NCBI RefSeq assembly: GCF_001886735.1
Contig: NZ_CP018080.1
Coordinates: 62,001-126,000 of the forward strand
Source of the DNA: Sulfitobacter alexandrii
GTDB taxonomy: Bacteria; Pseudomonadota; Alphaproteobacteria; Rhodobacterales; Rhodobacteraceae
DNA length: 64,000 nt
Direction of reading: 5' to 3'
The notes below the pieces were generated by a model that saw only the letters and a program-made list of their open reading frames with translations, made no database searches and was not told the DNA's origin. Each line of letters begins with the position of its first letter. The first letter of the stretch is position 1. This document shows positions 1 to 64,000 of the stretch, piece by piece. The translations under genes and the position numbers were made by a program.

Positions 1-766
1 GCCGAAGATCCGCCAGGTAGTTCACGCCCTGCCGTACCTGCGCGATGCGGGCGCGGTCAAGCGAAGCGGCCACCAGCTCTTCACCGGTGCCGGCACGGGC
101 AAGGTCGGCGCCCGCCGGGTCACAGATGCACGACAGGCCGCAATAGTCGAAATCACCCTCGTGACCGATGTAGTTGGCATAGGCGACGAAGATGCCGTTC
201 TCTTCGGCCCTTGCGGGCACGAGGCGGTTCGGCACCGACAGGTAGGGCGCCATGTTGGCGGTGGGCACCAGCAGCGCCTCGGCCCCGTCGCGGGCGCTGG
301 CACGGGCGAGTTCGGGAAACTCGATGTCGAAGCAGATGGCGAGCGCGACGCGCCAGCCGTTCAGGGTGACCACGGCGCTCCGGTGCTCTCCGGCGGAAAA
401 CTGGCTGGCGTCCACGTTCCCGAAAAGATGCGTCTTGCGGTAGGTGCACAGGGGCGTGCCCTGCGCGTCCACAAGCTGCGCGGCGTTGTAGACCCGTTCG
501 CCGTCCCGCTCGGGAAATCCGAAGAGGATGGCGATGCCGGTACGCCGGGCAAGATCGGCAACCGCACGGGCCATGGCGCCGTCGCGCGGTTCCGCGAGCC
601 GGGCGGTGGCCTCCCGGCCGATGCAATAGCCGGTGAGGTACATCTCGGGCGTGATGAGCAGGTCGCAGCCCCCGTCCCGCGCGTCCCGCGCGGCCTGCGC
701 GAGCCGGTCCAGCGCGCGCGGCACGTCCGTGCCGATGGGGGGCACCTGCATGCAGGCAATCTTCAT
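1..766 (-). CDS. Nitrilase-superfamily amidohydrolase (3' end outside the window)
   Basis: A carbon-nitrogen hydrolase cleaves amide, nitrile or N-carbamoyl bonds in the cytoplasm. 255 residues are visible and the C-terminus runs off the left edge. The catalytic triad is readable as Glu41 (in PEMYLTGY), Lys111 (YRKTHL) and Cys145 (AICFDIEFPE). The ATG at 766 was chosen because the nitrilase fold begins directly with MKIACMQ. The gene is the last visible member of a leftward operon, 51 nt after an SDR. Hydantoin clusters usually contain a nitrilase-fold N-carbamoyl-D-amino-acid amidohydrolase. With a racemase and a hydantoinase nearby, a carbamoylase or stereoselective amidase role is the best guess. 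The substrate cannot be read from the sequence. Confidence 0.88.
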   Translation of the reverse strand, partial: MKIACMQVPPIGTDVPRALDRLAQAARDARDGGCDLLITPEMYLTGYCIGREATARLAEPRDGAMARAVADLARRTGIAILFGFPERDGERVYNAAQLVDAQGTPLCTYRKTHLFGNVDASQFSAGEHRSAVVTLNGWRVALAICFDIEFPELARASARDGAEALLVPTANMAPYLSVPNRLVPARAEENGIFVAYANYIGHEGDFDYCGLSCICDPAGADLARAGTGEELVAASLDRARIAQVRQGVNYLADLR

Positions 767-817
767 GCGGTCATCCTGTCTGTCGGTCCGTCGGGCGCCG
801 CTGCGGGCGCCCGGCCA

Positions 818-1588
818 TCAGATCGACTTTATCGAGCCGCCGTCAACTCTGATCCGGGACCCGGTGACATAGCCGGCGCGCGCGGATGCGAGAAAGGTCA
901 CCACGTCGGCGAATTCCTCGGGTTTGCCATAGCGGCCCGCCGGGATGGTCCCGCGAGAGGCGGCGGCGACATCGGCCACGTCCTTGCCGGTGCGCTTGGC
1001 CGCCGCGGCATCCAGTTCGTCGACCCGCTGGGTGTGGATGCGGCCCGGCAGCACCACGTTGACGGTCACGCCGTCCGCCGCGACCTCGTTCGCGAGCGTC
1101 TTGGACCAGCCGATCACGGCCGACCGGATGCCGTTGGACAGCGCGAGATTCGGGATCGGCTGCTCGACGCCGGACGAGGCGACCGAGATGATGCGGCCCC
1201 AGCCACGTTCCTGCATGGCCGGCAGCAGGCGGGTATCGAGGTGGAAGATGTTGGCGGCCATCGCTTCGAAATGGGCAATCCAGTCGGCGCGGTTCGCACC
1301 GGCTGCCGTGCCCGGCGGGGGGCCGCCGCCGTTGTTGACGATGATGTCCACGCCGCCGTCCTGTAGCAGCATGTCGGCCAGCGCATCCACCTCCTCGATC
1401 CGGGCGAGGTCGAGAGCGACGGGCGTCACGCCGTCCGTTCCCGCCGACCAGGCCTCGATCTTGTCCTTGCTGCGCGCGGCGGCGAACACCTGCGCGCCCT
1501 CGGCGGCCAGCGATTTGGCGATGGCCATGCCGAGACCCCGGCTTGCGCCTAGGACGAGCGCGCGTTTTCCGTCGAGTCCGAGATCCAT
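818..1588 (-). CDS. Atypical SDR-family oxidoreductase lacking the Tyr-Lys pair
   Basis: A 256-residue Rossmann-fold protein with the dinucleotide motif GASRGLG at residues 14-20, NNGGG near residues 85-89 and a serine cluster at 135-139. Where classical SDRs have the catalytic YxxxK, this protein reads SNGIR (Ser151 to Arg155), so both Tyr and Lys are replaced. A known SDR subgroup resembling beta-ketoacyl reductases also lacks a perfect catalytic tetrad, so this may be a genuine divergent enzyme. Its start overlaps the stop of the DapA-like gene by one base, which suggests translational coupling. The substrate is unknown; reduction of a keto intermediate made by the neighbouring lyase is an inference. 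Confidence 0.85.
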   Translation of the reverse strand: MDLGLDGKRALVLGASRGLGMAIAKSLAAEGAQVFAAARSKDKIEAWSAGTDGVTPVALDLARIEEVDALADMLLQDGGVDIIVNNGGGPPPGTAAGANRADWIAHFEAMAANIFHLDTRLLPAMQERGWGRIISVASSGVEQPIPNLALSNGIRSAVIGWSKTLANEVAADGVTVNVVLPGRIHTQRVDELDAAAAKRTGKDVADVAAASRGTIPAGRYGKPEEFADVVTFLASARAGYVTGSRIRVDGGSIKSI

Positions 1589-2511
1589 CAGTTCAGCTCC
1601 TTCAGTCGTTTTTCCTGTCGTGCGATCAGCCGGTCCACCTCGGCGCGGCTCGCGGCAGAGAGCGCGCCGCCGGGTTTGCGCAGGGCGTCGTGGGCGATCA
1701 CGCCGCGCCGGGCCAGCACGTATTTCCGGATGGCCAGACCCATGCCGGGCTGCTGTTCGAACCGGGCTAGGGGCAGGTAGGCGTCAAAGAGATCGCGGCC
1801 GCGCTCCATCTCGCCCGCATTGAAATGGCGGACCACGTCCACCATCATCTCGGGGTAGGCAAAGCCGGTCATCGCGCCGTCCGCGCCGCGTTCCATCTCT
1901 TCGGTCAGGAACATGCCGCCGTTGCCGCAGAGGATCGACACCCGCTGGTTCAGCACGCCTTCCTTGCGCAGCGCGGTGATCTTCTCCAGTCCGGGCCAGT
2001 CCTCGTGCTTGAGGCAGACACAGGTGGGCACGTCGTTCATGATCCGCGCGATGACGCCGGCGGAGATCTGGACGCCGGTGGCCAGCGGAAAATCCTGCAG
2101 GACGAAGGGCACGTCGCCCAGCAGGTCGCCGATGGCGGTGTAATAGGCGTAGATCTGGTCGTCCGTGCGCAGGCTGCCGGGCGGGGCCACCATGACGCCG
2201 GCTGCGCCCTGGTCCATCACCATCCTCGTCAGCGTGTCGATCTGCGCGAAGCCGGGGGCGGAGACGCCGACCACGACCGGTACGCGGCCGTTCACCCGGT
2301 CGAGAATCCGCGCGACCACATCGCGGGATTCCTCGACCGTGAGCTTGGGGGCCTCGCCCATCATGCCGAGGACGGTCAGCCCGGTTGCCCCGGTTTCGAG
2401 ATAGAAATCGACCATGCGGTCGCAGCTTTCCATGTCGATGGCGCCATCGGGCTTGAACGGGGTCACGGCGATCACGAAGACGCCGCGGGCGTCGATGGTG
2501 AGTTTTGTCAT
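1588..2511 (-). CDS. DapA-family (dihydrodipicolinate synthase-like) lyase
   Basis: A 307-residue TIM-barrel protein of the class I aldolase/lyase family that includes DHDPS and N-acetylneuraminate lyase. Members form a Schiff base between an active-site lysine and a 2-keto acid. The likely lysine is Lys168 in CVCLKHED, about 29 residues after the segment that normally holds the catalytic tyrosine (YNxP). That segment here reads LQDFP, so the tyrosine is replaced by Gln139. The family glycine motif GMMGE is present near residues 49-53. It lies between the racemase (9 nt away) and the SDR (1-base overlap), so it probably acts in the island's catabolic pathway and not in lysine synthesis. Reaction and substrate are unknown. 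Confidence 0.88.
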   Translation of the reverse strand: MTKLTIDARGVFVIAVTPFKPDGAIDMESCDRMVDFYLETGATGLTVLGMMGEAPKLTVEESRDVVARILDRVNGRVPVVVGVSAPGFAQIDTLTRMVMDQGAAGVMVAPPGSLRTDDQIYAYYTAIGDLLGDVPFVLQDFPLATGVQISAGVIARIMNDVPTCVCLKHEDWPGLEKITALRKEGVLNQRVSILCGNGGMFLTEEMERGADGAMTGFAYPEMMVDVVRHFNAGEMERGRDLFDAYLPLARFEQQPGMGLAIRKYVLARRGVIAHDALRKPGGALSAASRAEVDRLIARQEKRLKELN

Positions 2512-2520
2512 TGTGTGTCC

Positions 2521-3180
2521 TCAGTTGGTCTTTTCGAGTGCGACGCGCCCGATCGCCATCGCGGCGGCGGCGCGGCAGGGTTCGACGACGGGCAGGCCCA
2601 GGTGATCCTCGAGGTCCGCGCAATAGGCGGTCATGCCGGCACAGCCGAGGATCAGCACGTCCGCCATCGCCTCGTCGCGCAGGCGGGTGCCGACCGTCCT
2701 GAGCCGCTCGAAGGTACGGTCCCGGTCGGCCAGTTCCAGCACGCCCAGTTCCAGCGGCATGTCGGCCGCGAGCCGGTCCATCACGCCCATGGCACCCACG
2801 TAACGCATGTGGCGCGGAATGCTTCTCGACAGGATCGAGACGATGCCGAACCGCTGGCCCATGGTCATCGCGGTCAGGATCGAGGCTTCGGCGATGCCCA
2901 GCACGGGCCGGGCGGATTGTTCGCGGAGCGCGGCAAGGCCGGGATCGGAGTAGCAGGCGACGACGAAGGCGCTGGCGGTGTCTTCCAGTGCCGCGCAATG
3001 GGAGAGCAGGGGGCCGACGACCCCGTCGACATGGGCCTGCGTCTCGATGCCCGGAGGCCCCTCCGCGAGGGTGCGGGCCTCGATCGGGACGGGGCTGAAA
3101 GGCCGCATCGGATCGACCGACCGGTCGATGCCGTCCGTGACGGCCTGTGTGGAATTCGGATTGACGATGTAGATGGTCAT
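2521..3180 (-). CDS. Asp/Glu/hydantoin racemase family protein
   Basis: A 219-residue cofactor-independent racemase that uses two cysteines as acid/base pair. They are visible as Cys76 (VVACYSDPG) and Cys180 (LGCAGM), closely matching the spacing known from bacterial hydantoin racemases. The N-terminal MTIYIVNPNST segment is also characteristic. Hydantoin racemase would interconvert 5-substituted hydantoin enantiomers so that a stereospecific hydantoinase can use both. The start at 3180 overlaps the stop of the upstream amidohydrolase (ATGA). The hydantoinase gene in the same island supports the hydantoin assignment. Arylmalonate decarboxylase or Asp/Glu racemase activity is the alternative. 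Confidence 0.9.
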   Translation of the reverse strand: MTIYIVNPNSTQAVTDGIDRSVDPMRPFSPVPIEARTLAEGPPGIETQAHVDGVVGPLLSHCAALEDTASAFVVACYSDPGLAALREQSARPVLGIAEASILTAMTMGQRFGIVSILSRSIPRHMRYVGAMGVMDRLAADMPLELGVLELADRDRTFERLRTVGTRLRDEAMADVLILGCAGMTAYCADLEDHLGLPVVEPCRAAAAMAIGRVALEKTN

Positions 3181-4619
3181 GCGGTTTTCCCTTCGTTGCC
3201 CCAGAAGTCCGGGGGCAGGTCGAGATCGGCGCGTGCGCCGATCCTGTCGAGCATGAGGTCGGTCTGCCGAGCGGCATCGTCGAGGATCGCTTCCTCGTCG
3301 ACGCGGGTGGCGCGGAAGTCGCGCAGGACCATCTCGCCCCCGATCATGACGCTGGCCACGTCGTTGCCGTTGGCAAAGCAGACCAGCCGGTGCACCGGCA
3401 TGTTCGGCGGATAGAGATGCGGACGCCGCAGGTCCACCATCACCACGTCCGCCTGCTTGCCGGTCTCGAGCGACCCGATGCGGTCTTCCATCCCCAAGGC
3501 GCGCGCGCCGTCGATGGTGCACATGGCCAGCGCCTTGCCGATGGGCATCACGCTGGCATCGCGGAAATGGGTGCGGTGGTAGTGCATGAGCTGCTGCATG
3601 TGGCGGAACATGTCGGAGGAACGGTCGGGGGCGGTCGCGTCCGAGCCGAGCGCGACGCAGGCGCCCTTGGCGATCATCTCGGTCGCCGGGCAGCGGCCCA
3701 TGATCGACGCGTTGGCAGAGGGGTTGTGCGCGATCCGGGTGTCGGTCCTTGCGACGGTTTCCACCTCTTCGGGATGGAGGTCGATGCAGTGCGACAGCAG
3801 CGTATCGGGGCCGAGCAGACCCAGCTTGTCGGCCCGGTTGATCGACCCGCGCCAGTGGCCGTCCTGGGTAAAGACCAGCCCCCGCTCCCGCGCGTGGCGG
3901 CGGACGGTCTGCGCCTGCGTGCAGGCGGTGGCGTAGTCCCGTGGCGCCATGTCCCTTTCGTGCTCGTCGCGCAGGACGGGGTAGAGCAGGGCGATGCGGA
4001 TGCGTCCCTGATGCGTGTCGTGCCAGCGGTCCGCGACCGCGAGGCAGGTTTCGAGCTGTTGGTCGAAGGTGACGGGGTAGGGGGCGCGCGTATCGTCCTG
4101 CCAGGTCGCGTAGGTCAGCGGATGCGGTGCGCGGGTGGGGCCGACGGCAACGACGCTGCGGGTGCCGACCTCTGCCACGGCATCGCAGTGGGCGGCGGCA
4201 TGGGCTGGATCGTCGGTGCGCATGATCGTGTCGCCGCCCCCGAGCAGCGAGACACCTGTGGTGACGCCGAAGCGCAGGCGTTCCAGCGCCGCAAGCCGGG
4301 CCTCGGCGTACCAGAAGGCGGGCGGCGACGCCTGGGTGTAGACCTCGCCGCAGATCTCTTCCCACCTGTTGCCGGTGTGCATGCCCATCGACTTGACCAG
4401 CGCGTGGCCCGCGTGTGCGTGTACGTCGACGAGGCCGGGAATGATCGCCTGTCCGGTGCAATCCACCACCTCGGCGGCGCTGTCGGCAGGCATCTCCGCG
4501 GCGGGGCCCACGGCGACGATCTTGCCGTCGGCCACGGCCACCGCGCCGTTGTCGATCACCCGGCGGTCGGGGTCCATGGTGATGACCGTTCCGCCGGTCA
4601 GCAGGGTGTCGATCTTCAT
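3177..4619 (-). CDS. Amidohydrolase of the ATZ/TRZ and cytosine/guanine deaminase-like group
   Basis: A 480-residue metal-dependent hydrolase. It has the N-terminal beta-sandwich segment (LLTGGTVITMD), the metal motif DVHAHAGH, then a histidine in TQDGHWRG, a histidine in LSHCIDLHPEE and the catalytic aspartate in ALGSDATAP. This pattern fits mononuclear amidohydrolases that deaminate or hydrolyse N-heterocycles and ureides (SsnA, atrazine chlorohydrolase and guanine deaminase relatives). The start at 4619 overlaps the preceding gene (ATGA), and the stop overlaps the racemase start. In this operon it probably opens or deaminates a ring or amide substrate brought in by the adjacent importer. 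The exact substrate is unknown. Confidence 0.9.
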   Translation of the reverse strand: MKIDTLLTGGTVITMDPDRRVIDNGAVAVADGKIVAVGPAAEMPADSAAEVVDCTGQAIIPGLVDVHAHAGHALVKSMGMHTGNRWEEICGEVYTQASPPAFWYAEARLAALERLRFGVTTGVSLLGGGDTIMRTDDPAHAAAHCDAVAEVGTRSVVAVGPTRAPHPLTYATWQDDTRAPYPVTFDQQLETCLAVADRWHDTHQGRIRIALLYPVLRDEHERDMAPRDYATACTQAQTVRRHARERGLVFTQDGHWRGSINRADKLGLLGPDTLLSHCIDLHPEEVETVARTDTRIAHNPSANASIMGRCPATEMIAKGACVALGSDATAPDRSSDMFRHMQQLMHYHRTHFRDASVMPIGKALAMCTIDGARALGMEDRIGSLETGKQADVVMVDLRRPHLYPPNMPVHRLVCFANGNDVASVMIGGEMVLRDFRATRVDEEAILDDAARQTDLMLDRIGARADLDLPPDFWGNEGKTA

Positions 4620-6052
4620 GCCGGTTCCTCCGTCAGTTGCGGCAGCGCACGGACGTCGATCACGCCGTCGGCAGGCATGGTGAAGTCGGGGTGATCGCCC
4701 GCGATGCCGATCACCTTGAGCGGGTTGTACAGGGTCAGCCAGGCGGGATCGTCCTGCAACAGGGCGTAGGCCTCGCGCCAGAGGGCGGCGCGCGCGGCAC
4801 GGTCGGTCGTGGTGCGGCCCTCGTCGATCAACGCCTCGATCCGGGGATTGGCGTAGCCCTGCCACCACGACCCCGCGATGCGGCTGTCGATCTTCTCGTA
4901 AAGCACGCGGTAGGTGCTCATCGGGCTGGAATCGAACACGCAGAGGTCGCGGATTTCCTTGCGACGGACCATGTGGGCATAGTCTTCGCGTTCGGGATGG
5001 ACATGAACCTCGAGGGTGATGTTCACCTCGGCCAGTTGGTCGCCAAGGGCCGCTGTCAGGATCTCGGCCTCGTCCGGGAGGCGCGTGGGGCAATCCACGT
5101 GCAGGGTCAGTCCGGTGTCGTGGCCCGCGTCGGCCAGCAGCGCGCGGGCCTTGTCGCGGTCGCAGGTCGCGCCCGCGCCGGTGCCGGCCCCGAAGTGGTT
5201 GGGGCTGACGAACCCGCGCAGGGGCCGGGCCGCGCCGCCGACCACGGTGTCGATCAGCGCCTCGCGGTCCACGGCAAGACTGAGCGCGCGGCGCACGCGG
5301 GCGTCGGCCAGCGGCCCTTTCGCGGCATTCAGGAGATAGATGATCGCCACGGGCGACAGGAATTCGTGCCGCATCGGCCCGAGCGCCCGCGACGATTCGA
5401 AGTCGAGGGCGTTCGCCACCTGCACCGCACCCTCGGCCAGCAGGGCCTGCCGGGCGCGGGAGCTGGTCTCGAGCTGCCAGGTGATCCGGTCATTGGGCGG
5501 CAGCGGCTCGAAGTGCCGGTCCACCCGCACGGCGGTGATGCGGTCGGGGGCTATCGTGTCGATCCGGTAGGGGCCGGTGCCGACATGGGCGGTCATGTCG
5601 CCCGCGTCCAGCGCGCCGAAGGCGGCGGGCGAGGCGATGAACCCCTGCTCCAGCACGTCAAGAAGGTCCGCCATCGGGGTGGCGAGCGTCAGGCGCAGGG
5701 TGTGGCTGTCGGGTGCCGCGTAGTCCGCGCTGCCAAGGTACTGCCGCCACACCGCGGGCGCGCCCAGCGTATACCCCTTGTCCTCGCGCGCCATGCGGCG
5801 GAGGTTCTCGATCACCGCGGGGGCGTCGCAAGGGGTGCCGTCGTGAAAGCGCCCGTCCTCTGCCAGCTGGAAGGTCCAGGTCCGGGCGTCGTCGGAGACC
5901 TCCCACTTCCGGGCGAGAAGCGGCGCGAAGTCCTGACCGTCGCGGCGCACCAGCGTATCGTAGATGGCGTGCAGGATCGTCAGTTCGTCGTTCGCGTCCG
6001 TGCAGTCGTGCGGATCGTGGATGCCCAGCCGGGCCTGTGCGATGATGGTCAT
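4616..6052 (-). CDS. SBP_bac_5-type solute-binding protein without a signal peptide
   Basis: A 478-residue protein homologous along its whole length to Dpp/Opp periplasmic binding proteins (motifs include FHDGTPCDA, VGTGPYRI and DARVRRALSLAVDREALI). It starts directly with MTIIAQARLGIHD and no hydrophobic leader. Reading further upstream in frame gives only charged sequence within the overlapping ATPase gene, so no missed signal is evident. As written the product should stay in the cytoplasm, although the cluster already has a normal secreted binding protein. Its start overlaps the ATPase stop (ATGA) and its stop overlaps the amidohydrolase start. It could be an intracellular ligand sensor or carrier, or a secreted protein that lost its signal. 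Confidence 0.85.
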   Translation of the reverse strand: MTIIAQARLGIHDPHDCTDANDELTILHAIYDTLVRRDGQDFAPLLARKWEVSDDARTWTFQLAEDGRFHDGTPCDAPAVIENLRRMAREDKGYTLGAPAVWRQYLGSADYAAPDSHTLRLTLATPMADLLDVLEQGFIASPAAFGALDAGDMTAHVGTGPYRIDTIAPDRITAVRVDRHFEPLPPNDRITWQLETSSRARQALLAEGAVQVANALDFESSRALGPMRHEFLSPVAIIYLLNAAKGPLADARVRRALSLAVDREALIDTVVGGAARPLRGFVSPNHFGAGTGAGATCDRDKARALLADAGHDTGLTLHVDCPTRLPDEAEILTAALGDQLAEVNITLEVHVHPEREDYAHMVRRKEIRDLCVFDSSPMSTYRVLYEKIDSRIAGSWWQGYANPRIEALIDEGRTTTDRAARAALWREAYALLQDDPAWLTLYNPLKVIGIAGDHPDFTMPADGVIDVRALPQLTEEPA

Positions 6053-7083
6053 GCGGTATCCCTTTCCGGTTCGTCGATCAGGTGGCAGGCCACCGCCTGA
6101 CCATCGCCAATGTCCTGAAGCGCGGGGCGTTCTGCCGCGCAGCGGTCCCAGGCAAAGGGGCACCGGGTGCGGAAGCAGCAGCCCGACGGCAGGGCGAGGG
6201 CCGAGGGCACTTCGCCGGACAGGGTGATCTCTTCCTTGTCGCGCTTGGGCTTGATGCTGGGCGCCGCCGACAACAGCGCCCGTGTATAGGGGTGCCGTGG
6301 CCGGGCAAAGAGCACGTCGCGCGGCGCCTTTTCCACGATGAAGCCGAGGTACATCACGCCGACGCTGTCGGCGATGTGATGGACCACGGACAGGTCGTGG
6401 CTGATGAACAGGTAGGCGAGGCCGAATTCGTCGCGCAGATCCTTCATCAGGTTGAGGATCTGGGCCTGGATCGACACGTCGAGCGCCGAGACCGGTTCGT
6501 CCGCCACGATGAGGTCGGGCCGGACCGACAGCGCGCGGGCGATGCCGATGCGTTGCCGCTGGCCGCCCGAGAACTGGTGGGGATAGCGCCCAGCATGTTC
6601 GGCATTGAGGCCGACGCGGGCCAGCAAGGCCGCGATCTCGTCCCGGACCGCGCCGCGATCCCTGGCTTCCTTGCGCTGTTCCAGAAGCGGTTCGGCCACG
6701 ATGTCGCGCACCCGCTGGCGGGGGTTGAGAGACGCATAGGGATCCTGGAAGATCATCTGCATCCGTGACCGTATGGGCAGCATGTCGGCAAAGCCGTACT
6801 GCGCGATATCCTCGCCGTCGATTCGGACTTCGCCGCCCGTGGGCTTGTAGATACGCGCGATGCTCTTGGCGACGGTGGACTTGCCGCAGCCGCTTTCGCC
6901 GACGAGGGCCATGATCTCGCCCTGGGCGATGCTGAAGCTGACGCCGTTTACCGCGTGCACCACCGGGTTGTCCAGCTTGAATCCGCCGCGGCCGACCCGC
7001 AGCCGGTCGAGGATGCCGCCGCCGATGGCAAAGTGCATCTGGAGATCCCGGACCTCCAGAACGGGGGAGCTTGTCGTCGTCAT
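6049..7083 (-). CDS. Dipeptide/oligopeptide ABC importer ATPase, DppF/OppF type
   Basis: A 344-residue ATPase that powers the membrane complex encoded upstream. Walker A is GESGCGKST at residues 62-70, the signature is FSGGQRQR, Walker B is LIVADEPVSALD, and the switch histidine is in FISHDLS. The C-terminal oligopeptide-transporter domain (HPYTRALLSAAP) ends in the Cys-rich segment CCFRTRCPFAWDRC, typical of the [4Fe-4S]-binding tail of this subfamily. The start overlaps the preceding ATPase stop (ATGA). Together with the DppD-like ATPase it forms the heterodimeric motor. Peptides, opines or small amides are all possible cargo. Confidence 0.94.
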   Translation of the reverse strand: MTTTSSPVLEVRDLQMHFAIGGGILDRLRVGRGGFKLDNPVVHAVNGVSFSIAQGEIMALVGESGCGKSTVAKSIARIYKPTGGEVRIDGEDIAQYGFADMLPIRSRMQMIFQDPYASLNPRQRVRDIVAEPLLEQRKEARDRGAVRDEIAALLARVGLNAEHAGRYPHQFSGGQRQRIGIARALSVRPDLIVADEPVSALDVSIQAQILNLMKDLRDEFGLAYLFISHDLSVVHHIADSVGVMYLGFIVEKAPRDVLFARPRHPYTRALLSAAPSIKPKRDKEEITLSGEVPSALALPSGCCFRTRCPFAWDRCAAERPALQDIGDGQAVACHLIDEPERDTA

Positions 7084-8078
7084 TGAGTGTCTCCCGGTGC
7101 GAGGGGAAAGTGGCAGGCCGCCCAGAGGCTGTCGTGCTGCCGTGTCAGTTCCGGTTCGACCTCGGCGCAGCGGGCCTGCGCACGGGGGCACCGTTCGCGG
7201 AAGTTGCAGCCCTTGGGCAGCGACCGGATGTCGGGCACCGATCCGGGGATCTGCCGCAGCCTGTCGTGGCGGTCGGTCGGGTCGGGGATGCTGTCGATCA
7301 GGCCGCGGGTATAGGGATGGGCCGGGGCTTCGATCAGGTCGCGGGTGCGCCCGCGCTCCACCACCTTGCCGCAATAGAGCACGGTGATGTGGTCGGCCAT
7401 TTCGGATACGACGGCAAGGTCGTGGGTGATGAGGACCATCGACGCGCCCTTGTCCGCGATCTGGCGGCGCATCAGCTTGAGGATCTGGCTTTGGATCGTG
7501 ACGTCAAGCGCGGTGGTCGGTTCGTCCGCGATGATCAGCCGCGGACCTGCCAGCAGCGCGATGGCGATGACGACACGCTGGCGCATCCCGCCGGAAAACT
7601 GGTGTGGATAGGCCTTGAGCCGTTCGGCGGCGCGGCTGATGCCGACGCTTTCCAGCATCTCGATGCAGGCCTTGCGACGGTTGGCGGCGCCGAGATCGCT
7701 GTGCAGGCGCAGCACCTCGTCCATCTGCTGTCCCACGGTGTGCAGCGGGTTGAGCGAGGTCATCGGGTCCTGAAACACCATCGAGATGTCGCGGCCCCTG
7801 ATTTCGCGCAGCCGGTCCTCGCCCGCCGTTGCCAGGTCCTCGCCGTCGAGAAGGATCTCGCCTGCCTCGATCCGGCCCGGCGGGTCGATCAGGCCAAGAA
7901 CGGAGAATCCGATGACGGACTTTCCTCCGCCGCTCTCGCCGACGAGACCCATGATCTCGCCCTTGCCGATTTCGAAGCTCACGCCGTTCACGGCTTTTAC
8001 CACGCCGGAGAACGTGTGGAAGTACGTGCGCAGGCCGCGCACCGCCAGGAGGGGCGTGTCGTCGTCTTGCGTCATCAT
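7080..8078 (-). CDS. Dipeptide/oligopeptide ABC importer ATPase, DppD/OppD type
   Basis: A 332-residue ATPase, partner of the following DppF-like subunit. Walker A is GESGGGKS near residues 47-54, the signature is FSGGMRQR, Walker B is LIIADEPTTALD, and the H-loop is LITHDLA. The tail carries the oligopeptide-type domain (HPYTRGLIDSIP) and the cysteines of CNFRERCPRAQARC. Two ATG codons lie in tandem at 8078 and 8075. The first was chosen because it makes the usual ATGA overlap with the permease stop. FSGGMRQR in the D type and FSGGQRQR in the F type is the standard difference between the two motors. Confidence 0.94.
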   Translation of the reverse strand: MMTQDDDTPLLAVRGLRTYFHTFSGVVKAVNGVSFEIGKGEIMGLVGESGGGKSVIGFSVLGLIDPPGRIEAGEILLDGEDLATAGEDRLREIRGRDISMVFQDPMTSLNPLHTVGQQMDEVLRLHSDLGAANRRKACIEMLESVGISRAAERLKAYPHQFSGGMRQRVVIAIALLAGPRLIIADEPTTALDVTIQSQILKLMRRQIADKGASMVLITHDLAVVSEMADHITVLYCGKVVERGRTRDLIEAPAHPYTRGLIDSIPDPTDRHDRLRQIPGSVPDIRSLPKGCNFRERCPRAQARCAEVEPELTRQHDSLWAACHFPLAPGDTQ

Positions 8079-8947
8079 TTCAGCCTCGGGTTCAGTTCGT
8101 CGCGCAGGAAGTCTCCGAAGAGGTTGATGCCGAAGACCAGCATCATGATCGCCACGCCGGGAAAGACGGAGGTCCACCACAGGCCGCTGAACAGCACGTC
8201 GAAGCCGTTCTTGATGAGCAGGCCCAGAGAGGGCTGGGTGATCGGGACGCCGACACCGAGAAAGCTCAGGCTGGCCTCGATCAGCACGAAGGTGCCGACC
8301 TGGATCGTCGCGATCACGATCAGCGGGGTCAGGACGTTCGGCAGCACGTGCTTGCGGATGATCTTGGCATTCGGCAGGCCCGCGACCTTGGCGGCCTGCA
8401 CGTATTCCTTTTCGATCTCGGACAGGGTCGAACCCCGCACGGTCCGGGCATAGACCACCCAGCCCACCGCCGTCAGGGCGATCAGCACCTTGTCGACTCC
8501 GGTGCCGACGGCGGACATCAGGAACAGCGCGATCAGGATGGAGGGGAAGGACAGTTGGATGTCCGCGATCCGCATGATGATCGAATCCACGATGCCGCCG
8601 TAGAACCCGGCGATCAGCCCCAGCAGGGTGCCGATGGTGCAGGAGGCGATCATCGCGACGATACCGATGAAGACCGATATCCGCGCGCCGTAGAGGATGG
8701 AGGCCCACACGTCCCGGCCCTGGCCGTCGGTTCCGAGCGGATAGCGCGCATCGCCCCCGTCGAGCCATACCGGAGGCTTGTAGCTGTCCATCAGGTCGAG
8801 AGACGCGATATCGTAGGGGTTCTGATCGACCAGGAACGGGCCGGCCAGCACCGCGAAGGCAAAGAGCGCCATCAGCGCGCTGCCGATGATGGCGGAGGCG
8901 CTGCGCTTGTAGTTGTGGAAGAATTCGGTGCGGAACACGCTGGTCAT
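8075..8947 (-). CDS. Dipeptide-type ABC importer permease, DppC/OppC type
   Basis: A 290-residue inner-membrane permease. It has the OppC N-terminal cytoplasmic stretch, a first transmembrane helix at about residues 18-40, a short periplasmic loop with the family motif YPLGTDGQGRDV, and a five-helix BPD_transp_1 core. The EAA loop that docks on the ATPases is visible around YVQAAKVAGLP. It lies 13 nt downstream of the DppB-like gene and overlaps the DppD-like gene, so the complex is co-translated. Nothing in the sequence fixes the cargo. Confidence 0.94.
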   Translation of the reverse strand: MTSVFRTEFFHNYKRSASAIIGSALMALFAFAVLAGPFLVDQNPYDIASLDLMDSYKPPVWLDGGDARYPLGTDGQGRDVWASILYGARISVFIGIVAMIASCTIGTLLGLIAGFYGGIVDSIIMRIADIQLSFPSILIALFLMSAVGTGVDKVLIALTAVGWVVYARTVRGSTLSEIEKEYVQAAKVAGLPNAKIIRKHVLPNVLTPLIVIATIQVGTFVLIEASLSFLGVGVPITQPSLGLLIKNGFDVLFSGLWWTSVFPGVAIMMLVFGINLFGDFLRDELNPRLK

Positions 8948-8960
8948 GGTCTTGTCCGTC

Positions 8961-9926
8961 TCATTTCAGGGTGATCCGCGGGTCGATCAGCGTGTAGACG
9001 AGATCCACCAGGAAGTTGATGACCACGAAGATCAGCGCCACGAGCATCAGGTAGACGACGATCACCGGGCGGTCGGCGCGATAGATCGAATCGATCAGCA
9101 GCTTGCCCATGCCGGGCCACGAAAAGATCGTTTCGGTGATGGTGGCGAAGGCAATCAGGTCGCCCAGTTGCAGGCCGAAGATCGTGACCACCGGGATCAG
9201 CGCGTTCTTGAGCCCGTGACGGTAGAGGACGTCCTTGCGGGTCACGCCCTTGGCGCGGGCGAATTTCATGAAGTCCTGCCGCGAGACCTCCATCATCCCG
9301 GCGCGGGTCATGCGCAGCAGAATGGCCATGGTGGCGAGCGACAGGGTGATCGCGGGCAGGGCGATGTGATGCCAGCCGTCCAGTGTCAGCAGGGAAATGC
9401 GCAAGCCGAAGATCTCTCCCGTGTCGCCCCGGCCGGACGAGGGAAAGACGCCCCAGTGCACCGCGAAGAGATAGATCAGCACCATGCCGACCCAGAAGCC
9501 CGGCAAAGAGATGCCCAGCAGCGATCCGGCCATGATGGTGCGGCTGATACGCCCGTTGGGGTTGGCCCCGGCGTAGACACCCAGAGGGATGGCGACGATC
9601 ACGGCGAGCACCATGGCGACCAGAACCATCTCGACGGTCGCGGGCAGGCGTTCGAGGATCAGCGTCATCGCGGGCTGGCGGAACACGTAGGAGCGGCCGA
9701 AGTCGCCCTGAACGAGTGAAGAGATGAATTTCCAGTACTGGACCAGCAGCGATTCATCGAGCCCCAGCAGACGGCGGGCCTGTGCGATCTCGGCATCGGT
9801 GGCGTCGATCGGAACGACCATGAACACCGGGTCTCCGGTGAAGCTCATCATCATGAAGACGATCACGGACACGATCCAGAGGACAAGGATCATCTGGATG
9901 AGCCGTTTCAGCAGGTAGCCTAGCAT
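8961..9926 (-). CDS. Dipeptide-type ABC importer permease, DppB/OppB type
   Basis: A 321-residue inner-membrane permease. It starts with the DppB-type helix MLGYLLKRLIQMILVLWIV, followed by the periplasmic segment containing LLGLDESLLVQYWKF and the repeated GDFGRSY motif. The core helices and the EAA loop (RQDFMKFARAKGV) follow. It pairs with the DppC-like permease 13 nt downstream. It is separated from the upstream binding-protein gene by 80 nt that hold a strong GC hairpin, a common way to keep binding-protein mRNA more abundant than permease mRNA. Confidence 0.94.
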   Translation of the reverse strand: MLGYLLKRLIQMILVLWIVSVIVFMMMSFTGDPVFMVVPIDATDAEIAQARRLLGLDESLLVQYWKFISSLVQGDFGRSYVFRQPAMTLILERLPATVEMVLVAMVLAVIVAIPLGVYAGANPNGRISRTIMAGSLLGISLPGFWVGMVLIYLFAVHWGVFPSSGRGDTGEIFGLRISLLTLDGWHHIALPAITLSLATMAILLRMTRAGMMEVSRQDFMKFARAKGVTRKDVLYRHGLKNALIPVVTIFGLQLGDLIAFATITETIFSWPGMGKLLIDSIYRADRPVIVVYLMLVALIFVVINFLVDLVYTLIDPRITLK

Positions 9927-9959
9927 GTGGTGGGACAGTCCAATCAGTCGGAATTACGA

Positions 9960-9989
9960 ACCCCCGCCCGCGCGTGCGCCGGCGGGGGT
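9960..9989 (-). other. Intercistronic GC hairpin between binding-protein and permease genes
   Basis: ACCCCCGCC (9960-9968) pairs perfectly with GGCGGGGGT (9981-9989) around a 12-nt loop. It sits 17 nt past the binding-protein stop codon in the direction of transcription. No T-run follows, so it is more likely an mRNA stabiliser or partial attenuator than a full terminator. Differential expression is inference. Confidence 0.6.
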
Positions 9990-10006
9990 CATGGCGATGT
10001 GGAGGC

Positions 10007-11560
10007 TTATTCGACGTCCATGTCGTAGGCCCAGATGAACTTGTCGGTGCGCGGCTCGAGGGTGACACCGTCACGCACGCCGTAGATGTCCTGCTCGTAG
10101 TGGAGCGGGATCATCGGGATTTCCGCCATCAGCAGCTTGGTGGCTTCCTGCAGGATCTCGTCGCGCTTCTCGAGGCTGGGTGTCGCGTCCGCCTCGTCGA
10201 CAAGCTTGTCGAGCTCCGCGTTGGAGAAGGAGCCGCGGTTGACCTGGCCGTAGCCTTCACGCTTGTCGCGGGTGTAGAACAGCGCGCCGTACATGGAGCC
10301 CGCATCGCCGGCCGGCACGTCCCAGCCCGACATGATGAAGCTTGAGTTCTCGGTCGGTACGCGGATGTAGCCCCAGAAGTTGGACTTCGGCATGATGTTG
10401 AGGTTCAGCGTGATGCCCACCTTGGCCAGCATCGATGCCAGCGCCTGCGCGATCTGAGCGTCGTTGACATAGCGGTTGTTCGTGGCGTCGAGCGTCATGG
10501 TGAAACCGTCGGGGTAGCCCGCTTCGGCCAGCAGTTCCTTGGATTTCTCGATATCCATCGGATACATCTCGCGGAAGTTCATCCCGTCGACGTAGCCGGT
10601 GTGGGACGCCGGAACGAATTGCTCGGACGGGGTCGCAAGGCCGTTCATGACGATCTTGTTGATGGCGTCGACGTCGATCGCCCGCGCGATGGCCTCGCGC
10701 ACGCGCTGGTCGGTCATCGGGTTGTCACCCTCGATGGTCGGGGACTTTTCGCGCGTGTCCATCGCCAGCACGACGTTCAGCAGGCTGGGGCGGGTGATGA
10801 CCTCGAACCCTTCCTCGTTGCGCACACGCTCCACATCGCGGACCGCGAGATCCTGGATCACGTCCACCTCGCCGGTGAGCAGCGCCGCGGTGCGGGTGGC
10901 GGGGTTGGTGATCGGTCGGAAGGTCACGGTCTTGATCTTGGGCGCGCCGGCCCAGTATTCGTCGAAGGCGCTCAGGACCAGCTTTTCTTCCTTGATCCAT
11001 TCTTCAAGCATGTAGGGACCGGTGCCCATGGGCTTGAGGTCCATCTGCTCGTCGCCGGTCTCGGTGGTGTATTCCTCGTCGAGGATCAGCACTTCGGCCA
11101 GGTCGTTCGGCAGAACGGCGTAGGGCTGCGGGGTGGTGATCTCGACCGTCAGGTCGTCGATCGCCTTGATTTCCGCGATGTTGGCCACAAGGTCGGGGCG
11201 GATGGATTCGCGCGCCTTGTTGACGGTGAAAACCACGTCGTCGGCGGTGAAGGCGTTGCCGTTGTGAAAGGTCACACCCTCGCGCAGCTTGAACCGCCAT
11301 GTCGTGTCATCGACGTTCTCCCAGCTTTCGGCGAGACCGGGGCCGAAGGTCAGGTCGGCGCTGCGCTTCACCAGCGGGTCGTACAGGTGGTAGTACATGA
11401 TGTTGGATGACAGCTCCTCGCCCGCGAGGGGGTAGAGGTGGCTGGGGTCTGCGGTCAGGCCGATGGTGACGGACTTTTCCTGGGCGACGGCCCCCGTGGC
11501 GGCCAGGATGGCCACCCCGACGGCACCGGCGCGCAGCGCGGATTGGGACAGGTATTTCAT
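10007..11560 (-). CDS. Periplasmic solute-binding protein of the Dpp/Opp-type importer (SBP_bac_5)
   Basis: A 517-residue secreted binding protein. The signal peptide covers about residues 1-26 (hydrophobic AGAVGVAILAATGAVA, cleavage near AVAQE). The mature part shows family landmarks VTFHNGNAFTADDVVF, GTGPYMLEEW and DQRVREAIARAIDVDAI. It captures the cargo for the permeases and ATPases encoded next. A good ribosome site (AGAGGAG) lies just before the ATG at 11560. It is 82 nt downstream of the VOC gene on the same strand, so both probably share the GntR-controlled promoter near 12100. The ligand is not readable; the surrounding enzymes suggest a hydantoin, ureide or amide. Confidence 0.93.
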   Translation of the reverse strand: MKYLSQSALRAGAVGVAILAATGAVAQEKSVTIGLTADPSHLYPLAGEELSSNIMYYHLYDPLVKRSADLTFGPGLAESWENVDDTTWRFKLREGVTFHNGNAFTADDVVFTVNKARESIRPDLVANIAEIKAIDDLTVEITTPQPYAVLPNDLAEVLILDEEYTTETGDEQMDLKPMGTGPYMLEEWIKEEKLVLSAFDEYWAGAPKIKTVTFRPITNPATRTAALLTGEVDVIQDLAVRDVERVRNEEGFEVITRPSLLNVVLAMDTREKSPTIEGDNPMTDQRVREAIARAIDVDAINKIVMNGLATPSEQFVPASHTGYVDGMNFREMYPMDIEKSKELLAEAGYPDGFTMTLDATNNRYVNDAQIAQALASMLAKVGITLNLNIMPKSNFWGYIRVPTENSSFIMSGWDVPAGDAGSMYGALFYTRDKREGYGQVNRGSFSNAELDKLVDEADATPSLEKRDEILQEATKLLMAEIPMIPLHYEQDIYGVRDGVTLEPRTDKFIWAYDMDVE

Positions 11561-11642
11561 GTAAGCTCCTCTTGCTGGATCAGGGTTTCGGGCGATTCTT
11601 GCGCCCTTGGTTGTTGTTTTCTTGTCTTTGGAAGGGGCCGTA

Positions 11643-12044
11643 TCAGTGGCCCGGCTTCGCGGTCTGGACCTCGATCTGGTAACCTTCGGGGTCGGTCATC
11701 GCGAAGGCGCGGATGCCCAGCTCCTCGCTGTCGCGCAGCTCCGTCAGCCCGCCCACGCCCTGGGATTTGACCCAGTCGTACCAGGCGTCGACATCGGGCA
11801 CGCGCAGGCAAAGCTGCACCGTCTTCTGTTCGGCCCATTTCTGCATGCCCCGTGTTTCGTCCACGAGCCCGACGTGGGCCACGCCCTCGATCCCGTAGAT
11901 CTTGGACCAGCCCTGGTCGATCGCCAGTTCGAAGCCGAGGACGTTCTCGTAGAACGCCATCGCGCGCGGGATGTCGCGGTAATACTGGAACGTGATCGCC
12001 TTGATGACGCCGTCACGGGGCCGCGATGGGCTGTCTGCAGTCAT
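11643..12044 (-). CDS. VOC (glyoxalase/bleomycin-resistance/dioxygenase) superfamily protein
   Basis: A 133-residue single VOC domain: two betaalphabetabetabeta modules with motifs ITFQYYRDIPRAMAFYENVLGF and MTDPEGYQIEVQ, the latter carrying the usual C-terminal metal-ligand Glu. VOC enzymes use a divalent metal for isomerisation, epimerisation, ring cleavage or binding of small molecules. I chose the ATG at 12044 because AAGGTGAG lies 7 nt upstream of it. An in-frame ATG at 12095 lies inside the promoter/operator. It is the first gene of the leftward operon. An epimerase-like or lactoylglutathione-lyase-like role in the island is possible but unproven. Confidence 0.85.
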   Translation of the reverse strand: MTADSPSRPRDGVIKAITFQYYRDIPRAMAFYENVLGFELAIDQGWSKIYGIEGVAHVGLVDETRGMQKWAEQKTVQLCLRVPDVDAWYDWVKSQGVGGLTELRDSEELGIRAFAMTDPEGYQIEVQTAKPGH

Positions 12045-12070
12045 GTGATTTCTCACCTTCGTCATGTTGG

Positions 12071-12106
12071 TATCCAGATGGTATACACACCGCATGCACT
12101 GTCAAC
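12071..12106 (-). promoter_or_regulatory. Promoter with GntR-type operator for the leftward operon
   Basis: On the minus strand a perfect -35 hexamer TTGACA (12101-12106) is followed after 16 nt by TACCAT (12079-12084). The -10 region overlaps ATGGTATACAC (plus-strand 12079-12089), which recurs in front of the hydantoinase gene. A second partial copy, GTATCC, lies at 12071-12076. The centre GTATAC is palindromic, as in many FadR/FCD-family operators. Binding by the adjacent GntR protein is inferred. Confidence 0.6.
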
Positions 12107-12147
12107 AGCCCTTGCGCGGAAATTCCGCGCGGCGGCTGCCGGGGCGG

Positions 12148-12795
12148 TCAGAACGGGTGATTGATCCGTGAAATGATCGATTCGCGGACATTCGTCAGGT
12201 GCAGTTTCATGGCCGCGGCCGCCTCTTCGGGGTCCTGGCCCGTGATCGCGTCGATGATGGCCAGATGCTCGTGGCAGCCGGGCAGGAGCCGGTCGGGGAT
12301 CGAGCCTTGGTCGAACATGCGTGTCTTGTTCTTAAGTCCTTCAATCAACTCGCAAAGAAGCTTCGACCCGGCAAGGCGCGCGATCTCCAGATGGAGGTGC
12401 GAATCGAGGTCGGAATGTGCCCGCGAATCGGGGCGCGGACCCTCTATGAAGCCGGCGATCCGGCTTCGGATCGGCAGCAGCGTTTCGGCGGAACGTATGG
12501 AAAGTGCTGCTTTTTTAGCCGTTTCGCATTCCAGCAGGCTGCGCGCGTGCAGGATCTCCATGATCTCGCTCAGGGATACCCGGCTGACGACGGGGGTGCT
12601 GCCATTCGCGCGGGTGGCCAGCCCTTCGCTGATCAACTGTCCGATGGCTTCGCGGACCGGGGTGCGCGAGACGCCGAGCTGGTCCGCGAACTTCTTTTCC
12701 CGCAGCAGGGTGCCCGGTTCCAGCGTGCCGTCGAGGATCATCGCCTTCATGCGCTGAAAGGTCGTATCCCCAAGAGTTTGCACTGTTTCGACCAT
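12148..12795 (-). CDS. GntR-family transcriptional regulator (FadR/FCD type)
   Basis: A 215-residue regulator. The N-terminal winged helix-turn-helix (about residues 8-75) shows the GntR signature LREKKFADQLGVSRTPVREAIGQL. The C-terminal all-helical FCD domain carries the metal/ligand pattern DLDSHLHLEI and later HEHLAIIDAI. FCD regulators usually repress and are released by an organic-acid-like inducer. It lies between the leftward catabolic operon and the divergent hydantoinase gene, and both of those promoters contain ATGGTATACAC. It is therefore the obvious candidate local regulator of the island. Its own promoter region contains a related ATCTGGTATC element, which would allow autoregulation. 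Confidence 0.92.
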   Translation of the reverse strand: MVETVQTLGDTTFQRMKAMILDGTLEPGTLLREKKFADQLGVSRTPVREAIGQLISEGLATRANGSTPVVSRVSLSEIMEILHARSLLECETAKKAALSIRSAETLLPIRSRIAGFIEGPRPDSRAHSDLDSHLHLEIARLAGSKLLCELIEGLKNKTRMFDQGSIPDRLLPGCHEHLAIIDAITGQDPEEAAAAMKLHLTNVRESIISRINHPF

Positions 12796-12852
12796 CGCAC
12801 TCGCCTTCTCGTTAACGGACAGATACCAGATTACCGGTCGTCACCATGATAG

Positions 12853-12883
12853 TTGTTTGCAAATGGTATACACTCGGTATTTT
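12853..12883 (+). promoter_or_regulatory. Promoter/operator region of the hydantoinase gene
   Basis: The motif ATGGTATACAC (12863-12873) is identical to the one in the opposite promoter near 12080. It lies between a possible -35 (TTGTTT, 12853-12858) and an AT-rich -10 (TATTTT, 12878-12883, spacing slightly long). The core elements are weak, but the repeated operator motif is clear. Confidence 0.5.
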
Positions 12884-12912
12884 ATTTAGCCAAACATTGG
12901 ATCGAGGTTGGC

Positions 12913-14307
12913 ATGGCAAATTCACGATACGACACGGTGATCACGGGTGGCACGGTGGTCACGCCCGAGGGCATCCGGCAGGCGGATGTGGCGATCGACG
13001 GGGGGCGGATCGCCGCCATCGGGGACGACCTTGCGGCACGGGGCACAGATCTGATCGACGCGGGCGACCGCATCGTTCTGCCCGGCGGCGTGGACACCCA
13101 CTGCCATATCGAACAGGTTTCGGGCGCGGGCCTGCTGAACGCGGACACTTTCGAGACCGCCACGCGGTCCGCCGCGTTCGGCGGCACCACGACGGTCGTT
13201 TCCTTTGCCGCGCAGCATCCGGGGCAGCGGGTGGGGCAGGTGGTAGCGGATTATGCCGTGCTGGCGGAAAAGGGCGCGATCACCGATTACGCGTTTCACA
13301 TGATCGTTGCCGACACGGGCAACGGCAATCTGGCGGAAGATATCCCCGCACTGATCGCGCAGGGGCACCGGTCGATCAAGGTTTTCACGACCTACGACAA
13401 GGTTCGGCTGGACGACAAATCCATCCTCGACATCCTCGATGTCGCGCGGCGGGACGGCGCGCTGGTCTGTTTTCATGCCGAGAACGACGGACTGATCCGC
13501 AACGCGACCGAGAAACTGCTTGCCGCGGGCAAGACCGCGCCGAAGTACCACGCGCAATCGCATCCCCGCGAAGCGGAGATCGAGGCCATCGACCGGATGT
13601 GCCGTTTCGCCGAATATACCGGGGCGCGGATCATGATCTTTCACGTGTCGACCCGGGAAGGCGCGGAGATCGTGCGGCGGGCCCGTGCAAGGGGCGTGCC
13701 GGTGGAGGCGGAGACCTGTCCGCATTACCTGTTCATGACGGTGGACGTGCTGGACGGCGAGAATCCGGCGCGGTTCATGTGCTCGCCTCCCCAGCGGACG
13801 ACGGACGATCAGGAAGCCCTTTGGGCGGCGCTGGCGGACGGCACCCTGCAACTGGTCACGTCGGATCACGCCCCCTACCGGATGGACGATACGGGCAAGT
13901 TCGTGCACGGGCGCGATGTCGCCTTCAACCGGATCGCGAACGGGATGCCGGGGCTTGAAACCCGGCTGCCGCTCATGTTCGACGCGATGGTCAGCCGCGG
14001 CCGCGCCGGGCTGGAAGCCTTTGCCGAGGTGACCGCCGCGGCGCCCGCCCGCGCGTTCGGGCTGGACCGAAAGGGCCGGATCGACGTCGGCTGCGATGCG
14101 GATATCGTGATCTGGGATCCGAAGCGGACGCAGACCTACGGCGCAGACGACCTGCATGACAACGTGGGCTACAATCCCTTTGAAGGGACAACGGTCACCG
14201 GCCTGCCGGTGCACGTCCTGTCGAGAGGCGAAACGCTGGTCAGGGACGGGGCGCTCGAGGTGACGGCGGGCAGAGGCACCTGGCAGCCCATGGTCTGGCG
14301 CGACTGA
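12913..14307 (+). CDS. D-hydantoinase/dihydropyrimidinase-like amidohydrolase
   Basis: A 464-residue cyclic-amide hydrolase that opens hydantoins or dihydropyrimidines to N-carbamoyl amino acids. Binuclear-metal ligands are visible: His63 and His65 (DTHCHIE), the carboxylated Lys156 (SIKVFTTYDK), His188 (FHAEN), His244 (FHVST) and Asp318 (TSDHAPY). The length and the order of motifs match the family. The ATG at 12913 has GAGG upstream; an in-frame earlier codon at 12853 lies within the promoter. It is transcribed away from its likely GntR regulator. With the racemase at 2521-3180 and the nitrilase-fold amidase at 1-766 it completes a hydantoin pathway. Allantoinase or phenylhydantoinase specificity cannot be excluded. 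Confidence 0.93.
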   Translation: MANSRYDTVITGGTVVTPEGIRQADVAIDGGRIAAIGDDLAARGTDLIDAGDRIVLPGGVDTHCHIEQVSGAGLLNADTFETATRSAAFGGTTTVVSFAAQHPGQRVGQVVADYAVLAEKGAITDYAFHMIVADTGNGNLAEDIPALIAQGHRSIKVFTTYDKVRLDDKSILDILDVARRDGALVCFHAENDGLIRNATEKLLAAGKTAPKYHAQSHPREAEIEAIDRMCRFAEYTGARIMIFHVSTREGAEIVRRARARGVPVEAETCPHYLFMTVDVLDGENPARFMCSPPQRTTDDQEALWAALADGTLQLVTSDHAPYRMDDTGKFVHGRDVAFNRIANGMPGLETRLPLMFDAMVSRGRAGLEAFAEVTAAAPARAFGLDRKGRIDVGCDADIVIWDPKRTQTYGADDLHDNVGYNPFEGTTVTGLPVHVLSRGETLVRDGALEVTAGRGTWQPMVWRD

Positions 14308-14395
14308 CGGTTCCTGCCCCGGTGGCGGATCCACGCCGCCGGGCCGGATGACGCGGATCGCGCTGCGGCGGTTCCGGCAGGTCTGGGCATTGCAG

Positions 14396-14473
14396 AAAAC
14401 AAGAAGGCGGCACCCGGGAGGAGGATGCCGCCATTTATGTGCGCCGGTCCGGGAGGAGGAGAAGACCGGCTAC
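14396..14473 (-). ncRNA. Predicted cuckoo/CcsR-type sRNA with two CCUCCUCCC hairpin loops
   Basis: On the minus strand two hairpins follow each other. GCCGGTC/GACCGGC (14443-14470) has a 14-nt loop containing CCTCCTCCC. After a 10-nt linker, GGCGGCA/TGCCGCC (14406-14432) has a 13-nt loop that again contains CCTCCTCCC. The second hairpin is followed by TTCTTGTTTT, a terminator-like tract. The exact anti-Shine-Dalgarno motif in both loops and the length of about 78 nt match the alphaproteobacterial cuckoo RNAs (CcsR in Rhodobacter, alpha-r14 in rhizobia), which are stress-related. No DUF1127 gene precedes it here, unlike the Rhodobacter locus. The ends are predicted from the promoter and terminator, not measured. 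Confidence 0.75.
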
Positions 14474-14479
14474 AGGTCG

Positions 14480-14508
14480 GATATAGCGCTAACGCTGCGG
14501 CTGCACAA
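14480..14508 (-). promoter_or_regulatory. Predicted promoter of the CCUCCUCCC-loop sRNA
   Basis: Minus-strand TTGTGC (14503-14508), a 17-nt spacer and TATATC (14480-14485) place a start near 14473, immediately before the first hairpin. It lies in the 50-nt space after the thiolase stop. Whether an alternative sigma factor (RpoH type, as for CcsR RNAs) reads it cannot be decided from sequence. Confidence 0.5.
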
Positions 14509-14557
14509 TAGACGCGCCATGCAATTTCTGCATTGCGGCATTGCATCCGTGGCGGAG

Positions 14558-15757
14558 TTACACCGCCTCCACAGCGATGGCGATGCCCTGTCCGACGCCG
14601 ATGCACATGGTCGCCAGCGCCTTCTGCCCCGGTTCCAGACCCAGCATCGCAGATCCGGTGATCCGCGCGCCGGACATGCCCAGGGGATGACCGAGCGCGA
14701 TGGCACCGCCATTGGGGTTCACACGGGCGTCGTCGTCGGCGATGCCAAGGTCGCGCAGGGTGGCCAGCCCTTGTGAGGCGAAGGCTTCGTTCAGTTCGAT
14801 GACCGAGAAATCCTGCTGCTTCAGTCCGAGCCGCGCCATCAGCTTTTTCGACGCGGGGGCCGGACCCATGCCCATGATGCGCGGCGGCACCCCGGCGGTG
14901 GCACCACCCAGCACCTTGGCAATGGGTTTCAGCCCATGTTTCTCGGCGGCCTCGGCGGAGGCGATGATCAGCGCGGCGGCGCCGTCGTTGACACCCGAGG
15001 CGTTGCCCGCGGTGATCGTGCCGTCCGCCTTGACGAAGGGTTTGAGCTTTTGCAGCGCTTCCGCCGTGGTGTCGGGGCGGGGATGTTCGTCCTGTGACAC
15101 AACGACCGGGTCGCCCCTGCGCTGCGGGATGCTGACCGGGACGATCTCTTTGGCGAGGCGTCCGTTTTCCATGGCGGCACCGGCCTTGTGCTGTGACCGC
15201 AGGGCAAAGGCGTCCTGATCCTCGCGGGCGATGCCGAAATCTTCGGCGACGTTCTCGGCCGTCTCTGGCATGGAATCGACGCCGTACTGGGACTTCATCA
15301 GCCTGTTCACAAAGCGCCAGCCGATGGTGGTGTCGAAGACCTCGTTGCTGCGCGAAAAGGCGGCGTCGGCCTTGGGCATCACGAAGGGCGCGCGCGACAT
15401 GCTTTCGACGCCACCGGCGACGATCAGATCCGCCTCCCCGGCGCGGATCGCGCGGGCAGCGGTGATGATCGCATCCATGCCCGACCCGCACAGGCGGTTG
15501 ATCGTGGCGCCCGGCACCGCATCGGGATAGCCGGCCAGCAGCAGCGACATGCGCGCGACGTTGCGGTTGTCCTCGCCCGCCTGATTGGCGCAGCCGAAAA
15601 GCACTTCGTCGATGGCCGACAGGTCCATGTCGGGGTTGCGGTCGGCCAGCGCCCTGAGCGGGATCGCCCCGAGGTCGTCCGCCCGGACGGAGGACAGTGC
15701 GCCGCCGTAGCGGCCGATGGGGGTGCGGATGTAGTCGCAGATATAGACGTCGTTCAT
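14558..15757 (-). CDS. pcaF: Beta-ketoadipyl-CoA thiolase
   Basis: A 399-residue thiolase that cleaves 3-oxoadipyl-CoA to succinyl-CoA and acetyl-CoA, the last step of the beta-ketoadipate pathway. The nucleophile is Cys90 (INRLCGSGMDA). The C-terminal half has NEAFA, the catalytic GHPLG histidine and the second cysteine in CIGVGQGIA. The start MNDVYICDYIRTPIGRYGG is characteristic of PcaF/PaaJ thiolases. It overlaps the pcaJ stop by 4 nt. With pcaI and pcaJ it forms pcaIJF, so PcaF is a better name than a generic acetyl-CoA acetyltransferase. Confidence 0.94.
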   Translation of the reverse strand: MNDVYICDYIRTPIGRYGGALSSVRADDLGAIPLRALADRNPDMDLSAIDEVLFGCANQAGEDNRNVARMSLLLAGYPDAVPGATINRLCGSGMDAIITAARAIRAGEADLIVAGGVESMSRAPFVMPKADAAFSRSNEVFDTTIGWRFVNRLMKSQYGVDSMPETAENVAEDFGIAREDQDAFALRSQHKAGAAMENGRLAKEIVPVSIPQRRGDPVVVSQDEHPRPDTTAEALQKLKPFVKADGTITAGNASGVNDGAAALIIASAEAAEKHGLKPIAKVLGGATAGVPPRIMGMGPAPASKKLMARLGLKQQDFSVIELNEAFASQGLATLRDLGIADDDARVNPNGGAIALGHPLGMSGARITGSAMLGLEPGQKALATMCIGVGQGIAIAVEAV

Positions 15758-16449
15758 TCCAGATCCTTTGGTACGTTCAGGTCGGCCACCTGGCCTTCGG
15801 TGTGCAGGGTCGCGCCCGTGACGGATTGCAGCGCTTCCATGTCGAGGCGGGGCAATTTCTCGCGCAGGACAAAGCCGCGGTCGGTCACGTCGATCACCGC
15901 GAGCGACGTGTAGACGCGTGTCACGCAGCCCACGCCGGTCAGCGGGAAGGTGCAGGTTTCCACCAGTTTGGGGCCGCCGTCCTTGGTCACATGGTCGGTG
16001 ACGACCGCCACCCGGCGCGCGCCGTGCACCAGATCCATCGCGCCGCCCACGGCCGGAACCCCCTTGCTGCCCACGCGCCAGTTGGCCAGATCACCGTTCT
16101 GCGCGACTTGGTAGGCGCCCAGCACGGCAAGGTCGAGGTGCCCGCCCCGGACCATGGCGAAACTGTCGGCGTGGTGAAAGAACGCGGCACCGGGGTTCAG
16201 CGTGACCGCCTTCTTCCCCGCATTGATGAGATCCCAGTCCTCTTCGCCTTCCGCCGGCGCCTTGCCGAAGCCGAGCACGCCGTTTTCGGTGTGGTAGGTC
16301 ACGTCGCGGCCCTCGGGCTGGAACTTGGCGATCATCTCGGGAAAGCCGATACCGAGGTTGACGTATGATCCGTCCTCGATGTCCTGCGCGGCGCGCCACG
16401 CGATCTGCGCGTTGGACAGCTTGTTCTTCATGATGTCGAAATCTGCCAT
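15754..16449 (-). CDS. pcaJ: 3-oxoadipate CoA-transferase subunit B
   Basis: A 231-residue beta subunit of the succinyl-CoA:3-oxoadipate CoA-transferase. The active-site glutamate is in YHTENGVLGFG, the hallmark of family I CoA-transferase B subunits. Further motifs YVNLGIGFPEMIAKF and GSKGVPAVGGAMDLVHGA are also typical. It loads 3-oxoadipate onto CoA for PcaF. It starts at 16449, overlapping the pcaI stop by one base, and overlaps pcaF by 4 nt. This tight coupling fits an alpha/beta heteromer. Confidence 0.94.
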   Translation of the reverse strand: MADFDIMKNKLSNAQIAWRAAQDIEDGSYVNLGIGFPEMIAKFQPEGRDVTYHTENGVLGFGKAPAEGEEDWDLINAGKKAVTLNPGAAFFHHADSFAMVRGGHLDLAVLGAYQVAQNGDLANWRVGSKGVPAVGGAMDLVHGARRVAVVTDHVTKDGGPKLVETCTFPLTGVGCVTRVYTSLAVIDVTDRGFVLREKLPRLDMEALQSVTGATLHTEGQVADLNVPKDLE

Positions 16450-17168
16450 CAGTGCACCACTCCCGCGCGTACCAGCACTTCTTCCTGTTGGGGGTCGGCC
16501 ACCTCGACCACGGCATCGACGAAGATGCCCGGCGTGATGACCTGTTGCGGGTCGATGCAGCCGGGGCGGCCCAGCTCGCTGACCTGCGCGATGGTCACGT
16601 CCGCGGCCATGGCCATCAGCGGATTGAAGTTCCGCCCGGCCATCCGGTAGGTCAGGTTGCCCACGGTATCGCCCATCTGTCCCTTGATGAGCGCGAAATC
16701 CGCCTTGAGCCAGCGTTCGCGCACGTACATCTTGCCGTCGAATTCCTCGGTCGGTTTGCCCTCGGCCAGTTCGGTGCCGTAGGAGCTGGGCGTGTAGAAC
16801 GCCGGTATTCCGGCCCCCGCCGCGCGGATGCGTTCCGCCAGCGTGCCCTGCGGCACCAGTTCGAGCGCGATCTCGCCCGCGAGGTATTTTTCGTTGAAGG
16901 CTTCGGCGTTCGAGCTGCGCGGGAAGGAGCAGATCATCTTGGCCACCATGCCGGCCTTGATCATCGCGGCGATGCCGATGCCGCCGTTTCCGGCGTTGTT
17001 GTTGATCACCGTGAGGCCCGACGGGCTGCCGGTGGTGCGGTAGCGGTCGATCAGGGCGTGGATCAGTTCGACCGGCGCGCCCGAGCCGCCGAAACCGCCG
17101 ATCATGATCGTTGCGCCATCGGGTATCTGCGTGACCGCGTTGGCCACGGAAGGAACGGTCTTGTCCAT
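16449..17168 (-). CDS. pcaI: 3-oxoadipate CoA-transferase subunit A
   Basis: A 239-residue alpha subunit of the CoA-transferase. The glycine-rich segment ATIMIGGFGGSGAPVELI near residues 19-36 is the CoA-binding loop of family I enzymes, and NNNAGNGGIGIAAMI follows. It is the first gene of pcaIJF. The 105-nt upstream region, shared with the divergent IclR gene, contains repeated TTTGTTCG elements, so induction by a pathway intermediate (as with PcaR/PcaU regulators) is likely. Upstream ring-cleavage genes (pcaGH, pcaBCD) are not in the window. Confidence 0.93.
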   Translation of the reverse strand: MDKTVPSVANAVTQIPDGATIMIGGFGGSGAPVELIHALIDRYRTTGSPSGLTVINNNAGNGGIGIAAMIKAGMVAKMICSFPRSSNAEAFNEKYLAGEIALELVPQGTLAERIRAAGAGIPAFYTPSSYGTELAEGKPTEEFDGKMYVRERWLKADFALIKGQMGDTVGNLTYRMAGRNFNPLMAMAADVTIAQVSELGRPGCIDPQQVITPGIFVDAVVEVADPQQEEVLVRAGVVH

Positions 17169-17225
17169 GAGAGGTCTCCGGTTGATGCGGCAGGTGTAGC
17201 GGCGCCCCGCCACGGTTTCGAGCGG

Positions 17226-17251
17226 TTTGTTCGTATATCGACATTTGTTCG
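17226..17251. promoter_or_regulatory. Candidate IclR-type operator in the pcaI / iclR intergenic region
   Basis: TTTGTTCG occurs twice in direct orientation, at 17226-17233 and 17244-17251, 18 bp apart. The first copy is followed by the near-palindrome GTTCGTATATCGAC. Regulators of the PcaU/PobR/PcaR group recognise repeated GTTCG-containing half-sites, so the spacing and sequence fit. The region serves both divergent promoters. Confidence 0.5.
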
Positions 17252-17273
17252 GATCGTGCATAACTTTGTGCAC

Positions 17274-18035
17274 ATGGCGAACAAATCCGGCGATACCATC
17301 TCCTCTCTCGCCAAGGGTCTGCGGGTGATCGAATGTTTCGGCGCGGACGCCCCGAAACTGAGCATCAGCGCGGTCGCGGCGCGGACCGGGCTGGACAGGG
17401 CGACGGCCCGGCGGTGCCTGCTGACCTTGCACGCCGAAGGCTACGCGGCGTACGACGGCAAGTTCTTTGCGCTCACGCACCGCGCCCTGCGGCTGGGGAT
17501 GGGGGCGATCGCCTCGCTCGAATTGCCGCAGATCGTGCAGCCGTGGCTGGACCAGCTGACCGAACAGATCGGTCAAAGCTGTTCGGTCGCGGTTCTGGAC
17601 GAGACCGAGATCGTCTATCTGGCGCGGGCGGCGCAGAAGCGGGTCATGTCGATCGGGCTGATGCCGGGGTCGCGGCTGCCGGCGCATTGCACCTCGCTGG
17701 GACGGATCCTGCTGGCCGGCCTGCCGGCGGCACAGGCCCGCGCGGTGATCGATGCCTCTGACCTGTCGCCGCGCACGGCCTTCAGCCTGACCGACCCCGA
17801 CGAGATCATGTCCCGGATCGACGCGGCGCGGCGGGAGGGCCACACCATGGTCGACCAGGAGGTCGAGATCGGCCTGCGGTCCATCGCGGTGCCGCTGCAC
17901 GACGCGGCGGGCAAGGTGGTGGCCGCGCTGAACGCGGGCATGGCGGCGACGCATCATGATCCCGCCGAGATGGCAAAGACCTGTCTGCCGCCGATGCTGC
18001 GGGTTCAGGCCGGGATCGCCCGCCTGCTGGCCTGA
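17274..18035 (+). CDS. IclR-family regulator of the PcaR/PobR type
   Basis: A 253-residue regulator. The N-terminal winged helix (about residues 8-70) reads SSLAKGLRVIECF and later GLDRATARRCLLTL, the pattern of the Pca regulon subfamily. The C-terminal effector domain contains GSRLPAHCTSLGRILLA and DQEVEIGLRSIAVPL, both IclR hallmarks. It is divergent from pcaIJF and very probably activates that operon in response to beta-ketoadipate or a related acid. The ATG at 17274 was chosen because it begins the conserved wHTH lead-in. The name pcaR would be plausible but is not proven by sequence alone. Confidence 0.9.
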   Translation: MANKSGDTISSLAKGLRVIECFGADAPKLSISAVAARTGLDRATARRCLLTLHAEGYAAYDGKFFALTHRALRLGMGAIASLELPQIVQPWLDQLTEQIGQSCSVAVLDETEIVYLARAAQKRVMSIGLMPGSRLPAHCTSLGRILLAGLPAAQARAVIDASDLSPRTAFSLTDPDEIMSRIDAARREGHTMVDQEVEIGLRSIAVPLHDAAGKVVAALNAGMAATHHDPAEMAKTCLPPMLRVQAGIARLLA

Positions 18036-18075
18036 TCCGGCGGCCCGTGTTGCAACCCCGCCGAACCGCTTCTAG

Positions 18076-18087
18076 GTTGCGCGCAAC
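18076..18087. promoter_or_regulatory. 12-bp palindrome upstream of the MBL gene
   Basis: GTTGCGCGCAAC is a perfect palindrome ending 13 nt before the ATG of the MBL hydrolase. A related GTTGCAAC lies at 18049-18056, 27 bp earlier. It may be an operator for the MBL/dehydrogenase operon. The regulator is unknown and a short GC palindrome could arise by chance. Confidence 0.35.
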
Positions 18088-18100
18088 ATCAGGAGACATC

Positions 18101-19165
18101 ATGACAGACCATCCCGAGAGCGCGCTGCACTTTCCGTTCGAGACGATGCCGGCCTTCGGTGAGATCGTCGAAGTGCGGCCCGGCATTCTGTGGACCCGTG
18201 TGCCGCTGCCCTATCGGCTGGACCATGTGAACATCTACCTGATCCGCGACGGCGAAGGCTGGGCCATCATCGACACCGGGATCCAGACGGCGGACGCCAA
18301 GCAGACCTGGGAAGACATTTTGGCCGGTCCCCTGCAGGGCGCGCGCATCACGCGTGTCATCGTCACGCACTATCACCCCGACCACATCGGGTTGGCCGGC
18401 TGGCTGTGCAAACGGTTCGATGCGCCTTTGCTGACCAGCTTTTCCACCTTCATGGGGTGCAAGGTGATTTCGCAGGGCGCGAACGAGAGCATGACGCGCT
18501 ACAACTTCGATTTCTACCTCAGCCACGGCATGACCGAGCAGGCGGCCGGGGTGGTCGCGATCCAGGGCAACGAATACCTGCGCCGGGTCGGCGATCTGCC
18601 GAAGTCCTTCCTGCGGCTGCTCATGCCCGACACGCTGGAGATCGGCGGCAGGGCCTTCCGGGTCATGACCGGCGACGGCCACGCGGCGGAGCAGGTGATG
18701 CTGTATTGCGAAGACGAGGCGCTGCTCTTTGCCGCCGATCAGGTCATCGAGAAGATTTCGCCCAATATCAGCGTCTTCGCCGATGAGGCGAATGGCGATC
18801 CGCTGGGTCATTTCCTGCGTTCCCTGCGGTTCCTGCGGACCGAGATCCCGGACGATGTGCTGGTCCTGCCGGGGCACCGGCGGCCGTTTCACGGCTTGCA
18901 CCAGCGCTGCGCGGAGCTTGAAGCGCATCACCAAGAAAGATGCCAGCGGGTGCTGGACGCCTGCGCGGGGGGGCCGAAATCCATCGCGGATCTGGTGCCG
19001 GTTCTGTTCACCCGTGAACTCGACCCCCACCAGATGAGCTTTGCCTTCACCGAGACGCTGGCGCATGTGAACCGGCTGGTACGGCGGGGCGAGATCCGGG
19101 CCGAGAACCGCGAGGGCCGCATCTATCACGTTCTGGCCGGCGCGGTATCCGGAACCGCCGGATGA
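18101..19165 (+). CDS. Metallo-beta-lactamase-fold hydrolase
   Basis: A 354-residue MBL-fold protein. The zinc motif THYHPDHIG (HxHxDH type) is intact, followed by GDGHAAEQ (metal-bridging region) and the distal histidine in LPGHRRPF. A C-terminal winged-helix-like extension (after about residue 280) is seen in glyoxalase II-like proteins of this group. The ATG at 18101 is preceded by AGGAGA at the right distance. Its stop overlaps the dehydrogenase start (ATGA), so the two act together, perhaps hydrolysing a thioester or lactone in an acyl-CoA pathway. The substrate is not known. Confidence 0.88.
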   Translation: MTDHPESALHFPFETMPAFGEIVEVRPGILWTRVPLPYRLDHVNIYLIRDGEGWAIIDTGIQTADAKQTWEDILAGPLQGARITRVIVTHYHPDHIGLAGWLCKRFDAPLLTSFSTFMGCKVISQGANESMTRYNFDFYLSHGMTEQAAGVVAIQGNEYLRRVGDLPKSFLRLLMPDTLEIGGRAFRVMTGDGHAAEQVMLYCEDEALLFAADQVIEKISPNISVFADEANGDPLGHFLRSLRFLRTEIPDDVLVLPGHRRPFHGLHQRCAELEAHHQERCQRVLDACAGGPKSIADLVPVLFTRELDPHQMSFAFTETLAHVNRLVRRGEIRAENREGRIYHVLAGAVSGTAG

Positions 19166-20088
19166 CGGCCGAGGCCGAACACCCGCCCATCGCGATCGTC
19201 GGGGCGGGGCTGATCGGCACCGCCTGGGCGGCGCTGTTCGCCCACCATGGATTTCCGGTGCGGCTATGGGATCCGCAGGCTGCCGCGATGGACCGCGCGG
19301 CGGCGGCCTTGCCGCGTTTGTCGGCGCAATTGTCCGCCATCGCGGCGGGGCAGGGCGGACCGCAGGACGTCGTGCACTGCGCCACGCTTGCAGAGGCGGT
19401 GGCCGGGGCGGCGCTGATCCAGGAGAGCGCGCCGGAGGACGTGCCGCTGAAACACGCGCTTCTGGCGGAGATCGAGGCCACGATGGCCCCGGAGGCGATC
19501 ATCGCGTCCTCCACGTCCGCCCTGACGTGGTCGGACCTCGGGCCGGGGCTGGCGGAGCCCGCCCGGCTGATCACGGCGCATCCCTTCAACCCGCCTCACC
19601 TTGTCCCGCTGGTGGAGCTTTACGGCACCGATCCGGTCCGGATGGATAGGGCGGAGGCGATCTACCGCATGGTGGGCCGCGTGCCGGTCCGCCTGCGCAA
19701 GGATGCGACGGGACATATCGCGAACCGGCTGGCCTCGGCGCTTTGGCGGGAAGCGGTGTACATGGTGCAGGAGGGCATCGCGGACGTGGAGGCGATCGAC
19801 ACCGCGCTGGCCAACGGGCCGGGCCTGCGCTGGTCGGTGCTGGGGGCGCACATGGCCTATCATCTGGGCGGCGGGCCGCAGGGGATGGCGGGATATCTCG
19901 ATCATCTGGGCCCCAGCCAGGAACGCCGCTGGGCATCGCTCGGCACGCCCGCGCTGACCCCCGAGGTGCGCGCGGCGCTGATAGACGGAGTGGCGCGCGA
20001 AGCCGGGGGGCGCAGCATCGCGGAACTGGAGCAAGACCGGGACGCCGCGCTGATTGCGCTGTTGCGCGCCCGGAAAGCCGACGGCTGA
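19162..20088 (+). CDS. 3-hydroxyacyl-CoA dehydrogenase family protein
   Basis: A 308-residue NAD-dependent dehydrogenase. The Rossmann motif GAGLIGTAWA lies near residues 14-23. The catalytic His is in ITAHPFNPPHLVPLVE, and the C-terminal helical domain begins around DATGHIANRLASALWREA. The closest functional types are L-carnitine dehydrogenase and lambda-crystallin/L-gulonate dehydrogenase-like enzymes, which share HPFNPP. It is coupled to the MBL hydrolase. Only 3 nt separate its stop from that of the convergent M24 peptidase. The substrate is uncertain. Confidence 0.87.
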   Translation: MTAEAEHPPIAIVGAGLIGTAWAALFAHHGFPVRLWDPQAAAMDRAAAALPRLSAQLSAIAAGQGGPQDVVHCATLAEAVAGAALIQESAPEDVPLKHALLAEIEATMAPEAIIASSTSALTWSDLGPGLAEPARLITAHPFNPPHLVPLVELYGTDPVRMDRAEAIYRMVGRVPVRLRKDATGHIANRLASALWREAVYMVQEGIADVEAIDTALANGPGLRWSVLGAHMAYHLGGGPQGMAGYLDHLGPSQERRWASLGTPALTPEVRAALIDGVAREAGGRSIAELEQDRDAALIALLRARKADG

Positions 20089-20091
20089 GGT

Positions 20092-21189
20092 TCAGCCAAA
20101 CACCTGCGGGTCGCGTCCGAGCCGGGTGAAGGACCGTGACCCGTCCGCCGTGACCAGCACGTCGTCCTCGATCCGGACGCCCAGCTTGCCGGGGTGGTAA
20201 AGGCCCGGTTCGATGGTGATGACCATGCCGGGCTCCAGCGGCGCGTGGTTGCCCCGCATCAGCTGCGGGGCCTCGTGCACGTCAAGACCCAGACCGTGGC
20301 CGACCTTGTGCCGGACGTTGTCGGCAAAGCCCGCCGCCGCAAGGTGATCCTGCACGGCGGTATCCAGCTCGTGGGGGGTGACACCGGGGCGGCACATCTC
20401 GCGGGCAAGCCGGTTCGCCTCCAGCACCGCGTCATAGAGGGCGCGGTGATCGTCGGGGACTTCCTCGCAGAAATAGGTCCGGGTGATGTCCGCGCTGTAG
20501 CCGTCGAGCTTTGCGCCGAAGTCGAACAGCAGGGCATCGCCGCGCTGCACCTTCCTATCGGCAGAAGGCACGCCATGGCAATCCGCCGCCGCCGCACCGG
20601 CCAGCACGATTAGGTCGAAGGCCGCGCCTTCCGCCCCGCGCTCCAGCATGTTGATCAGCAGTTTCGCGCGGATCTCCGTTTCGGACAGGCCCGCGCCGAT
20701 CTGGCCCAGCGTCACCGTCAGCGCGTCCTCGCTGATTTTCACCACCTGTTCGATGGCCGCGATTTCGCCCTCGTCCTTGTGCAGGCGCAGCGGCAGCAGG
20801 ATGTCGCTGCCGTCCGTCATTTCGGTGCCGAAGGCGCGGGCGAGTGCGGCTGCCTCGAACTGGCGCATCCGCCCGCTTTCCACGGCAAGCGAGGTCAGGC
20901 CGGTCTGCCGGGCCAGCGTCGCCAGCGCATCGGCGTAGCCGTCGGCATCCTGCCAGAACACGGTCTGTGCCTGCGGCATCCGCGCTGTCCACATATCGCG
21001 TTCCAGTGCCGGGATCGCGGCATGCACCGCGCCCGCGGCGGTCACGATCAGGATCGTGGGCCGTTCCATCAGGCCAAGGCGAACACCTGTCAGGTAGAAG
21101 AAGTTCGGTCCCGGCACCACGGCGATGGCGGGGCAGTCGTGTTCCTGAAGCAGTCTGGTCAGTTTGGCGATGCGGGCGTCGAAATTCAT
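20092..21189 (-). CDS. M24-family metallopeptidase (Xaa-Pro aminopeptidase-like)
   Basis: A 365-residue protein with an N-terminal creatinase-type domain (about 1-130) and a pita-bread catalytic domain. The five metal ligands are readable: Asp in FDFGAKLDGYSADITRT (two Asp), His in GHGLGLDVHE, Glu in ITIEPG and Glu in RIEDDV. This family removes N-terminal residues before proline or hydrolyses related amides such as creatine or ectoine derivatives. It is a single gene, convergent with the dehydrogenase and 74 nt downstream of pobA on the same strand. Creatinase or ectoine hydrolase specificity cannot be excluded. Confidence 0.91.
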   Translation of the reverse strand: MNFDARIAKLTRLLQEHDCPAIAVVPGPNFFYLTGVRLGLMERPTILIVTAAGAVHAAIPALERDMWTARMPQAQTVFWQDADGYADALATLARQTGLTSLAVESGRMRQFEAAALARAFGTEMTDGSDILLPLRLHKDEGEIAAIEQVVKISEDALTVTLGQIGAGLSETEIRAKLLINMLERGAEGAAFDLIVLAGAAAADCHGVPSADRKVQRGDALLFDFGAKLDGYSADITRTYFCEEVPDDHRALYDAVLEANRLAREMCRPGVTPHELDTAVQDHLAAAGFADNVRHKVGHGLGLDVHEAPQLMRGNHAPLEPGMVITIEPGLYHPGKLGVRIEDDVLVTADGSRSFTRLGRDPQVFG

Positions 21190-21263
21190 GCAGGGTTCCT
21201 TTCATGGGTCGGCGCCAACCTCGCCCATCCCGCCCCGCTTGCCAAGGTGCCGCCGGCAGGAGA

Positions 21264-22448
21264 TCAGTCCAGCGGCAGGCCGACGTAGTTCTCGGCAATC
21301 GCGCGCGAGGCGGCCTCAGAACTGCGCAGATAGTCGAATTCCGCTCTCTGCATCCGTTTCTCAAAATCGGAGTTTTCGGGAAACTGGTGCATCAGCGTCG
21401 ACAACTGCCACGAGAATCGTTCGACCTTCCAGACCCGGCGCAGGACGGTTTCCGAATAGGCGTCGATCAGGTCGTCCTTGCCGTGCCTGTAGTGCAGCGC
21501 CAGGGCCCGGTGAAGCAGGCGCACATCCGCCACGGCAAGGTTCAGCCCCTTGGCCCCGGTCGGTGGCACGATATGCGCGGAGTCCCCGGCCAGGAACAGG
21601 TTGCCGTATCGCATCGGCTCCGCCACGAAGGACCGCAGCGGCGCGATGCTCTTTTCAAAGGACGGCCCGGTCTGAAGGCTCGCGGCGGCATCCGGTCCGA
21701 GCCGGGTCGCGAACTCTTCCCAGAAACGGTCGTCGGACCAGTCCGCCACGTCGTCGGACGCGTCGCACTGGATGTAGTAGCGGCTGCGGGTGTTCGACCG
21801 CATGGAGGCCAGCGCGAAGCCGCGGTCATGGTTGGCGTAGATCAGTTCGTGCGAGACCGGGGGCTTTTCCACAAGAATACCGAGCCAGCCAAAGGGATAG
21901 ACCCGTTCGTAGGTGCGCAGCACATCCGCCGGGATCGCCTGCCGCGACACGCCGTGGAACCCGTCGCATCCCGCGATGTAGTCGCATTCGACGGTGACGT
22001 GTTGCCCCTCGTGCGTGAAGTGCACCCTGGGGCGGTCCGACTTCAGATCCGACGGTTTTACGTCATCGACGTTGAAGAAGAACCGCTGGCCCTGCTGCAT
22101 GCGCTTTTCGAACAGGTCCTTCGTCATCTCGGTCTGGCCGTAGACGGTGACCGTCTTGCCTGTCAGCCCGGTAAGGTCGATCCGGTGCCTTTCGCCGTCG
22201 AAGGCCAGTTCGAAACCCTCGTGCGGCAGTCCCTCGCGATGCAGCCGGTCGGCGGCGCCCGCTTCTTCCAGCGCGGTGACCGTGCCCTGTTCCAGTACGC
22301 CGGCGCGGATGCGTCCCTCGATATAGGCGCGGTCCTTGCGGTCGAGCAGAATCGTGTCGATCTCCTCGTTGGCGAGAAGCTGCGAAAGCAGCAGACCGGC
22401 GGGGCCCGAACCGATGATGCAGACGGATGTCGTGATGGTCTTGGTCAT
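21264..22448 (-). CDS. pobA: 4-hydroxybenzoate 3-monooxygenase
   Basis: A 394-residue FAD flavoprotein, exactly the usual PobA length, converting 4-hydroxybenzoate to protocatechuate with NAD(P)H and O2. The FAD motif GSGPAG is at residues 13-18. The second FAD/NADPH motif is in AGCDGFHGVSRQ and the third is GDSAHIVPPTGAKGLNLA. The C-terminal substrate-domain pattern MHQFPENSDFEKRMQ also matches. The ATG at 22448 is preceded by AGGA. A plausible -10 (TATGAT, 22479-22484, minus strand) lies 31 nt upstream. It is divergent from an AraC-type pobR. Its product would feed the beta-ketoadipate pathway completed by pcaIJF, although the ring-cleavage genes lie elsewhere. Confidence 0.96.
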   Translation of the reverse strand: MTKTITTSVCIIGSGPAGLLLSQLLANEEIDTILLDRKDRAYIEGRIRAGVLEQGTVTALEEAGAADRLHREGLPHEGFELAFDGERHRIDLTGLTGKTVTVYGQTEMTKDLFEKRMQQGQRFFFNVDDVKPSDLKSDRPRVHFTHEGQHVTVECDYIAGCDGFHGVSRQAIPADVLRTYERVYPFGWLGILVEKPPVSHELIYANHDRGFALASMRSNTRSRYYIQCDASDDVADWSDDRFWEEFATRLGPDAAASLQTGPSFEKSIAPLRSFVAEPMRYGNLFLAGDSAHIVPPTGAKGLNLAVADVRLLHRALALHYRHGKDDLIDAYSETVLRRVWKVERFSWQLSTLMHQFPENSDFEKRMQRAEFDYLRSSEAASRAIAENYVGLPLD

Positions 22449-22517
22449 GATTCCGTGTCCTACAGATGAGTGGCGTTCATCATATGCGCGAGGGCCGGCC
22501 GGCAAATGGACAGCAGG

Positions 22518-22559
22518 TGCGAGTTTTTGTACTATCCGATCAGGATGGCGGATTTTTCG
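22518..22559. promoter_or_regulatory. Imperfect direct repeats in the pobA / pobR intergenic region
   Basis: TGCGAGTTTTTGT (22518-22530) and GGCGGATTTTTCG (22547-22559) are similar elements repeated in the same orientation, 29 bp apart, just upstream of the AraC-type gene. AraC-family activators bind such direct repeats. This is a candidate PobR site and the match is imperfect. Confidence 0.35.
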
Positions 22560-22588
22560 CCGTTTGCCGCGCGGGAAAGGGATAATCG

Positions 22589-23473
22589 TTGCCGGACCGT
22601 ATTCCGACCTACGAGCTTTACGGCGAATACCTCGCCGGCACGCGCAGCGACCCGGTGCATCACGAGACGATCCGTGAACGGAGCAGCCAGCATGACTGGA
22701 CGATCCGCTTGCACCGGCATCGCAAGCTGGCGCAGGTCTTTGTCCTGCGGACGCCAGGTGTCGCCATCCGGCTGGGGGACCTCAACTTCCGCAGCCAGGA
22801 GCCGGTGATCTTGCTGGTACCGCCGGGCGTGGCGCACGGGTTCCGCTTTCCGCCGGATATCCTTGGCGATGTCATTACCCTGCGCCCGGCCCTGTTGCGG
22901 GAGGACACCGCACAGCGCCTGTCGCGGCTGGGAGAGGCAGGCGGGGCCATGTTGCCACGGCAGGGTGCGCGGCATTTCGACACCATCGAGACGCTGATGG
23001 CTCAGCTCAGGGAGGCGATGCGCGATTTCGGTCCGGACCGGGCCGAGCTGCTGGACACGATTCTCCGGCTCGTGCTGATCTATGTCGATGCGGACCGTGC
23101 CGCCGCACAGCCGCTGGGCGCGCTGCCCGCCCCGCAGGAACAGACTCTGCACGAAAGCCAGGTGCAGGCCTTTTGCGGGGCGGTGGAGGCACATTTCGCG
23201 AGCCCGATGACGCTGGAGTCCTACGCCGCGGAGGTCGGTGTTTCCAAGCCGCATCTCAACCGGCTGTGCCGCCGCATCCTCGGCACGACCCCCAATGCGC
23301 TGATCCGGCAACGCCGCCTTGTCGAGGCCCGGCACCTGTTGGAATTCACGCGCCATTCCATCGCGGATATCGCGGCGCGCGCGGGATTTGCCGATCCGGG
23401 ATATTTCAGCCGCAGCTTCCGGTCGGACACGGGGATGACGCCGGGCACCTACCGCAGACTGCACGGCAGCTAG
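22589..23473 (+). CDS. pobR: AraC-family regulator of pobA (PobR, AraC type)
   Basis: A 294-residue activator. The N-terminal cupin-like sensing domain contains TIRLHRHRKLAQVFVL and LVPPGVAHGFRF. The C-terminal tandem helix-turn-helix reads AAEVGVSKPHLNRLCRRI and ends with the AraC signature GFADPGYFSRSFRSDTGMTPGTYR. I chose the TTG at 22589 because AAAGGG precedes it and homologues begin shortly before an IPxYxLYGE motif. Being divergent from pobA, it most likely activates pobA on 4-hydroxybenzoate. It also lies 86 nt upstream of the second importer in the same direction, so read-through into that operon is possible. Confidence 0.88.
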   Translation: MPDRIPTYELYGEYLAGTRSDPVHHETIRERSSQHDWTIRLHRHRKLAQVFVLRTPGVAIRLGDLNFRSQEPVILLVPPGVAHGFRFPPDILGDVITLRPALLREDTAQRLSRLGEAGGAMLPRQGARHFDTIETLMAQLREAMRDFGPDRAELLDTILRLVLIYVDADRAAAQPLGALPAPQEQTLHESQVQAFCGAVEAHFASPMTLESYAAEVGVSKPHLNRLCRRILGTTPNALIRQRRLVEARHLLEFTRHSIADIAARAGFADPGYFSRSFRSDTGMTPGTYRRLHGS

Positions 23474-23559
23474 GGGCAGATTTCCGTCGGGGAATTCAGG
23501 GTTGCCAAAAGGATGCGATTAAAAAAGACTGTCCCGAGACGAAAAACAGGGAGTTCAAC

Positions 23560-25140
23560 ATGACCAAGACGATCACGCTGCTTTCAACCGCCATGCTGCT
23601 GTCCACGACGGCACTTGCCCAAGCGGAAACGCTGCGGTGGGCGCGCGCGGGTGACGCGCTGACGCTCGATCCCCATTCCCAGAACGAAGGGCCGACGCAC
23701 ACGATCCGGCACCAGATTTACGAGCCGCTGATCATCCGCGACATCTCGGGCGCGTTCGAACCGGCGCTGGCCACCGAATGGGCCCCCAAGGAAGACGACC
23801 CGAATGTCTGGGTGTTCAAGCTGCGCGAAGGCGTGAAATTCCACGACGGCGCCGACTTTACCGCCGAGGACGTGGTGTTCAGCTTCAACCGTGCCCAGTC
23901 CGAGAATTCGGACATGAAGGAACTGATCAACTCGATCACCGAGGTACGCGCGGTGGATGATTACACCGTCGAGATGGTCACCGACGGGCCGAACCCGATC
24001 CTGCCGTCGAACCTGACCAACCTGTTCATCATGGACAAGGGCTGGACCGAGGCGAACGACACCGTCGACGTGCAGGACTTCGAGGGAGGCGAACTGACCT
24101 ACGCCACCACCAATGCAAACGGCACCGGTCCCTACAAGCTGGAAAGCCGCGAGCAGGACGTGCGGACCGTCATGTCCCTGAACGAGAATTACTGGGGCAA
24201 GGATGATTTCCCGCTGGATGTGACCGAGATCATCTATACCCCGATCCAGAACCCTGCGACCCGTGTCGCCGCGCTGCTGTCGGGCGAGGTCGATTTCCTG
24301 CAGGACATGCCGGTGCAGGATCTCGAGCGCGTCAACAACGCGGACGGTCTGGTGGTCAAGCAGGCGCCCCAGAACCGGGTGATCTTCTTCGGCATGAACA
24401 TGGGCGCCGATGACATCGAAGCCGATAACGTCGAGGGCAAGAACCCGCTGGCCGACGCGCGCGTGCGCAAGGCGATGTCGATGGCCATCAACCGCGACGC
24501 GATCAAGCAGGTCGTGATGCGCGGCCAGTCGCAGCCCGCCGGCATGATCGCACCGCCCTTCGTCAACGGCTGGACCGAGGAGATGGATGCGGAATCCCGC
24601 ACGGACATCGAGGGTGCGAAGAAACTGATGGAAGAGGCCGGCTACGGCGACGGGTTCTCGATCCGGCTGGACTGCCCGAACGACCGTTACGTCAACGACG
24701 AGGCGATTTGCCAGGCGGCTGTCGGCATGCTGGGTCAGATCGGCGTGACCGTGAACCTGGATGCCAAGCCCAAAGCGCAGCACTTCCCGCTCATCACCGA
24801 CGGCAAGACGGACTTCTACATGCTGGGCTGGGGCGTGCCGACCTACGATTCCGAGTACATCTTCAACTTTCTGGTCCATGGCCGCGAGGATGACATCGGT
24901 ACGTGGAACGGCACCGGCTACGACAACGACGAGCTGGACGGCATGATCAAGAGCCTCGCGTCGAACACGGATCTGGAAGCCCGCAACGCCGATATCGCGG
25001 AAATCTGGCGCGTGGTGCAGGACGAGACCCTCTACATCCCGATCCACCACCAGGTGCTGAACTGGGGCATGAAGGACAGCGTCGGGATCGAGGTGGACCC
25101 CGAGGACCAGCCCAAGGTCAAGTACTTCACCATGAACTGA
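23560..25140 (+). CDS. Dpp/Opp-type periplasmic solute-binding protein, first of two
   Basis: A 526-residue SBP_bac_5 protein. The signal peptide spans about residues 1-22 (LLSTAMLLSTTALA, cleavage near AQAE). Landmarks are VKFHDGADFTAEDVVFSF, NANGTGPYKLE, TPIQNPATRVAALLSGEVDFL and DARVRKAMSMAINRDAI. It resembles the next gene's product throughout, suggesting tandem duplication. The ATG at 23560 is preceded by AGGGAG. It is followed by an intrinsic terminator, so it can be expressed without the rest of the operon. Position after pobR suggests an aromatic or aromatic-conjugate ligand. The family more often binds peptides, opines or glutathione. Confidence 0.93.
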   Translation: MTKTITLLSTAMLLSTTALAQAETLRWARAGDALTLDPHSQNEGPTHTIRHQIYEPLIIRDISGAFEPALATEWAPKEDDPNVWVFKLREGVKFHDGADFTAEDVVFSFNRAQSENSDMKELINSITEVRAVDDYTVEMVTDGPNPILPSNLTNLFIMDKGWTEANDTVDVQDFEGGELTYATTNANGTGPYKLESREQDVRTVMSLNENYWGKDDFPLDVTEIIYTPIQNPATRVAALLSGEVDFLQDMPVQDLERVNNADGLVVKQAPQNRVIFFGMNMGADDIEADNVEGKNPLADARVRKAMSMAINRDAIKQVVMRGQSQPAGMIAPPFVNGWTEEMDAESRTDIEGAKKLMEEAGYGDGFSIRLDCPNDRYVNDEAICQAAVGMLGQIGVTVNLDAKPKAQHFPLITDGKTDFYMLGWGVPTYDSEYIFNFLVHGREDDIGTWNGTGYDNDELDGMIKSLASNTDLEARNADIAEIWRVVQDETLYIPIHHQVLNWGMKDSVGIEVDPEDQPKVKYFTMN

Positions 25141-25163
25141 TCGTCCTTAGAACGACGGGACAA

Positions 25164-25191
25164 GGGGCGGCGCCGTGGCGTCGCCCTTTTT
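25164..25191 (+). terminator. Intrinsic terminator after the first binding-protein gene
   Basis: GGGCGGCG (25165-25172) pairs with CGTCGCCC (25179-25186; one G-T pair) across a 6-nt loop and is followed directly by TTTTT (25187-25191). It lies 24 nt past the stop codon and separates the first binding-protein gene from the rest of the importer operon. Confidence 0.8.
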
Positions 25192-25327
25192 CGATGCGGC
25201 GTCACGATGCCCGCCGGATGCCCCGCCCATGTCGCATGACACATCCGTGAACCGCCGAAGTTCCGATTGCTTCTGGCGGTGCAGCCGCTAGCCTGCTGCG
25301 GAACGACCACAGACCGGAGTGTCAGCC

Positions 25328-26893
25328 GTGCACAGACCAATCGCAGCCATCGCGCTTTTCCTCGGGCTGACAGCACCCGTGCTGGCCGAGGAGTTCAGGT
25401 GGGCCGAGACGACCGATCCCCAGACGATGGACCCCCACGCGGTCAATTCCACCCCGGTGCTGGGTTTTCTGAACAATGTGTACGAGGGTCTGGTCCGCCG
25501 CGACCGGGACATGAAGATCGAGCCGGCGCTTGCCGTCTCGTGGGAACCGATCGGCGCGGGTGAGGGCTGGCGCTTTGTCCTGCGCCAAGGAGTGAAGTTC
25601 CACGATGGCAGCGACTTCACCGCCGAGGACGTCCTGTTCTCCTACGAGCGGGCGAGTTCCGAACAGGCCGACACCGCGAGCTGGTTCGCCCCGGTATCCG
25701 AGGTCAGGGTCGTGGACGAGCATACCGTCGATATCATGACGACGTCCCCCAATCCGATCTTTCCCGACAGCATCGCGAACTGGATGATCCTCGACAGTGG
25801 CTGGGCCGAGGCCAACAACGCCGCCCGCCCCGACAAGGAAGCGGGCAATCATGCGACACTGAACGCCAACGGCACCGGGCCCTTCCGCGTGACCGCACGA
25901 GAGCCGGGCCTTCGCACGGTGCTGGAACCCTTCGACGGGTGGTGGGACGAGGCCACCCACAACATCACGCGCGCCGAACTCACGCCGATCCAGAACCCGG
26001 CGACCGCGGTCGCCGCGCTGCTGTCGGGCGACATCGATTTCATCAACCCGGTCCCGATCCAGGACACCGAACGTCTGAAGCAGAACCCGGACGTCAAGGT
26101 GATCCAGGGGATCGAGGCCCGGGTCATCATGCTGGGCTTCCCGCACGAGGCCGGGGCGCTGAAGTTTTCGGACGAAGTGAGCGACGCGAACCCCTTTGCC
26201 GATCCGAGGGTGCGTCAGGCGGTGGCCCATGCCATCAACGTCCCCGCGATCCTTCAGACCATCATGCGCGGCAATGCCGAAGAGGTCAGCCAGCTGGTCA
26301 GTCCCGCGATGCGCGGATACAGCGACGCGCACGCCGCCCGGCCCGCGTACGACCCGGAACAGGCCCGCGCGCTTCTGGCCGAAGCGGGGTATCCCGACGG
26401 TTTCTCCTTTGGTCTGAAATGCACCAACGACCGTTATCTGAACGACGAATCCGTCTGCCAGGGGATCACCGGGATGCTGGCGCAGGTTGGTCTTCGGGCC
26501 AAACTGGACGCGATGCCGGTGCAGAACTACTGGCCCGAACTGCGGGCCGACAACTTCGACATGTTCCTGCTGGGGTGGTCGCCCGGCACCTTCGACGCCG
26601 AACACCCGATCCGTTTCCTCGTCGCCACGCCCGACGAGGAGGCCAAGCTGGGATCATGGAACTTCGGCGGCTATTCCAGCGCGCGGATCGATGAACTGCT
26701 GCCGCTGATCCAGTCCGAGATCGACGAGACCAAGCGTCAGGCGATGCTGGACGAGGTCGCGGGCATCGTTCAGGACGACATGGCCTATGTGCCGCTGTAC
26801 GTCCAGCCGCTGATCTGGGGTGCCAAGGCAAACATCGACCTGACCCAGAGACCCGACAACTTCTTCATCTTGCGTTGGGTGACGGTGAACTGA
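25328..26893 (+). CDS. Dpp/Opp-type periplasmic solute-binding protein, second of two
   Basis: A 521-residue SBP_bac_5 protein. The signal peptide spans about residues 1-20 (IAAIALFLGLTAPVLA, cleavage at LAEE). Landmarks VKFHDGSDFTAEDVLFSY, NANGTGPFRV, TPIQNPATAVAALLSGDIDF and DPRVRQAVAHAINVPAI parallel those of the preceding binding protein. I chose the GTG at 25328 because GGAG lies 8 nt upstream. An in-frame GTG at 25319 overlaps that ribosome site. It is followed after 85 nt by the permease genes. Two paralogous binding proteins feeding one channel would widen ligand range. Confidence 0.92.
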   Translation: MHRPIAAIALFLGLTAPVLAEEFRWAETTDPQTMDPHAVNSTPVLGFLNNVYEGLVRRDRDMKIEPALAVSWEPIGAGEGWRFVLRQGVKFHDGSDFTAEDVLFSYERASSEQADTASWFAPVSEVRVVDEHTVDIMTTSPNPIFPDSIANWMILDSGWAEANNAARPDKEAGNHATLNANGTGPFRVTAREPGLRTVLEPFDGWWDEATHNITRAELTPIQNPATAVAALLSGDIDFINPVPIQDTERLKQNPDVKVIQGIEARVIMLGFPHEAGALKFSDEVSDANPFADPRVRQAVAHAINVPAILQTIMRGNAEEVSQLVSPAMRGYSDAHAARPAYDPEQARALLAEAGYPDGFSFGLKCTNDRYLNDESVCQGITGMLAQVGLRAKLDAMPVQNYWPELRADNFDMFLLGWSPGTFDAEHPIRFLVATPDEEAKLGSWNFGGYSSARIDELLPLIQSEIDETKRQAMLDEVAGIVQDDMAYVPLYVQPLIWGAKANIDLTQRPDNFFILRWVTVN

Positions 26894-26978
26894 CCGCACC
26901 GCGGCCACCTGCCGGCAATTCGGCGGTTTCCGCCGCGTTCGTCTTGACCTCGGGCGCCACAGATAGTCCACTCGCTCA

Positions 26979-27959
26979 ATGCTCGCTTTCGTGATCCAGC
27001 GCATCGTCCAATCCGCCCTCGTCCTGCTGGTCGTGGGGCTGGTCGCCTTTTCGATGTTCCGTTTCGTCGGCGACCCCATCGACAACATGCTCGGACAGGA
27101 ACGCACACAGGCCGACATCGATCGCCTGCGCAGCCAACTTGGTCTCGACCAGCCTTTCCCGGTGCAATACGTCAAGTTCCTCGGCAATGCGGTGCAGGGC
27201 AATTTCGGCGTAAGCTACCGTCAGGGGCGTCCCGTTTCGGACATCCTGCTGGAACGCGCGCCCGCCACGCTGGAGCTGGCGGCGGTGTCGGGTTTCCTTG
27301 CTATCCTGATCGGCATCGGACTGGGGGTCTTCACCGCCATCAGGCGGGAAGGGTTCGCCGCCAACGCGATCATGTCGCTGTCGCTGATCGGGGTCTCGCT
27401 GCCGACCTTCCTGATCGGGATCCTGCTGATCTACCTGTTCTCGGTCGAACTGGGCTGGCTTCCCAGCTTTGGACGGGGTGACACCGTCAGGGTCGGCGGC
27501 TGGTCGACCGGCTTTCTCACGGAATCCGGCCTCAAGGCGCTGATCCTGCCTTCGATCACGCTTGGGCTGTACCAGATGACCCTCATCATGCGGCTGGTCC
27601 GGTCCGAGATGCTGGAGGTCCTGCGACAGGACTACATCCGTTTCGCCCGTGCGCGGGGGCTGCGCGAACGCGCGGTGAACTTCCGCCACGCGCTCAAGAA
27701 CACGCTGGTGCCGGTGATCACCGTGACGGGCCTGCAACTGGGCAGCATCATCGCCTTCGCGATAATCACCGAGACCGTGTTCCAGTGGCCCGGCGTCGGG
27801 CTGCTGTTCATCAACGCGATCCAGTTTGTCGACATCCCGGTGATGGCGGCCTACCTGATGCTGATCTCGGTGATGTTCGTGGGCATCAACCTGATCGTGG
27901 ACCTGCTCTATTTCTCGATCGACCCGCGCCTGCGGGCCGACCGGACAAAGGCGCATTGA
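26979..27959 (+). CDS. Dipeptide-type ABC importer permease, DppB/OppB type (second system)
   Basis: A 326-residue inner-membrane permease with the DppB-type first helix MLAFVIQRIVQSALVLLVV, the periplasmic LGLDQPFPVQYVKFL and GNFGVSY motifs, and an EAA loop around RQDYIRFARARGL. The remaining helices end with VDLLYFSIDPRLR, the usual C-terminus. Its stop is one base before the DppC-like start. It shares family motifs with the first cluster's DppB but differs throughout, so the two systems are not recent copies. Confidence 0.94.
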   Translation: MLAFVIQRIVQSALVLLVVGLVAFSMFRFVGDPIDNMLGQERTQADIDRLRSQLGLDQPFPVQYVKFLGNAVQGNFGVSYRQGRPVSDILLERAPATLELAAVSGFLAILIGIGLGVFTAIRREGFAANAIMSLSLIGVSLPTFLIGILLIYLFSVELGWLPSFGRGDTVRVGGWSTGFLTESGLKALILPSITLGLYQMTLIMRLVRSEMLEVLRQDYIRFARARGLRERAVNFRHALKNTLVPVITVTGLQLGSIIAFAIITETVFQWPGVGLLFINAIQFVDIPVMAAYLMLISVMFVGINLIVDLLYFSIDPRLRADRTKAH

Positions 27960-27960
27960 C

Positions 27961-28923
27961 ATGACCGGTACGCAATTGCCCCCCGACGCCCCGATCAAGG
28001 TGCGCGACCCCTCTCGCCTGAGCCTCGCGCTGCAGAGCGACTTCCTTTATACTTTCCGGCGCTCGCCGGTGGCGATCCTCAGCTTCGCGGTCGTGACCAT
28101 CATGGTGCTGGCCGCCGTGTTCGCGCCGCTGGTTGCGCCCTACGACCCGTTCAACCCGTCCTCCCTGAACCTGATGAACGGATTCACGCCGCCGATGACG
28201 CCGAACGCCTTTTCGGGTGACACGTTCTGGCTGGGGACCGACGATCAGGGCCGCGACGTGTTCTCGACGATCCTCTACGGGCTGCGAATTTCGCTGTTCG
28301 TGGGCGCGGCGGCGGTGCTGTTCGCCATGGTGCTGGGCATCACGCTGGGACTGGTGGCCGGCTATGTCGGGGGCTGGACGGAAACCATCATCATGCGCAT
28401 CGCCGACGTGCAGCTGACTTTCCCCGCGATCCTCGTGGCCATGCTGATCTTTGGCATCGCCAAGGGGATCACGCCGGTCGAGTACCGTGACCAGATGGCG
28501 ATCTGGGTACTGATCATCGCGATCGGCCTGTCCGACTGGGTGCAGTTCGCCCGCGTCGTGCGGGGTGCCACGCTGGTCGAGAAGAACAAGGAATACGTGC
28601 AGGCCGCGCGCCTGATCGGGCGGCGGTCGCCCGCGATCATGGTCCGGCACATCCTGCCGAACGTGCTGTCGCCGGTGCTGGTGATTGCCACGATTTCGCT
28701 CGCCCTGGCGATCATCGCCGAGGCAACGCTGAGCTTCCTCGGTGTGGGCGCGCCCCCGACGCAGCCGTCGCTGGGCACGCTGATCCGGATCGGGCAGGGG
28801 TTCCTGTTCTCGGGCGAATGGTGGATCCTGCTGTTCCCGGCCGTGACGCTGCTGGCGCTGGCGCTGTCGGTGAACCTGCTGGGCGACTGGCTGCGCGACG
28901 CATTGAACCCGAGGTTGCGGTGA
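27961..28923 (+). CDS. Dipeptide-type ABC importer permease, DppC/OppC type (second system)
   Basis: A 320-residue permease with the OppC N-terminal stretch and first helix at about residues 36-58. The periplasmic loop has WLGTDDQGRDVFSTILYG, and the five-helix core ends with LLGDWLRDALNPRLR. The EAA loop is visible at EYVQAARLIGRRSPA. Its TGA overlaps the ATG of the small secreted-protein gene by one base, which is an unusual partner here: in most dpp operons the ATPase gene follows directly. Confidence 0.94.
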   Translation: MTGTQLPPDAPIKVRDPSRLSLALQSDFLYTFRRSPVAILSFAVVTIMVLAAVFAPLVAPYDPFNPSSLNLMNGFTPPMTPNAFSGDTFWLGTDDQGRDVFSTILYGLRISLFVGAAAVLFAMVLGITLGLVAGYVGGWTETIIMRIADVQLTFPAILVAMLIFGIAKGITPVEYRDQMAIWVLIIAIGLSDWVQFARVVRGATLVEKNKEYVQAARLIGRRSPAIMVRHILPNVLSPVLVIATISLALAIIAEATLSFLGVGAPPTQPSLGTLIRIGQGFLFSGEWWILLFPAVTLLALALSVNLLGDWLRDALNPRLR

Positions 28924-29336
28924 TGAGGCGCTTTGTCTCCATTGCAGCCGTGGTTCTGAGCATGCCAGCCTACGCAGAAAGCCAAGAAATACCCCACATG
29001 GACGACCGTGGCGCAGTGCTTTGCAGCTACGCGTTCACAGCTGTAATGGAAAAGTATGCGCGTCAATGTGCGCAGGATAACGAAGCGCAGGAATGGCTAG
29101 GGGATCTGCTCAATCGGCACAGAGACTTCGTGCGCCGCAACATTCCGGTTCCAGACGCCGAACTCGATGCATTTGAGATTGAACAAACCTCCCTCCCAAA
29201 CGGTTACAAGTTCTGCGACGCGCCCGATATATCCGAGATGTTCGAGGCGACACTGGAACACCAGAAAGAATTTCGTGCGAAGATCGAAGAGTCTCTAAGT
29301 TTTGACCGAAAACCCGTCTGGAACCCTTGCTTTTGA
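28923..29336 (+). CDS. Small secreted hypothetical protein inside the importer operon
   Basis: A 137-residue protein I do not recognise. Residues 1-20 look like a signal peptide (MRRFVSIAAVVLSMPAYA-ES). The mature part has four cysteines (in LCSYAF, RQCAQD, FCDAPD and NPCF) that could form two disulfides, and is rich in Glu, Asp and Arg. Its base composition is clearly lower in GC than its neighbours (about 52% by eye against about 65%), with different codon choice, suggesting later insertion. It overlaps the permease stop by one base and the next ATPase gene near its TTG start. No function can be assigned. A periplasmic accessory of the importer is one possibility. Confidence 0.75.
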   Translation: MRRFVSIAAVVLSMPAYAESQEIPHMDDRGAVLCSYAFTAVMEKYARQCAQDNEAQEWLGDLLNRHRDFVRRNIPVPDAELDAFEIEQTSLPNGYKFCDAPDISEMFEATLEHQKEFRAKIEESLSFDRKPVWNPCF

Positions 29337-30313
29337 CCCAACTCGTCCTCTCCATCCGCGACCTCACCGTCGAAATCCCTACCCGTCACGGTATCCTGCG
29401 TCCAGTTGACGGTGTTTCTTACGATATCGCCCCGGGCGAAATCCTTGGCGTCGTGGGCGAATCCGGTGCAGGCAAGTCCATGGCGGGCAATGCCGTGATC
29501 GGTCTGCTGTCGCCGCCCGCGCGCATCGCCAAGGGTGAAATCCACGTTAATGGCACCCGCATCGACCAGCTCAAGGGCGACGGCATCCGCCGTCTGCGCG
29601 GCAAGGAGATCGGGATGGTGTTCCAGGACCCGCTGACCTCGCTGAACCCGCTCCTGCGGATTGGCGACCAGTTGACCGAAACGATCCTTGCGCATCTCGA
29701 CGTGTCCCGGTCGGAGGCCGAGCGCCGTGCCGTCGCCGCGCTGGACGAAGTCGGCATTCCCGGCGCGCGGGACCGGATCAATTCCTATCCGCACGAATTC
29801 TCCGGCGGCATGCGCCAGCGGGTGGTGATCGCGCTCGCGCTTTGTGCAGAGCCGTCGCTGATCATCGCGGACGAGCCGACGACCGCGCTGGACGTGTCGG
29901 TGCAGGCGCAGATCATCGCGCTGCTGAAATCTCTCTGCCGCGAACGGGGCACCGCCGTGATGCTCATCACCCACGACATGGGTGTCATCGCCGAGGCGGC
30001 GGACCGCGTGGCGGTGATGTATGCGGGCAAGCTGGCGGAGCTCGGCCCCGTGCGTGACGTGCTGACCACGCCGCGGCATCCCTATACAGACGGGCTGATG
30101 GGCTCGACGCCGCTGGCCTCTCGGGGGCAGAAGCGGCTGCACCAAATTCCCGGTGCCATGCCCCGGCTCGATGCGCTGCCGTCGGGCTGCGCCTTTCACC
30201 CCCGCTGTCCCTATGCGCAGGACAAGTGCAGCGCCGATCCCGGCCCCACCCTGGCGGACGGAAACGGTGCCGCCTGCTGGTTCCCGCTGCCCCATGACGC
30301 AAAGGTGGCATGA
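29333..30313 (+). CDS. Dipeptide-type ABC importer ATPase, DppD type (second system)
   Basis: A 326-residue ATPase. Walker A is GESGAGKSM at residues 42-50, the signature is FSGGMRQR, Walker B is LIIADEPTTALD, and the H-loop is LITHDMG. The oligopeptide tail has HPYTDGLMGSTP and cysteines in CAFHPRCPYAQDKC. No ATG is available. I chose the TTG at 29333, which overlaps the previous stop (TTGA); a TTG at 29327 is the alternative. The weak start next to an inserted low-GC gene suggests that the original start was disturbed. It pairs with the DppF-type ATPase downstream. Confidence 0.9.
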   Translation: MTQLVLSIRDLTVEIPTRHGILRPVDGVSYDIAPGEILGVVGESGAGKSMAGNAVIGLLSPPARIAKGEIHVNGTRIDQLKGDGIRRLRGKEIGMVFQDPLTSLNPLLRIGDQLTETILAHLDVSRSEAERRAVAALDEVGIPGARDRINSYPHEFSGGMRQRVVIALALCAEPSLIIADEPTTALDVSVQAQIIALLKSLCRERGTAVMLITHDMGVIAEAADRVAVMYAGKLAELGPVRDVLTTPRHPYTDGLMGSTPLASRGQKRLHQIPGAMPRLDALPSGCAFHPRCPYAQDKCSADPGPTLADGNGAACWFPLPHDAKVA

Positions 30314-31275
30314 TGGCACTGGTTTCCGTCGCAAACCTGACGCGCATCTTCGACGTGTCCAAACCATGGCTCAACCGGGTGATCGAACGCCGGGAAAAGG
30401 CCTTTCTGACCGCCGTCAGCGATGTCAGTTTCGACATCGAGGAGCGCAGCGTCTACGCGCTGGTCGGCGAAAGCGGCTCGGGCAAGTCCACGATCGGCAA
30501 GATCCTTGTCGGGCTGCTCCCGCCCTCCCAGGGGTCGGTCAGGATCCGCGATGTCGACCTCGCCCGTGAACGCGATGCTGCGCGGGTCGATGCGGTGCGT
30601 GCCGATATCCAGATGATCTTTCAAGATCCCTACGCCTCGCTGAACCCGCGCTGGCGCGTGCGCGACATCATCGTCGAACCCGTCGCCGCGCGCGGGGGGA
30701 ATACCAAGGGGATGGCCGAGAAGCTGCTGGAACAGGTCGGGCTTTCGGCCCGCGATGCGGGCAAGTTCCCGCACGAATTCTCCGGCGGACAGCGCCAGCG
30801 TATCTGCATTGCGCGCGCGCTCGCGTCAGAGCCGAAGCTGATCGTCTGTGACGAGCCGACGTCGGCGCTCGACGTTTCGGTGCAGGCGCAGGTGCTGAAC
30901 CTGATGAGCGATCTCAAGGACGATCTCGGGCTGACGTACCTGTTCATCAGCCACGACCTGACCGTCGTGCAGCATATCTCGGACAAGGTCGGCGTGCTGT
31001 ACCTCGGGCGGCTTGTCGAAGAGGCCGCGCCGGGCGAGCTGTTCGACGACCCCAAGCACCCCTATACCCAGATGCTGCTGGAAGCCGCGCCGAAGCTGGG
31101 CGAATTCGGCCGCGAGGTTGACCCGCCCAAGGGCGAGATCCCCGATCCGATCAACCCGCCGCCGGGCTGCGCGTATCACCCGCGCTGCCCGCTGGCGGAG
31201 GATATCTGCCGCAAGGAACGACCCGAAATGCGACGTCTGCGCGGTGCGCGGGTCGCCTGCCACATGGCTGAATAG
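30310..31275 (+). CDS. Dipeptide-type ABC importer ATPase, DppF type (second system)
   Basis: A 321-residue ATPase. Walker A is GESGSGKST at residues 53-61, the signature is FSGGQRQR, Walker B is LIVCDEPTSALD, and the H-loop is FISHDLT. The C-terminal domain has HPYTQMLLEAAP and the cysteines of CAYHPRCPLAEDIC. The start overlaps the DppD-type stop (ATGA). It is the last gene of the operon and faces hemF with only 15 nt between the stops. Walker B has Cys in place of the Ala found in its cluster-1 counterpart, which is a tolerated variation. Confidence 0.94.
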   Translation: MMALVSVANLTRIFDVSKPWLNRVIERREKAFLTAVSDVSFDIEERSVYALVGESGSGKSTIGKILVGLLPPSQGSVRIRDVDLARERDAARVDAVRADIQMIFQDPYASLNPRWRVRDIIVEPVAARGGNTKGMAEKLLEQVGLSARDAGKFPHEFSGGQRQRICIARALASEPKLIVCDEPTSALDVSVQAQVLNLMSDLKDDLGLTYLFISHDLTVVQHISDKVGVLYLGRLVEEAAPGELFDDPKHPYTQMLLEAAPKLGEFGREVDPPKGEIPDPINPPPGCAYHPRCPLAEDICRKERPEMRRLRGARVACHMAE

Positions 31276-31290
31276 GGACCGGAAAGCGGG

Positions 31291-32172
31291 TCAGTACCAC
31301 TTCGCCAGCGGCGGCAGGCTCATCAGGACGGCGTCCGGGTCATGCCCGGTTTCAAGGCCGAACTTGGTGCCGCGGTCATAGACAAGGTTGTATTCCGCAT
31401 AGAGCCCCCGGTGGCGCAATTGCGTGTCCTTGTCCGCGTCGTCCCACGGCGTTTCACGGCGCTTGTCCACCAGCGGGACAAAGGCGGGCAGGAACGCCGC
31501 GCCCACGTCCTGGGTCAGCCTGAAATCCGCGTCCCAGTCGCCGGTGTTGCGGTCGTCGTAGAAGATGCCGCCGACACCGCGCGCCCGCTTGCGGTGTGGA
31601 ATGTAGAAGTACTCGTCCGCCCAGGCTTTCAGCTCATCGTAGAGCGTGGGGCCGTGGGGATCGCAGGCGCGCTTCATCTCGGCATGGAAATGGGCCGTGT
31701 CCGCGTCGTATTCGATACAGGGGTTCAGGTCGGCGCCGCCGCCGAACCACCAGGCGTGCGGTGTCCAGAACATGCGGGTGTTCATGTGGACGGCCGGGGC
31801 GTGCGGGTTCTGCATATGCGCCACGAGGCTGATGCCGGAGGCCCAGAAACGCGGATCTTCCTTCATGCCGGGAAGACCCTTGCGCGCGGCCATCGCCGCC
31901 TGCGCGCGGTCCCCCAGCGTGCCGAAGACGGTGGAGATGTTGACGCCCACCTTCTCGAACACGCGGCCGCCGCGCATCACGCTCATCTCGCCGCCGCCGG
32001 CATCGGACCCGTCCTCGGCCGTGCGGCTGGTGGCGCGCACCTCGAATGTGCCGGCAGGGCCTTCTCCAGGCTGTCGCGCTTCGAGATCGTGGAAAGCCTG
32101 CACGATGTCGTCGCGCAACTGGCGAAACCAGGACGCGGCCTGGGTCTTCTGGGCTTCGAAGTCGTCTGTCAT
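31291..32172 (-). CDS. hemF: Oxygen-dependent coproporphyrinogen III oxidase
   Basis: A 293-residue enzyme of haem (and bacteriochlorophyll) synthesis that decarboxylates two propionates of coproporphyrinogen III using O2. The conserved core is clear: VHMNTRMFWTPHAWWFGGGADLNPC, HRKRARGVGGIFYDDRN and LRHRGLYAEYNLVYDRGTKFGL. Length fits the bacterial family (about 290-310). It is a single-copy housekeeping gene, so its presence hints that the window is chromosomal. It is unrelated to the importer it faces. Confidence 0.97.
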   Translation of the reverse strand: MTDDFEAQKTQAASWFRQLRDDIVQAFHDLEARQPGEGPAGTFEVRATSRTAEDGSDAGGGEMSVMRGGRVFEKVGVNISTVFGTLGDRAQAAMAARKGLPGMKEDPRFWASGISLVAHMQNPHAPAVHMNTRMFWTPHAWWFGGGADLNPCIEYDADTAHFHAEMKRACDPHGPTLYDELKAWADEYFYIPHRKRARGVGGIFYDDRNTGDWDADFRLTQDVGAAFLPAFVPLVDKRRETPWDDADKDTQLRHRGLYAEYNLVYDRGTKFGLETGHDPDAVLMSLPPLAKWY

Positions 32173-32507
32173 ATGGTCTTTCCCGATCCGTTTCCCCCTG
32201 ACTATCCCGACGCGCCGCGCGAGGAAACCGTATGTGCGCCCTCGCGGGCCGCAAAACCGGCGGGGCCGGGGAAAACTGTCCTGCCCTTGTTATCACCGGG
32301 CACGATTTTTCAAACGCTTAGCGATCGCGCCTCCCCTGTTGAGGGGAGTGAACCCGGCGCCGATTTCGCCAAAAACGAAACCTGCCGCACGACGAATGCG
32401 GCGATGTGTCGGGGCGACGGTCCGCCGCCCGGTATTTGGGGGTCACCTGTGTGCTTTGCAGATCTCGAGAACAGCCGGATCACACGACCGTGCTTCGGGG
32501 TCTGCGC
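32173..32507. other. 335-nt intergenic region between hemF and the outer-membrane barrel gene
   Basis: This region should hold the divergent promoters of hemF and the barrel gene. A perfect hairpin CTCCCCT/AGGGGAG (32331-32348, 4-nt loop) lies in the middle, and a smaller TTTCG/CGAAA dyad lies after it. The sequence includes a T-rich patch near 32306-32311. An open frame crosses it on the plus strand but has no ribosome site or recognisable protein, so I do not call it a gene. Confidence 0.4.
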
Positions 32508-33725
32508 GTGACCGCGTCGCGTCCCCTTTCGCCCATCGGCGGGCTGATCGCCGTCCTTGCCCTCGCCTTGATGCTGGTTGCCGCCCCGGCGCGATCGCAG
32601 CAGTCGGTCGACGAGACGTGGATGACCGCCATCGGTCTCGTGCAGGCGGGCGACCACGCCGGGGCGCTCCCGCTGGTCGAGCGGCTCGTTTCCGCAGAAC
32701 CGCGCAACAAGAAATACCGCTTCGAACTTGCCCTGGCTCTGTTCCGTCTTGGCCAGGACGGTCGGGCCAAGTTCCATCTGGAGCAACTGCGCGGGGCGGA
32801 CCTGACCGCGCAGGAACGCGAGGTGGTCAACCGCATGATCGGCGCCATCGAAGCGCGGCAGGTCTGGTCGGGCTACTTCGGCCTGAACATCCGCCCCGAA
32901 TCGAACGGCACGAAGCAGACGGAGGACCGCGTTCTGGTGATCGGCGGATTGCCCCTGACGCTGGATGAAACCGCCATCGGCAAGGCCACGGTCAGTACCA
33001 TCGTCACCACGGGTTTCAGCTACGCCCCGACCATCGGCGAAGGGCTGAAGGCGCGTCTGTCGCTCGATGCCTACCTCAAGCACAATCCGGAAGTCGCGTT
33101 GCGGGATTACATTCTCACCGGGCGCGCGGGCCTGTCCTACACCACGCCTGCGCAGCGGTACTGGGACGGCGGCCTGCTTCTGGGGACGCGACGGTCGGCC
33201 GACCGGCCCTATTCGGAAACCGTCGGGATATATCTCAATCACGCGCTACGGGTGGGCACTGCCGGCACCCTGCGGCTGGGGGGCGAACTGTCACGCACCT
33301 TCCGCAGGCGCGGGCTGGCGGATATCGACCGGACATTCGTATCGGTCGGGTATTCCCATGCCATCGGCGGCAACGCGCAGCTGTCCCTTGCCGGGTTCAT
33401 CGAAAAGAACGACAGCGCGCAACTGACCACGGACGGGATGCGCCACGGGGTGAACATCGGCGGGCTTTATGCATTCGATGGTGGGCTGATCACCAGCCTG
33501 ACCCTGCGGGGCGAGATGGATGACCGCACCGGCGTCAGCCGACTGTTCGGTGCCGCGCGCAGCGACCGGAAGCTGGCGGTGGACCTGCGAATCTATCACC
33601 GCGATTTTCGCATCGGCAGCTTTGCACCCGAGATCCAGTTGGGCATCGAACGCAACCGGTCCAACATTCCGCTGGCAGACTACACCAACCGCTACCTGTC
33701 GCTTGGGCTGACCCGAAAATTCTAG
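32508..33725 (+). CDS. Outer-membrane beta-barrel protein of the Slam/DUF560 type
   Basis: A 405-residue exported protein. The signal peptide is about residues 1-31 (IAVLALALMLVAAPARS). A TPR-like helical part follows (ALPLVERLVSAEPRNKKYRFELALALFRLG), then a beta-barrel of alternating strands. It ends in the family hallmark NRSNIPLADYTNRYLSLGLTRKF, with a terminal Phe for BAM recognition. Slam proteins move surface lipoproteins across the outer membrane. No candidate client lipoprotein gene is adjacent. The GTG at 32508 was chosen because the signal peptide follows directly; a GTG at 32490 is possible. The exact substrate is unknown. Confidence 0.82.
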   Translation: MTASRPLSPIGGLIAVLALALMLVAAPARSQQSVDETWMTAIGLVQAGDHAGALPLVERLVSAEPRNKKYRFELALALFRLGQDGRAKFHLEQLRGADLTAQEREVVNRMIGAIEARQVWSGYFGLNIRPESNGTKQTEDRVLVIGGLPLTLDETAIGKATVSTIVTTGFSYAPTIGEGLKARLSLDAYLKHNPEVALRDYILTGRAGLSYTTPAQRYWDGGLLLGTRRSADRPYSETVGIYLNHALRVGTAGTLRLGGELSRTFRRRGLADIDRTFVSVGYSHAIGGNAQLSLAGFIEKNDSAQLTTDGMRHGVNIGGLYAFDGGLITSLTLRGEMDDRTGVSRLFGAARSDRKLAVDLRIYHRDFRIGSFAPEIQLGIERNRSNIPLADYTNRYLSLGLTRKF

Positions 33726-33855
33726 CTTCACAAAAACGTTGTTTTTCCGGGTGTTTAACATAACGATACATCGAAGCGTTCCGCGTGCGGCAAAAGACCG
33801 GCGACGGTGCGCGGTGAAAACCGGAGAAAGGCCCGACCCGCGTGAGATTTGACAT

Positions 33856-35976
33856 ATGAGCCGTCCTCTTGCCCGCCTGTCCCCCACCGCCATCCTGCTG
33901 ACAGCCGTCGTGGTCGCCATGGTCCTCACGGCCTCGGCGGTGCTGACGGCCATCGACCGGCCTTACATCGATCTTCCGGAAGGGGCCGTTCCCACGGTGG
34001 TCGGCGACGTCACGCTGGAAGACACCGACCTGATCAGCGAGCCCGACTACCTGGGCACCTATCCCCGGATGACCGCTTTCTTCGAACGTCAGGACCGGAT
34101 CGCCGCCCTGCTGGCCGGCCCCGAGGTCACCGTCTCCTATGCCATGCCGGATGGCACGACGGAGACTGCCACCTTCACACCCCGCCCGCGCGAGATCGCC
34201 GATCTGCCGTTTCCCTTCTGGTTCCAGCAGGGCGTCGGGATCCTCGCGCTTCTGGTGGCGGGATGGGTGATGGCCTTGCGGCGCGACGACTGGGGCGCGC
34301 GGATGTTCGCATTGACCGGGCTGTTCGTGCCCGTCTTCGCGATGGCGGCATCGGTCTACTCGACACGGCAGATCGCGCTGCCGGGTGACACGTTCAAGCT
34401 GCTCTCGCAGATCAACCATTTCGGGGCCGGTTCCTTTGGAATCGCGCTGGTCGGGCTGTTCCTGATGTACCCGAAGCCGCTGTTCCATCCGCGCTGGCTG
34501 CTGGTGCCGCTGGTGGTGTTCGGCATCGGGATCGTGCTGGACCTTGCCTATGTCGGCACCGACATCTGGCTGAACCTGATCGTGCCGACGCAGACGCTCC
34601 TCGCACTGGTCTTTGGCGTGGCGCAGTGGTGGCGCTCGCGGCGCGATCCGCTCAGCCGGGCCGGTCTGCGCTGGTTCTTCCTGTTTTCGCTGGTGGGCGT
34701 GTCGCTGTTCGTGTCCCTGTCGGTTCTGCCCCCGGCCATCGGCATCGCCGAGGAAGGGTTCATCCCGCAGGCCTATGCCTTCGGCTTCTTCAACCTGATG
34801 CACATCGGCCTCGCGCTGGGGATCATACGCTGGCGCGTCTTCGACCTTGACCGCTATGCCTATTACGTGTGGGTCTGGCTGGCTGGGGCGGTCCTGATCT
34901 TCGTGACCGACCTTGTGCTGCTGCTCTGGCTGCGCGAACAGCCCTGGGCGTCGCTGGCGCTGGCGTTGCTGATCGGCGGATTTCTCTATTTCCCGGTGCG
35001 CCAACTCCTGCTGGTGCGCCTTTTCGGATCGCGCACGCCGCAGGTGTCGGCGATGATCCCCGAGGTGATCGACGTGGCGCTCGCCCCCACGCAGCGGCTG
35101 CAGAACGAGCGCTGGAATGCGCTGCTGCAGGACACCTTCGCCCCCGCCGCCCAGATCGAGGTGCTGGAAGACGCGCCCGCCCGGCCCGAGATAGCAGAGA
35201 ACGGGGTGGCGTTGCTGCTGCCCGCGCTGACGGGGATGGCGGGGCGCAGGCTGCGCTATGCCTCCGGCGGACGGCGGCTTTTCGGCAGGGAGGACGTACA
35301 GGCGGCGGCGACACTGGCGCGGATGCACGGCGTGGTACGGGAAAGCCATCTGGCCTACGAGCGCGGCGTCAACGTGGAGCGCGACCGCATCAGCCGTGAT
35401 GTGCATGACAACATCGGTGCGCAGCTGCTTAGCGCGCTGCATGCCGCCGAAGGGTCGCGCAAGGACGGCCTTCTGCGCGATACGCTCACCGACCTGCGGC
35501 AGATCATCAGCGATGGGTTCCGGTCGAATTACCGTCTGTCGGACACCACGGCGGATATCCGGGCTGAAATGGCCGACCGGCTCGAAGTGCATGGCATCAG
35601 CCTGAACTGGCCTGCCGCGTCCCTCGAAGATCTGTCCACCGTGTCCGAGACGCAGGTTCCCTTCCTTCTGGTCAACACGCTGCGATCGCTGACCCGCGAG
35701 ATCACCAGCAACATCATCAAGCACGCGAGCGCGACCGAGGTCACGGTCAGCCTCACCTTATCAGAGGATATGCTGCACCTCGAATTTCTCGATAATGGCA
35801 CGGGGTTCGATACCGCCGACGTGCAGAGAGGGGCAGGGCTGGACAACATGGAAGAACGCGTCAGGACCATCGGCGGCACGATCCGGTTTCGCCGGTTGCC
35901 CCAGGGCATGAGCACGCAGATGAGCCTGCCGCTCGACGTGTACACCCGTTCCGAAATGGCGCAGGCGGCGATGTGA
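33856..35976 (+). CDS. Membrane sensor histidine kinase of the NarX/DegS (HisKA_3) type
   Basis: A 706-residue kinase. Residues 12-33 form a first helix, followed by a periplasmic segment of about 90 residues. About nine more hydrophobic segments follow between residues 122 and 400, resembling 7TM-type sensing modules. A cytoplasmic linker precedes the dimerisation/phosphoacceptor helix ERDRISRDVHDNIGAQLL, where His517 is the likely phosphorylated residue. The HATPase domain has SLTREITSNIIKHA (N-box) and LDNGTGFD (G1). Its stop overlaps the response regulator GTG start. The signal is unknown; the many membrane helices suggest sensing in or at the membrane. Confidence 0.92.
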   Translation: MSRPLARLSPTAILLTAVVVAMVLTASAVLTAIDRPYIDLPEGAVPTVVGDVTLEDTDLISEPDYLGTYPRMTAFFERQDRIAALLAGPEVTVSYAMPDGTTETATFTPRPREIADLPFPFWFQQGVGILALLVAGWVMALRRDDWGARMFALTGLFVPVFAMAASVYSTRQIALPGDTFKLLSQINHFGAGSFGIALVGLFLMYPKPLFHPRWLLVPLVVFGIGIVLDLAYVGTDIWLNLIVPTQTLLALVFGVAQWWRSRRDPLSRAGLRWFFLFSLVGVSLFVSLSVLPPAIGIAEEGFIPQAYAFGFFNLMHIGLALGIIRWRVFDLDRYAYYVWVWLAGAVLIFVTDLVLLLWLREQPWASLALALLIGGFLYFPVRQLLLVRLFGSRTPQVSAMIPEVIDVALAPTQRLQNERWNALLQDTFAPAAQIEVLEDAPARPEIAENGVALLLPALTGMAGRRLRYASGGRRLFGREDVQAAATLARMHGVVRESHLAYERGVNVERDRISRDVHDNIGAQLLSALHAAEGSRKDGLLRDTLTDLRQIISDGFRSNYRLSDTTADIRAEMADRLEVHGISLNWPAASLEDLSTVSETQVPFLLVNTLRSLTREITSNIIKHASATEVTVSLTLSEDMLHLEFLDNGTGFDTADVQRGAGLDNMEERVRTIGGTIRFRRLPQGMSTQMSLPLDVYTRSEMAQAAM

Positions 35977-36626
35977 TCGAAAAGATACTCATCGTGGAGG
36001 ATGTGGCCCAGAGCCGGGCCTTCATGACCGGTATCCTGACGGAGATCTTCGCCGGGGCCGAGATCATGGAAGCGCCTGACGTACGCACCGCCTTCAACCT
36101 CTGCGAGCGGCACCAGTTCGACCTCGCGCTGGTGGATTTGCAGCTGCCCGACGGTGACGGTTACGGCGTCCTGCGCAAGCTCGACCAGACCCAGGATGCG
36201 GTGACCGCCATCGTCACCACGGCGATGGGCAGCGACAGCGCCATCGTGGCCGCCCTGTCGGCCGGCGCCCAGGGCTACCTGCTCAAGAGCGATCCGCCGG
36301 ACCTGATCGCCAGCCACCTGCGGCAGATCCCGAACGGAACGCCGCCGCTGTCGCCCGCCATTGCCCGCCGGGTGATGGACCATTTCCGCCAGACCGGCCC
36401 CAATGTCGACGATGCCGCGGCGCTGACCCGGCGCGAGGCGGAGGTGCTGTCGCTGGTCGGCCGCGGGCTGAGGGTTTCCGACGTGGCGGGCGCACTGGAA
36501 CTCGCGCCAAGCACGGTATCGAGCCACATCAAGTCGATCTATCGCAAGCTCAACATTTCCAGCCGGGCCGAAGCCGCATACCAGGCGGCGCGGCTGGGGC
36601 TGCTGACCGGGGATCGGCCCCGCTGA
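35973..36626 (+). CDS. NarL/FixJ-family response regulator
   Basis: A 217-residue two-domain regulator. The receiver domain has acidic Glu9/Asp10, phosphoacceptor Asp55 (LALVDLQLPDG) and Lys105 (GYLLKSD). The LuxR-type helix-turn-helix occupies about residues 150-212 (LTRREAEVLSLVGRGLRVSDVAGALELAPSTVSSHIKSIYRKL). It starts with GTG, overlapping the kinase stop (GTGA), so the pair is translated together. Target promoters are not evident. The preceding barrel gene and the two-component operon's own promoter are the nearest candidates. Confidence 0.94.
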   Translation: MIEKILIVEDVAQSRAFMTGILTEIFAGAEIMEAPDVRTAFNLCERHQFDLALVDLQLPDGDGYGVLRKLDQTQDAVTAIVTTAMGSDSAIVAALSAGAQGYLLKSDPPDLIASHLRQIPNGTPPLSPAIARRVMDHFRQTGPNVDDAAALTRREAEVLSLVGRGLRVSDVAGALELAPSTVSSHIKSIYRKLNISSRAEAAYQAARLGLLTGDRPR

Positions 36627-36635
36627 CCCGGTGCG

Positions 36636-37682
36636 TCACCCGGCGCTTCGGGCCTCGACCGCATCACGAAGCGCCTGCGCCAGACGGTCGCGCGGTGCGG
36701 TCACATCGAAGACTTCCTCGATGATCCGCTCCGCACGGCCCATGACGCGGTCCTCGCTCATGGTCTCGTAGGGCTCTCCTTCGACGGTACGGCGGAAATG
36801 CCGGTTCAGGAAACCTCTGGCGTCCTCCATCCGCATGAATTCCGAGGCCAGGGTCAGGTTCTCTTCGAAATAGGTATCGAAGATGTCCGAGCAGGTAAGC
36901 TGGCTCAGCATCGCGGCATTGGTGCGCTTGTACTTGTCCGGCAGGTGATCGAGCAACCGCATCATGAAGGCGCTGTCATGCCGTCCGGAAAAGAAAAGGT
37001 CGTGCGAACGCATCATCAGGTGCATCAGCGCGTGATCGATGCTGGGGTTCACGTTCGTCTTGGGGGCAGGGGGCGCCGCCGTATCGTAGGTTGCGTCGAT
37101 CTGATCGTAGAAGTCCCGGATCGGATCGCCGTGCGCCAGTTCCGCCGACACGAGGGGGCGCAGGATGATGCGCGTGGCCGGCATGGCTTCCTGCCAGGCC
37201 CTCAGCACCGCGAGGTAGGGCGGACGCCGGAGTTCGAAGTATTTCTCCACGGTGTCGCGCAGGGTCAGCCCTTCCCGCATGTCCCACTGTTTCCAGGCGG
37301 AGGGGATCCAGTCGACCTGGGGGCGGATGTAGAAGATGGCGGTGACCGGGAAGTGTGCGTCGATCCCCTCCAGCAGGCGCTTGGGCGCGTTCTTGTTCGC
37401 GAGGTTTTCCGACGACAGGATCAGCCGCGCGTCGGGATCGGCACGCCCCAGCGCATCGAGGATCTTTTCCTTGATGTCCCTTGCCTCGGCGGGTTTCGAC
37501 ATCGCGGATTCGAGTTCCCACAGCGGGGGCTGCGCCAATTGTCGTCTCGGCGCGGGTTCGAAGCTGCGGTTCAGAAGGTGGATCTTCTGCGCCGACAGCG
37601 AATCGAATTGCTGCTGCAACCCGGCAAAGATCGCGGTGCTTCCGCATTTCGGAAACCCCGCGTGGACGATCAGTTGACTCAT
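36636..37682 (-). CDS. Sulfotransferase-like P-loop protein
   Basis: A 348-residue protein with the PAPS-binding loop GFPKCGSTAI at residues 9-18 and a second motif YIRPQVDWIPSAWKQ near residue 120, resembling the 3'-phosphate-binding region. These are the two nucleotide contacts of sulfotransferases. The rest is poorly conserved, as is common for bacterial sulfotransferases that modify polysaccharides, lipids or small molecules. It is a lone gene, convergent with the response regulator. Acceptor unknown. A P-loop protein without sulfotransferase activity is possible but less likely. Confidence 0.78.
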   Translation of the reverse strand: MSQLIVHAGFPKCGSTAIFAGLQQQFDSLSAQKIHLLNRSFEPAPRRQLAQPPLWELESAMSKPAEARDIKEKILDALGRADPDARLILSSENLANKNAPKRLLEGIDAHFPVTAIFYIRPQVDWIPSAWKQWDMREGLTLRDTVEKYFELRRPPYLAVLRAWQEAMPATRIILRPLVSAELAHGDPIRDFYDQIDATYDTAAPPAPKTNVNPSIDHALMHLMMRSHDLFFSGRHDSAFMMRLLDHLPDKYKRTNAAMLSQLTCSDIFDTYFEENLTLASEFMRMEDARGFLNRHFRRTVEGEPYETMSEDRVMGRAERIIEEVFDVTAPRDRLAQALRDAVEARSAG

Positions 37683-37901
37683 TCACTCTTCTCCTGGCCC
37701 GCGCGACCCGCATGAGCACTGCGCCGACGGCAAATCATTCTTTCGTTCGCGGATGACACAGCATGACCGGCGCATGGGGCCAGGTGATCACGAAACTGGC
37801 GGAACTCTGGGTTTTTCCGGGCTGAATGTCCAGATTATGAACAAATTGCGGCCCCTTCCGAGGCGTGCTTGCATCAGGAGAGGCAGGGGTCGCACCGCGG
37901 G

Positions 37902-38579
37902 CTACCGGTCCGTCTCGTCTTTTGCCATCAGCCCGAGGGTTTTGCAGGTGGCGATGCCGGCCCGGATATGCCGCTCGGCGGCGGCGCATGTGGCTTCGGC
38001 ATCCTGCGCGACAATGGCCTGCGCGACGGATGTGTACCCGTCGGCAGCCAGCGCCCGATGCAGGGGGTCGGCCATCATCTGCACGCGCAACTGGGCCAGC
38101 CGGTCATGGTACAGCAGCACGGATTGCGCCATCACCCTGTTGTCGCACAACGCGACAAGGATCTCGAAGAAGCGGTAAATCGCCGTGTTGAACCGGTCGG
38201 GTGTCGGGTCCGCCACCGTGTCGGCGGCTTTCGATACGCAGGCGAGCAGGCGTGCCTTTTCCTTTTCGCGCCCGGCCTGTGCAGCCTTGGCCGCAAGGGC
38301 CGGTTCCAGCAGCAGGCGCAGTTCGAACAGGTGGGCAACCTCGGCCTGGTCCGGCTCGTACAGCTTGAAGCCACGCGTGGTGGGGTCCAGCAGGCCCTCG
38401 TGGACCAGCAGCTGCAATGCCTCCCGGACCGGCGTGCGCGAAATGTTCATGTCGCGCGCCAGCGTCGCGTCCACGAGGCGTTCGCCGGGCGCCAGCGCAC
38501 CCTGCCGTACCCGGTCGCGCAGGATGCGATAGACCTGATCCTTCAGGGCGAGGGGGCGATCGAACTGGTGTTTCGGCAT
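37902..38579 (-). CDS. GntR-family transcriptional regulator (FCD type)
   Basis: A 225-residue regulator. The winged helix (about residues 10-75) has LVDATLARDMNISRTPVREALQLLVHEGLL. The FCD domain follows, with RFNTAIYRFFEILVAL and a final HIRAGIATCKTLG. The ATG at 38579 has GGGAT upstream. It is divergent from the VOC-cupin fusion gene, and a 23-bp perfect palindrome lies between them, so it probably represses that gene and perhaps itself. The inducer is unknown. Confidence 0.91.
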   Translation of the reverse strand: MPKHQFDRPLALKDQVYRILRDRVRQGALAPGERLVDATLARDMNISRTPVREALQLLVHEGLLDPTTRGFKLYEPDQAEVAHLFELRLLLEPALAAKAAQAGREKEKARLLACVSKAADTVADPTPDRFNTAIYRFFEILVALCDNRVMAQSVLLYHDRLAQLRVQMMADPLHRALAADGYTSVAQAIVAQDAEATCAAAERHIRAGIATCKTLGLMAKDETDR

Positions 38580-38640
38580 TCGGTATCCCGCTTGTTGCAA
38601 CGATGGCATGATGGCGCAAAAAGATATTGCAGGGAAGTTG

Positions 38641-38663
38641 AAACTGCATACAGTATGCAGTTT
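38641..38663. promoter_or_regulatory. 23-bp perfect palindromic operator (GntR target)
   Basis: The left arm AAACTGCATAC (38641-38651) and right arm GTATGCAGTTT (38653-38663) are exact reverse complements around one central A. It lies 62 nt before the regulator start and 61 nt before the fusion gene start, almost the midpoint of the divergent region. Size and symmetry fit a FadR/GntR dimer site. Confidence 0.8.
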
Positions 38664-38723
38664 ATGGACCCAAGCGGGCAGGCGCCGCCGCGCCGTCCGC
38701 CCCGCCACAGCAAAGGACGCGAC

Positions 38724-39815
38724 ATGCCCACCACCGACATCCTGGCAGAAGTGCTGCTGCCCACGCAGGAATTGCGCGACGACTTGCCGTTCTACACCAA
38801 GACCCTGGGGATGCGGCTTGAAAACATCTTTCCTGCCGATGACCCCAGCGTCGCCAGCTTTTCCGGTCACGGTCTCAGGATCCGGATCGAGAAGGGGGCG
38901 GACGTGCCGCCGGGACGCCTGCGCATCCTGACCGACGCACCCGACGATTTCGCCGAGGGTCAGCGCCGGCTGACCGCCCCCAATGGCACGGTGGTCGACG
39001 TGGTGCCGCTGTCGCCCACCGTCGAACAGCCCGTGACGCAGCACGAATTCGCCGTGCGCCGTCTTCGGGACGAAGCGCCCTGGGTGATCGGACGCGCGGG
39101 CATGCACTACCGCGACCTGATCCCGACGCGGCTCGGCGGCTCCATCATCGCGAGCCACATCCGCATTCCCGATGGCGGCCCGGTGCCGGACATGGTGCAT
39201 TACCATACCGTCGGGTTCCAGCTGATCTTCTGCTACAAGGGCTGGGTCGACGTTCTTTACGAGGATCAGGGCGACGTGATCAGGCTGCACGCGGGCGATT
39301 GCGTGACCCAGCCACCGGGCATCCGGCACCGGGTCATGCATGCCTCGGCCGAGATCGAGGTGATCGAGATCGGCGTTCCGGCGGAACATGTCACCACGAT
39401 CGATCATGACTTCACCCTGCCCAATGGCAAGGGCGATCCCGATCGCGAGTGGGACGGTCAGCGCTTCGTTCATCACGTCAAGGACGGCGCGACATGGCAA
39501 CCTTTCCGCATTCCCGGTTTCACCGCGCGCGACACGGGCATCACCGCCGGGACGAAGGGGGTCGCGGGCATACAGGTCGTGCGCCCGGACGGTGGCACAC
39601 CGGTTCCCGCGAAACACGACGCGGACATTCATTTCACCTTCGTGATGGAAGGGTCGATGACCCTGACGGCCGAAGGACAGGAGGACCGCGACCTGCAGCC
39701 GGGGGATGCCTTTGTCATCCCGCCCGGCATGGTGTCGCAATACCGCGACTGTTCGGACGATCTGGAATTGCTGGAGGTCGCGCTGCGCGGGGATTTCCAG
39801 ACCACTCTGGTGTGA
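38724..39815 (+). CDS. VOC plus double-cupin fusion protein
   Basis: A 363-residue three-part protein. Residues 1-100 resemble a VOC/glyoxalase half (ILAEVLLPTQELRDDLPFYTKTLGMRLENIF). Residues 140-210 form a cupin with a metal-type motif: His159 and His161 in MVHYHTVGFQ, His202 in GIRHRVMHA. Residues 275-355 form a second cupin (HFTFVMEGSM, LQPGDAFVIPPGM) with fewer histidines. The ATG at 38724 is preceded by AAGGA. Bicupins of this kind include gentisate dioxygenase-like and oxalate/acireductone-type enzymes. I do not know a characterised protein with this order. It is regulated by the divergent GntR protein and probably acts on a small aromatic or keto acid. Confidence 0.8.
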   Translation: MPTTDILAEVLLPTQELRDDLPFYTKTLGMRLENIFPADDPSVASFSGHGLRIRIEKGADVPPGRLRILTDAPDDFAEGQRRLTAPNGTVVDVVPLSPTVEQPVTQHEFAVRRLRDEAPWVIGRAGMHYRDLIPTRLGGSIIASHIRIPDGGPVPDMVHYHTVGFQLIFCYKGWVDVLYEDQGDVIRLHAGDCVTQPPGIRHRVMHASAEIEVIEIGVPAEHVTTIDHDFTLPNGKGDPDREWDGQRFVHHVKDGATWQPFRIPGFTARDTGITAGTKGVAGIQVVRPDGGTPVPAKHDADIHFTFVMEGSMTLTAEGQEDRDLQPGDAFVIPPGMVSQYRDCSDDLELLEVALRGDFQTTLV

Positions 39816-39880
39816 CGGGCCGTACCTTCACGGGAATGTGGGCGCGAGGCCGTTGACCTCTGCGGCGCAGAAAGTATGTA

Positions 39881-39913
39881 CCCCATATAATAAGTGAACC
39901 TTAGTATATGGGG
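39881..39913. promoter_or_regulatory. MarR-type operator, 14-bp inverted repeat
   Basis: The left arm CCCCATATAATAAG (39881-39894) and right arm CTTAGTATATGGGG (39900-39913) match as an inverted repeat at 13 of 14 positions, with a 5-nt spacer. It ends 5 nt before the marR ATG, and its GGGG also serves as the ribosome site, so binding would block both transcription and translation initiation. Autoregulation is inferred from position. Confidence 0.75.
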
Positions 39914-39918
39914 CGAAC

Positions 39919-40392
39919 ATGCCTGCGAAGATCGACCCGGAATCGCCGGGTTTCCTTGTCAGCACCACCGCACGCCTGATGCGCGGCGCCTTCGAGCGCG
40001 AGATCGAGCGCGCGCAGATCGGCGTGACCGCAGCCGAAGCGCGGGTTCTGGCCCACATGTCCGTCTGCGGCGGCATGCGTCAGAACATTCTTGCCGACAG
40101 GCTGGGCTGCGCGCCGATGAGCGTCACCGCCTTTCTCGACCGGCTCGAACGGGCGGGGCTGATCGAACGCGCCGCCGACCCGGATGACCGCCGCGCCAAG
40201 ATCGCGCGACTGACCCCCGACGCGCAGCCGATCCTCGAGCAGATCCAGCTCGCCGGCGAACGCGCGCGCGGGATCGCCTTTGCCGGGGTCAGGCCGGAAG
40301 ACTTCGAGGTGTTCCGCGCCGTGTGCCTGCAATTGCGGGCCAACCTCGAGGAGACGCGCACCGCGCGCCTGCAAGAGGAGCCCGCGCAATGA
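39919..40392 (+). CDS. MarR-family transcriptional regulator
   Basis: A 157-residue winged-helix regulator. The DNA-binding core reads QNILADRLGCAPMSVTAFLDRLERAGLIERAADPDDRRAKIARLT, including the DDRR wing that defines the family. Dimerisation helices lie at both ends. Its stop overlaps the start of a Bcr/CflA drug-efflux gene (ATGA). A large inverted repeat covers its own promoter and start, so it most likely represses this efflux operon and is released by a phenolic or drug-like ligand. The RND genes that follow may also be in its regulon. Confidence 0.93.
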   Translation: MPAKIDPESPGFLVSTTARLMRGAFEREIERAQIGVTAAEARVLAHMSVCGGMRQNILADRLGCAPMSVTAFLDRLERAGLIERAADPDDRRAKIARLTPDAQPILEQIQLAGERARGIAFAGVRPEDFEVFRAVCLQLRANLEETRTARLQEEPAQ

Positions 40393-41657
40393 CCACCGCC
40401 CCCCTCATGAGCGAGAGCCGTGTCAGTTTCATCGGCGCCCTTCTGGTCGCCATCGGGCCGATTTCGATGGCGCTCTACACCCCGGCGATGACCGACCTCG
40501 TGACGGCGTTCGGTTCCACGGAATCCGTCATCAAGCTGACCCTGACCCTGTATTTCGGCGGTTTCGCCTGCGCGCAGCTCATCGCCGGCCCGCTTTCCGA
40601 CGCGCTGGGGCGTCGGCCCGTCACGATCGGGTTCCTGTCGCTCTACTGCGCGGCCAGTATCCTCGCCATGCTCGCCCCCACGGTTGAGGTGCTGATCTTT
40701 GCCCGCTTTGCACAGGGCATCGGTGCCTCCGTCGGGGTCGCGATTTCCCGCGCGCTGGTGCGCGACCTGTTCACCGACGAGAAATCCTCGCGGATCATGA
40801 ACCTGATCGGCATCATCCTCGCCCTTGGGCCGGCCCTGTCGCCCACGATCGGCGGGCTGCTCCTGCTGGCCTTCGGCTGGCGCTCGCTCTTCGTGGTCAT
40901 GACCATCATCGGCTTCGGCGCGATCCTCACCGTCTTCATCTTCATGAAGGAGACGGTGACCCGCGACCTGTCCCGGCTTAATCTGGGCGAGCTGGGCCGC
41001 AGCTACCGGATGTTGTTGGGCAACAGGCAATTCCTGACCGCGGCCGCCGTCATCGGCGGCGCCCTCGGCGCGATCTATGCGCAGGCCACCTTCCTTCCGT
41101 TCATCCTGATCGACGCGGTCGGCCTGACACCCCAGCAGTTCGGCGTCGCGATGCTCGCGCAGTCCGGCAGCTTCTTCACCGCGTCGTTGCTGATGCGCTG
41201 GCTGATGAACCGCTACAGTGCGAAACGCCTTGTGCCGGTCGGGCTGGTCCTGATCGCCCTCGGCAGCGTTGGCACCCTGACCCTGATGTTCTGGCCACCC
41301 AGCTTCCTGCACGTGATGGTTCCGGTCGCGATCTACGCTTTCGGAATTGCGTTTGTCATGCCTGACATGTCCACGGCCGCACTCGCCCCCTTCCGGCGCG
41401 AGGCAGGCGCGGCGGCGGCGCTCCTGGGGTTCATCCAGATGGGGTCCGGCCTGCTCGTCGGCACGCTGGGCGCGCTGCTGGGCGATGCGGTCACCGCGAT
41501 GGCCTTGCTCATCCCGCTGATGGGGGCGGGTGCGTGTCTTGCCTATTTCCTGTACAGACGGACGAATATCATCGTACCCCCCCAACCATCTGCGGCGCCG
41601 GGTGCCGCGGGTCCGATGAATCCGAGGGCGACACCTGTGACCGGCCCTCAACGCTAG
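40389..41657 (+). CDS. MFS drug-resistance transporter, Bcr/CflA type
   Basis: A 422-residue, 12-helix proton-driven exporter. The first helices read FIGALLVAIGPISMALYTPAMTDL, matching Bcr/CflA (which have YLPAL or YTPAM after helix 1). The MFS loop motif GPLSDALGRRPV lies between helices 2 and 3. The C-terminal 25 residues are Pro/Ala-rich and cytoplasmic. The ATG at 40389 overlaps the marR stop. Toxic compound export under MarR control is the probable role. The substrate is not deducible. Confidence 0.93.
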   Translation: MTTAPLMSESRVSFIGALLVAIGPISMALYTPAMTDLVTAFGSTESVIKLTLTLYFGGFACAQLIAGPLSDALGRRPVTIGFLSLYCAASILAMLAPTVEVLIFARFAQGIGASVGVAISRALVRDLFTDEKSSRIMNLIGIILALGPALSPTIGGLLLLAFGWRSLFVVMTIIGFGAILTVFIFMKETVTRDLSRLNLGELGRSYRMLLGNRQFLTAAAVIGGALGAIYAQATFLPFILIDAVGLTPQQFGVAMLAQSGSFFTASLLMRWLMNRYSAKRLVPVGLVLIALGSVGTLTLMFWPPSFLHVMVPVAIYAFGIAFVMPDMSTAALAPFRREAGAAAALLGFIQMGSGLLVGTLGALLGDAVTAMALLIPLMGAGACLAYFLYRRTNIIVPPQPSAAPGAAGPMNPRATPVTGPQR

Positions 41658-41741
41658 GCCCGGCACCTGCCTTGCCGCATTGCGGCGACGGCTTAATTAC
41701 ATCATAAGACATAAGACACCCCGCCAGACAGGATCCAGACC

Positions 41742-42953
41742 ATGTTCATGCCCCTCCCTTTGCGGCTGCGAAACCTGCTGTTGCTGATGCTGACCTGCTG
41801 GGCATTGCCGCTTACGGCGCAGCAGCAGGGCGGGCCGCCGCCCGCCGTGACCGTGCAGACGGTCCAGCCGCAGAACCTGACATTGACCACCACGCTGCCG
41901 GGGCGTGTCGTCGCTTCGGCCATGGCCGAGGTGCGCCCCCAGGTCGCGGGCATCGTCACCGACCGTCTGTTCCAGGAAGGTGGCCGGGTGGAGGCGGGCG
42001 ACGTGCTCTATACCATCGATCCAGCCAGCTACGAGGCCGCGGTGGCCCAGGCCGAAGCGGCGGTGGCCCAGGCCCAGGCACAACTGAACGCGGCCCAGAA
42101 GGAAGAGGTCCGGCAGCAGGAACTGGCCTCGCGCAATGTCTCGAGCACCGCCGCGCTGGATCAGGCTGTCGCCGCGCGGGACACGGCGGCGGCGGGTCTG
42201 CAGGCGGCGCGCGCCCAGCTCAACGCGGCACAGATCGAACTCGACCGCACCAGCATCCGCGCGCGCCTGTCGGGCGAAATCGGGCGCTCCCTGACGAGCC
42301 AGGGTGCGCTGGTAACGGCAAGCCAGGCCAACCCCCTGGCGGTGATCCGCAACATCGACACCGTCTACGTGGACGTCACGCAATCCGCCGCCGAGATCAT
42401 CGAGTGGCGGCGCGGCAACGCGGGCGAACGCATGGGCGACGACATGCCCGAGGTCAGCCTCACACTGGCGGACGGCAGCGTCTATGACCAGAAGGGTCGG
42501 CTGACGGCGGCGGAGCCCGACGTGAACGAACAGACCGGCGTGGTGGTTCTGCGGATGACCTTCGACAATCCCGACAAACTGCTGCTGCCCGGCATGTACG
42601 TTCAGGTGGAGATGCCGACGCGCGTTGCCGAGGGCGTTTTCCTCGTCCCGCAGGAAGCGGTGACCCGCAACCGCCGTGGCCAGCCCGTCGCCATGGTGGT
42701 AGGGCCCGAAAACGTGGTCGAAGCGCGCCAGCTCACCGTTCTGCAGGACAGGGGCAACGATTGGGTCGTGGGTGATGGCCTGGCAGCCGGGGACCGGATC
42801 GTCGTTGCGGGCCTCCAGCGTGCAAGCCCCGGCGCGACGGTCACGCCGGACGAACCCGGCGCCGATGCCGCGGCGGGGCAGGAGACCCCCGCCGAGCAGC
42901 CGGCATCCGAGGCGCCGGAACCGGCCGATCCCGCCCCCGCAGCCTCCGAATAA
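41742..42953 (+). CDS. RND efflux periplasmic adaptor (AcrA/MexA type)
   Basis: A 403-residue membrane fusion protein. A signal sequence covers residues 1-27 (LLLLMLTCWALPLTAQQQ) without a clear lipobox. The lipoyl half-motif PGRVVASAMAEVRPQVAGIV is followed by an alpha-helical hairpin rich in Ala/Gln (about 95-165) and the second lipoyl half LSGEIGRSLTSQGALV. Beta-barrel and membrane-proximal domains follow, with an acidic Pro/Ala tail. It links the inner-membrane pump encoded 18 nt later to an outer-membrane channel; no tolC-like gene is in the window. Two tandem CATAAGA repeats lie at 41704-41717 upstream. Confidence 0.95.
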   Translation: MFMPLPLRLRNLLLLMLTCWALPLTAQQQGGPPPAVTVQTVQPQNLTLTTTLPGRVVASAMAEVRPQVAGIVTDRLFQEGGRVEAGDVLYTIDPASYEAAVAQAEAAVAQAQAQLNAAQKEEVRQQELASRNVSSTAALDQAVAARDTAAAGLQAARAQLNAAQIELDRTSIRARLSGEIGRSLTSQGALVTASQANPLAVIRNIDTVYVDVTQSAAEIIEWRRGNAGERMGDDMPEVSLTLADGSVYDQKGRLTAAEPDVNEQTGVVVLRMTFDNPDKLLLPGMYVQVEMPTRVAEGVFLVPQEAVTRNRRGQPVAMVVGPENVVEARQLTVLQDRGNDWVVGDGLAAGDRIVVAGLQRASPGATVTPDEPGADAAAGQETPAEQPASEAPEPADPAPAASE

Positions 42954-42971
42954 GCAGGAACCGGTACGCGC

Positions 42972-45900
42972 ATGGCACGCTTTTTCATCGACAGGCCGAT
43001 CTTTGCATGGGTCATCGCCATCTTCATCATGGGTGTCGGCGTGCTGTCGATCCTCACGCTGCCGGTCGCACAGTATCCCCAGATCGCGCCGCCCACCGTT
43101 TCGGTGAACGCGGTCTATCCCGGCGCCTCTGCCGAAACCGTCGCGAACACCGTGACGCAGGTGATCGAACAGCAGATGACGGGCCTCGACGGGATGCGCT
43201 ACATCTCTTCCAGTTCGACGTCTTCGGGCACGTCGACCGTGACGCTGACCTTCGAGACCGGAACCGACCCCGACATCGCGCAGGTGCAGGTTCAGAACAA
43301 GCTGTCGCAGGCCACGGCCCTGCTGCCCGAAGTGGTCCAGCGGCAGGGCGTGACGGTGCGGAAGTCGTCCTCGGGCTTCCTGATGGTGATCTCCCTGATC
43401 TCGGAAGACGGTTCGCTGGACGAAACCGATTTGGGCGACTACCTGGCGACCAACCTCGTGAACGAGCTCAGCCGCGTGGAGGGCGTGGGAAGCGTACAGG
43501 TCTTCGGCGCGCAATACGCCATGCGCATCTGGCTCGACCCGGCAAAGCTCGCCGCTTTCGAACTGACCCCGGCGGACGTCGTGGCGGCTGTCGCCGCAGA
43601 GAACGCGCAGATTTCGGCCGGCGCCTTCGGGTCGCTTCCCGCGGTGGAGGGTCAGCAGCTCAACGCGACCATCACGGCCCAGTCGTTGTTGCGGACACCG
43701 GAGGATTTCCGGCAGATCGTGCTGCGGGCCGAAACCGATGGCGGCCTTGTGCTGGTGAATGACGTCGCCCGCGTGGAGATCGGCGCGGAAAGCTACGCCA
43801 CCATCTCACGCTACAACCGCAACCCGTCGACCGGCATGGCGATCAGCCTTGCCCCCGGCGCGAACGCGCTGGACACGGCCAACGCGGTAGAGCAGCGGAT
43901 GGAGGAACTGGCCCAGTTCTTTCCCGAAGGCGTGGATTACGTCGTGCCGTTCGATACGACGCCTTTCGTGACCATCTCGATCGAGGAAGTGATCAAGACA
44001 CTGGTCGAGGCGATCGTGCTGGTGTTCCTTGTGATGTACCTTTTCCTTCAGAACTTCCGTGCCACGCTGATCCCCACGTTCGCGGTGCCGGTCGTGCTTC
44101 TGGGGACGTTCGGGGTGATGGCGCTGCTGGGCTTCTCGATCAATACCCTGACCATGCTGGCCATGGTGCTGGCCATCGGCCTGCTGGTGGACGACGCCAT
44201 CGTCGTGGTCGAGAACGTCGAACGCATCATGGAGCAGGAAGGCCTGAGCCCGGTGGAGGCGACGCGCAAGTCGATGGACCAGATCACCGGGGCTCTAGTG
44301 GGCATCGCGGTGGTACTCTCGGCCGTTTTCGTGCCGGTGGCCTTCTTTCCCGGTTCGACGGGTGTGATCTACAAGCAGTTCGCGGTCACCATCATCTCGG
44401 CGATGACCCTTTCGGTGGTGGTGGCGCTGACGCTCACGCCCGCGCTCTGCGCCACCATGCTCAAGCCGAACGGCCACGGGAAGAAACGGGGCCCCTTCGC
44501 CTGGTTCAACACGGGCTTCGACGGGTTGCGCGGCGGATATACCCGGCTGGTCGGCGGCATCGTGCGCCATCCCTTCCTCAGCGGGATCGTCTACCTCGCG
44601 ATCATCGCCGCCATGGGCGCGCTGTTCCTGCGGACCCCGCAGGGTTTCCTGCCCGACGAAGACCAGGGCATCCTGTTCACGCTGGTGCAGGGGCCCACAG
44701 GCTCCACGGCCGACCGGACCCTCGACGTCATCAAGCAGGTCGAGGATTACTACCTCACCCAGGAGACCGAAGTCGTGGACTCCGTCTTTGGTGTCGTCGG
44801 CTTCAGTTTCGGCGGGCAGGGGCAGAACCAGGGTATCGTCTTCGTCCGGCTGAAGGACTGGGAAGAACGCAAGGAACCGCAGCTCAGCGCTCAGGCGTTG
44901 GCGGGGCGGGCCTTTGGCGCCTTCAGCCAGATCCGGGGCGCGATGGTCTTTCCCGTGGTGCCTCCGTCGGTGATCGAACTCGGCAACGTGTCGGGTTTCG
45001 ATCTCTACCTGCAGGCACGCGGCGGGCAGACGCACGAACAGCTTCTGGATGCGCGCAACCAGCTGCTTGGGATGGCGGCGCAAAGTCCGCTGATCGCGTC
45101 GCTCCGGCCCAATGGCCTGGAGGACGCGGCGCAGTTCAACCTCGATATCGATTGGCGCCGGGCCGGCGCGATGGGGGTTTCGGCCACCGACGTGGGCAAC
45201 CTGCTGACGATTGCCTGGGCGGGGCGCTACGTGAACGATTTCATCGACGAGGGGCGGATCAAGCGTGTCTACGTGCAGGGCGAGGCCGACGCGCGGTCCG
45301 GTCCATCGGACCTCAAGAAATGGCGCGTGCGCAATTCCAGCGGCGGGCTCGTCCCGTTCTCCAACTTTGCGGATGCCAGCTGGACCTACGGGCCACAGGG
45401 GGTGAACCGCTACAACGGCGTGCCGTCGATGCAGTTGCAGGGGACTCCCGCCCCCGGCACCAGCACGGGCGAGGGTCTGGCGGAACTGGAAAGGCTGGCG
45501 TCGCAACTCCCGCCGGGTTTCGCTATCGCACCCACCGGGCTGTCGCTGGAGGAACAGGAATCCGGCAACCAGGCACCGCTTCTCTATGCCTTGTCCCTTG
45601 CCGCGATCTTCCTCGCGCTCGCGGCGCTTTATGAAAGCTGGTCCATTCCCTTTGCCGTGATGCTGGCGATGCCCATCGGCGTGCTGGGCGCGCTGACGGG
45701 GGCCTGGCTCGGCGGTTTCGAGAACGGGGTGTTCTTCCAGGTCGGTCTGCTGACGGTGATCGGTCTGACCGGCAAGAACGCGATCCTGATCGTGGAATTC
45801 GCCCGCGACCTGCGTGACCAGGGCGAAAGCATCATCGACGCGGCGCTGGATGCGGCCAGGCAGCGTTTCCGCCCGATCGTCATGACGTCGATGGCCTTTT

Positions 45901-46073
45901 CGCTGGGCGTGCTGCCGCTGGTGCTCAGCAGCGGCGCAGGTTCGGGCGGGCGCACCGCCATCGGCAGCGGCGTGCTGTCCGGCACCATCGCGGCAACGGT
46001 CTTTGGCGTGCTGTTCGTGCCGTTCTTCTTCGTGATGATCGCGCGCCTGACCCGCCGCCGCAGGAACGCCTGA
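42972..46073 (+). CDS. RND efflux pump inner-membrane subunit (AcrB/MexB, HAE1 type)
   Basis: A 1033-residue proton antiporter with 12 membrane helices and two large periplasmic loops. The start MARFFIDRPIFAWVIAIFIM is the standard HAE1 N-terminus. The proton-relay acids are present in GLLVDDAIVVVENVER (adjacent Asp pair, helix 4), and the helix-10 lysine is in LTGKNAILIVEFA. It therefore looks fully functional, unlike the second RND protein in this window. It is downstream of the MarR/MFS genes on the same strand, and its adaptor gene lies 18 nt upstream. It probably exports hydrophobic toxic compounds, possibly aromatics. Confidence 0.96.
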   Translation: MARFFIDRPIFAWVIAIFIMGVGVLSILTLPVAQYPQIAPPTVSVNAVYPGASAETVANTVTQVIEQQMTGLDGMRYISSSSTSSGTSTVTLTFETGTDPDIAQVQVQNKLSQATALLPEVVQRQGVTVRKSSSGFLMVISLISEDGSLDETDLGDYLATNLVNELSRVEGVGSVQVFGAQYAMRIWLDPAKLAAFELTPADVVAAVAAENAQISAGAFGSLPAVEGQQLNATITAQSLLRTPEDFRQIVLRAETDGGLVLVNDVARVEIGAESYATISRYNRNPSTGMAISLAPGANALDTANAVEQRMEELAQFFPEGVDYVVPFDTTPFVTISIEEVIKTLVEAIVLVFLVMYLFLQNFRATLIPTFAVPVVLLGTFGVMALLGFSINTLTMLAMVLAIGLLVDDAIVVVENVERIMEQEGLSPVEATRKSMDQITGALVGIAVVLSAVFVPVAFFPGSTGVIYKQFAVTIISAMTLSVVVALTLTPALCATMLKPNGHGKKRGPFAWFNTGFDGLRGGYTRLVGGIVRHPFLSGIVYLAIIAAMGALFLRTPQGFLPDEDQGILFTLVQGPTGSTADRTLDVIKQVEDYYLTQETEVVDSVFGVVGFSFGGQGQNQGIVFVRLKDWEERKEPQLSAQALAGRAFGAFSQIRGAMVFPVVPPSVIELGNVSGFDLYLQARGGQTHEQLLDARNQLLGMAAQSPLIASLRPNGLEDAAQFNLDIDWRRAGAMGVSATDVGNLLTIAWAGRYVNDFIDEGRIKRVYVQGEADARSGPSDLKKWRVRNSSGGLVPFSNFADASWTYGPQGVNRYNGVPSMQLQGTPAPGTSTGEGLAELERLASQLPPGFAIAPTGLSLEEQESGNQAPLLYALSLAAIFLALAALYESWSIPFAVMLAMPIGVLGALTGAWLGGFENGVFFQVGLLTVIGLTGKNAILIVEFARDLRDQGESIIDAALDAARQRFRPIVMTSMAFSLGVLPLVLSSGAGSGGRTAIGSGVLSGTIAATVFGVLFVPFFFVMIARLTRRRRNA

Positions 46074-46076
46074 ATG

Positions 46077-46098
46077 CCCCAGCCCGGGCGGGCCGGGG
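46077..46098. terminator. GC hairpin between convergent RND and ACC deaminase genes
   Basis: CCCC-A-GCCC (46077-46085) pairs with GGGC-C-GGGG (46090-46098), one mismatch, GGGC loop. It fills the 32-nt gap between two convergent stops. No T-run follows on either strand, so it is at best a weak bidirectional terminator or end-protecting structure. Confidence 0.35.
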
Positions 46099-46105
46099 AC
46101 AGGCA

Positions 46106-47125
46106 TCAGCCTTCCTTGTAGTAATAGCTGTAACCGTTCAGTGCGGGCGCACCGCCCAGATGCGCATAAAGCACGCGCGAGCCCTCCGGGAAGAAGCCAT
46201 TGCGTGTGAGATCGATCAGCCCCTGCATCGACTTGCCCTCGTACACCGGGTCGGTCATCATCGCCTCCGTCCGGGCGGCAAGGCGGATCGCCTCGTTTGT
46301 CTCTTCGGACGGAACACCATAGGCAGGGTAGGCATAGTCGGCATTGATCACGACGTCCTCTTCGGTGATCTCCTGGCCGAGGTCGACCAGCTCCGCGGCG
46401 TTCCGGGCGATTTCCGTCACCTGGGCCCGGGTCTGCGCCACCGTGCCGGAAGCGTCGATGCCGATCACCCTGTCCGCGCGGCCCTGCGCCTTGAACCCGA
46501 CGATCATTCCCGCCTGTGTCGACCCGGTGACGACGCAGACCACGATGTATTCGAAGGCGAAGCCCAGTTCCTTCTCCTGCTCCGCCACCTCCTCGGCGAA
46601 GCCGATGTATCCGAGCGCGCCGTACTTGTGCACCGAAGCGCCGGCGGGGATGCCGTAGGGTTTGCCGCCGGCGTCGCGGACCGACTGCATGGCGTTTTCC
46701 CAGCTTTCGCGAATGCCGATGTCGAACCCGTCGTCGACCAGCCGCGACTCCGCCCCCATCAGCCGGGTCATCAGGATGTTGCCCACGCGGTCATAGACGG
46801 CATCGAAATGCGGCACCCACTTTTCCTGCACCACCACGCATTTCATCCCGATCTTGGCGGCGGTCGCGGCGACCATGCGGGTATGGTTCGACTGGACACC
46901 GCCGATGGACACCAGCGTATCCGCGCCCGACGCCAGCGCATCGGGCACAATGTATTCCAGCTTGCGCAGCTTGTTGCCGCCCATGGCAAGGCCTGAGTTG
47001 CAGTCGTCCCGCTTGGCGTAGATTTCGACCTTGCCGCCAAGCGCTTCGGTCAGTCGCGGCAAATGTTCGATCGGCGTCTTGCCGTACGTCAGGGGGTAGC
47101 GTTCGAATTTTTCCAGAAGGGACAT
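46106..47125 (-). CDS. acdS: 1-aminocyclopropane-1-carboxylate deaminase
   Basis: A 339-residue PLP enzyme that splits ACC, the plant ethylene precursor, into 2-oxobutyrate and ammonia. The PLP lysine is Lys52 ([16 protein letters not shown]) and the substrate serine is Ser79 ([10 protein letters not shown]). The residues that separate true ACC deaminases from D-cysteine desulfhydrases are present: Tyr295 and Glu296 (DPVYEGKSM) and Leu323 (AHLGGAPA). The opening [30 protein letters not shown] also matches AcdS. Three ATG codons lie in tandem; the third (47125) is 6 nt from GGAG and matches known N-termini. An Lrp-type gene is divergent, as in many acdS loci. Confidence 0.95.
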
Positions 47126-47318
47126 CATCATCTCCAGTTTGACTGGCGCCAAGGTAAAAGGACCGTCCTGAAATGTCGTCTCTAACTGGCCGGGGCGTTT
47201 TTGCTTCTCATCGCCTGAAGGCCGCGAATCTGGTGCCTGATATTGTTTGATGACAGAAATCTGAACTATCCTTTCATCGTCCCAAACCGGGAATCAGCCT
47301 GAACCGGAGCCCGCATCC

Positions 47319-47795
47319 ATGAAACAACCCCCGCAAGAGCCGCTTGGCCGGTCCGAACTCAACCTGCTGCGCCTGCTGCACAAGGATGCGCGGCAGACCA
47401 ACGCCGAACTTGCGCAGCGCATCAACGTCAGCCCGGCGACCTGCCACCGGCGGACACAGCGGTTGTTCGAGGAAGGCTACATCACCGGGGTGCGCGCCAT
47501 GGTCGATCCGCAAAAGGTCGGCCTGGGCGCGCTCGTGATGGTCGGGATCGTGCTGGACAGGTCCACGCCTGAAAGCTTTGCCGCCTTCGAAGAGGCGATC
47601 GCGGACGAGGACGCGATCCTCGACTGCGACCTCGTGGCGGGCGATTTCGACTACCTCCTGCGGATCCGCGTGTCGGACATGAGCGACTTCAACCGCCTGC
47701 ACACCAGCAAGCTGATCGCGCTGCCCGGCGTTCGGCAGGCGCGGACCTTCTTTGTCATAAAGGAGGTCAAGAGCAACGCCCCCCTGAAATTCTGA
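47319..47795 (+). CDS. Lrp/AsnC-family regulator divergent from acdS (AcdR-like)
   Basis: A 158-residue Lrp-type regulator. The N-terminal helix-turn-helix is LLRLLHKDARQTNAELAQRINVSPATCHRRTQRLFEEGYITG. The C-terminal RAM ligand domain includes ILDCDLVAGDFDYLLRIRVSDM. Genes of this type divergent from acdS are called acdR and activate acdS when ACC is present. The 193-nt shared promoter region is AT-richer than its surroundings (TGATATTGTTTGATGACAG) and should hold Lrp boxes. It could also act on the downstream gamma-glutamyltransferase gene. Confidence 0.92.
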   Translation: MKQPPQEPLGRSELNLLRLLHKDARQTNAELAQRINVSPATCHRRTQRLFEEGYITGVRAMVDPQKVGLGALVMVGIVLDRSTPESFAAFEEAIADEDAILDCDLVAGDFDYLLRIRVSDMSDFNRLHTSKLIALPGVRQARTFFVIKEVKSNAPLKF

Positions 47796-47824
47796 GCCGG
47801 CCATCGCTGCCCGCGCCGCAACTT

Positions 47825-47855
47825 GGGGGTTGATGATCCCCCGACGCGGGGGGAT
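47825..47855 (+). other. Alternative hairpins in the leader of the gamma-glutamyltransferase gene
   Basis: ATCCCCC (47836-47842) can pair with GGGGGAT (47849-47855) around a 6-nt loop. The same C-run can instead pair with the upstream GGGGG (47825-47829). The two folds are mutually exclusive. The element lies 30 nt after the Lrp-type stop and 40 nt before a short leader reading frame. A regulatory switch is speculative. Confidence 0.35.
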
Positions 47856-47894
47856 GCTGCGCCGAACCTGTCACGCATCGAAGGGCCGATACAG

Positions 47895-47954
47895 ATGACC
47901 GAAACCAATCCCGCCACCCGCCTCCCCGGCACGCCGGCCAAGGCCGGGGCATGA
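47895..47954 (+). CDS. Possible 19-residue leader peptide overlapping the transferase start
   Basis: A short frame encodes MTETNPATRLPGTPAKAGA. AGGG lies about 9 nt before its ATG, and its TGA overlaps the ATG of the gamma-glutamyltransferase gene (ATGA). Such an arrangement can couple translation of the main gene to a leader. It could also be chance in GC-rich DNA; no homologous peptide is known to me. Confidence 0.3.
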   Translation: MTETNPATRLPGTPAKAGA

Positions 47955-49543
47955 GCGGCTCTTTCTCGCGCAGCCAGCAAACGCGCAAGCCGGGCATCAC
48001 GGCCACCACCTCCGGGGTCGTAGCCGCGCAGCACGTCGTCGCCGCCGAAGTCGGCGCGGATGTGCTGGCCGCAGGAGGGGATGCCGTGGATGCCGCCGTG
48101 GCCGTGAGTTTCGCCATCGGTGTCGTCGAACCCTGGATGTCGGGCCCTGCCGGCGGCGGGGCGATGATGCTGTGGCGCGCGGACGAAGGCCGTGCCCATG
48201 CGCTGAACTACGGCATGCGATCTTCGGCGGCCTTGGACCTCGACCGCTATCCGCTTTCGGGCGAGGGCAAGGCGTCGGACCTCTTTCCGTGGGAGAAGGT
48301 ACTGGAAGACCGGAACGTCACCGGCGCCACCTCGGTCGCCGTTCCCGGCACCGTGGCCGGGATTTCTTCCGCCCATACCCGCTTTGGCCGGATGGCCTGG
48401 GCCGAGCTTCTTGCGCCCGCCGTCGATCTGGCGCGCAAGGGTCTGCACGTGGACTGGTACGCGGCGCTTGTCATCGCGGCCAGCGCCCGCGACCTCGCCC
48501 GCGACCCGGACGCCGCCGCGATGTTCCTGGACGACGGGCAATGGCCCAAGGGGTCCGGCTGGACCGCGCTGGCTGAGCAACGGCTGGACCAGACCCGCAT
48601 GGCCGACACGCTCGAACACCTCGCCCGCGAGGGCGAGACGGCCTTCTATCGGGGCGATATCGGGCAGGCGCTGGTGCGGGACGTCACCGAAAAAGGCGGC
48701 TTTTTGACCATGGAAGACCTGCGTGACTATCGCGTCGCCTGGACGGATTCACTGGCCATTCCGTTCCGTGACGCGACGGTGCACGCCGTGCCCGGCCTTA
48801 CTGCCGGTCCCACGCTCGCGGATGCCCTGACCCGTTGGGAGTCGGATTACGACGCCCGCGACGCCGCCAGTCCTGCGGCGCATGTTGCACGCGCCGATGG
48901 CCTGCGGGCCGCCTACGCGGAACGGCTGGCGCACATGGGCGACCACGAAAGCGCAACCGCACCGGGGTGCACGACGCATTTCTCGATTGTCGACCGCGCG
49001 GGGAACATGGTCGCCATGACCCAGACGCTGCTGTCGATCTTCGGGTCCAAGGTGGTTTCTCCGGGCACGGGGATGCTGCTGAACAACGGGATCATGTGGT
49101 TCGATCCGGAACGCGGCCGGCCCAATTCGATGGCACCGGCCAAGGCCTGCCTGATGAACGTCTGCCCCGTGATCGGGGAAACCGCGCACCGCCGCTTCGC
49201 GCTTGGCGCGTCGGGCGGGCGCAAGATCATGCCGGCGGTGGCGCAGATCAGTGCGCACCTGATCGAACAGGACATGTCGATGCAGGAAGCGATAGAGGCC
49301 CCTCGCCTCGATGCTTCCGGCGGGCCGCAGGTCGTCGCGGATGAACGCCTGGCCGGCCCGGTCACCGAAGCGCTTGCCGCCCGGTTTCCGGTGGCGCAGG
49401 CGCAAAGGCTGCCCTTTCCCTTCGCCTTTGCCTGCCCCGCCGGGGTGATGCGCGAAGGTGCCACCAACTCCGGCACCACCGAAACCATGTCGCCCTGGGG
49501 CGACGGCGTTGCCGAACCCGACGCGGCGCGGAAACGCACATGA
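47951..49543 (+). CDS. Gamma-glutamyltransferase-family protein
   Basis: A 530-residue Ntn-hydrolase of the Ggt family. The self-cleavage site and catalytic Thr are in GCTTHFSIVDRAGNMVAMTQTL, separating a large N-terminal from a small C-terminal subunit. The later motif GASGGRKIMPAVAQI forms the oxyanion/Gly-Gly region. No signal peptide is present, so it is probably cytoplasmic like the YwrD-type group. It acts on gamma-glutamyl compounds or related amides. Its stop overlaps the M20 peptidase start (ATGA). Position beside acdS and its regulator suggests a possible role with gamma-glutamyl-ACC, though cephalosporin-acylase-like activity cannot be excluded. Confidence 0.9.
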   Translation: MSGSFSRSQQTRKPGITATTSGVVAAQHVVAAEVGADVLAAGGDAVDAAVAVSFAIGVVEPWMSGPAGGGAMMLWRADEGRAHALNYGMRSSAALDLDRYPLSGEGKASDLFPWEKVLEDRNVTGATSVAVPGTVAGISSAHTRFGRMAWAELLAPAVDLARKGLHVDWYAALVIAASARDLARDPDAAAMFLDDGQWPKGSGWTALAEQRLDQTRMADTLEHLAREGETAFYRGDIGQALVRDVTEKGGFLTMEDLRDYRVAWTDSLAIPFRDATVHAVPGLTAGPTLADALTRWESDYDARDAASPAAHVARADGLRAAYAERLAHMGDHESATAPGCTTHFSIVDRAGNMVAMTQTLLSIFGSKVVSPGTGMLLNNGIMWFDPERGRPNSMAPAKACLMNVCPVIGETAHRRFALGASGGRKIMPAVAQISAHLIEQDMSMQEAIEAPRLDASGGPQVVADERLAGPVTEALAARFPVAQAQRLPFPFAFACPAGVMREGATNSGTTETMSPWGDGVAEPDAARKRT

Positions 49544-50928
49544 CCCTGCGCGACGCGGCCTGCGCCCATGTCGAAGCCTATTTCGACAGTGGCGACTTCC
49601 AGCGCGATCTCGCCACGCTGGTGTCCCGCCCGACCGAAAGCCAGGATCCGCGCGGTGTGCCGCACCTCGAGGCCTACCTGCGCCGGGACATGACCCCGCT
49701 GCTGGAGGCCATGGGGTTCACCTGCCGCATCCATGACAACCCGGCGCCCGGCGGCCCGCCGATCCTTACTGCCGAGCGGATCGAGGACGCGGCCCTGCCC
49801 ACGGTCCTGAGCTACGGTCACGGCGACGTCGTGCGCGCGCAGGAGGACCGGTGGCGCGCCGGGCTTGCCCCCTTCGATCTGGTGGAGGAAGGCGACCGGC
49901 TTTACGGGCGCGGGGCAGCCGACAACAAGGCGCAGCATCTCATCAACCTGCGCGCAATCGATGCGGTTATCCGGGCGCAGGGGCGGCTGGGGTTCAACGC
50001 CAAGATCATCATCGAGATGGGCGAGGAAACGGGCTCCCCCGGCCTGCGCGAATTTTGCGCTGCCAACGCCGATCTGCTTGCGGCGGATATATTCATCGCC
50101 TCGGACGGTCCGCGCCTGCGTCCCTCGGTCCCAACGATCTTCACCGGCGCGCGCGGCGCCGTCAGTTTCGATCTGGACGTGACGCTGCGCGACGGGGCCA
50201 ACCACTCAGGCAACTTCGGCGGCCTGCTGGCGGATCCGGCGATGATCCTTGCCCATGCGCTGGCCAGTATCACCGACGCGCGGGGGCAGATCCGCATTCC
50301 CGAATGGCGTCCGGACAGCCTTGGTCCGCGCATCCGCGAGGTGCTGGCCGCCCTGCCGGCCCACGACACCGGCATCGCGCTGGACGACGACTGGGGCGAG
50401 GCAGGCCTGAGCCCGGTGGAGCGGGTGTTCGGCTGGAACAGCTTTACCATACTGGCGATGACCGCCGGCGCGCCCGAGGCGCCGCTCAACGCCATTGCAG
50501 GATCGGCCCGTGCCACCTGCCAGCTTCGCTTCGTCGTCGGCACCGAGGTCGACGGGATACTGCCAGCGCTGCGCCGGCATCTCGACCGCGAGGGGTTCGG
50601 CAAGGTCAGGATCGTGCCTCAGGCGGATGGCGCCTTTCCGGCAACCCGGCTCGACCCCGATCACCCCATGGTCCGCTTTGCCGCCGCCGCGGTCGCCCGT
50701 GCAACGGGCGTGGCACCCGACATACTGCCGAACCTGGGCGGGTCACTGCCGAACGACTGCTTTGCCGACGTGCTGGGCTTGCCGACGATCTGGTTGCCGC
50801 ACTCCTACGCGGGCTGTTCCCAGCACGCGCCCGACGAACACGTGCTGAAGTCGCTTTCGCGACAGGCCCTGCTCGCGGCCGCCGGTCTTTTTGCCGAGTT
50901 GGCCGAGGATGGGCTCCCCAGGGACTAG
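49540..50928 (+). CDS. M20-family metallopeptidase
   Basis: A 462-residue zinc peptidase/deacylase. Metal ligands and catalytic residues are visible in order: His in SYGHGDVV, bridging Asp in GRGAADNKAQH, catalytic Glu-Glu in IEMGEETGSPG, Asp in IASDGPRL and the final His in CSQHAPDEHV. A lid/dimerisation domain lies at about residues 200-340. Members cut dipeptides, N-acyl or N-carbamoyl amino acids. It is translationally coupled to the gamma-glutamyltransferase gene, so it may process the products of that enzyme. Substrate is unknown. Confidence 0.92.
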   Translation: MTLRDAACAHVEAYFDSGDFQRDLATLVSRPTESQDPRGVPHLEAYLRRDMTPLLEAMGFTCRIHDNPAPGGPPILTAERIEDAALPTVLSYGHGDVVRAQEDRWRAGLAPFDLVEEGDRLYGRGAADNKAQHLINLRAIDAVIRAQGRLGFNAKIIIEMGEETGSPGLREFCAANADLLAADIFIASDGPRLRPSVPTIFTGARGAVSFDLDVTLRDGANHSGNFGGLLADPAMILAHALASITDARGQIRIPEWRPDSLGPRIREVLAALPAHDTGIALDDDWGEAGLSPVERVFGWNSFTILAMTAGAPEAPLNAIAGSARATCQLRFVVGTEVDGILPALRRHLDREGFGKVRIVPQADGAFPATRLDPDHPMVRFAAAAVARATGVAPDILPNLGGSLPNDCFADVLGLPTIWLPHSYAGCSQHAPDEHVLKSLSRQALLAAAGLFAELAEDGLPRD

Positions 50929-50998
50929 TCCCGGCAAGCGGCCCGCGCAGGTTGGCAGAGCACCCCTTGTGCCGGGCGCTTGCCATGGGCGACCGCAT

Positions 50999-51023
50999 GA
51001 TATACATATGCTGGGTGTATATC
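50999..51023. promoter_or_regulatory. Operator of the VapBC module
   Basis: GATATACA (50999-51006) and TGTATATC (51016-51023) form a perfect 8-bp inverted repeat with a 9-nt spacer, 20 nt before the antitoxin ATG. AbrB-type antitoxins bind such AT-rich repeats to repress their own operon. Confidence 0.65.
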
Positions 51024-51042
51024 CATGATCCGAGGGGCCAAC

Positions 51043-51270
51043 ATGCAAGTTGCGAAATGGGGAAATTCCCTCGCGGTCCGGCTGCCTGCCGACCTTGTCC
51101 GGGAACTGGGGCTGAAGGAGGGCGACCAGATCGACCTGGTGAAGGACGAAGGCACCGTGTTTGTCCGCCGTCAGCCGCGCGCCGATGAAATCCTGCAAGG
51201 TCTGCGGCGGTTCCGGGGCAAGCTGCCCAAGGACGCGCGCCTGAGCCGCGACGCCGCGCATGAGCGCTGA
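51043..51270 (+). CDS. vapB: VapB-type antitoxin (AbrB/SpoVT fold)
   Basis: A 75-residue swapped-hairpin DNA-binding protein: MQVAKWGNSLAVRLPADLVRELGLKEGDQIDL is the AbrB-like domain. The C-terminal part (residues 45-75) is positively charged and would wrap the toxin. The ATG at 51043 is preceded by GAGGGG; an earlier in-frame ATG lies in the operator. It overlaps vapC by 11 nt, the typical toxin-antitoxin layout. It neutralises the PIN nuclease and represses the operon. Confidence 0.9.
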   Translation: MQVAKWGNSLAVRLPADLVRELGLKEGDQIDLVKDEGTVFVRRQPRADEILQGLRRFRGKLPKDARLSRDAAHER

Positions 51271-51655
51271 GTTCGCGGACACGAACGTTGTTCTCTATCT
51301 GCTGGACGACGGTCCCAAGGCCGAACGGGCCGAAGCCATCCTGGGGCAGGGGCCCCGGATCAGCGTTCAGGTTCTGAACGAAGCGATGGTCAATTGCCGG
51401 AGGAAAGCGGGGCTCAGCTGGGAGGACACGCAGGCATTCCTCGCAGGAATCCAGTCCCTGTGCCCTGTAGAAGATCTGACGGTCCGGACCCACGTGGTGG
51501 GCCGCGCCCTGGCGGAGAGATATCGGCTTTCCGTCTATGACGCGATGATCGTGTCTGCCGCCCTGATCGCCGGATGCACGACATTGTGGAGCGAGGACAT
51601 GCACGACGGTTTGCTGGTGGAAGAGCAGTTGCGCATCGTCAATCCTTTCTCCTGA
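51260..51655 (+). CDS. vapC: VapC-type PIN-domain ribonuclease toxin
   Basis: A 131-residue PIN nuclease. The acidic metal-binding residues are present: Asp7 in FADTNVVLYLLD, Glu in VLNEAMVNCRRK, Asp in YDAMIVSAALIAG and Asp in LWSEDMHDG. VapC toxins cut tRNA or rRNA at specific sites and stop growth when VapB is lost. Length is standard. The start overlaps vapB. All catalytic positions look intact, so the module is probably active. Confidence 0.92.
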   Translation: MSAEFADTNVVLYLLDDGPKAERAEAILGQGPRISVQVLNEAMVNCRRKAGLSWEDTQAFLAGIQSLCPVEDLTVRTHVVGRALAERYRLSVYDAMIVSAALIAGCTTLWSEDMHDGLLVEEQLRIVNPFS

Positions 51656-51772
51656 TCGCAAGGATTGGGGGCCGTGCGTTGCCAAGATACGACCGAATGT
51701 CTCCCGCGTTCTTTTGCGGCGGGCTGGAGGGGCCCCGCGTGACCGGACCAAAGGGCGCGACTGTCATGCGCG

Positions 51773-52498
51773 CTATGAAGCGCGATTGGCCAGTCCCGCC
51801 AGCATCCGGTGGTACGCGACCTTGTCCGACAGCACGACGCTGCCCTGCGGCAGACCGAGCAGCCGGTCACAGATCAGACCTTCGGCCAGCATCCTTGTGT
51901 CGAGTTCCGCGGTTGCGGCATCGGTATTACCGGCCAGAGCGGCCGTGAGGATACGGGACAACGCTTGCCGCCGCCCCTGCGCCAGGCCGACGATCACCTC
52001 GGCGGTAAGGGCCGGGTCAGCCACATCGAAAGTACCGTCCTCGACCCCTTCGACGATCATCCCGGTCAGGATGGGCTGTATCATCGCCGAGTTCGCTTCG
52101 AAAATCCGCTGGAAGAGGATATCGTTGCCGGGGCGGGCCAGCACCTCGGCGAAGACCTGCAGCGACTCCGGGTTTTCGGCATGCGAGCGCAGGGAACCGG
52201 CGATGAAGGCGTTCAGGCGGGCAAGCGCGTCACCGGCAGTCTGATCACGCGCGGCCTCGGCAGCCACCATGGCCTGCTGCGTCAGTCGGGCGACGATCTG
52301 GGTGAGCAGATCCTCCTTGGCGGTGAAATGATGGTAGAATCCACCCCGCGAGATGCCGGCGGCTTCCAGCACGTCGGCGATCGTCACGATCTCCCATCCG
52401 CGTTCCATGAACAGCGCCTGCGCGGCGTCGAGGATCGCCTCGCGCCGGTCGGATGCGGCCATCCGGTGACGACGATGTGATGTCTGCCGTTCGGTCAT
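51773..52498 (-). CDS. TetR/AcrR-family regulator of the second RND operon
   Basis: A 241-residue repressor. The helix-turn-helix is near residues 20-65 (REAILDAAQALFMERGW, then VLEAAGISRGGFYHHFTAKEDLL). The remaining helices form the ligand pocket. The first 12 residues are basic. It starts at 52498; an internal ATG at 52462 is an alternative. It is divergent from an RND adaptor gene, with a perfect 15-bp palindrome between them, so it almost certainly represses that pump and is released by the exported compound. Confidence 0.92.
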   Translation of the reverse strand: MTERQTSHRRHRMAASDRREAILDAAQALFMERGWEIVTIADVLEAAGISRGGFYHHFTAKEDLLTQIVARLTQQAMVAAEAARDQTAGDALARLNAFIAGSLRSHAENPESLQVFAEVLARPGNDILFQRIFEANSAMIQPILTGMIVEGVEDGTFDVADPALTAEVIVGLAQGRRQALSRILTAALAGNTDAATAELDTRMLAEGLICDRLLGLPQGSVVLSDKVAYHRMLAGLANRAS

Positions 52499-52520
52499 TT
52501 TCGATGAATTCTTGCCAACC

Positions 52521-52535
52521 TACCGACAGTCGGTA
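52521..52535. promoter_or_regulatory. TetR-type operator, perfect 15-bp palindrome
   Basis: TACCGAC (52521-52527), a central A, and GTCGGTA (52529-52535) are exact reverse complements. It lies 22 nt before the tetR-type ATG and 62 nt before the adaptor ATG. The sequence resembles known AcrR/TetR sites that begin with TACCGAC. Confidence 0.75.
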
Positions 52536-52597
52536 TGTAAGGTGGAGGTCCGCCCGTCAAGCCGTGCGGACCCGACTGACGCAAGGAGACGCCCGAG

Positions 52598-53779
52598 ATG
52601 GACAAGACACCCGAGACCGCCGAGCGTCCCCGCCCGCTCGATTTCAAGACGGATCGCGGGGCGTCCCGCTCTGTCTGGATCGCCGCAGCGATCCTCGCGG
52701 CGCTGGTTCTCTGGATGGGGAGCGGGTTCATCCTGCCGTCCGAGACCGAGGCCCCGCAGCAGCAGGTTGCAGACAAGGAGCTCGCTTCCGTTCTGGTCCG
52801 AACGTCGCAGGCCGAGCAGGTGACGCTGACGTTCCAGGCCGAGGGCCAGGCGCAGCCCGACCGGGACACGGCGCTGCGCGCCGAAGCGACCGGCGACATC
52901 GTCGAGGTTCTGGCTGACAAGGGCGAGAACGTCGAGGCCGGGCAGTTGATCGCGCGGCTCTCGTCCACGCGGGCCGAGGCCGATCTCTCCCGCGCCGCCG
53001 AAGAGCGCGCCCGCGCACAGCGCGAGATCGACAATGCCGAGCAGCTTCTCGAGCGCGGCGTCGGCACCGCGGACCGGGTCGCAGAGGCGCGCGCGGCCCT
53101 GGCATCGGCCGAGGCGCAGGTGATCGCCGCCGAACAGGCGCTGGAGGATCTGAATATCCTCGCGCCCTTCCCGGGACGGATCGAGACCTTGACCCTCGAT
53201 GTGGGCGAGTTCGTCTCGGCGGGCGAAGAAGTCGGGCGCATCGTCGACAACCAGCCCCTGACCGTGGCGATCCAGGTGCCGCAGCAGTCACTGAGGCAGA
53301 TACAGAACGGACAACCGGCCGAGGTCACTTTCATCACGGGCGAGACGCGGCAAGGCGAGGTGACGTTCGTCGGCACCTCCGCCGCGGCCGAGACGCGGAC
53401 ATTTCTTGCCGAGATCGAGGTCGCCAACGAGGACGGCGCGATCCCCGCCGGGGTCTCCGCCGAGATCCTGATCCCCACCGGCCAGACGATGGCGCATTTC
53501 GTATCGCCCTCGATCGTGTCTCTGAATGCGGACGGCGAGATCGGCGTCAAGACGGTCGAAGACGGTACCGTGCGCTTCTATCCGATCCAGATCGTCAAGG
53601 CCGAACTGCAGGGGGTATGGGCCACCGGACTGCCCGACACGGCCCAGATCATCACCATCGGCCAGGGCTTCGTTCAGGCCGGCGAACAAGTCCGTGCCCA
53701 GACGTCCGACACGGAGAACGGCGATGTGACCAGCGCCGCGCGCGCACCGCAGGACGGCGCTTCGGAGGATCGGGAATGA
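52598..53779 (+). CDS. RND efflux periplasmic adaptor (second system)
   Basis: A 393-residue membrane fusion protein anchored by an N-terminal helix (about residues 27-46, IAAAILAALVLWMGSGFIL) after a basic cytoplasmic start. It is not a cleaved secreted protein. The lipoyl part (QPDRDTALRAEATGDIVEVLADKGENVEAGQLIARL) is followed by a short coiled-coil hairpin with Arg/Glu/Ala (120-175) and beta-barrel domains. AAGGAG lies upstream of the ATG. It overlaps the pump gene (ATGA) and is controlled by the divergent TetR protein. Confidence 0.93.
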   Translation: MDKTPETAERPRPLDFKTDRGASRSVWIAAAILAALVLWMGSGFILPSETEAPQQQVADKELASVLVRTSQAEQVTLTFQAEGQAQPDRDTALRAEATGDIVEVLADKGENVEAGQLIARLSSTRAEADLSRAAEERARAQREIDNAEQLLERGVGTADRVAEARAALASAEAQVIAAEQALEDLNILAPFPGRIETLTLDVGEFVSAGEEVGRIVDNQPLTVAIQVPQQSLRQIQNGQPAEVTFITGETRQGEVTFVGTSAAAETRTFLAEIEVANEDGAIPAGVSAEILIPTGQTMAHFVSPSIVSLNADGEIGVKTVEDGTVRFYPIQIVKAELQGVWATGLPDTAQIITIGQGFVQAGEQVRAQTSDTENGDVTSAARAPQDGASEDRE

Positions 53780-56700
53780 ACGCGATCATCGACGCTGCCT
53801 TTTCGCGCAGCCGGGTCATGATCCTCGCGCTGGCGATGATCCTGGGCGTGGGTGCCATCGCCTACGTCTCGATCCCCAAGGAAGCGAACCCGGAAGTCCC
53901 CCTGCCACTGGTCTACGTGTCCACCGGCATCGACGGGATCAGCCCCACGGATGCAGAGCGGCTGCTTCTGGAACCGATGGAGGCCGAGTTCGGTGCCATC
54001 GAGGGGCTGGAGAAGATGTCGAGCGAAGCCGCCGAAGGCTTTGCCAGCGTGCAGCTCGAGTTCACCGCCGGCGGCGACATCGACGAGGCGCTCGACAAGG
54101 TGCGCGAGGCGGCAGACCGCGCCGAGGGCGAACTGCCCGAGGACGCCTATGACCTGACCGTGACCGAGATCAACACGGCGCTCTTTCCGATCATCACCGC
54201 GATCCTGTCTGGACCGGTCCCCGAGCGGACGCTGAACGACCTCAGCGAAGATGTACAGGACGCGGTCGAGGGTCTTCCGGGCGTTCTGGAGGTCGATATC
54301 GGCGGCGCGCGCGATGAGTTCCTCGAGGTGCTGATCGACCCGACCGTCTTTCAGACCTACAACCTCAGCTTCGACGCGCTGACAAGCCAGTTGCAGCGCA
54401 ACAACCGCCTGATCGCCGCCGGGGCCATCGAGACGGGCGGTGGGCGCATCGTGCTGAAGGTGCCGGGACTGATCGAGAACCTCGAGGACGTGATGGCGAT
54501 GCCCGTCAAGGTCGACGGCAACACGGTCGTCACATTCGGCGACGTGGCGACGGTCCGGCGGGCGTTCGAGGACCCGACCGGCTTTGCCCGGATCGACGGC
54601 CAGCCCGCGCTGGCGCTCGAGGTCAAGAAGCGGTCCGGCGCGAACATCATCGACACCGTGGCGGCGGTGCAGGAAACGATCGAGACGATGCGGGCCGACT
54701 GGCCGGATTCGGTCGATGTCACCTACCTGCAGGACCAGAGCGAGCAGGTGAAGACCCTGCTGTCGGACCTTGAATCGAACGTCATCGCGGCGGTGATCCT
54801 CGTCATGATCGTGATCGTCTTCGCGCTCGGCCTGCGATCGGCGGTTCTGGTGGGCCTGTCGATCCCCGGCGCTTTCCTCGCTGGCGTCACCGCGCTCTGG
54901 ACCATGGGATACACGATGAACATCGTGGTGCTGTTCTCGCTGATCCTCGTGGTCGGGATGCTTGTCGACGGTGCGATCGTCACGGTTGAACTGGCCGACC
55001 GTCGCCTGCAGGAAGGCGACGATCCGAAGACGGCCTATTCCCATGCCGCCAAGCGGATGGCATGGCCGATCATCGCCTCGACCGCCACCACGCTCAGCGT
55101 GTTCTTCCCGCTGCTGTTCTGGACCGGGCTCGTTGGCGAATTCATGAAGTTCCTGCCGATCACCGTGATCCTGACGCTCTTCGCGTCGCTCTTCATGGCG
55201 CTGATTTTCATCCCCGTGGTGGGCGGGCTGATCGGCAAGCGCCAGCCGCAGACCGCCAAGGCCAAGGCCGCGCTTCATGCCGCCGAGGCGGGCGACCCGC
55301 GCGAGATCGGCGGGTTCACAGGTGCCTATGTCCGCCTTTTGGAGAAGGCCATTCTGCGCCCTGCCACGACGCTCATCCTCGCCGTGGCACTGCTTTTCGG
55401 CGGCTTCGCGATCTACGGTGAGTTCGGCCGGGGGATCGCCTTCTTCCCGTCGATCGAGCCCGAGTTCATGCAGGTCGAAGTGCGCGCCCGCGACAACCTT
55501 TCGATCTTCGAACGGGACGCGCTCGTGCGGCAGGTCGAGGACAGGCTCATCGGGCAGGACGGCGTGGCCAGCGTCTATGCACGTTCCTCCATCGGAGCGG
55601 GTCAGGGTGACGAGGAGGTCATCGGCACCATCCAGCTCGATCTTGTCGACTGGGACCAGCGCCGCAGCGCGGCCGAGATCGGCGCCGACATCCGCGACGA
55701 GATGGCCGACATCGCCGGTATCGACGTGCAGGTGCAGACCGAGAGCGGCGGCCCGACCAGCGGCAAGCCCGTGAACCTGCAGGTTACGGCCGGATCACCC
55801 GAGGCGCAGGGCGCGGCCGTCGAACAGGTGCTCGCCGTCATGGAGCGTGTCGGCGGTTTCACCGACGTGACCGACACGCGGCCGCTGCCCGGCGTCGAGG
55901 TGGCGATCAGCGTCGATCGGGCCGAAGCCGCGCGTTACGGTGCCGATGTCAGTCTGCTCGGGCAGGCGATCCAGCTTCTGACACAGGGGATCACGGTGAC
56001 CGACTACCGCCCCTCCGACGCGGATGGCGAGCTCGACGTGCGGGTCCGCTTCCCGAGCGAGGAGCGGTCCCTGTCGGAGCTTGGAAGCCTGCGCGTACCG
56101 ACCTCGGCGGGGCTGGTGCCGATCTCCAACTTCGTGTCCTTCGCGCCGGTCGAGCGCATCGGTGTCGTGCGTCGCATCGACGAGGAACGGGTAACCACCA
56201 TCGAGGCGAACGTCGCCCCCGGTCTTCTGGTCAACGATCAGATCGCCCAGCTGGAGGCGGCCCTTGCCGCCGCCGATCTGCCGGAGAGCGCTTCATACAC
56301 ATTTGCAGGGGAGGCCGAGGACCAGCTGGAATCGATGATCTTCCTTGCGAGCGCCTTCGTCGCGGCGATCGTGCTGATGTTCGTGATCCTGCTTTTGCAG
56401 TTCAACAGCTTCTTCCAGGCGGCAGTGGTGATGAGCGCGATCGTCTTCTCGGTCGGCGGGGTGCTTCTCGGGCTCGTGATTACCGGCCGCCCCTTCGGCG
56501 TGGTCATGGGGGGTGTCGGCGTCATTGCCCTTGCAGGGATCGTGGTGAACAACAACATCGTCCTGATCGACACCTTCAACGATCTGCGCAAGTCCGGCAT
56601 GGCACCGCTCGAAGCGGCGCTGCGGACCGGCGCGCAACGCTTGCGCCCCGTCGTCCTGACCTCGGTGACGACCGCACTCGGGCTCCTGCCCATGGTCATT

Positions 56701-56904
56701 GGCCTCAACATCGATTTCTTCACGCGCGAGATCGTCTACGGTGCGCCATCGACGCAATACTGGACGGAGCTTTCCAGCGCGATCGCCGGCGGGCTCATCG
56801 TCGCCACGGTCCTGACGCTGGTGGTCACGCCCGCAATGCTGATGCTTCGGGAAAAGCGCGAAGACCAATCCGACACCCGATCACGCGATTTCCAAACGAC
56901 ATAG
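53776..56904 (+). CDS. RND-family efflux permease with altered proton-relay residues
   Basis: A 1042-residue inner-membrane transporter with the 12-helix/two-loop RND layout. In helix 4 the AcrB Asp-Asp pair reads VDGAIVTVELADRR, so only the first Asp remains. The helix-10 lysine region reads GIVVNNNIVLIDTFNDL, with Asn in place of Lys. This pattern recurs in a large HAE1-like subgroup (pumps of the VNNNIVLID type), so coupling is probably still proton-driven with other residues. Its adaptor gene overlaps by 4 nt. It is repressed by TetR and followed by a convergent ABC exporter. The substrate is unknown. Confidence 0.92.
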   Translation: MNAIIDAAFSRSRVMILALAMILGVGAIAYVSIPKEANPEVPLPLVYVSTGIDGISPTDAERLLLEPMEAEFGAIEGLEKMSSEAAEGFASVQLEFTAGGDIDEALDKVREAADRAEGELPEDAYDLTVTEINTALFPIITAILSGPVPERTLNDLSEDVQDAVEGLPGVLEVDIGGARDEFLEVLIDPTVFQTYNLSFDALTSQLQRNNRLIAAGAIETGGGRIVLKVPGLIENLEDVMAMPVKVDGNTVVTFGDVATVRRAFEDPTGFARIDGQPALALEVKKRSGANIIDTVAAVQETIETMRADWPDSVDVTYLQDQSEQVKTLLSDLESNVIAAVILVMIVIVFALGLRSAVLVGLSIPGAFLAGVTALWTMGYTMNIVVLFSLILVVGMLVDGAIVTVELADRRLQEGDDPKTAYSHAAKRMAWPIIASTATTLSVFFPLLFWTGLVGEFMKFLPITVILTLFASLFMALIFIPVVGGLIGKRQPQTAKAKAALHAAEAGDPREIGGFTGAYVRLLEKAILRPATTLILAVALLFGGFAIYGEFGRGIAFFPSIEPEFMQVEVRARDNLSIFERDALVRQVEDRLIGQDGVASVYARSSIGAGQGDEEVIGTIQLDLVDWDQRRSAAEIGADIRDEMADIAGIDVQVQTESGGPTSGKPVNLQVTAGSPEAQGAAVEQVLAVMERVGGFTDVTDTRPLPGVEVAISVDRAEAARYGADVSLLGQAIQLLTQGITVTDYRPSDADGELDVRVRFPSEERSLSELGSLRVPTSAGLVPISNFVSFAPVERIGVVRRIDEERVTTIEANVAPGLLVNDQIAQLEAALAAADLPESASYTFAGEAEDQLESMIFLASAFVAAIVLMFVILLLQFNSFFQAAVVMSAIVFSVGGVLLGLVITGRPFGVVMGGVGVIALAGIVVNNNIVLIDTFNDLRKSGMAPLEAALRTGAQRLRPVVLTSVTTALGLLPMVIGLNIDFFTREIVYGAPSTQYWTELSSAIAGGLIVATVLTLVVTPAMLMLREKREDQSDTRSRDFQTT

Positions 56905-56950
56905 TCGGACTGCAGCGCACGCCGCTTCGGTCCTGCTACATCCGGCGGCC

Positions 56951-57799
56951 TCACCTGCGCCGGTAAAGCCACAACACCACGGGTGCCAGCATCACGGTCA
57001 GGACGACCGGCGCGATCAAGGCGAGCGCGACCTGCGACAGGCCGGCCGTGCCCGACATCAGGCCCCGCAGGGCAGTGGTCATCAGGGACACCGGGTTGAC
57101 CTCGACAAAGCTGCGGAGCCAGTCGGGCATCGTCGCCGGATCGACCATGATGTTCGAGGCGAAGGTGACCGGGAACAGGATGGTGAAACCGAGGGTCATG
57201 ACGGTCATCGGCGTCCGCACCAGAAGGCCCAGCACGATGAACACCCAGCCCATGCCGAAACCGATCGTCAGCAGCATGGCAAAGGCGGCAAGCGTGCCGA
57301 CCACACCCGCCTCGGGGCGGTAGCCAAGGATCAGCCCGATGCCCAGAATGATCCCGCCCGCAATCAGGTGCCGCAGGAGATCCCCGACCATCAAACCCGC
57401 AAAGGGTGCAAGCGACCAGATCGGCAGTGTGCGGAAGCGGTCGAACAGGCCTTTCTGAAAATCCGTGGAAAGCCCCATGCCGGAGTAGACCGAGTTGAAC
57501 ACGACGGTCTGCACCAGAATGCCCGGCAGGAAGTACTGCAGGTAGTCGCCCGTCGATCCGGCCAGCGCCCCGCCGAAAACGAAGGTGAACAGAAGCGTGA
57601 ACATGATCGGCGTCATGATCAGGTCGAACAGCTGTTCCGGCACGTGGCGGAATTTCAGGATCGCGCGCCAGCCGAATACCAGCGCGTTCGACAGTGGTCC
57701 GGGCGGCGGCGGCGCAGGAACCCGGCGCAGGGCCCGGATGTCGGGTGTTCCGGGCTTGGGGGCGCTTGTCGCCGGGGAGCGCGCGGTCACGTCGGTCAT
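56951..57799 (-). CDS. ABC-2-type exporter permease (DrrB type)
   Basis: A 282-residue permease with six predicted membrane helices. The N-terminal 45 residues are cytoplasmic and Pro/Ala-rich. Core landmarks are LIMTPIMFTLLFTFVFGGAL and LPIWSLAPFAGLMVGDLLR, both typical of daunorubicin-resistance DrrB and other ABC2_membrane proteins. The re-entrant region shows TFASNIMVDPATMPDWL. It overlaps the ATPase stop (4 nt). Export of a drug-like or antibiotic-like molecule is probable. Confidence 0.92.
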   Translation of the reverse strand: MTDVTARSPATSAPKPGTPDIRALRRVPAPPPPGPLSNALVFGWRAILKFRHVPEQLFDLIMTPIMFTLLFTFVFGGALAGSTGDYLQYFLPGILVQTVVFNSVYSGMGLSTDFQKGLFDRFRTLPIWSLAPFAGLMVGDLLRHLIAGGIILGIGLILGYRPEAGVVGTLAAFAMLLTIGFGMGWVFIVLGLLVRTPMTVMTLGFTILFPVTFASNIMVDPATMPDWLRSFVEVNPVSLMTTALRGLMSGTAGLSQVALALIAPVVLTVMLAPVVLWLYRRR

Positions 57800-58803
57800 G
57801 GCTGAGCCTTTGCTGTTTCGGTGTCCTTATCCCCGTCTGCATCGGGCGCCGATGCTTCCGGTTTTCCGGTCAACGCAAAGAAGACCTCGTCGAGGCTTGG
57901 CGCACCCATGCGGAAGTCGGCCAATGCGAAGCCGCCGGAGATCAGCGCCGCCACCGCCGCGTTGGCCGCAGCCGCGTCGCCGGACAGCACTGAAAGTTCG
58001 GCACCCTCCGGGCTGCGCTGCACCGCGTTTCCCAGATGCTCGGACAACAGGTGGGCCGCAGCCTCGATCTGCCCATGGTCGGCGAGCGAGACATGCAGGA
58101 CGCCCGAGTCGGTGGCCGCCTTCAGCTCGCGGCTGGTGCCTTCTGCGATCTTGCGCCCATTGTCGATGACCGCGATCCGGTCCGCCAGTTGATCGGCCTC
58201 TTCAAGGTACTGGGTTGTCAGCAGGATCGTCACGCCCGACCCGGCAAGCTGCCGGATCAGCCGCCAGACGCCCTGACGCGCCGAAGGGTCCAGCCCCGTC
58301 GTCGGCTCATCCAGAAACAGGACGCCCGGCGTCACGATCAGGGACGCCGCGATGTCGAGCCTGCGCCGCATCCCGCCGGAGTAATCCTTTACCTGCTTGT
58401 GCGCAGCCGCCGACAGCTCGAAAGCGTCGAGCAATTCGTCAGCCCGCGCCCGCGCCGGACCTGACCGGAAACCCCAGAGGCGGGCCAGCATCACAAGGTT
58501 TTCGCGGCCCGTCAGATCCTCGTCGAGCGAGGCAAACTGGCCCGTCATGGCAATGGAGGAACGCACCTTTTCCGGTGCTGTGGCGATGTCATGGCCCATC
58601 ACCTCGGCACTTCCGGCATCGGGCGCAGTCAAGGTGGCCAGCATCCGCAACAACGTGGTCTTGCCCGCGCCGTTCGGGCCCAGCACGGCGAAGATCATGC
58701 CGCGCGGCACCTCGAGGTCGACCCCGGCGACGGCAGTCGAATTTCCGAAGCGGCGTACCAGTCCGCGGGCATGAATCGCAAGGTTGGTATGTTCGGTGTC
58801 CAC
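57796..58803 (-). CDS. ABC exporter ATPase (DrrA/daunorubicin-resistance type)
   Basis: A 335-residue ATPase. Walker A is GPNGAGKTT, the signature is YSGGMRRRLD, Walker B is VLFLDEPTTGLD, and the switch region is LLTTQYLEEAD, a hallmark of DrrA-type ATPases. The C-terminal DUF4162-like part ends with MGAPSLDEVFFALTG. I chose the GTG at 58803 because the ABC domain begins about 8 residues later. A GTG at 58953 would extend the protein through unconserved sequence. It drives the DrrB-type permease encoded next. The location beside a TetR-RND pump suggests a multidrug-export region. Confidence 0.9.
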   Translation of the reverse strand: MDTEHTNLAIHARGLVRRFGNSTAVAGVDLEVPRGMIFAVLGPNGAGKTTLLRMLATLTAPDAGSAEVMGHDIATAPEKVRSSIAMTGQFASLDEDLTGRENLVMLARLWGFRSGPARARADELLDAFELSAAAHKQVKDYSGGMRRRLDIAASLIVTPGVLFLDEPTTGLDPSARQGVWRLIRQLAGSGVTILLTTQYLEEADQLADRIAVIDNGRKIAEGTSRELKAATDSGVLHVSLADHGQIEAAAHLLSEHLGNAVQRSPEGAELSVLSGDAAAANAAVAALISGGFALADFRMGAPSLDEVFFALTGKPEASAPDADGDKDTETAKAQP

Positions 58804-59132
58804 TTTTGGTGTCCAAGTCTGATGCGGGGTGTCTGGCAGTTCGCAAGGTACAGCAGCCGCCGGATTAGTCGATAGGACATGGCAAAGTTCGAGGTGGTAA
58901 GTCGGTCTTGTGAAAGTCGTCAAAGGATCGTCCGGCAAGAACCGCCGTTGCACGTGGCATCACGACAGAATGGCAAATTTGGCATAAGACTGATTATGCG
59001 TATCATCGAGATCGGTCGGGCAGTTTTCCGAGCCTTGCATCGGCGTGGGTTCAGATCACCGACGCCGAAATGCCCAGAAAGGTCAATCAAGACGCCGGTG
59101 GACTTGCCCGCCACTGGTGACGAGCGTTTAGA
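58804..59132. other. 329-nt intergenic region upstream of the DrrAB-type operon
   Basis: The region should hold the exporter promoter on the minus strand. It is somewhat lower in GC than its surroundings. TCGGCGT/ACGCCGA (7-bp stem) occurs at about 59041-59070, with GGGTTCAGATC in the loop, which recalls a tRNA T-arm. No acceptor, D- or anticodon arms can be built around it. An open frame crosses the region on the plus strand without a convincing ribosome site. Otherwise I see nothing. Confidence 0.3.
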
Positions 59133-60122
59133 TCACCTCCCGAGTCCTTCGCGCGACGGTGTCTGGCTCTCGTCTCTGTTCCGGTTGGCGACCCGCAGCG
59201 AAAGCGCCAGCCGCCGAATTCGGATGGCCCGGTTCAGTTCCCCCCCGAAAATCAGGATCAGCGCCGCGAGATACATGAAATAGAGCACCGCGATGATACC
59301 GGCGAGGCCCGCATAGTAGCTTCCATAGGTCGCGAACCTCGCAAGATAGGCCGAGAATGCCGCCGTCAGGACCACCCAACCGCCGACGGTGAACAGAACG
59401 CCGGGCCAGATGCTGGAGAACCGGGTACGTCGTGCCGGCAGGATGACATGCGCGGCGAACAGGAGGGACAGAAAGATGATCGCCGCCGCCGGATACCGGA
59501 TCAGGCTGATCTTGACCGAGGCCGGGTCGAATCCGGGCAGAAGCTGGTGCAGCCATGATCCCGCTCTCGGCGCCAGCACCAGAAGGTATCCGACGATCAC
59601 CATCGCGAACCCCGAGACCAGCACCATGGTTGCCTGCAGGGCATAGATCGCCACCGCGGACCGGGTCTCGCGGATGCCGTAGGCCCGGTTCAGGCCGACA
59701 CGCACGCCGTCCACCCCGCCCACCGCGAACCAGATGGTCAGCAGGATACCGGCGCTGAGCACCCCGCCGCGCTGCGCGGTCATGACCTTCTCGACCTCCG
59801 ACACGATCGGATCGACGATCACGGTCGGCACGATCTCGATCAGGAACGCGATCAGGTCATCGGCCATCGTGCGGTCCCCGACAAAGGCGGTGAGCGAACT
59901 GGTGAAAATCAGGAACGGAAATATCGCGAGCAACATGCGGAAGGCGATATTGCCGGAAAGCCCGAAGGCATCGTCGCTCCAGAGCCGCAGCAGGGCTTCC
60001 TGGGTCACCGCCATGGCGACGCGCCAGCCGGAGCCCGTCAGCAGGACTTCGGGCCGGCTACTGACGACGCCGTGGGTCAGCACGGCATCGCGGACGGTCT
60101 GGGGCTCACGATCTGCGCTCAT
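59133..60122 (-). CDS. YihY/virulence factor BrkB family membrane protein
   Basis: A 329-residue inner-membrane protein with six hydrophobic helices (IAFRMLLAIFPFLIFTSSL, LSAGILLTIWFAVGG, AIYALQATMVLVSGFAMVIVG, YPAAAIIFLSLLFAAHVIL, LFTVGGWVVLTAAFSAYL, IIAVLYFMYLAALILIFGGELN). The last segment is the most conserved part of the family. The former name RNase BN is a misannotation. It is often linked to membrane or envelope functions, but its activity is not established. It is a single gene with charged ends (RRLALSLRVANRNRDESQ). Confidence 0.9.
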   Translation of the reverse strand: MSADREPQTVRDAVLTHGVVSSRPEVLLTGSGWRVAMAVTQEALLRLWSDDAFGLSGNIAFRMLLAIFPFLIFTSSLTAFVGDRTMADDLIAFLIEIVPTVIVDPIVSEVEKVMTAQRGGVLSAGILLTIWFAVGGVDGVRVGLNRAYGIRETRSAVAIYALQATMVLVSGFAMVIVGYLLVLAPRAGSWLHQLLPGFDPASVKISLIRYPAAAIIFLSLLFAAHVILPARRTRFSSIWPGVLFTVGGWVVLTAAFSAYLARFATYGSYYAGLAGIIAVLYFMYLAALILIFGGELNRAIRIRRLALSLRVANRNRDESQTPSREGLGR

Positions 60123-60326
60123 TCCTCACGTACGCTCATGGATGACCGGGTGAAATGTAGATGCCTGCGCCACCATTCCCAGCGGAATGAACAGCGAGAC
60201 CGCACCCTGCGGATCATTGCACCCGTCGCCGCGTTCCGCGGAACCGCGCCAAACTGTGCCCTCACCTATTGTAGAAACCCAAGATATTTGGCATCCAGCA
60301 CTCCACGACACAACGGGAGTAATGAG

Positions 60327-60902
60327 ATGCGCGCATTGGCGCTGGTGATCCGGGCGATCAGCGGATTGAACTCGATCATCGGTCACGTCTTTTCCTGGCT
60401 GTCGCTCGGAATCGTCGTCATCTGTTTCACCGTGGTCGTTCAGCGATACGTGTTTGCCACCAGTTTCGTCTGGATGCAGGATCTCTACATCTGGATGAAC
60501 GGCGCCATGTTCACCGCCGTCGCGGGCTTTGCCCTGATGCGCGGCGATCACGTGCGCGTCGACATCTTCTATCGTCCGGCCGGGATCCGGACCAAGGCGT
60601 TCGTCGATCTTTTCGGCTCGATCTTCTTCCTGCTGCCTTTCTGCGCGGTGGTGTATCTCTATTCGATGCCCTTCGTGCAGCGCGCGTGGGGCTATTACGA
60701 AGGGTCCGCGAACGTGGGCGGCATGCCCGGGCTCTACATCCTCAAGACCTTCATCATCGCGTTCGCCCTGCTGCTGGCCCTGCAAGGCGTTGCGATGATC
60801 CTGCGGTCCATTCTCGTCCTTTCCGGTCACGAAGCGATGCTTCCTCCGTCGCAGCGCTACGGTGACACGACCAACCTCCCAGATAACGAAGGCATTGCCT
60901 GA
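60327..60902 (+). CDS. dctQ: TRAP transporter small permease subunit
   Basis: A 191-residue membrane protein with four helices, the DctQ fold: HVFSWLSLGIVVICFTVVVQRYVF, YIWMNGAMFTAVAGFALM, FGSIFFLLPFCAVVYLYSMPF and FIIAFALLLALQGVAMIL. The motif GDHVRVDIFY after helix 2 is the DctQ signature. The ATG at 60327 is preceded by GGGAG. It overlaps the dctM start by one base. It forms the Na+/solute TRAP membrane complex with DctM. The matching binding protein is encoded convergently downstream. Confidence 0.95.
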   Translation: MRALALVIRAISGLNSIIGHVFSWLSLGIVVICFTVVVQRYVFATSFVWMQDLYIWMNGAMFTAVAGFALMRGDHVRVDIFYRPAGIRTKAFVDLFGSIFFLLPFCAVVYLYSMPFVQRAWGYYEGSANVGGMPGLYILKTFIIAFALLLALQGVAMILRSILVLSGHEAMLPPSQRYGDTTNLPDNEGIA

Positions 60903-62293
60903 TGGATCCCATCGTGATTGGCGAGCTCCTCGCGGGGCTCATGTTCTTCGGCATCATCGGATTCCTGCTTCTGGGTTTCCCGGTGGCGTTCACGCTCGCG
61001 GGCGTATCGCTGATGTTCGGCGCCGTCGGCATGGCCTTTGGCGTGTTCGACCCCTCCAACTTCGGCGCGCTGCCCAACCGATACATCGGTTTCATGACGA
61101 ACGAGGTGCTCGTCGCCGTGCCCCTGTTCATTTTCATGGGGGTGATGCTGGAACGGTCGAACATCGCCGAGCAGCTCCTGCTGACGATGGGCAAACTCTT
61201 CGGCAACCTGCGCGGCGGTCTCGGCATGTCGGTGATCGTGGTCGGCACGCTGCTGGCGGCCTCGACGGGGGTCGTGGGTGCCACGGTCGTCACGATGGGG
61301 CTCATCTCCTTGCCCGCGATGCTGCGGGCCGGCTATGACCCCAAGCTGGCGACCGGCGTGATCTGCGCATCGGGCACCCTCGGCCAGATCATTCCGCCCT
61401 CCACCGTGCTGATCTTCATGGGCGACATGCTGTCCGGCATCAACTCCCAGGTGCAGATGGCGAAAGGGAACTTCGCGCCCACGACGGTTTCCGTCGGCGA
61501 TCTCTTCGCCGGTGCGCTCCTGCCCGGTGTCCTGCTTGTCGGCCTCTACCTGTCGTACACCGTGTTCAAGGCGATCACCGATCCCGAAAGCTGTCCCGCG
61601 ACGCCCGTACCCGCGGAAGAGAAAGGCGATCTTCTGCGCGAAGTCGTCGTTTCCCTCGTGCCGCCACTGGTTCTGATCATGTCCGTGCTCGGTTCCATCC
61701 TCGGAGGCATCGCCACCCCGACCGAAGCGGCCTCCGTCGGCGCTGTCGGCGCGATGATCCTCGCCGCGCTGCGGTGGCGGCTGTCCTTCACGGTCCTGCG
61801 CGAGACCGCGGTGGCAACGGCCACGATCACCTCGATGGTCTTCGTGATCCTTCTGGGCGCGTCGGTCTTTTCGGTCGTGTTCCGCCTGATGGGCGGCGAC
61901 AACCTGGTGCACGAGTTCCTGTCGAACCTGCCCGGCGGGGCGCTGATGGCCGTCGCGGTCGTCATGGCGATCATGTTCGTTCTGGGCTTCATCCTCGACA
62001 CGTTCGAGATCATCTTCATCGTGATCCCGATCACCGCGCCTGTCCTGCTTGCCCTCGACGTCGATCCGGTGTGGCTGGGTGTGATCGTCGGCGTCAACCT
62101 GCAGACCTCCTTCCTCACACCGCCATTCGGCTTCGCGCTCTTCTATCTCCGGGGTGTCGCGCCGGAGAACCTGCCCACCTCCGCGATCTACAAGGGGATC
62201 ATTCCCTTCGTGGGCCTTCAGGTCATCGCGATCGCGGTTCTCTTCGCCTTTCCCGACATCGTCACCTGGTTGCCGCGCCTGATCGCGAATTAA
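60902..62293 (+). CDS. dctM: TRAP transporter large permease subunit
   Basis: A 463-residue DctM protein of the ion transporter superfamily with 12 or so helices. It shows the typical VAVPLFIFMGVMLERSNIAEQLL, GTLGQIIPPSTVLIFMGD and a large central cytoplasmic or loop segment (KAITDPESCPATPVPAEEKGD, about 220-240) that is longer than in short DctM forms and usual for TRAP systems of the mannitol/chloroaromatic and TakP type. It performs the Na+-coupled transport step. Its stop is followed after about 94 nt by a strong hairpin. Confidence 0.95.
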   Translation: MDPIVIGELLAGLMFFGIIGFLLLGFPVAFTLAGVSLMFGAVGMAFGVFDPSNFGALPNRYIGFMTNEVLVAVPLFIFMGVMLERSNIAEQLLLTMGKLFGNLRGGLGMSVIVVGTLLAASTGVVGATVVTMGLISLPAMLRAGYDPKLATGVICASGTLGQIIPPSTVLIFMGDMLSGINSQVQMAKGNFAPTTVSVGDLFAGALLPGVLLVGLYLSYTVFKAITDPESCPATPVPAEEKGDLLREVVVSLVPPLVLIMSVLGSILGGIATPTEAASVGAVGAMILAALRWRLSFTVLRETAVATATITSMVFVILLGASVFSVVFRLMGGDNLVHEFLSNLPGGALMAVAVVMAIMFVLGFILDTFEIIFIVIPITAPVLLALDVDPVWLGVIVGVNLQTSFLTPPFGFALFYLRGVAPENLPTSAIYKGIIPFVGLQVIAIAVLFAFPDIVTWLPRLIAN

Positions 62294-62387
62294 GGCGGCT
62301 TGCAGCGCCGCCGTTCGGGCGGCGCTTGCGACCGGGGCACAAAACCAAGTCTCTGGAAATCCGGTAGCCAGCGCGGCGCAGTCCCGC

Positions 62388-62421
62388 AAAAAAAACGGCT
62401 GCCGGAATTTTCCGGCAGCCG
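62388..62421 (-). terminator. Strong intrinsic terminator after dctP (possibly bidirectional)
   Basis: CGGCTGCCGGAA (62396-62407) pairs perfectly with TTCCGGCAGCCG (62410-62421), a 12-bp stem. On the minus strand it is followed by eight T residues (62388-62395). It ends dctP transcription. Read from the plus strand, the hairpin also lies downstream of dctM and is followed by CTTCGTTTCT, so it may limit dctQM read-through as well. Confidence 0.9.
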
Positions 62422-62444
62422 CTTCGTTTCTATCCCTGAAGGGA

Positions 62445-63539
62445 TCAGTACTTGAGGTACTTCTGGCGCGCGACCTGGTAGGGCAGATCGACCATTTCCG
62501 TCCGCTCGCGCACGAGGTTGAGCGCCTCGATGAAGCTTTCGGTGGTCTTCTTCACCAGCGGATCGTCGCTGCTGCGCAGTTCTTCCACCACTTCCTGCGA
62601 TGCCTTGGCACCGGCTTCCATGATGTCGTCGGGGAACTGGCGCACGTTCACACCGTGGTCGTTGACCAGCGTGCGCAGGGCGCGCGGGTCGTTCGCATAG
62701 AAGTCCGCTGCAACCTGGTCGTATTCGGCCTGGCAGATGTCCTTGACGATGGCCTGCAGATCGTCCGGCAGTTCCTGGTACTTTGCCTTGTCGACGACAA
62801 GCTCCGTTGCCAGGCCGGATTCCACGAAGGACGGCATGTAGTAGTTCTTGGCCACCTGGTGGAAGCCGAGCGCCAGATCGTTGTAGGGGCCGACGAATTC
62901 CGCCGCGTCCAGCGTGCCGGATTGCAGGGCCTGGAAGATCTCGCCCGCTGCCATGTTGGTTACGGTGGCGCCGAGTTTCTCCCAGACGCGGCCACCCAGA
63001 CCCGGGGTCCGGAAACGCACGCCTTGCAGGTCGTCCACGCTGGTCAGCTCGTTCTTGAACCAGCCGCCGGCCTGGGTGCCGGTGTTGCCCGACAGGAAGC
63101 CCTGAACGCCGAACTGGTCGTAGATTTCGTCCCAGATTTCCTGACCGCCCATGTAGCGGATCCATGCGGTCAGTTCGGGCGTGGTCATGCCGTACGGCAC
63201 GCCGGTGAAGAACGACAGCGCAGGCGTCTTGTTCTGCCAGTAGTAGGCGGCGCCGTGGCTCATCTCGGCGGTGCCGTCGATCACGGCGTCCAGCGACTGG
63301 AGCGGCGGCACGAGTTCGCCGGCCGAGTAGACCTGAACCGTCAGCCGGCCACCGGACGCCGCGGTGATCCGGTCACCCAGACGCTGGGCGCCGACACCCA
63401 GTCCGGGGAAATTCTTGGGCCACGTTGTGACCATGCGCCAGGTCATGTTGCCCTGCGCCACAGCCGGAGCGGCCAACCCGCCCGCAGCTGCGCCAACGCC
63501 GACGACACTGGCACTTTTCATAAAGGAACGACGATCCAT
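62445..63539 (-). CDS. dctP: TRAP transporter solute-binding subunit (TakP-like)
   Basis: A 364-residue periplasmic receptor. The N-terminus MDRRSFMKSASVVGVGAAAGG carries a twin-arginine (RRSFMK) signal, so export is probably through Tat, common in this receptor class. The mature part has the DctP/TakP features FGVQGFLSGNTGTQAGGWFKNE, GVRFRTPGLGGRVWE (binding arginine) and DAAEFVGPYNDLALGFHQVA, which match alpha-keto-acid and monocarboxylate receptors. GGGAGGT precedes the ATG. It is convergent with dctQM and separated from them by the hairpin terminator. The ligand is probably a keto acid or aromatic/monocarboxylate. Confidence 0.94.
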   Translation of the reverse strand: MDRRSFMKSASVVGVGAAAGGLAAPAVAQGNMTWRMVTTWPKNFPGLGVGAQRLGDRITAASGGRLTVQVYSAGELVPPLQSLDAVIDGTAEMSHGAAYYWQNKTPALSFFTGVPYGMTTPELTAWIRYMGGQEIWDEIYDQFGVQGFLSGNTGTQAGGWFKNELTSVDDLQGVRFRTPGLGGRVWEKLGATVTNMAAGEIFQALQSGTLDAAEFVGPYNDLALGFHQVAKNYYMPSFVESGLATELVVDKAKYQELPDDLQAIVKDICQAEYDQVAADFYANDPRALRTLVNDHGVNVRQFPDDIMEAGAKASQEVVEELRSSDDPLVKKTTESFIEALNLVRERTEMVDLPYQVARQKYLKY

Positions 63540-63813
63540 GGGACCTCCCGATTTGTAACTGAACTTGCACAAAGACCCGGGCTTTTGCTCCCACCCGGCC
63601 TCTGCGCGCAGCTAACGGGGCGAGACCCGGAATGTCCAGCGCAGGTAGAAAAAATCAACCGGAAATCGGTATTTATCCAGGCCGTTCCTGGCTGGCAGCG
63701 TCACCGATGCGGGCATGGCAACAGGCCCGGAACCCGGTTCCCGACGGCTCGAAACGGTGGCGCCCTGCCCGGGGTGTCGAAGGGCCCTCGGGCCCCTCGA
63801 CGTCATGAGCGGA

Positions 63814-64000
63814 TCAGAACGGGCTATCTTCGTAGTAGAAGTCAGCAGCGTTCTCAGGCGTGATCAGCACCGATCCGATCGTGAAGGTACCGGACACCGG
63901 CGCGGTGGAGGTGAGGCCGACCGCGGTCATCTCGATGGCGGTGGCGATCATGGACGGCGGATAGGTCACGTCCGCCGGGATCATCGGGTCGCCGTCCCGC
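63814..64000 (-). CDS. Sugar-type ABC transporter substrate-binding protein (C-terminal end only)
   Basis: Only the last 62 residues are in the window. The segment DPMIPADVTYPPSMIATAIEMTAVG and the end LITPENAADFYYEDSPF resemble the C-terminus of Peripla_BP_4 (ribose/rhamnose-type) binding proteins. The 5' part, signal peptide and neighbours lie beyond the right edge. It is on the same strand as dctP and 274 nt upstream of it. The interval includes the dctP promoter and the GGGCC/GGCCC hairpin near 63780-63797 just past the stop. Confidence 0.7.
   Translation of the reverse strand, partial: RDGDPMIPADVTYPPSMIATAIEMTAVGLTSTAPVSGTFTIGSVLITPENAADFYYEDSPF

Follow-up and report, generated by a model that had tools for sequence, protein, structure and literature searches.

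A cuckoo-type small RNA on a probable plasmid of Sulfitobacter alexandrii with a phasin-type TGC box at its promoter

The window analysed here, a 64-kb stretch of Sulfitobacter alexandrii DNA, is located on a contig of 205,668 bases within a 4.69-Mb genome. The contig encodes a RepA-type partition protein (with a score under the model's cut-off) and is therefore probably a plasmid. Between a thiolase gene and a convergent hydantoinase-like amidohydrolase gene, the minus strand carries two tandem hairpins which each display CCUCCUCCC in the loop, the second being followed by a U-rich end (table 1). The pcaF annotation of the thiolase gene is present in the closest relative found, Sulfitobacter sp. 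THAF37. It is this thiolase gene that lies upstream of the RNA, and not a DUF1127 gene as at the CcsR loci.

Table 1. Features of the small RNA locus and its neighbours (window coordinates)
Feature	Position	Strand	Remarks
Amidohydrolase gene, hydantoinase-like	12853..14307	+	convergent
U-rich 3' end TTCTTGTTTT	14396..14405	-	
Hairpin 2, doubles as terminator stem	14406..14432	-	CCUCCUCCC in loop, 14424-14416
Hairpin 1	14443..14470	-	CCUCCUCCC in loop, 14459-14451
-10-like TATATC	14480..14485	-	17-nt spacer from TTGTGC
-35-like TTGTGC, leading into conserved second half-site GCAGC	14494..14508	-	TTGTGC 14508-14503; GCAGC 14498-14494
PhaR-type box TGCCGCAATGCAGAA	14526..14540	-	2 mismatches to TGCTGCNNNGCAGCA; 1 to the plasmid-cassette form TGCTGCAATGCAGAA
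Thiolase gene, pcaF, 3-oxoadipyl-CoA thiolase	14558..15757	-	ends 17 nt before the box

A preliminary description of this locus had proposed an RNA of the cuckoo/CcsR type, about 78 nt long, with two hairpins on the minus strand, a promoter with 17-nt spacing and a U-rich end, and each of these elements could be located. The predicted ends (5' near 14474 and 3' near 14396) give a length of ~79 nt, compatible with that proposal. For the 83-nt segment, the predicted folding energy is -36 kcal/mol (z = -5.84), a value equalled by none of 200 shuffles, and hairpin 2 together with TTCTTGTTTT is the only terminator-like site within 14300-14620. The loop sequence CCTCCTCCC has exactly two copies in the entire window, those in these minus-strand loops; however, shuffled sequences contained 0.77 copies on average and at least two copies in 17/100 cases, so that the count by itself is not significant.

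Searches of the 64-kb window with Rfam revealed no match at the gathering score. At a loose threshold, both ar14 (RF02344) and CcsR1 (RF02791) aligned over their full length with the RNA, but the scores of 32.4 bits and 26.9-30.3 bits are below the respective gathering values of 58.8 and 65.3. Arrays linked to DUF1127 in the same genome likewise fall below both cut-offs, which suggests that the Rfam models are narrow here. We rely on a leave-out model (R2) trained on 20 orphan RNAs of the genus to which the window belongs, with the window itself and the plasmid copies excluded; the training RNAs were taken as chromosomal because of their mrp/DUF1127 neighbourhoods, where visible. With R2, the window RNA is the top match of the 64 kb (32.0 bits, E = 2e-6; next match 13.1 bits), and all 14 plasmid-type loci supplied were found with 40-57 bits. 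This homology to same-genus cuckoo RNAs beside DUF1127, along with the tandem hairpins, their loop motif and the U-rich end, places the RNA in the cuckoo family in the wider sense. The second, weak match of the model in the window (25118-25199, plus strand, E = 0.23) is probably an unrelated terminator.

Multiple alignment of 33 sequences (A1) showed both loops to be invariant, partly by construction since the genus rows had been picked by the exact loop pattern. The 11 plasmid relatives that were obtained by BLAST, without such selection, and read all retain both loops. In hairpin 2, changes on both sides were observed in 6/9 pairs among the 33 relatives. RNAalifold recovered hairpin 2 alone from A1; hairpin 1 was therefore examined sequence by sequence, and a stem of at least six pairs was found in 73/94 hairpin pairs versus 363/1880 in random flanks. 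Thus, whereas one check proposed in the preliminary description, a covariance-model score above threshold, gave values below the ar14 and CcsR1 gathering scores as it did for the DUF1127 arrays of the same genome, the other, conservation of both loops in relatives, was borne out. The identity of the window RNA as cuckoo-type, belonging to neither RF02344 nor RF02791, is well supported, and the element has the appearance of a real regulatory sRNA of an established two-hairpin type.

Several known systems resemble this RNA. CcsR1-4 of Rhodobacter sphaeroides (RF02791) also consist of hairpins with CCUCCUCCC loops; unlike them, the window RNA does not follow DUF1127, is part of a plasmid cassette and has its own promoter-like element. 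The ar14 RNA shares the two tandem CCUCCUCCC hairpins and, in Sinorhizobium medicae, also a TGC box, but differs in that the window RNA scores below the ar14 gathering value. Loop motif, tandem hairpins and U-rich end are common to the cuckoo RNA family, which is said to be a thermodynamic-matcher family of Reinkensmeier and Giegerich; to our knowledge, neither a plasmid cassette nor a PhaR-type box is part of its definition. MmgR/ar8 of Sinorhizobium meliloti, which has an anti-Shine-Dalgarno-type loop and is tied to polyhydroxybutyrate (PHB) and phasins, is similar in loop type and different in architecture, a likeness drawn by description only.

Further copies are present in the same genome. 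Besides the window, the exact tandem motif was detected at two further places, namely a DUF1127-linked array at C1:1262961 and, ~500 nt upstream of this array, an orphan. The chromosomal region (C1:1262900-1263560; L004:3900-4560) thus comprises a canonical DUF1127 gene with its cuckoo-hairpin array and an orphan two-hairpin cuckoo RNA just upstream; it adjoins an mrp-type ATPase gene, and the arrangement recurs across the genus. A second DUF1127 array lies at C1:2019020 (R2 score 30.9 bits), and its promoter contains two adjacent PhaR-type boxes. At the first array no good box was seen by eye, and its relative L029 has one with 4 mismatches. Over the promoter and RNA sequence compared, L029, a locus of the same genus, is identical to Sulfitobacter sp. 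EhC04 (L249). Both DUF1127 proteins were confirmed by Pfam. In the region of the second array (C1:2019020-2019780; L014/L059), the DUF1127 gene is accompanied by another small ORF and by three units containing CCTCC, which score 42.4 bits with ar14 (the units were not folded singly). Two other loci gave sub-threshold CcsR1 matches: L007 (C6:341278-341353; 27.4 bits), with a weak R2 match of 20.1 bits, and L008 (C2:35621-35699; 27.0 bits), with no R2 match at E up to 1. In another genome of the collection (G149), a cuckoo RNA is found on two contigs (L184:3948 and L185:3911) and is identical across 87 nt, as if duplicated or moved.

The RNA region of the window was used to query plasmids by BLAST (E ≤ 10). 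Of the 219 records obtained, many were short or weak matches, and the best corresponded to an unannotated stretch of ~150 nt on roseobacter plasmids. When a plasmid copy was used as the query, 23 records (its own included) were found at E ≤ 1e-3, 17 of which cover at least 80% of the query; a phage search with the plasmid copy gave no match. Among the 11 plasmid copies that were read, seven follow ParB/DUF3768/DUF6878-type genes (six of these preceding a strawberry-notch gene), two are flanked by virB11 and virD4/relaxase genes, one follows a mexB gene, and one, in Sulfitobacter sp. THAF37, follows pcaF as in the window. Scanning a genome collection for the box plus two exact loops yielded 44 loci, 36 with Rhodobacterales names and 8 from Ensifer/Sinorhizobium. 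By tblastn, 21 of them have the strawberry-notch gene and/or the gene that precedes the RNA on those plasmids, 8 have the mrp neighbourhood of the chromosomal-type orphan, and 15 have neither. We conclude that the window copy belongs to a lineage of ~150-nt cassettes, consisting of box, promoter and RNA, on roseobacter plasmids. The preliminary description had the RNA sitting alone in a new context; it was right that no DUF1127 gene lies upstream, but the locus is not singular, because cuckoo RNAs lack a DUF1127 gene just upstream in 21 of 70 family loci (see below) and what appeared to be isolation is a recurring plasmid context.

The promoters of the scanned loci share a layout. Of the 44 loci, 36 are non-rhizobial, and 33 of these contain TTGTGC, with a distance of 30-33 nt from the start of the box to its own start, and in all 33 relatives having TTGTGC a GCAGC at +10 places a half-site over the -35/spacer region. 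The window promoter fits the same arrangement (32 nt from box start to TTGTGC), its box having 2 mismatches. A strict sigma-70 consensus scan of this promoter region found no promoters. Upstream of the RNA, the plasmid relatives have the form GCTGCAATGCAGAAA and the window has GCCGCAATGCAGAAA, which differs by one change. Box and promoter are conserved despite quite different upstream genes (strawberry-notch plasmids and mrp contexts), and also in contexts of type IV secretion genes, there with more mismatches.

To place the box in the family, we surveyed 199 genomes, 168 of which match a model (R1) that was trained on a set including the window and plasmid copies. The best match was taken from each of 70 of the 168 genomes, from the top of the list, spanning 69 genera with two loci in the window's genus; one genome (G102) was left out because its match lies near a contig end. 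Loci were partitioned by a home-made DUF1127 profile with 27 seeds. Where DUF1127 is absent just upstream, the box precedes the RNA in 15/21 loci within 1 mismatch and in 16/21 within 2. Directly before the RNA in DUF1127-linked arrays it was found in 0/49 cases; around the start of the DUF1127 ORF, in a 340-nt interval picked after this first, negative test, it is present in 35/49 within 1 mismatch and in 41/49 within 2. Pooled, 50/70 loci have a box within 1 mismatch, versus 0.36 expected from dinucleotide shuffles of the same intervals (means of 0.12 for orphan and 0.24 for DUF1127-linked loci). Three control patterns, one reversed and two rearranged, gave no hit within 1 mismatch and at most 3/21 and 4/49 within 2, and random 215-nt intervals of the same loci contained the box within 1 mismatch in 1.7% of cases.

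At a tolerance of 1 mismatch the box is absent from the remaining 20 of the 70 cuckoo loci, and where a genome has several copies the additional ones are mostly without it as well: among 13 extra loci from six genomes (L180-L192), two of which (L183 and L191) repeat loci already among the 70, it precedes the tandem pair within 1 mismatch in two (L181 and L191). In a set of 28 loci from the window's genus, which shares one genome with the 70, 21/27 orphans have the box, and L034, counted among the misses, does have a box that is readable in the sequence and was lost through the choice of interval. Outside the family, an Rfam-confirmed ar14 of Sinorhizobium medicae carries the TGC box. Several Sinorhizobium/Ensifer cuckoo arrays (L238, L242, L252, L253, L255, L261, L268 and L272) have TGCTGC-N3-GCAGCA upstream, without TTGTGC.

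The same motif marks genes of PHB storage. In Rhodobacter sphaeroides the site of PhaR, a PHB-sensing repressor, is CTGC-N3-GCAG. In the genome of the window, GCTGCAATGCAGAAA has an exact counterpart in the promoter of a phasin gene (phaP), and a further box with 2 mismatches lies just before phaR; Pfam identified the two proteins as Phasin_2 and PHB_acc_N, respectively. The perfect sites listed for this genome are three, namely C1:820854, phaP and the orphan cuckoo promoter, and sites within 1 mismatch number 60, versus 13 for the reversed pattern. At every one of the 21 phaR loci examined in the genus, TGCTGC-N3-GCAGCA is present one or more times within 1 mismatch; 17 loci contain three such sites. 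In other genera of the family this holds for at least one box at 23/30 phaR loci, with none at 7/30, and in other families for 0/9. What this analysis adds to the preliminary description is this TGC box, common to phaP/phaR and to cuckoo/DUF1127 promoters. The preliminary description had suggested that regulation of the window RNA could differ; since its promoter shares a degenerate form of the box with other cuckoo/DUF1127 promoters, regulation may instead be shared.

PhaR was found in 194/199 genomes. Cuckoo RNAs without a box are present in the phaR-less complete genomes G066 and G196 and in G185, whereas the phaR-less G145 has no RNA; in G168, a 92% complete genome in ~590 contigs, the RNA is preceded by a box although no phaR was found. 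This pattern is suggestive of a link to PhaR and is not proof of it. A different reading is that the RNA is a cuckoo sRNA under the stress sigma factors RpoHI/RpoHII, the TGC box serving another regulator that also acts at phaP/phaR or only tuning basal expression. CcsR promoters in Rhodobacter sphaeroides are RpoHI/RpoHII-dependent, and this dependence, a window -35/-10 far from the sigma-70 consensus, the box of G168 and the seven phaR loci of the family without a close box are all in its favor. On the other hand, the box is the motif found around both phaP and phaR in the same genus, and both complete phaR-less genomes lack it. We consider this reading unlikely, though deserving of real weight.

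It is very improbable that the hairpins are mainly the 3' untranslated end of pcaF, terminating the thiolase operon and leaving a stable stub freed by processing. CcsR RNAs behind DUF1127 are released by processing, pcaF stops shortly before the box on the same strand, and hairpin 2 has the sole terminator-like score nearby; however, promoter and box are kept behind the different genes of the strawberry-notch and mrp contexts and, with more mismatches, of the secretion contexts. An inert repeat or a chance pair of GC-rich hairpins is strongly disfavoured and hardly credible, because, although two CCTCCTCCC copies are not rare by chance, the folding z-score, the leave-out model match, the loops kept in all plasmid relatives and the covariation of hairpin 2 argue against it.

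The reading that we favor, and regard as fairly probable, is that of a plasmid-borne cuckoo-type sRNA of ~79 nt with its own promoter, controlled by PhaR and acting through anti-Shine-Dalgarno loops. We infer PhaR control of the window RNA, as well as its transcription, the direction of control and the targets, from sequence features. The RNA would be transcribed from its own promoter, which belongs to a class common among the cuckoo/DUF1127 promoters of the family, with a PhaR-type box and a half-site over the -35/spacer region. At phaP, repression by PhaR is relieved when PHB accumulates; the promoter layout suggests that PhaR would likewise repress the RNA until PHB accumulates. The window box is a candidate PhaR site that shares its motif with phaP/phaR, and its 2 mismatches make control of this copy less certain than that of its relatives. 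Once made, the two loops, which copy the anti-Shine-Dalgarno sequence, would bind GGGAGG-type ribosome-binding sites and lower translation of target mRNAs.

In phaR start regions (L085-L108 and L193-L222), the ribosome-binding site often reads GGGAGG, a sequence to which the cuckoo loop is complementary. Near the phaR start, GGGAGG was found in 29/47 loci (those of 60 given in which the start-placing motif was found) versus 2/72 window ORFs of at least 300 aa, an excess that is a lead only, as this crude background includes spurious ORFs. The phaP gene of the same genome has no GGGAGG site. The sites at phaR hint at a possible feedback on PhaR.

More broadly, and tentatively, with slightly less than even confidence, cuckoo sRNAs and their DUF1127 partners may form a branch of the PhaR (PHB granule) regulon in most Rhodobacteraceae and some Sinorhizobium/Ensifer, in which PHB would release PhaR and switch the RNAs on, while plasmids spread a self-contained cassette of ~150 nt. 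The RNAs so induced would cut translation of mRNAs with GGGAGG sites, possibly including phaR itself. If the orphan cuckoo copies are controlled by PhaR, their level would reflect how much carbon is stored, and their action would slow carbon use or PHB synthesis. CcsR RNAs affect C1 metabolism and pyruvate dehydrogenase, and these effects are compatible with such feedback. Given the phaP/phaR-like DNA mark at the promoter, RNAs of this family may respond to the carbon store of the cell, and a mobile plasmid copy would let the plasmid tap into the carbon control of its host.
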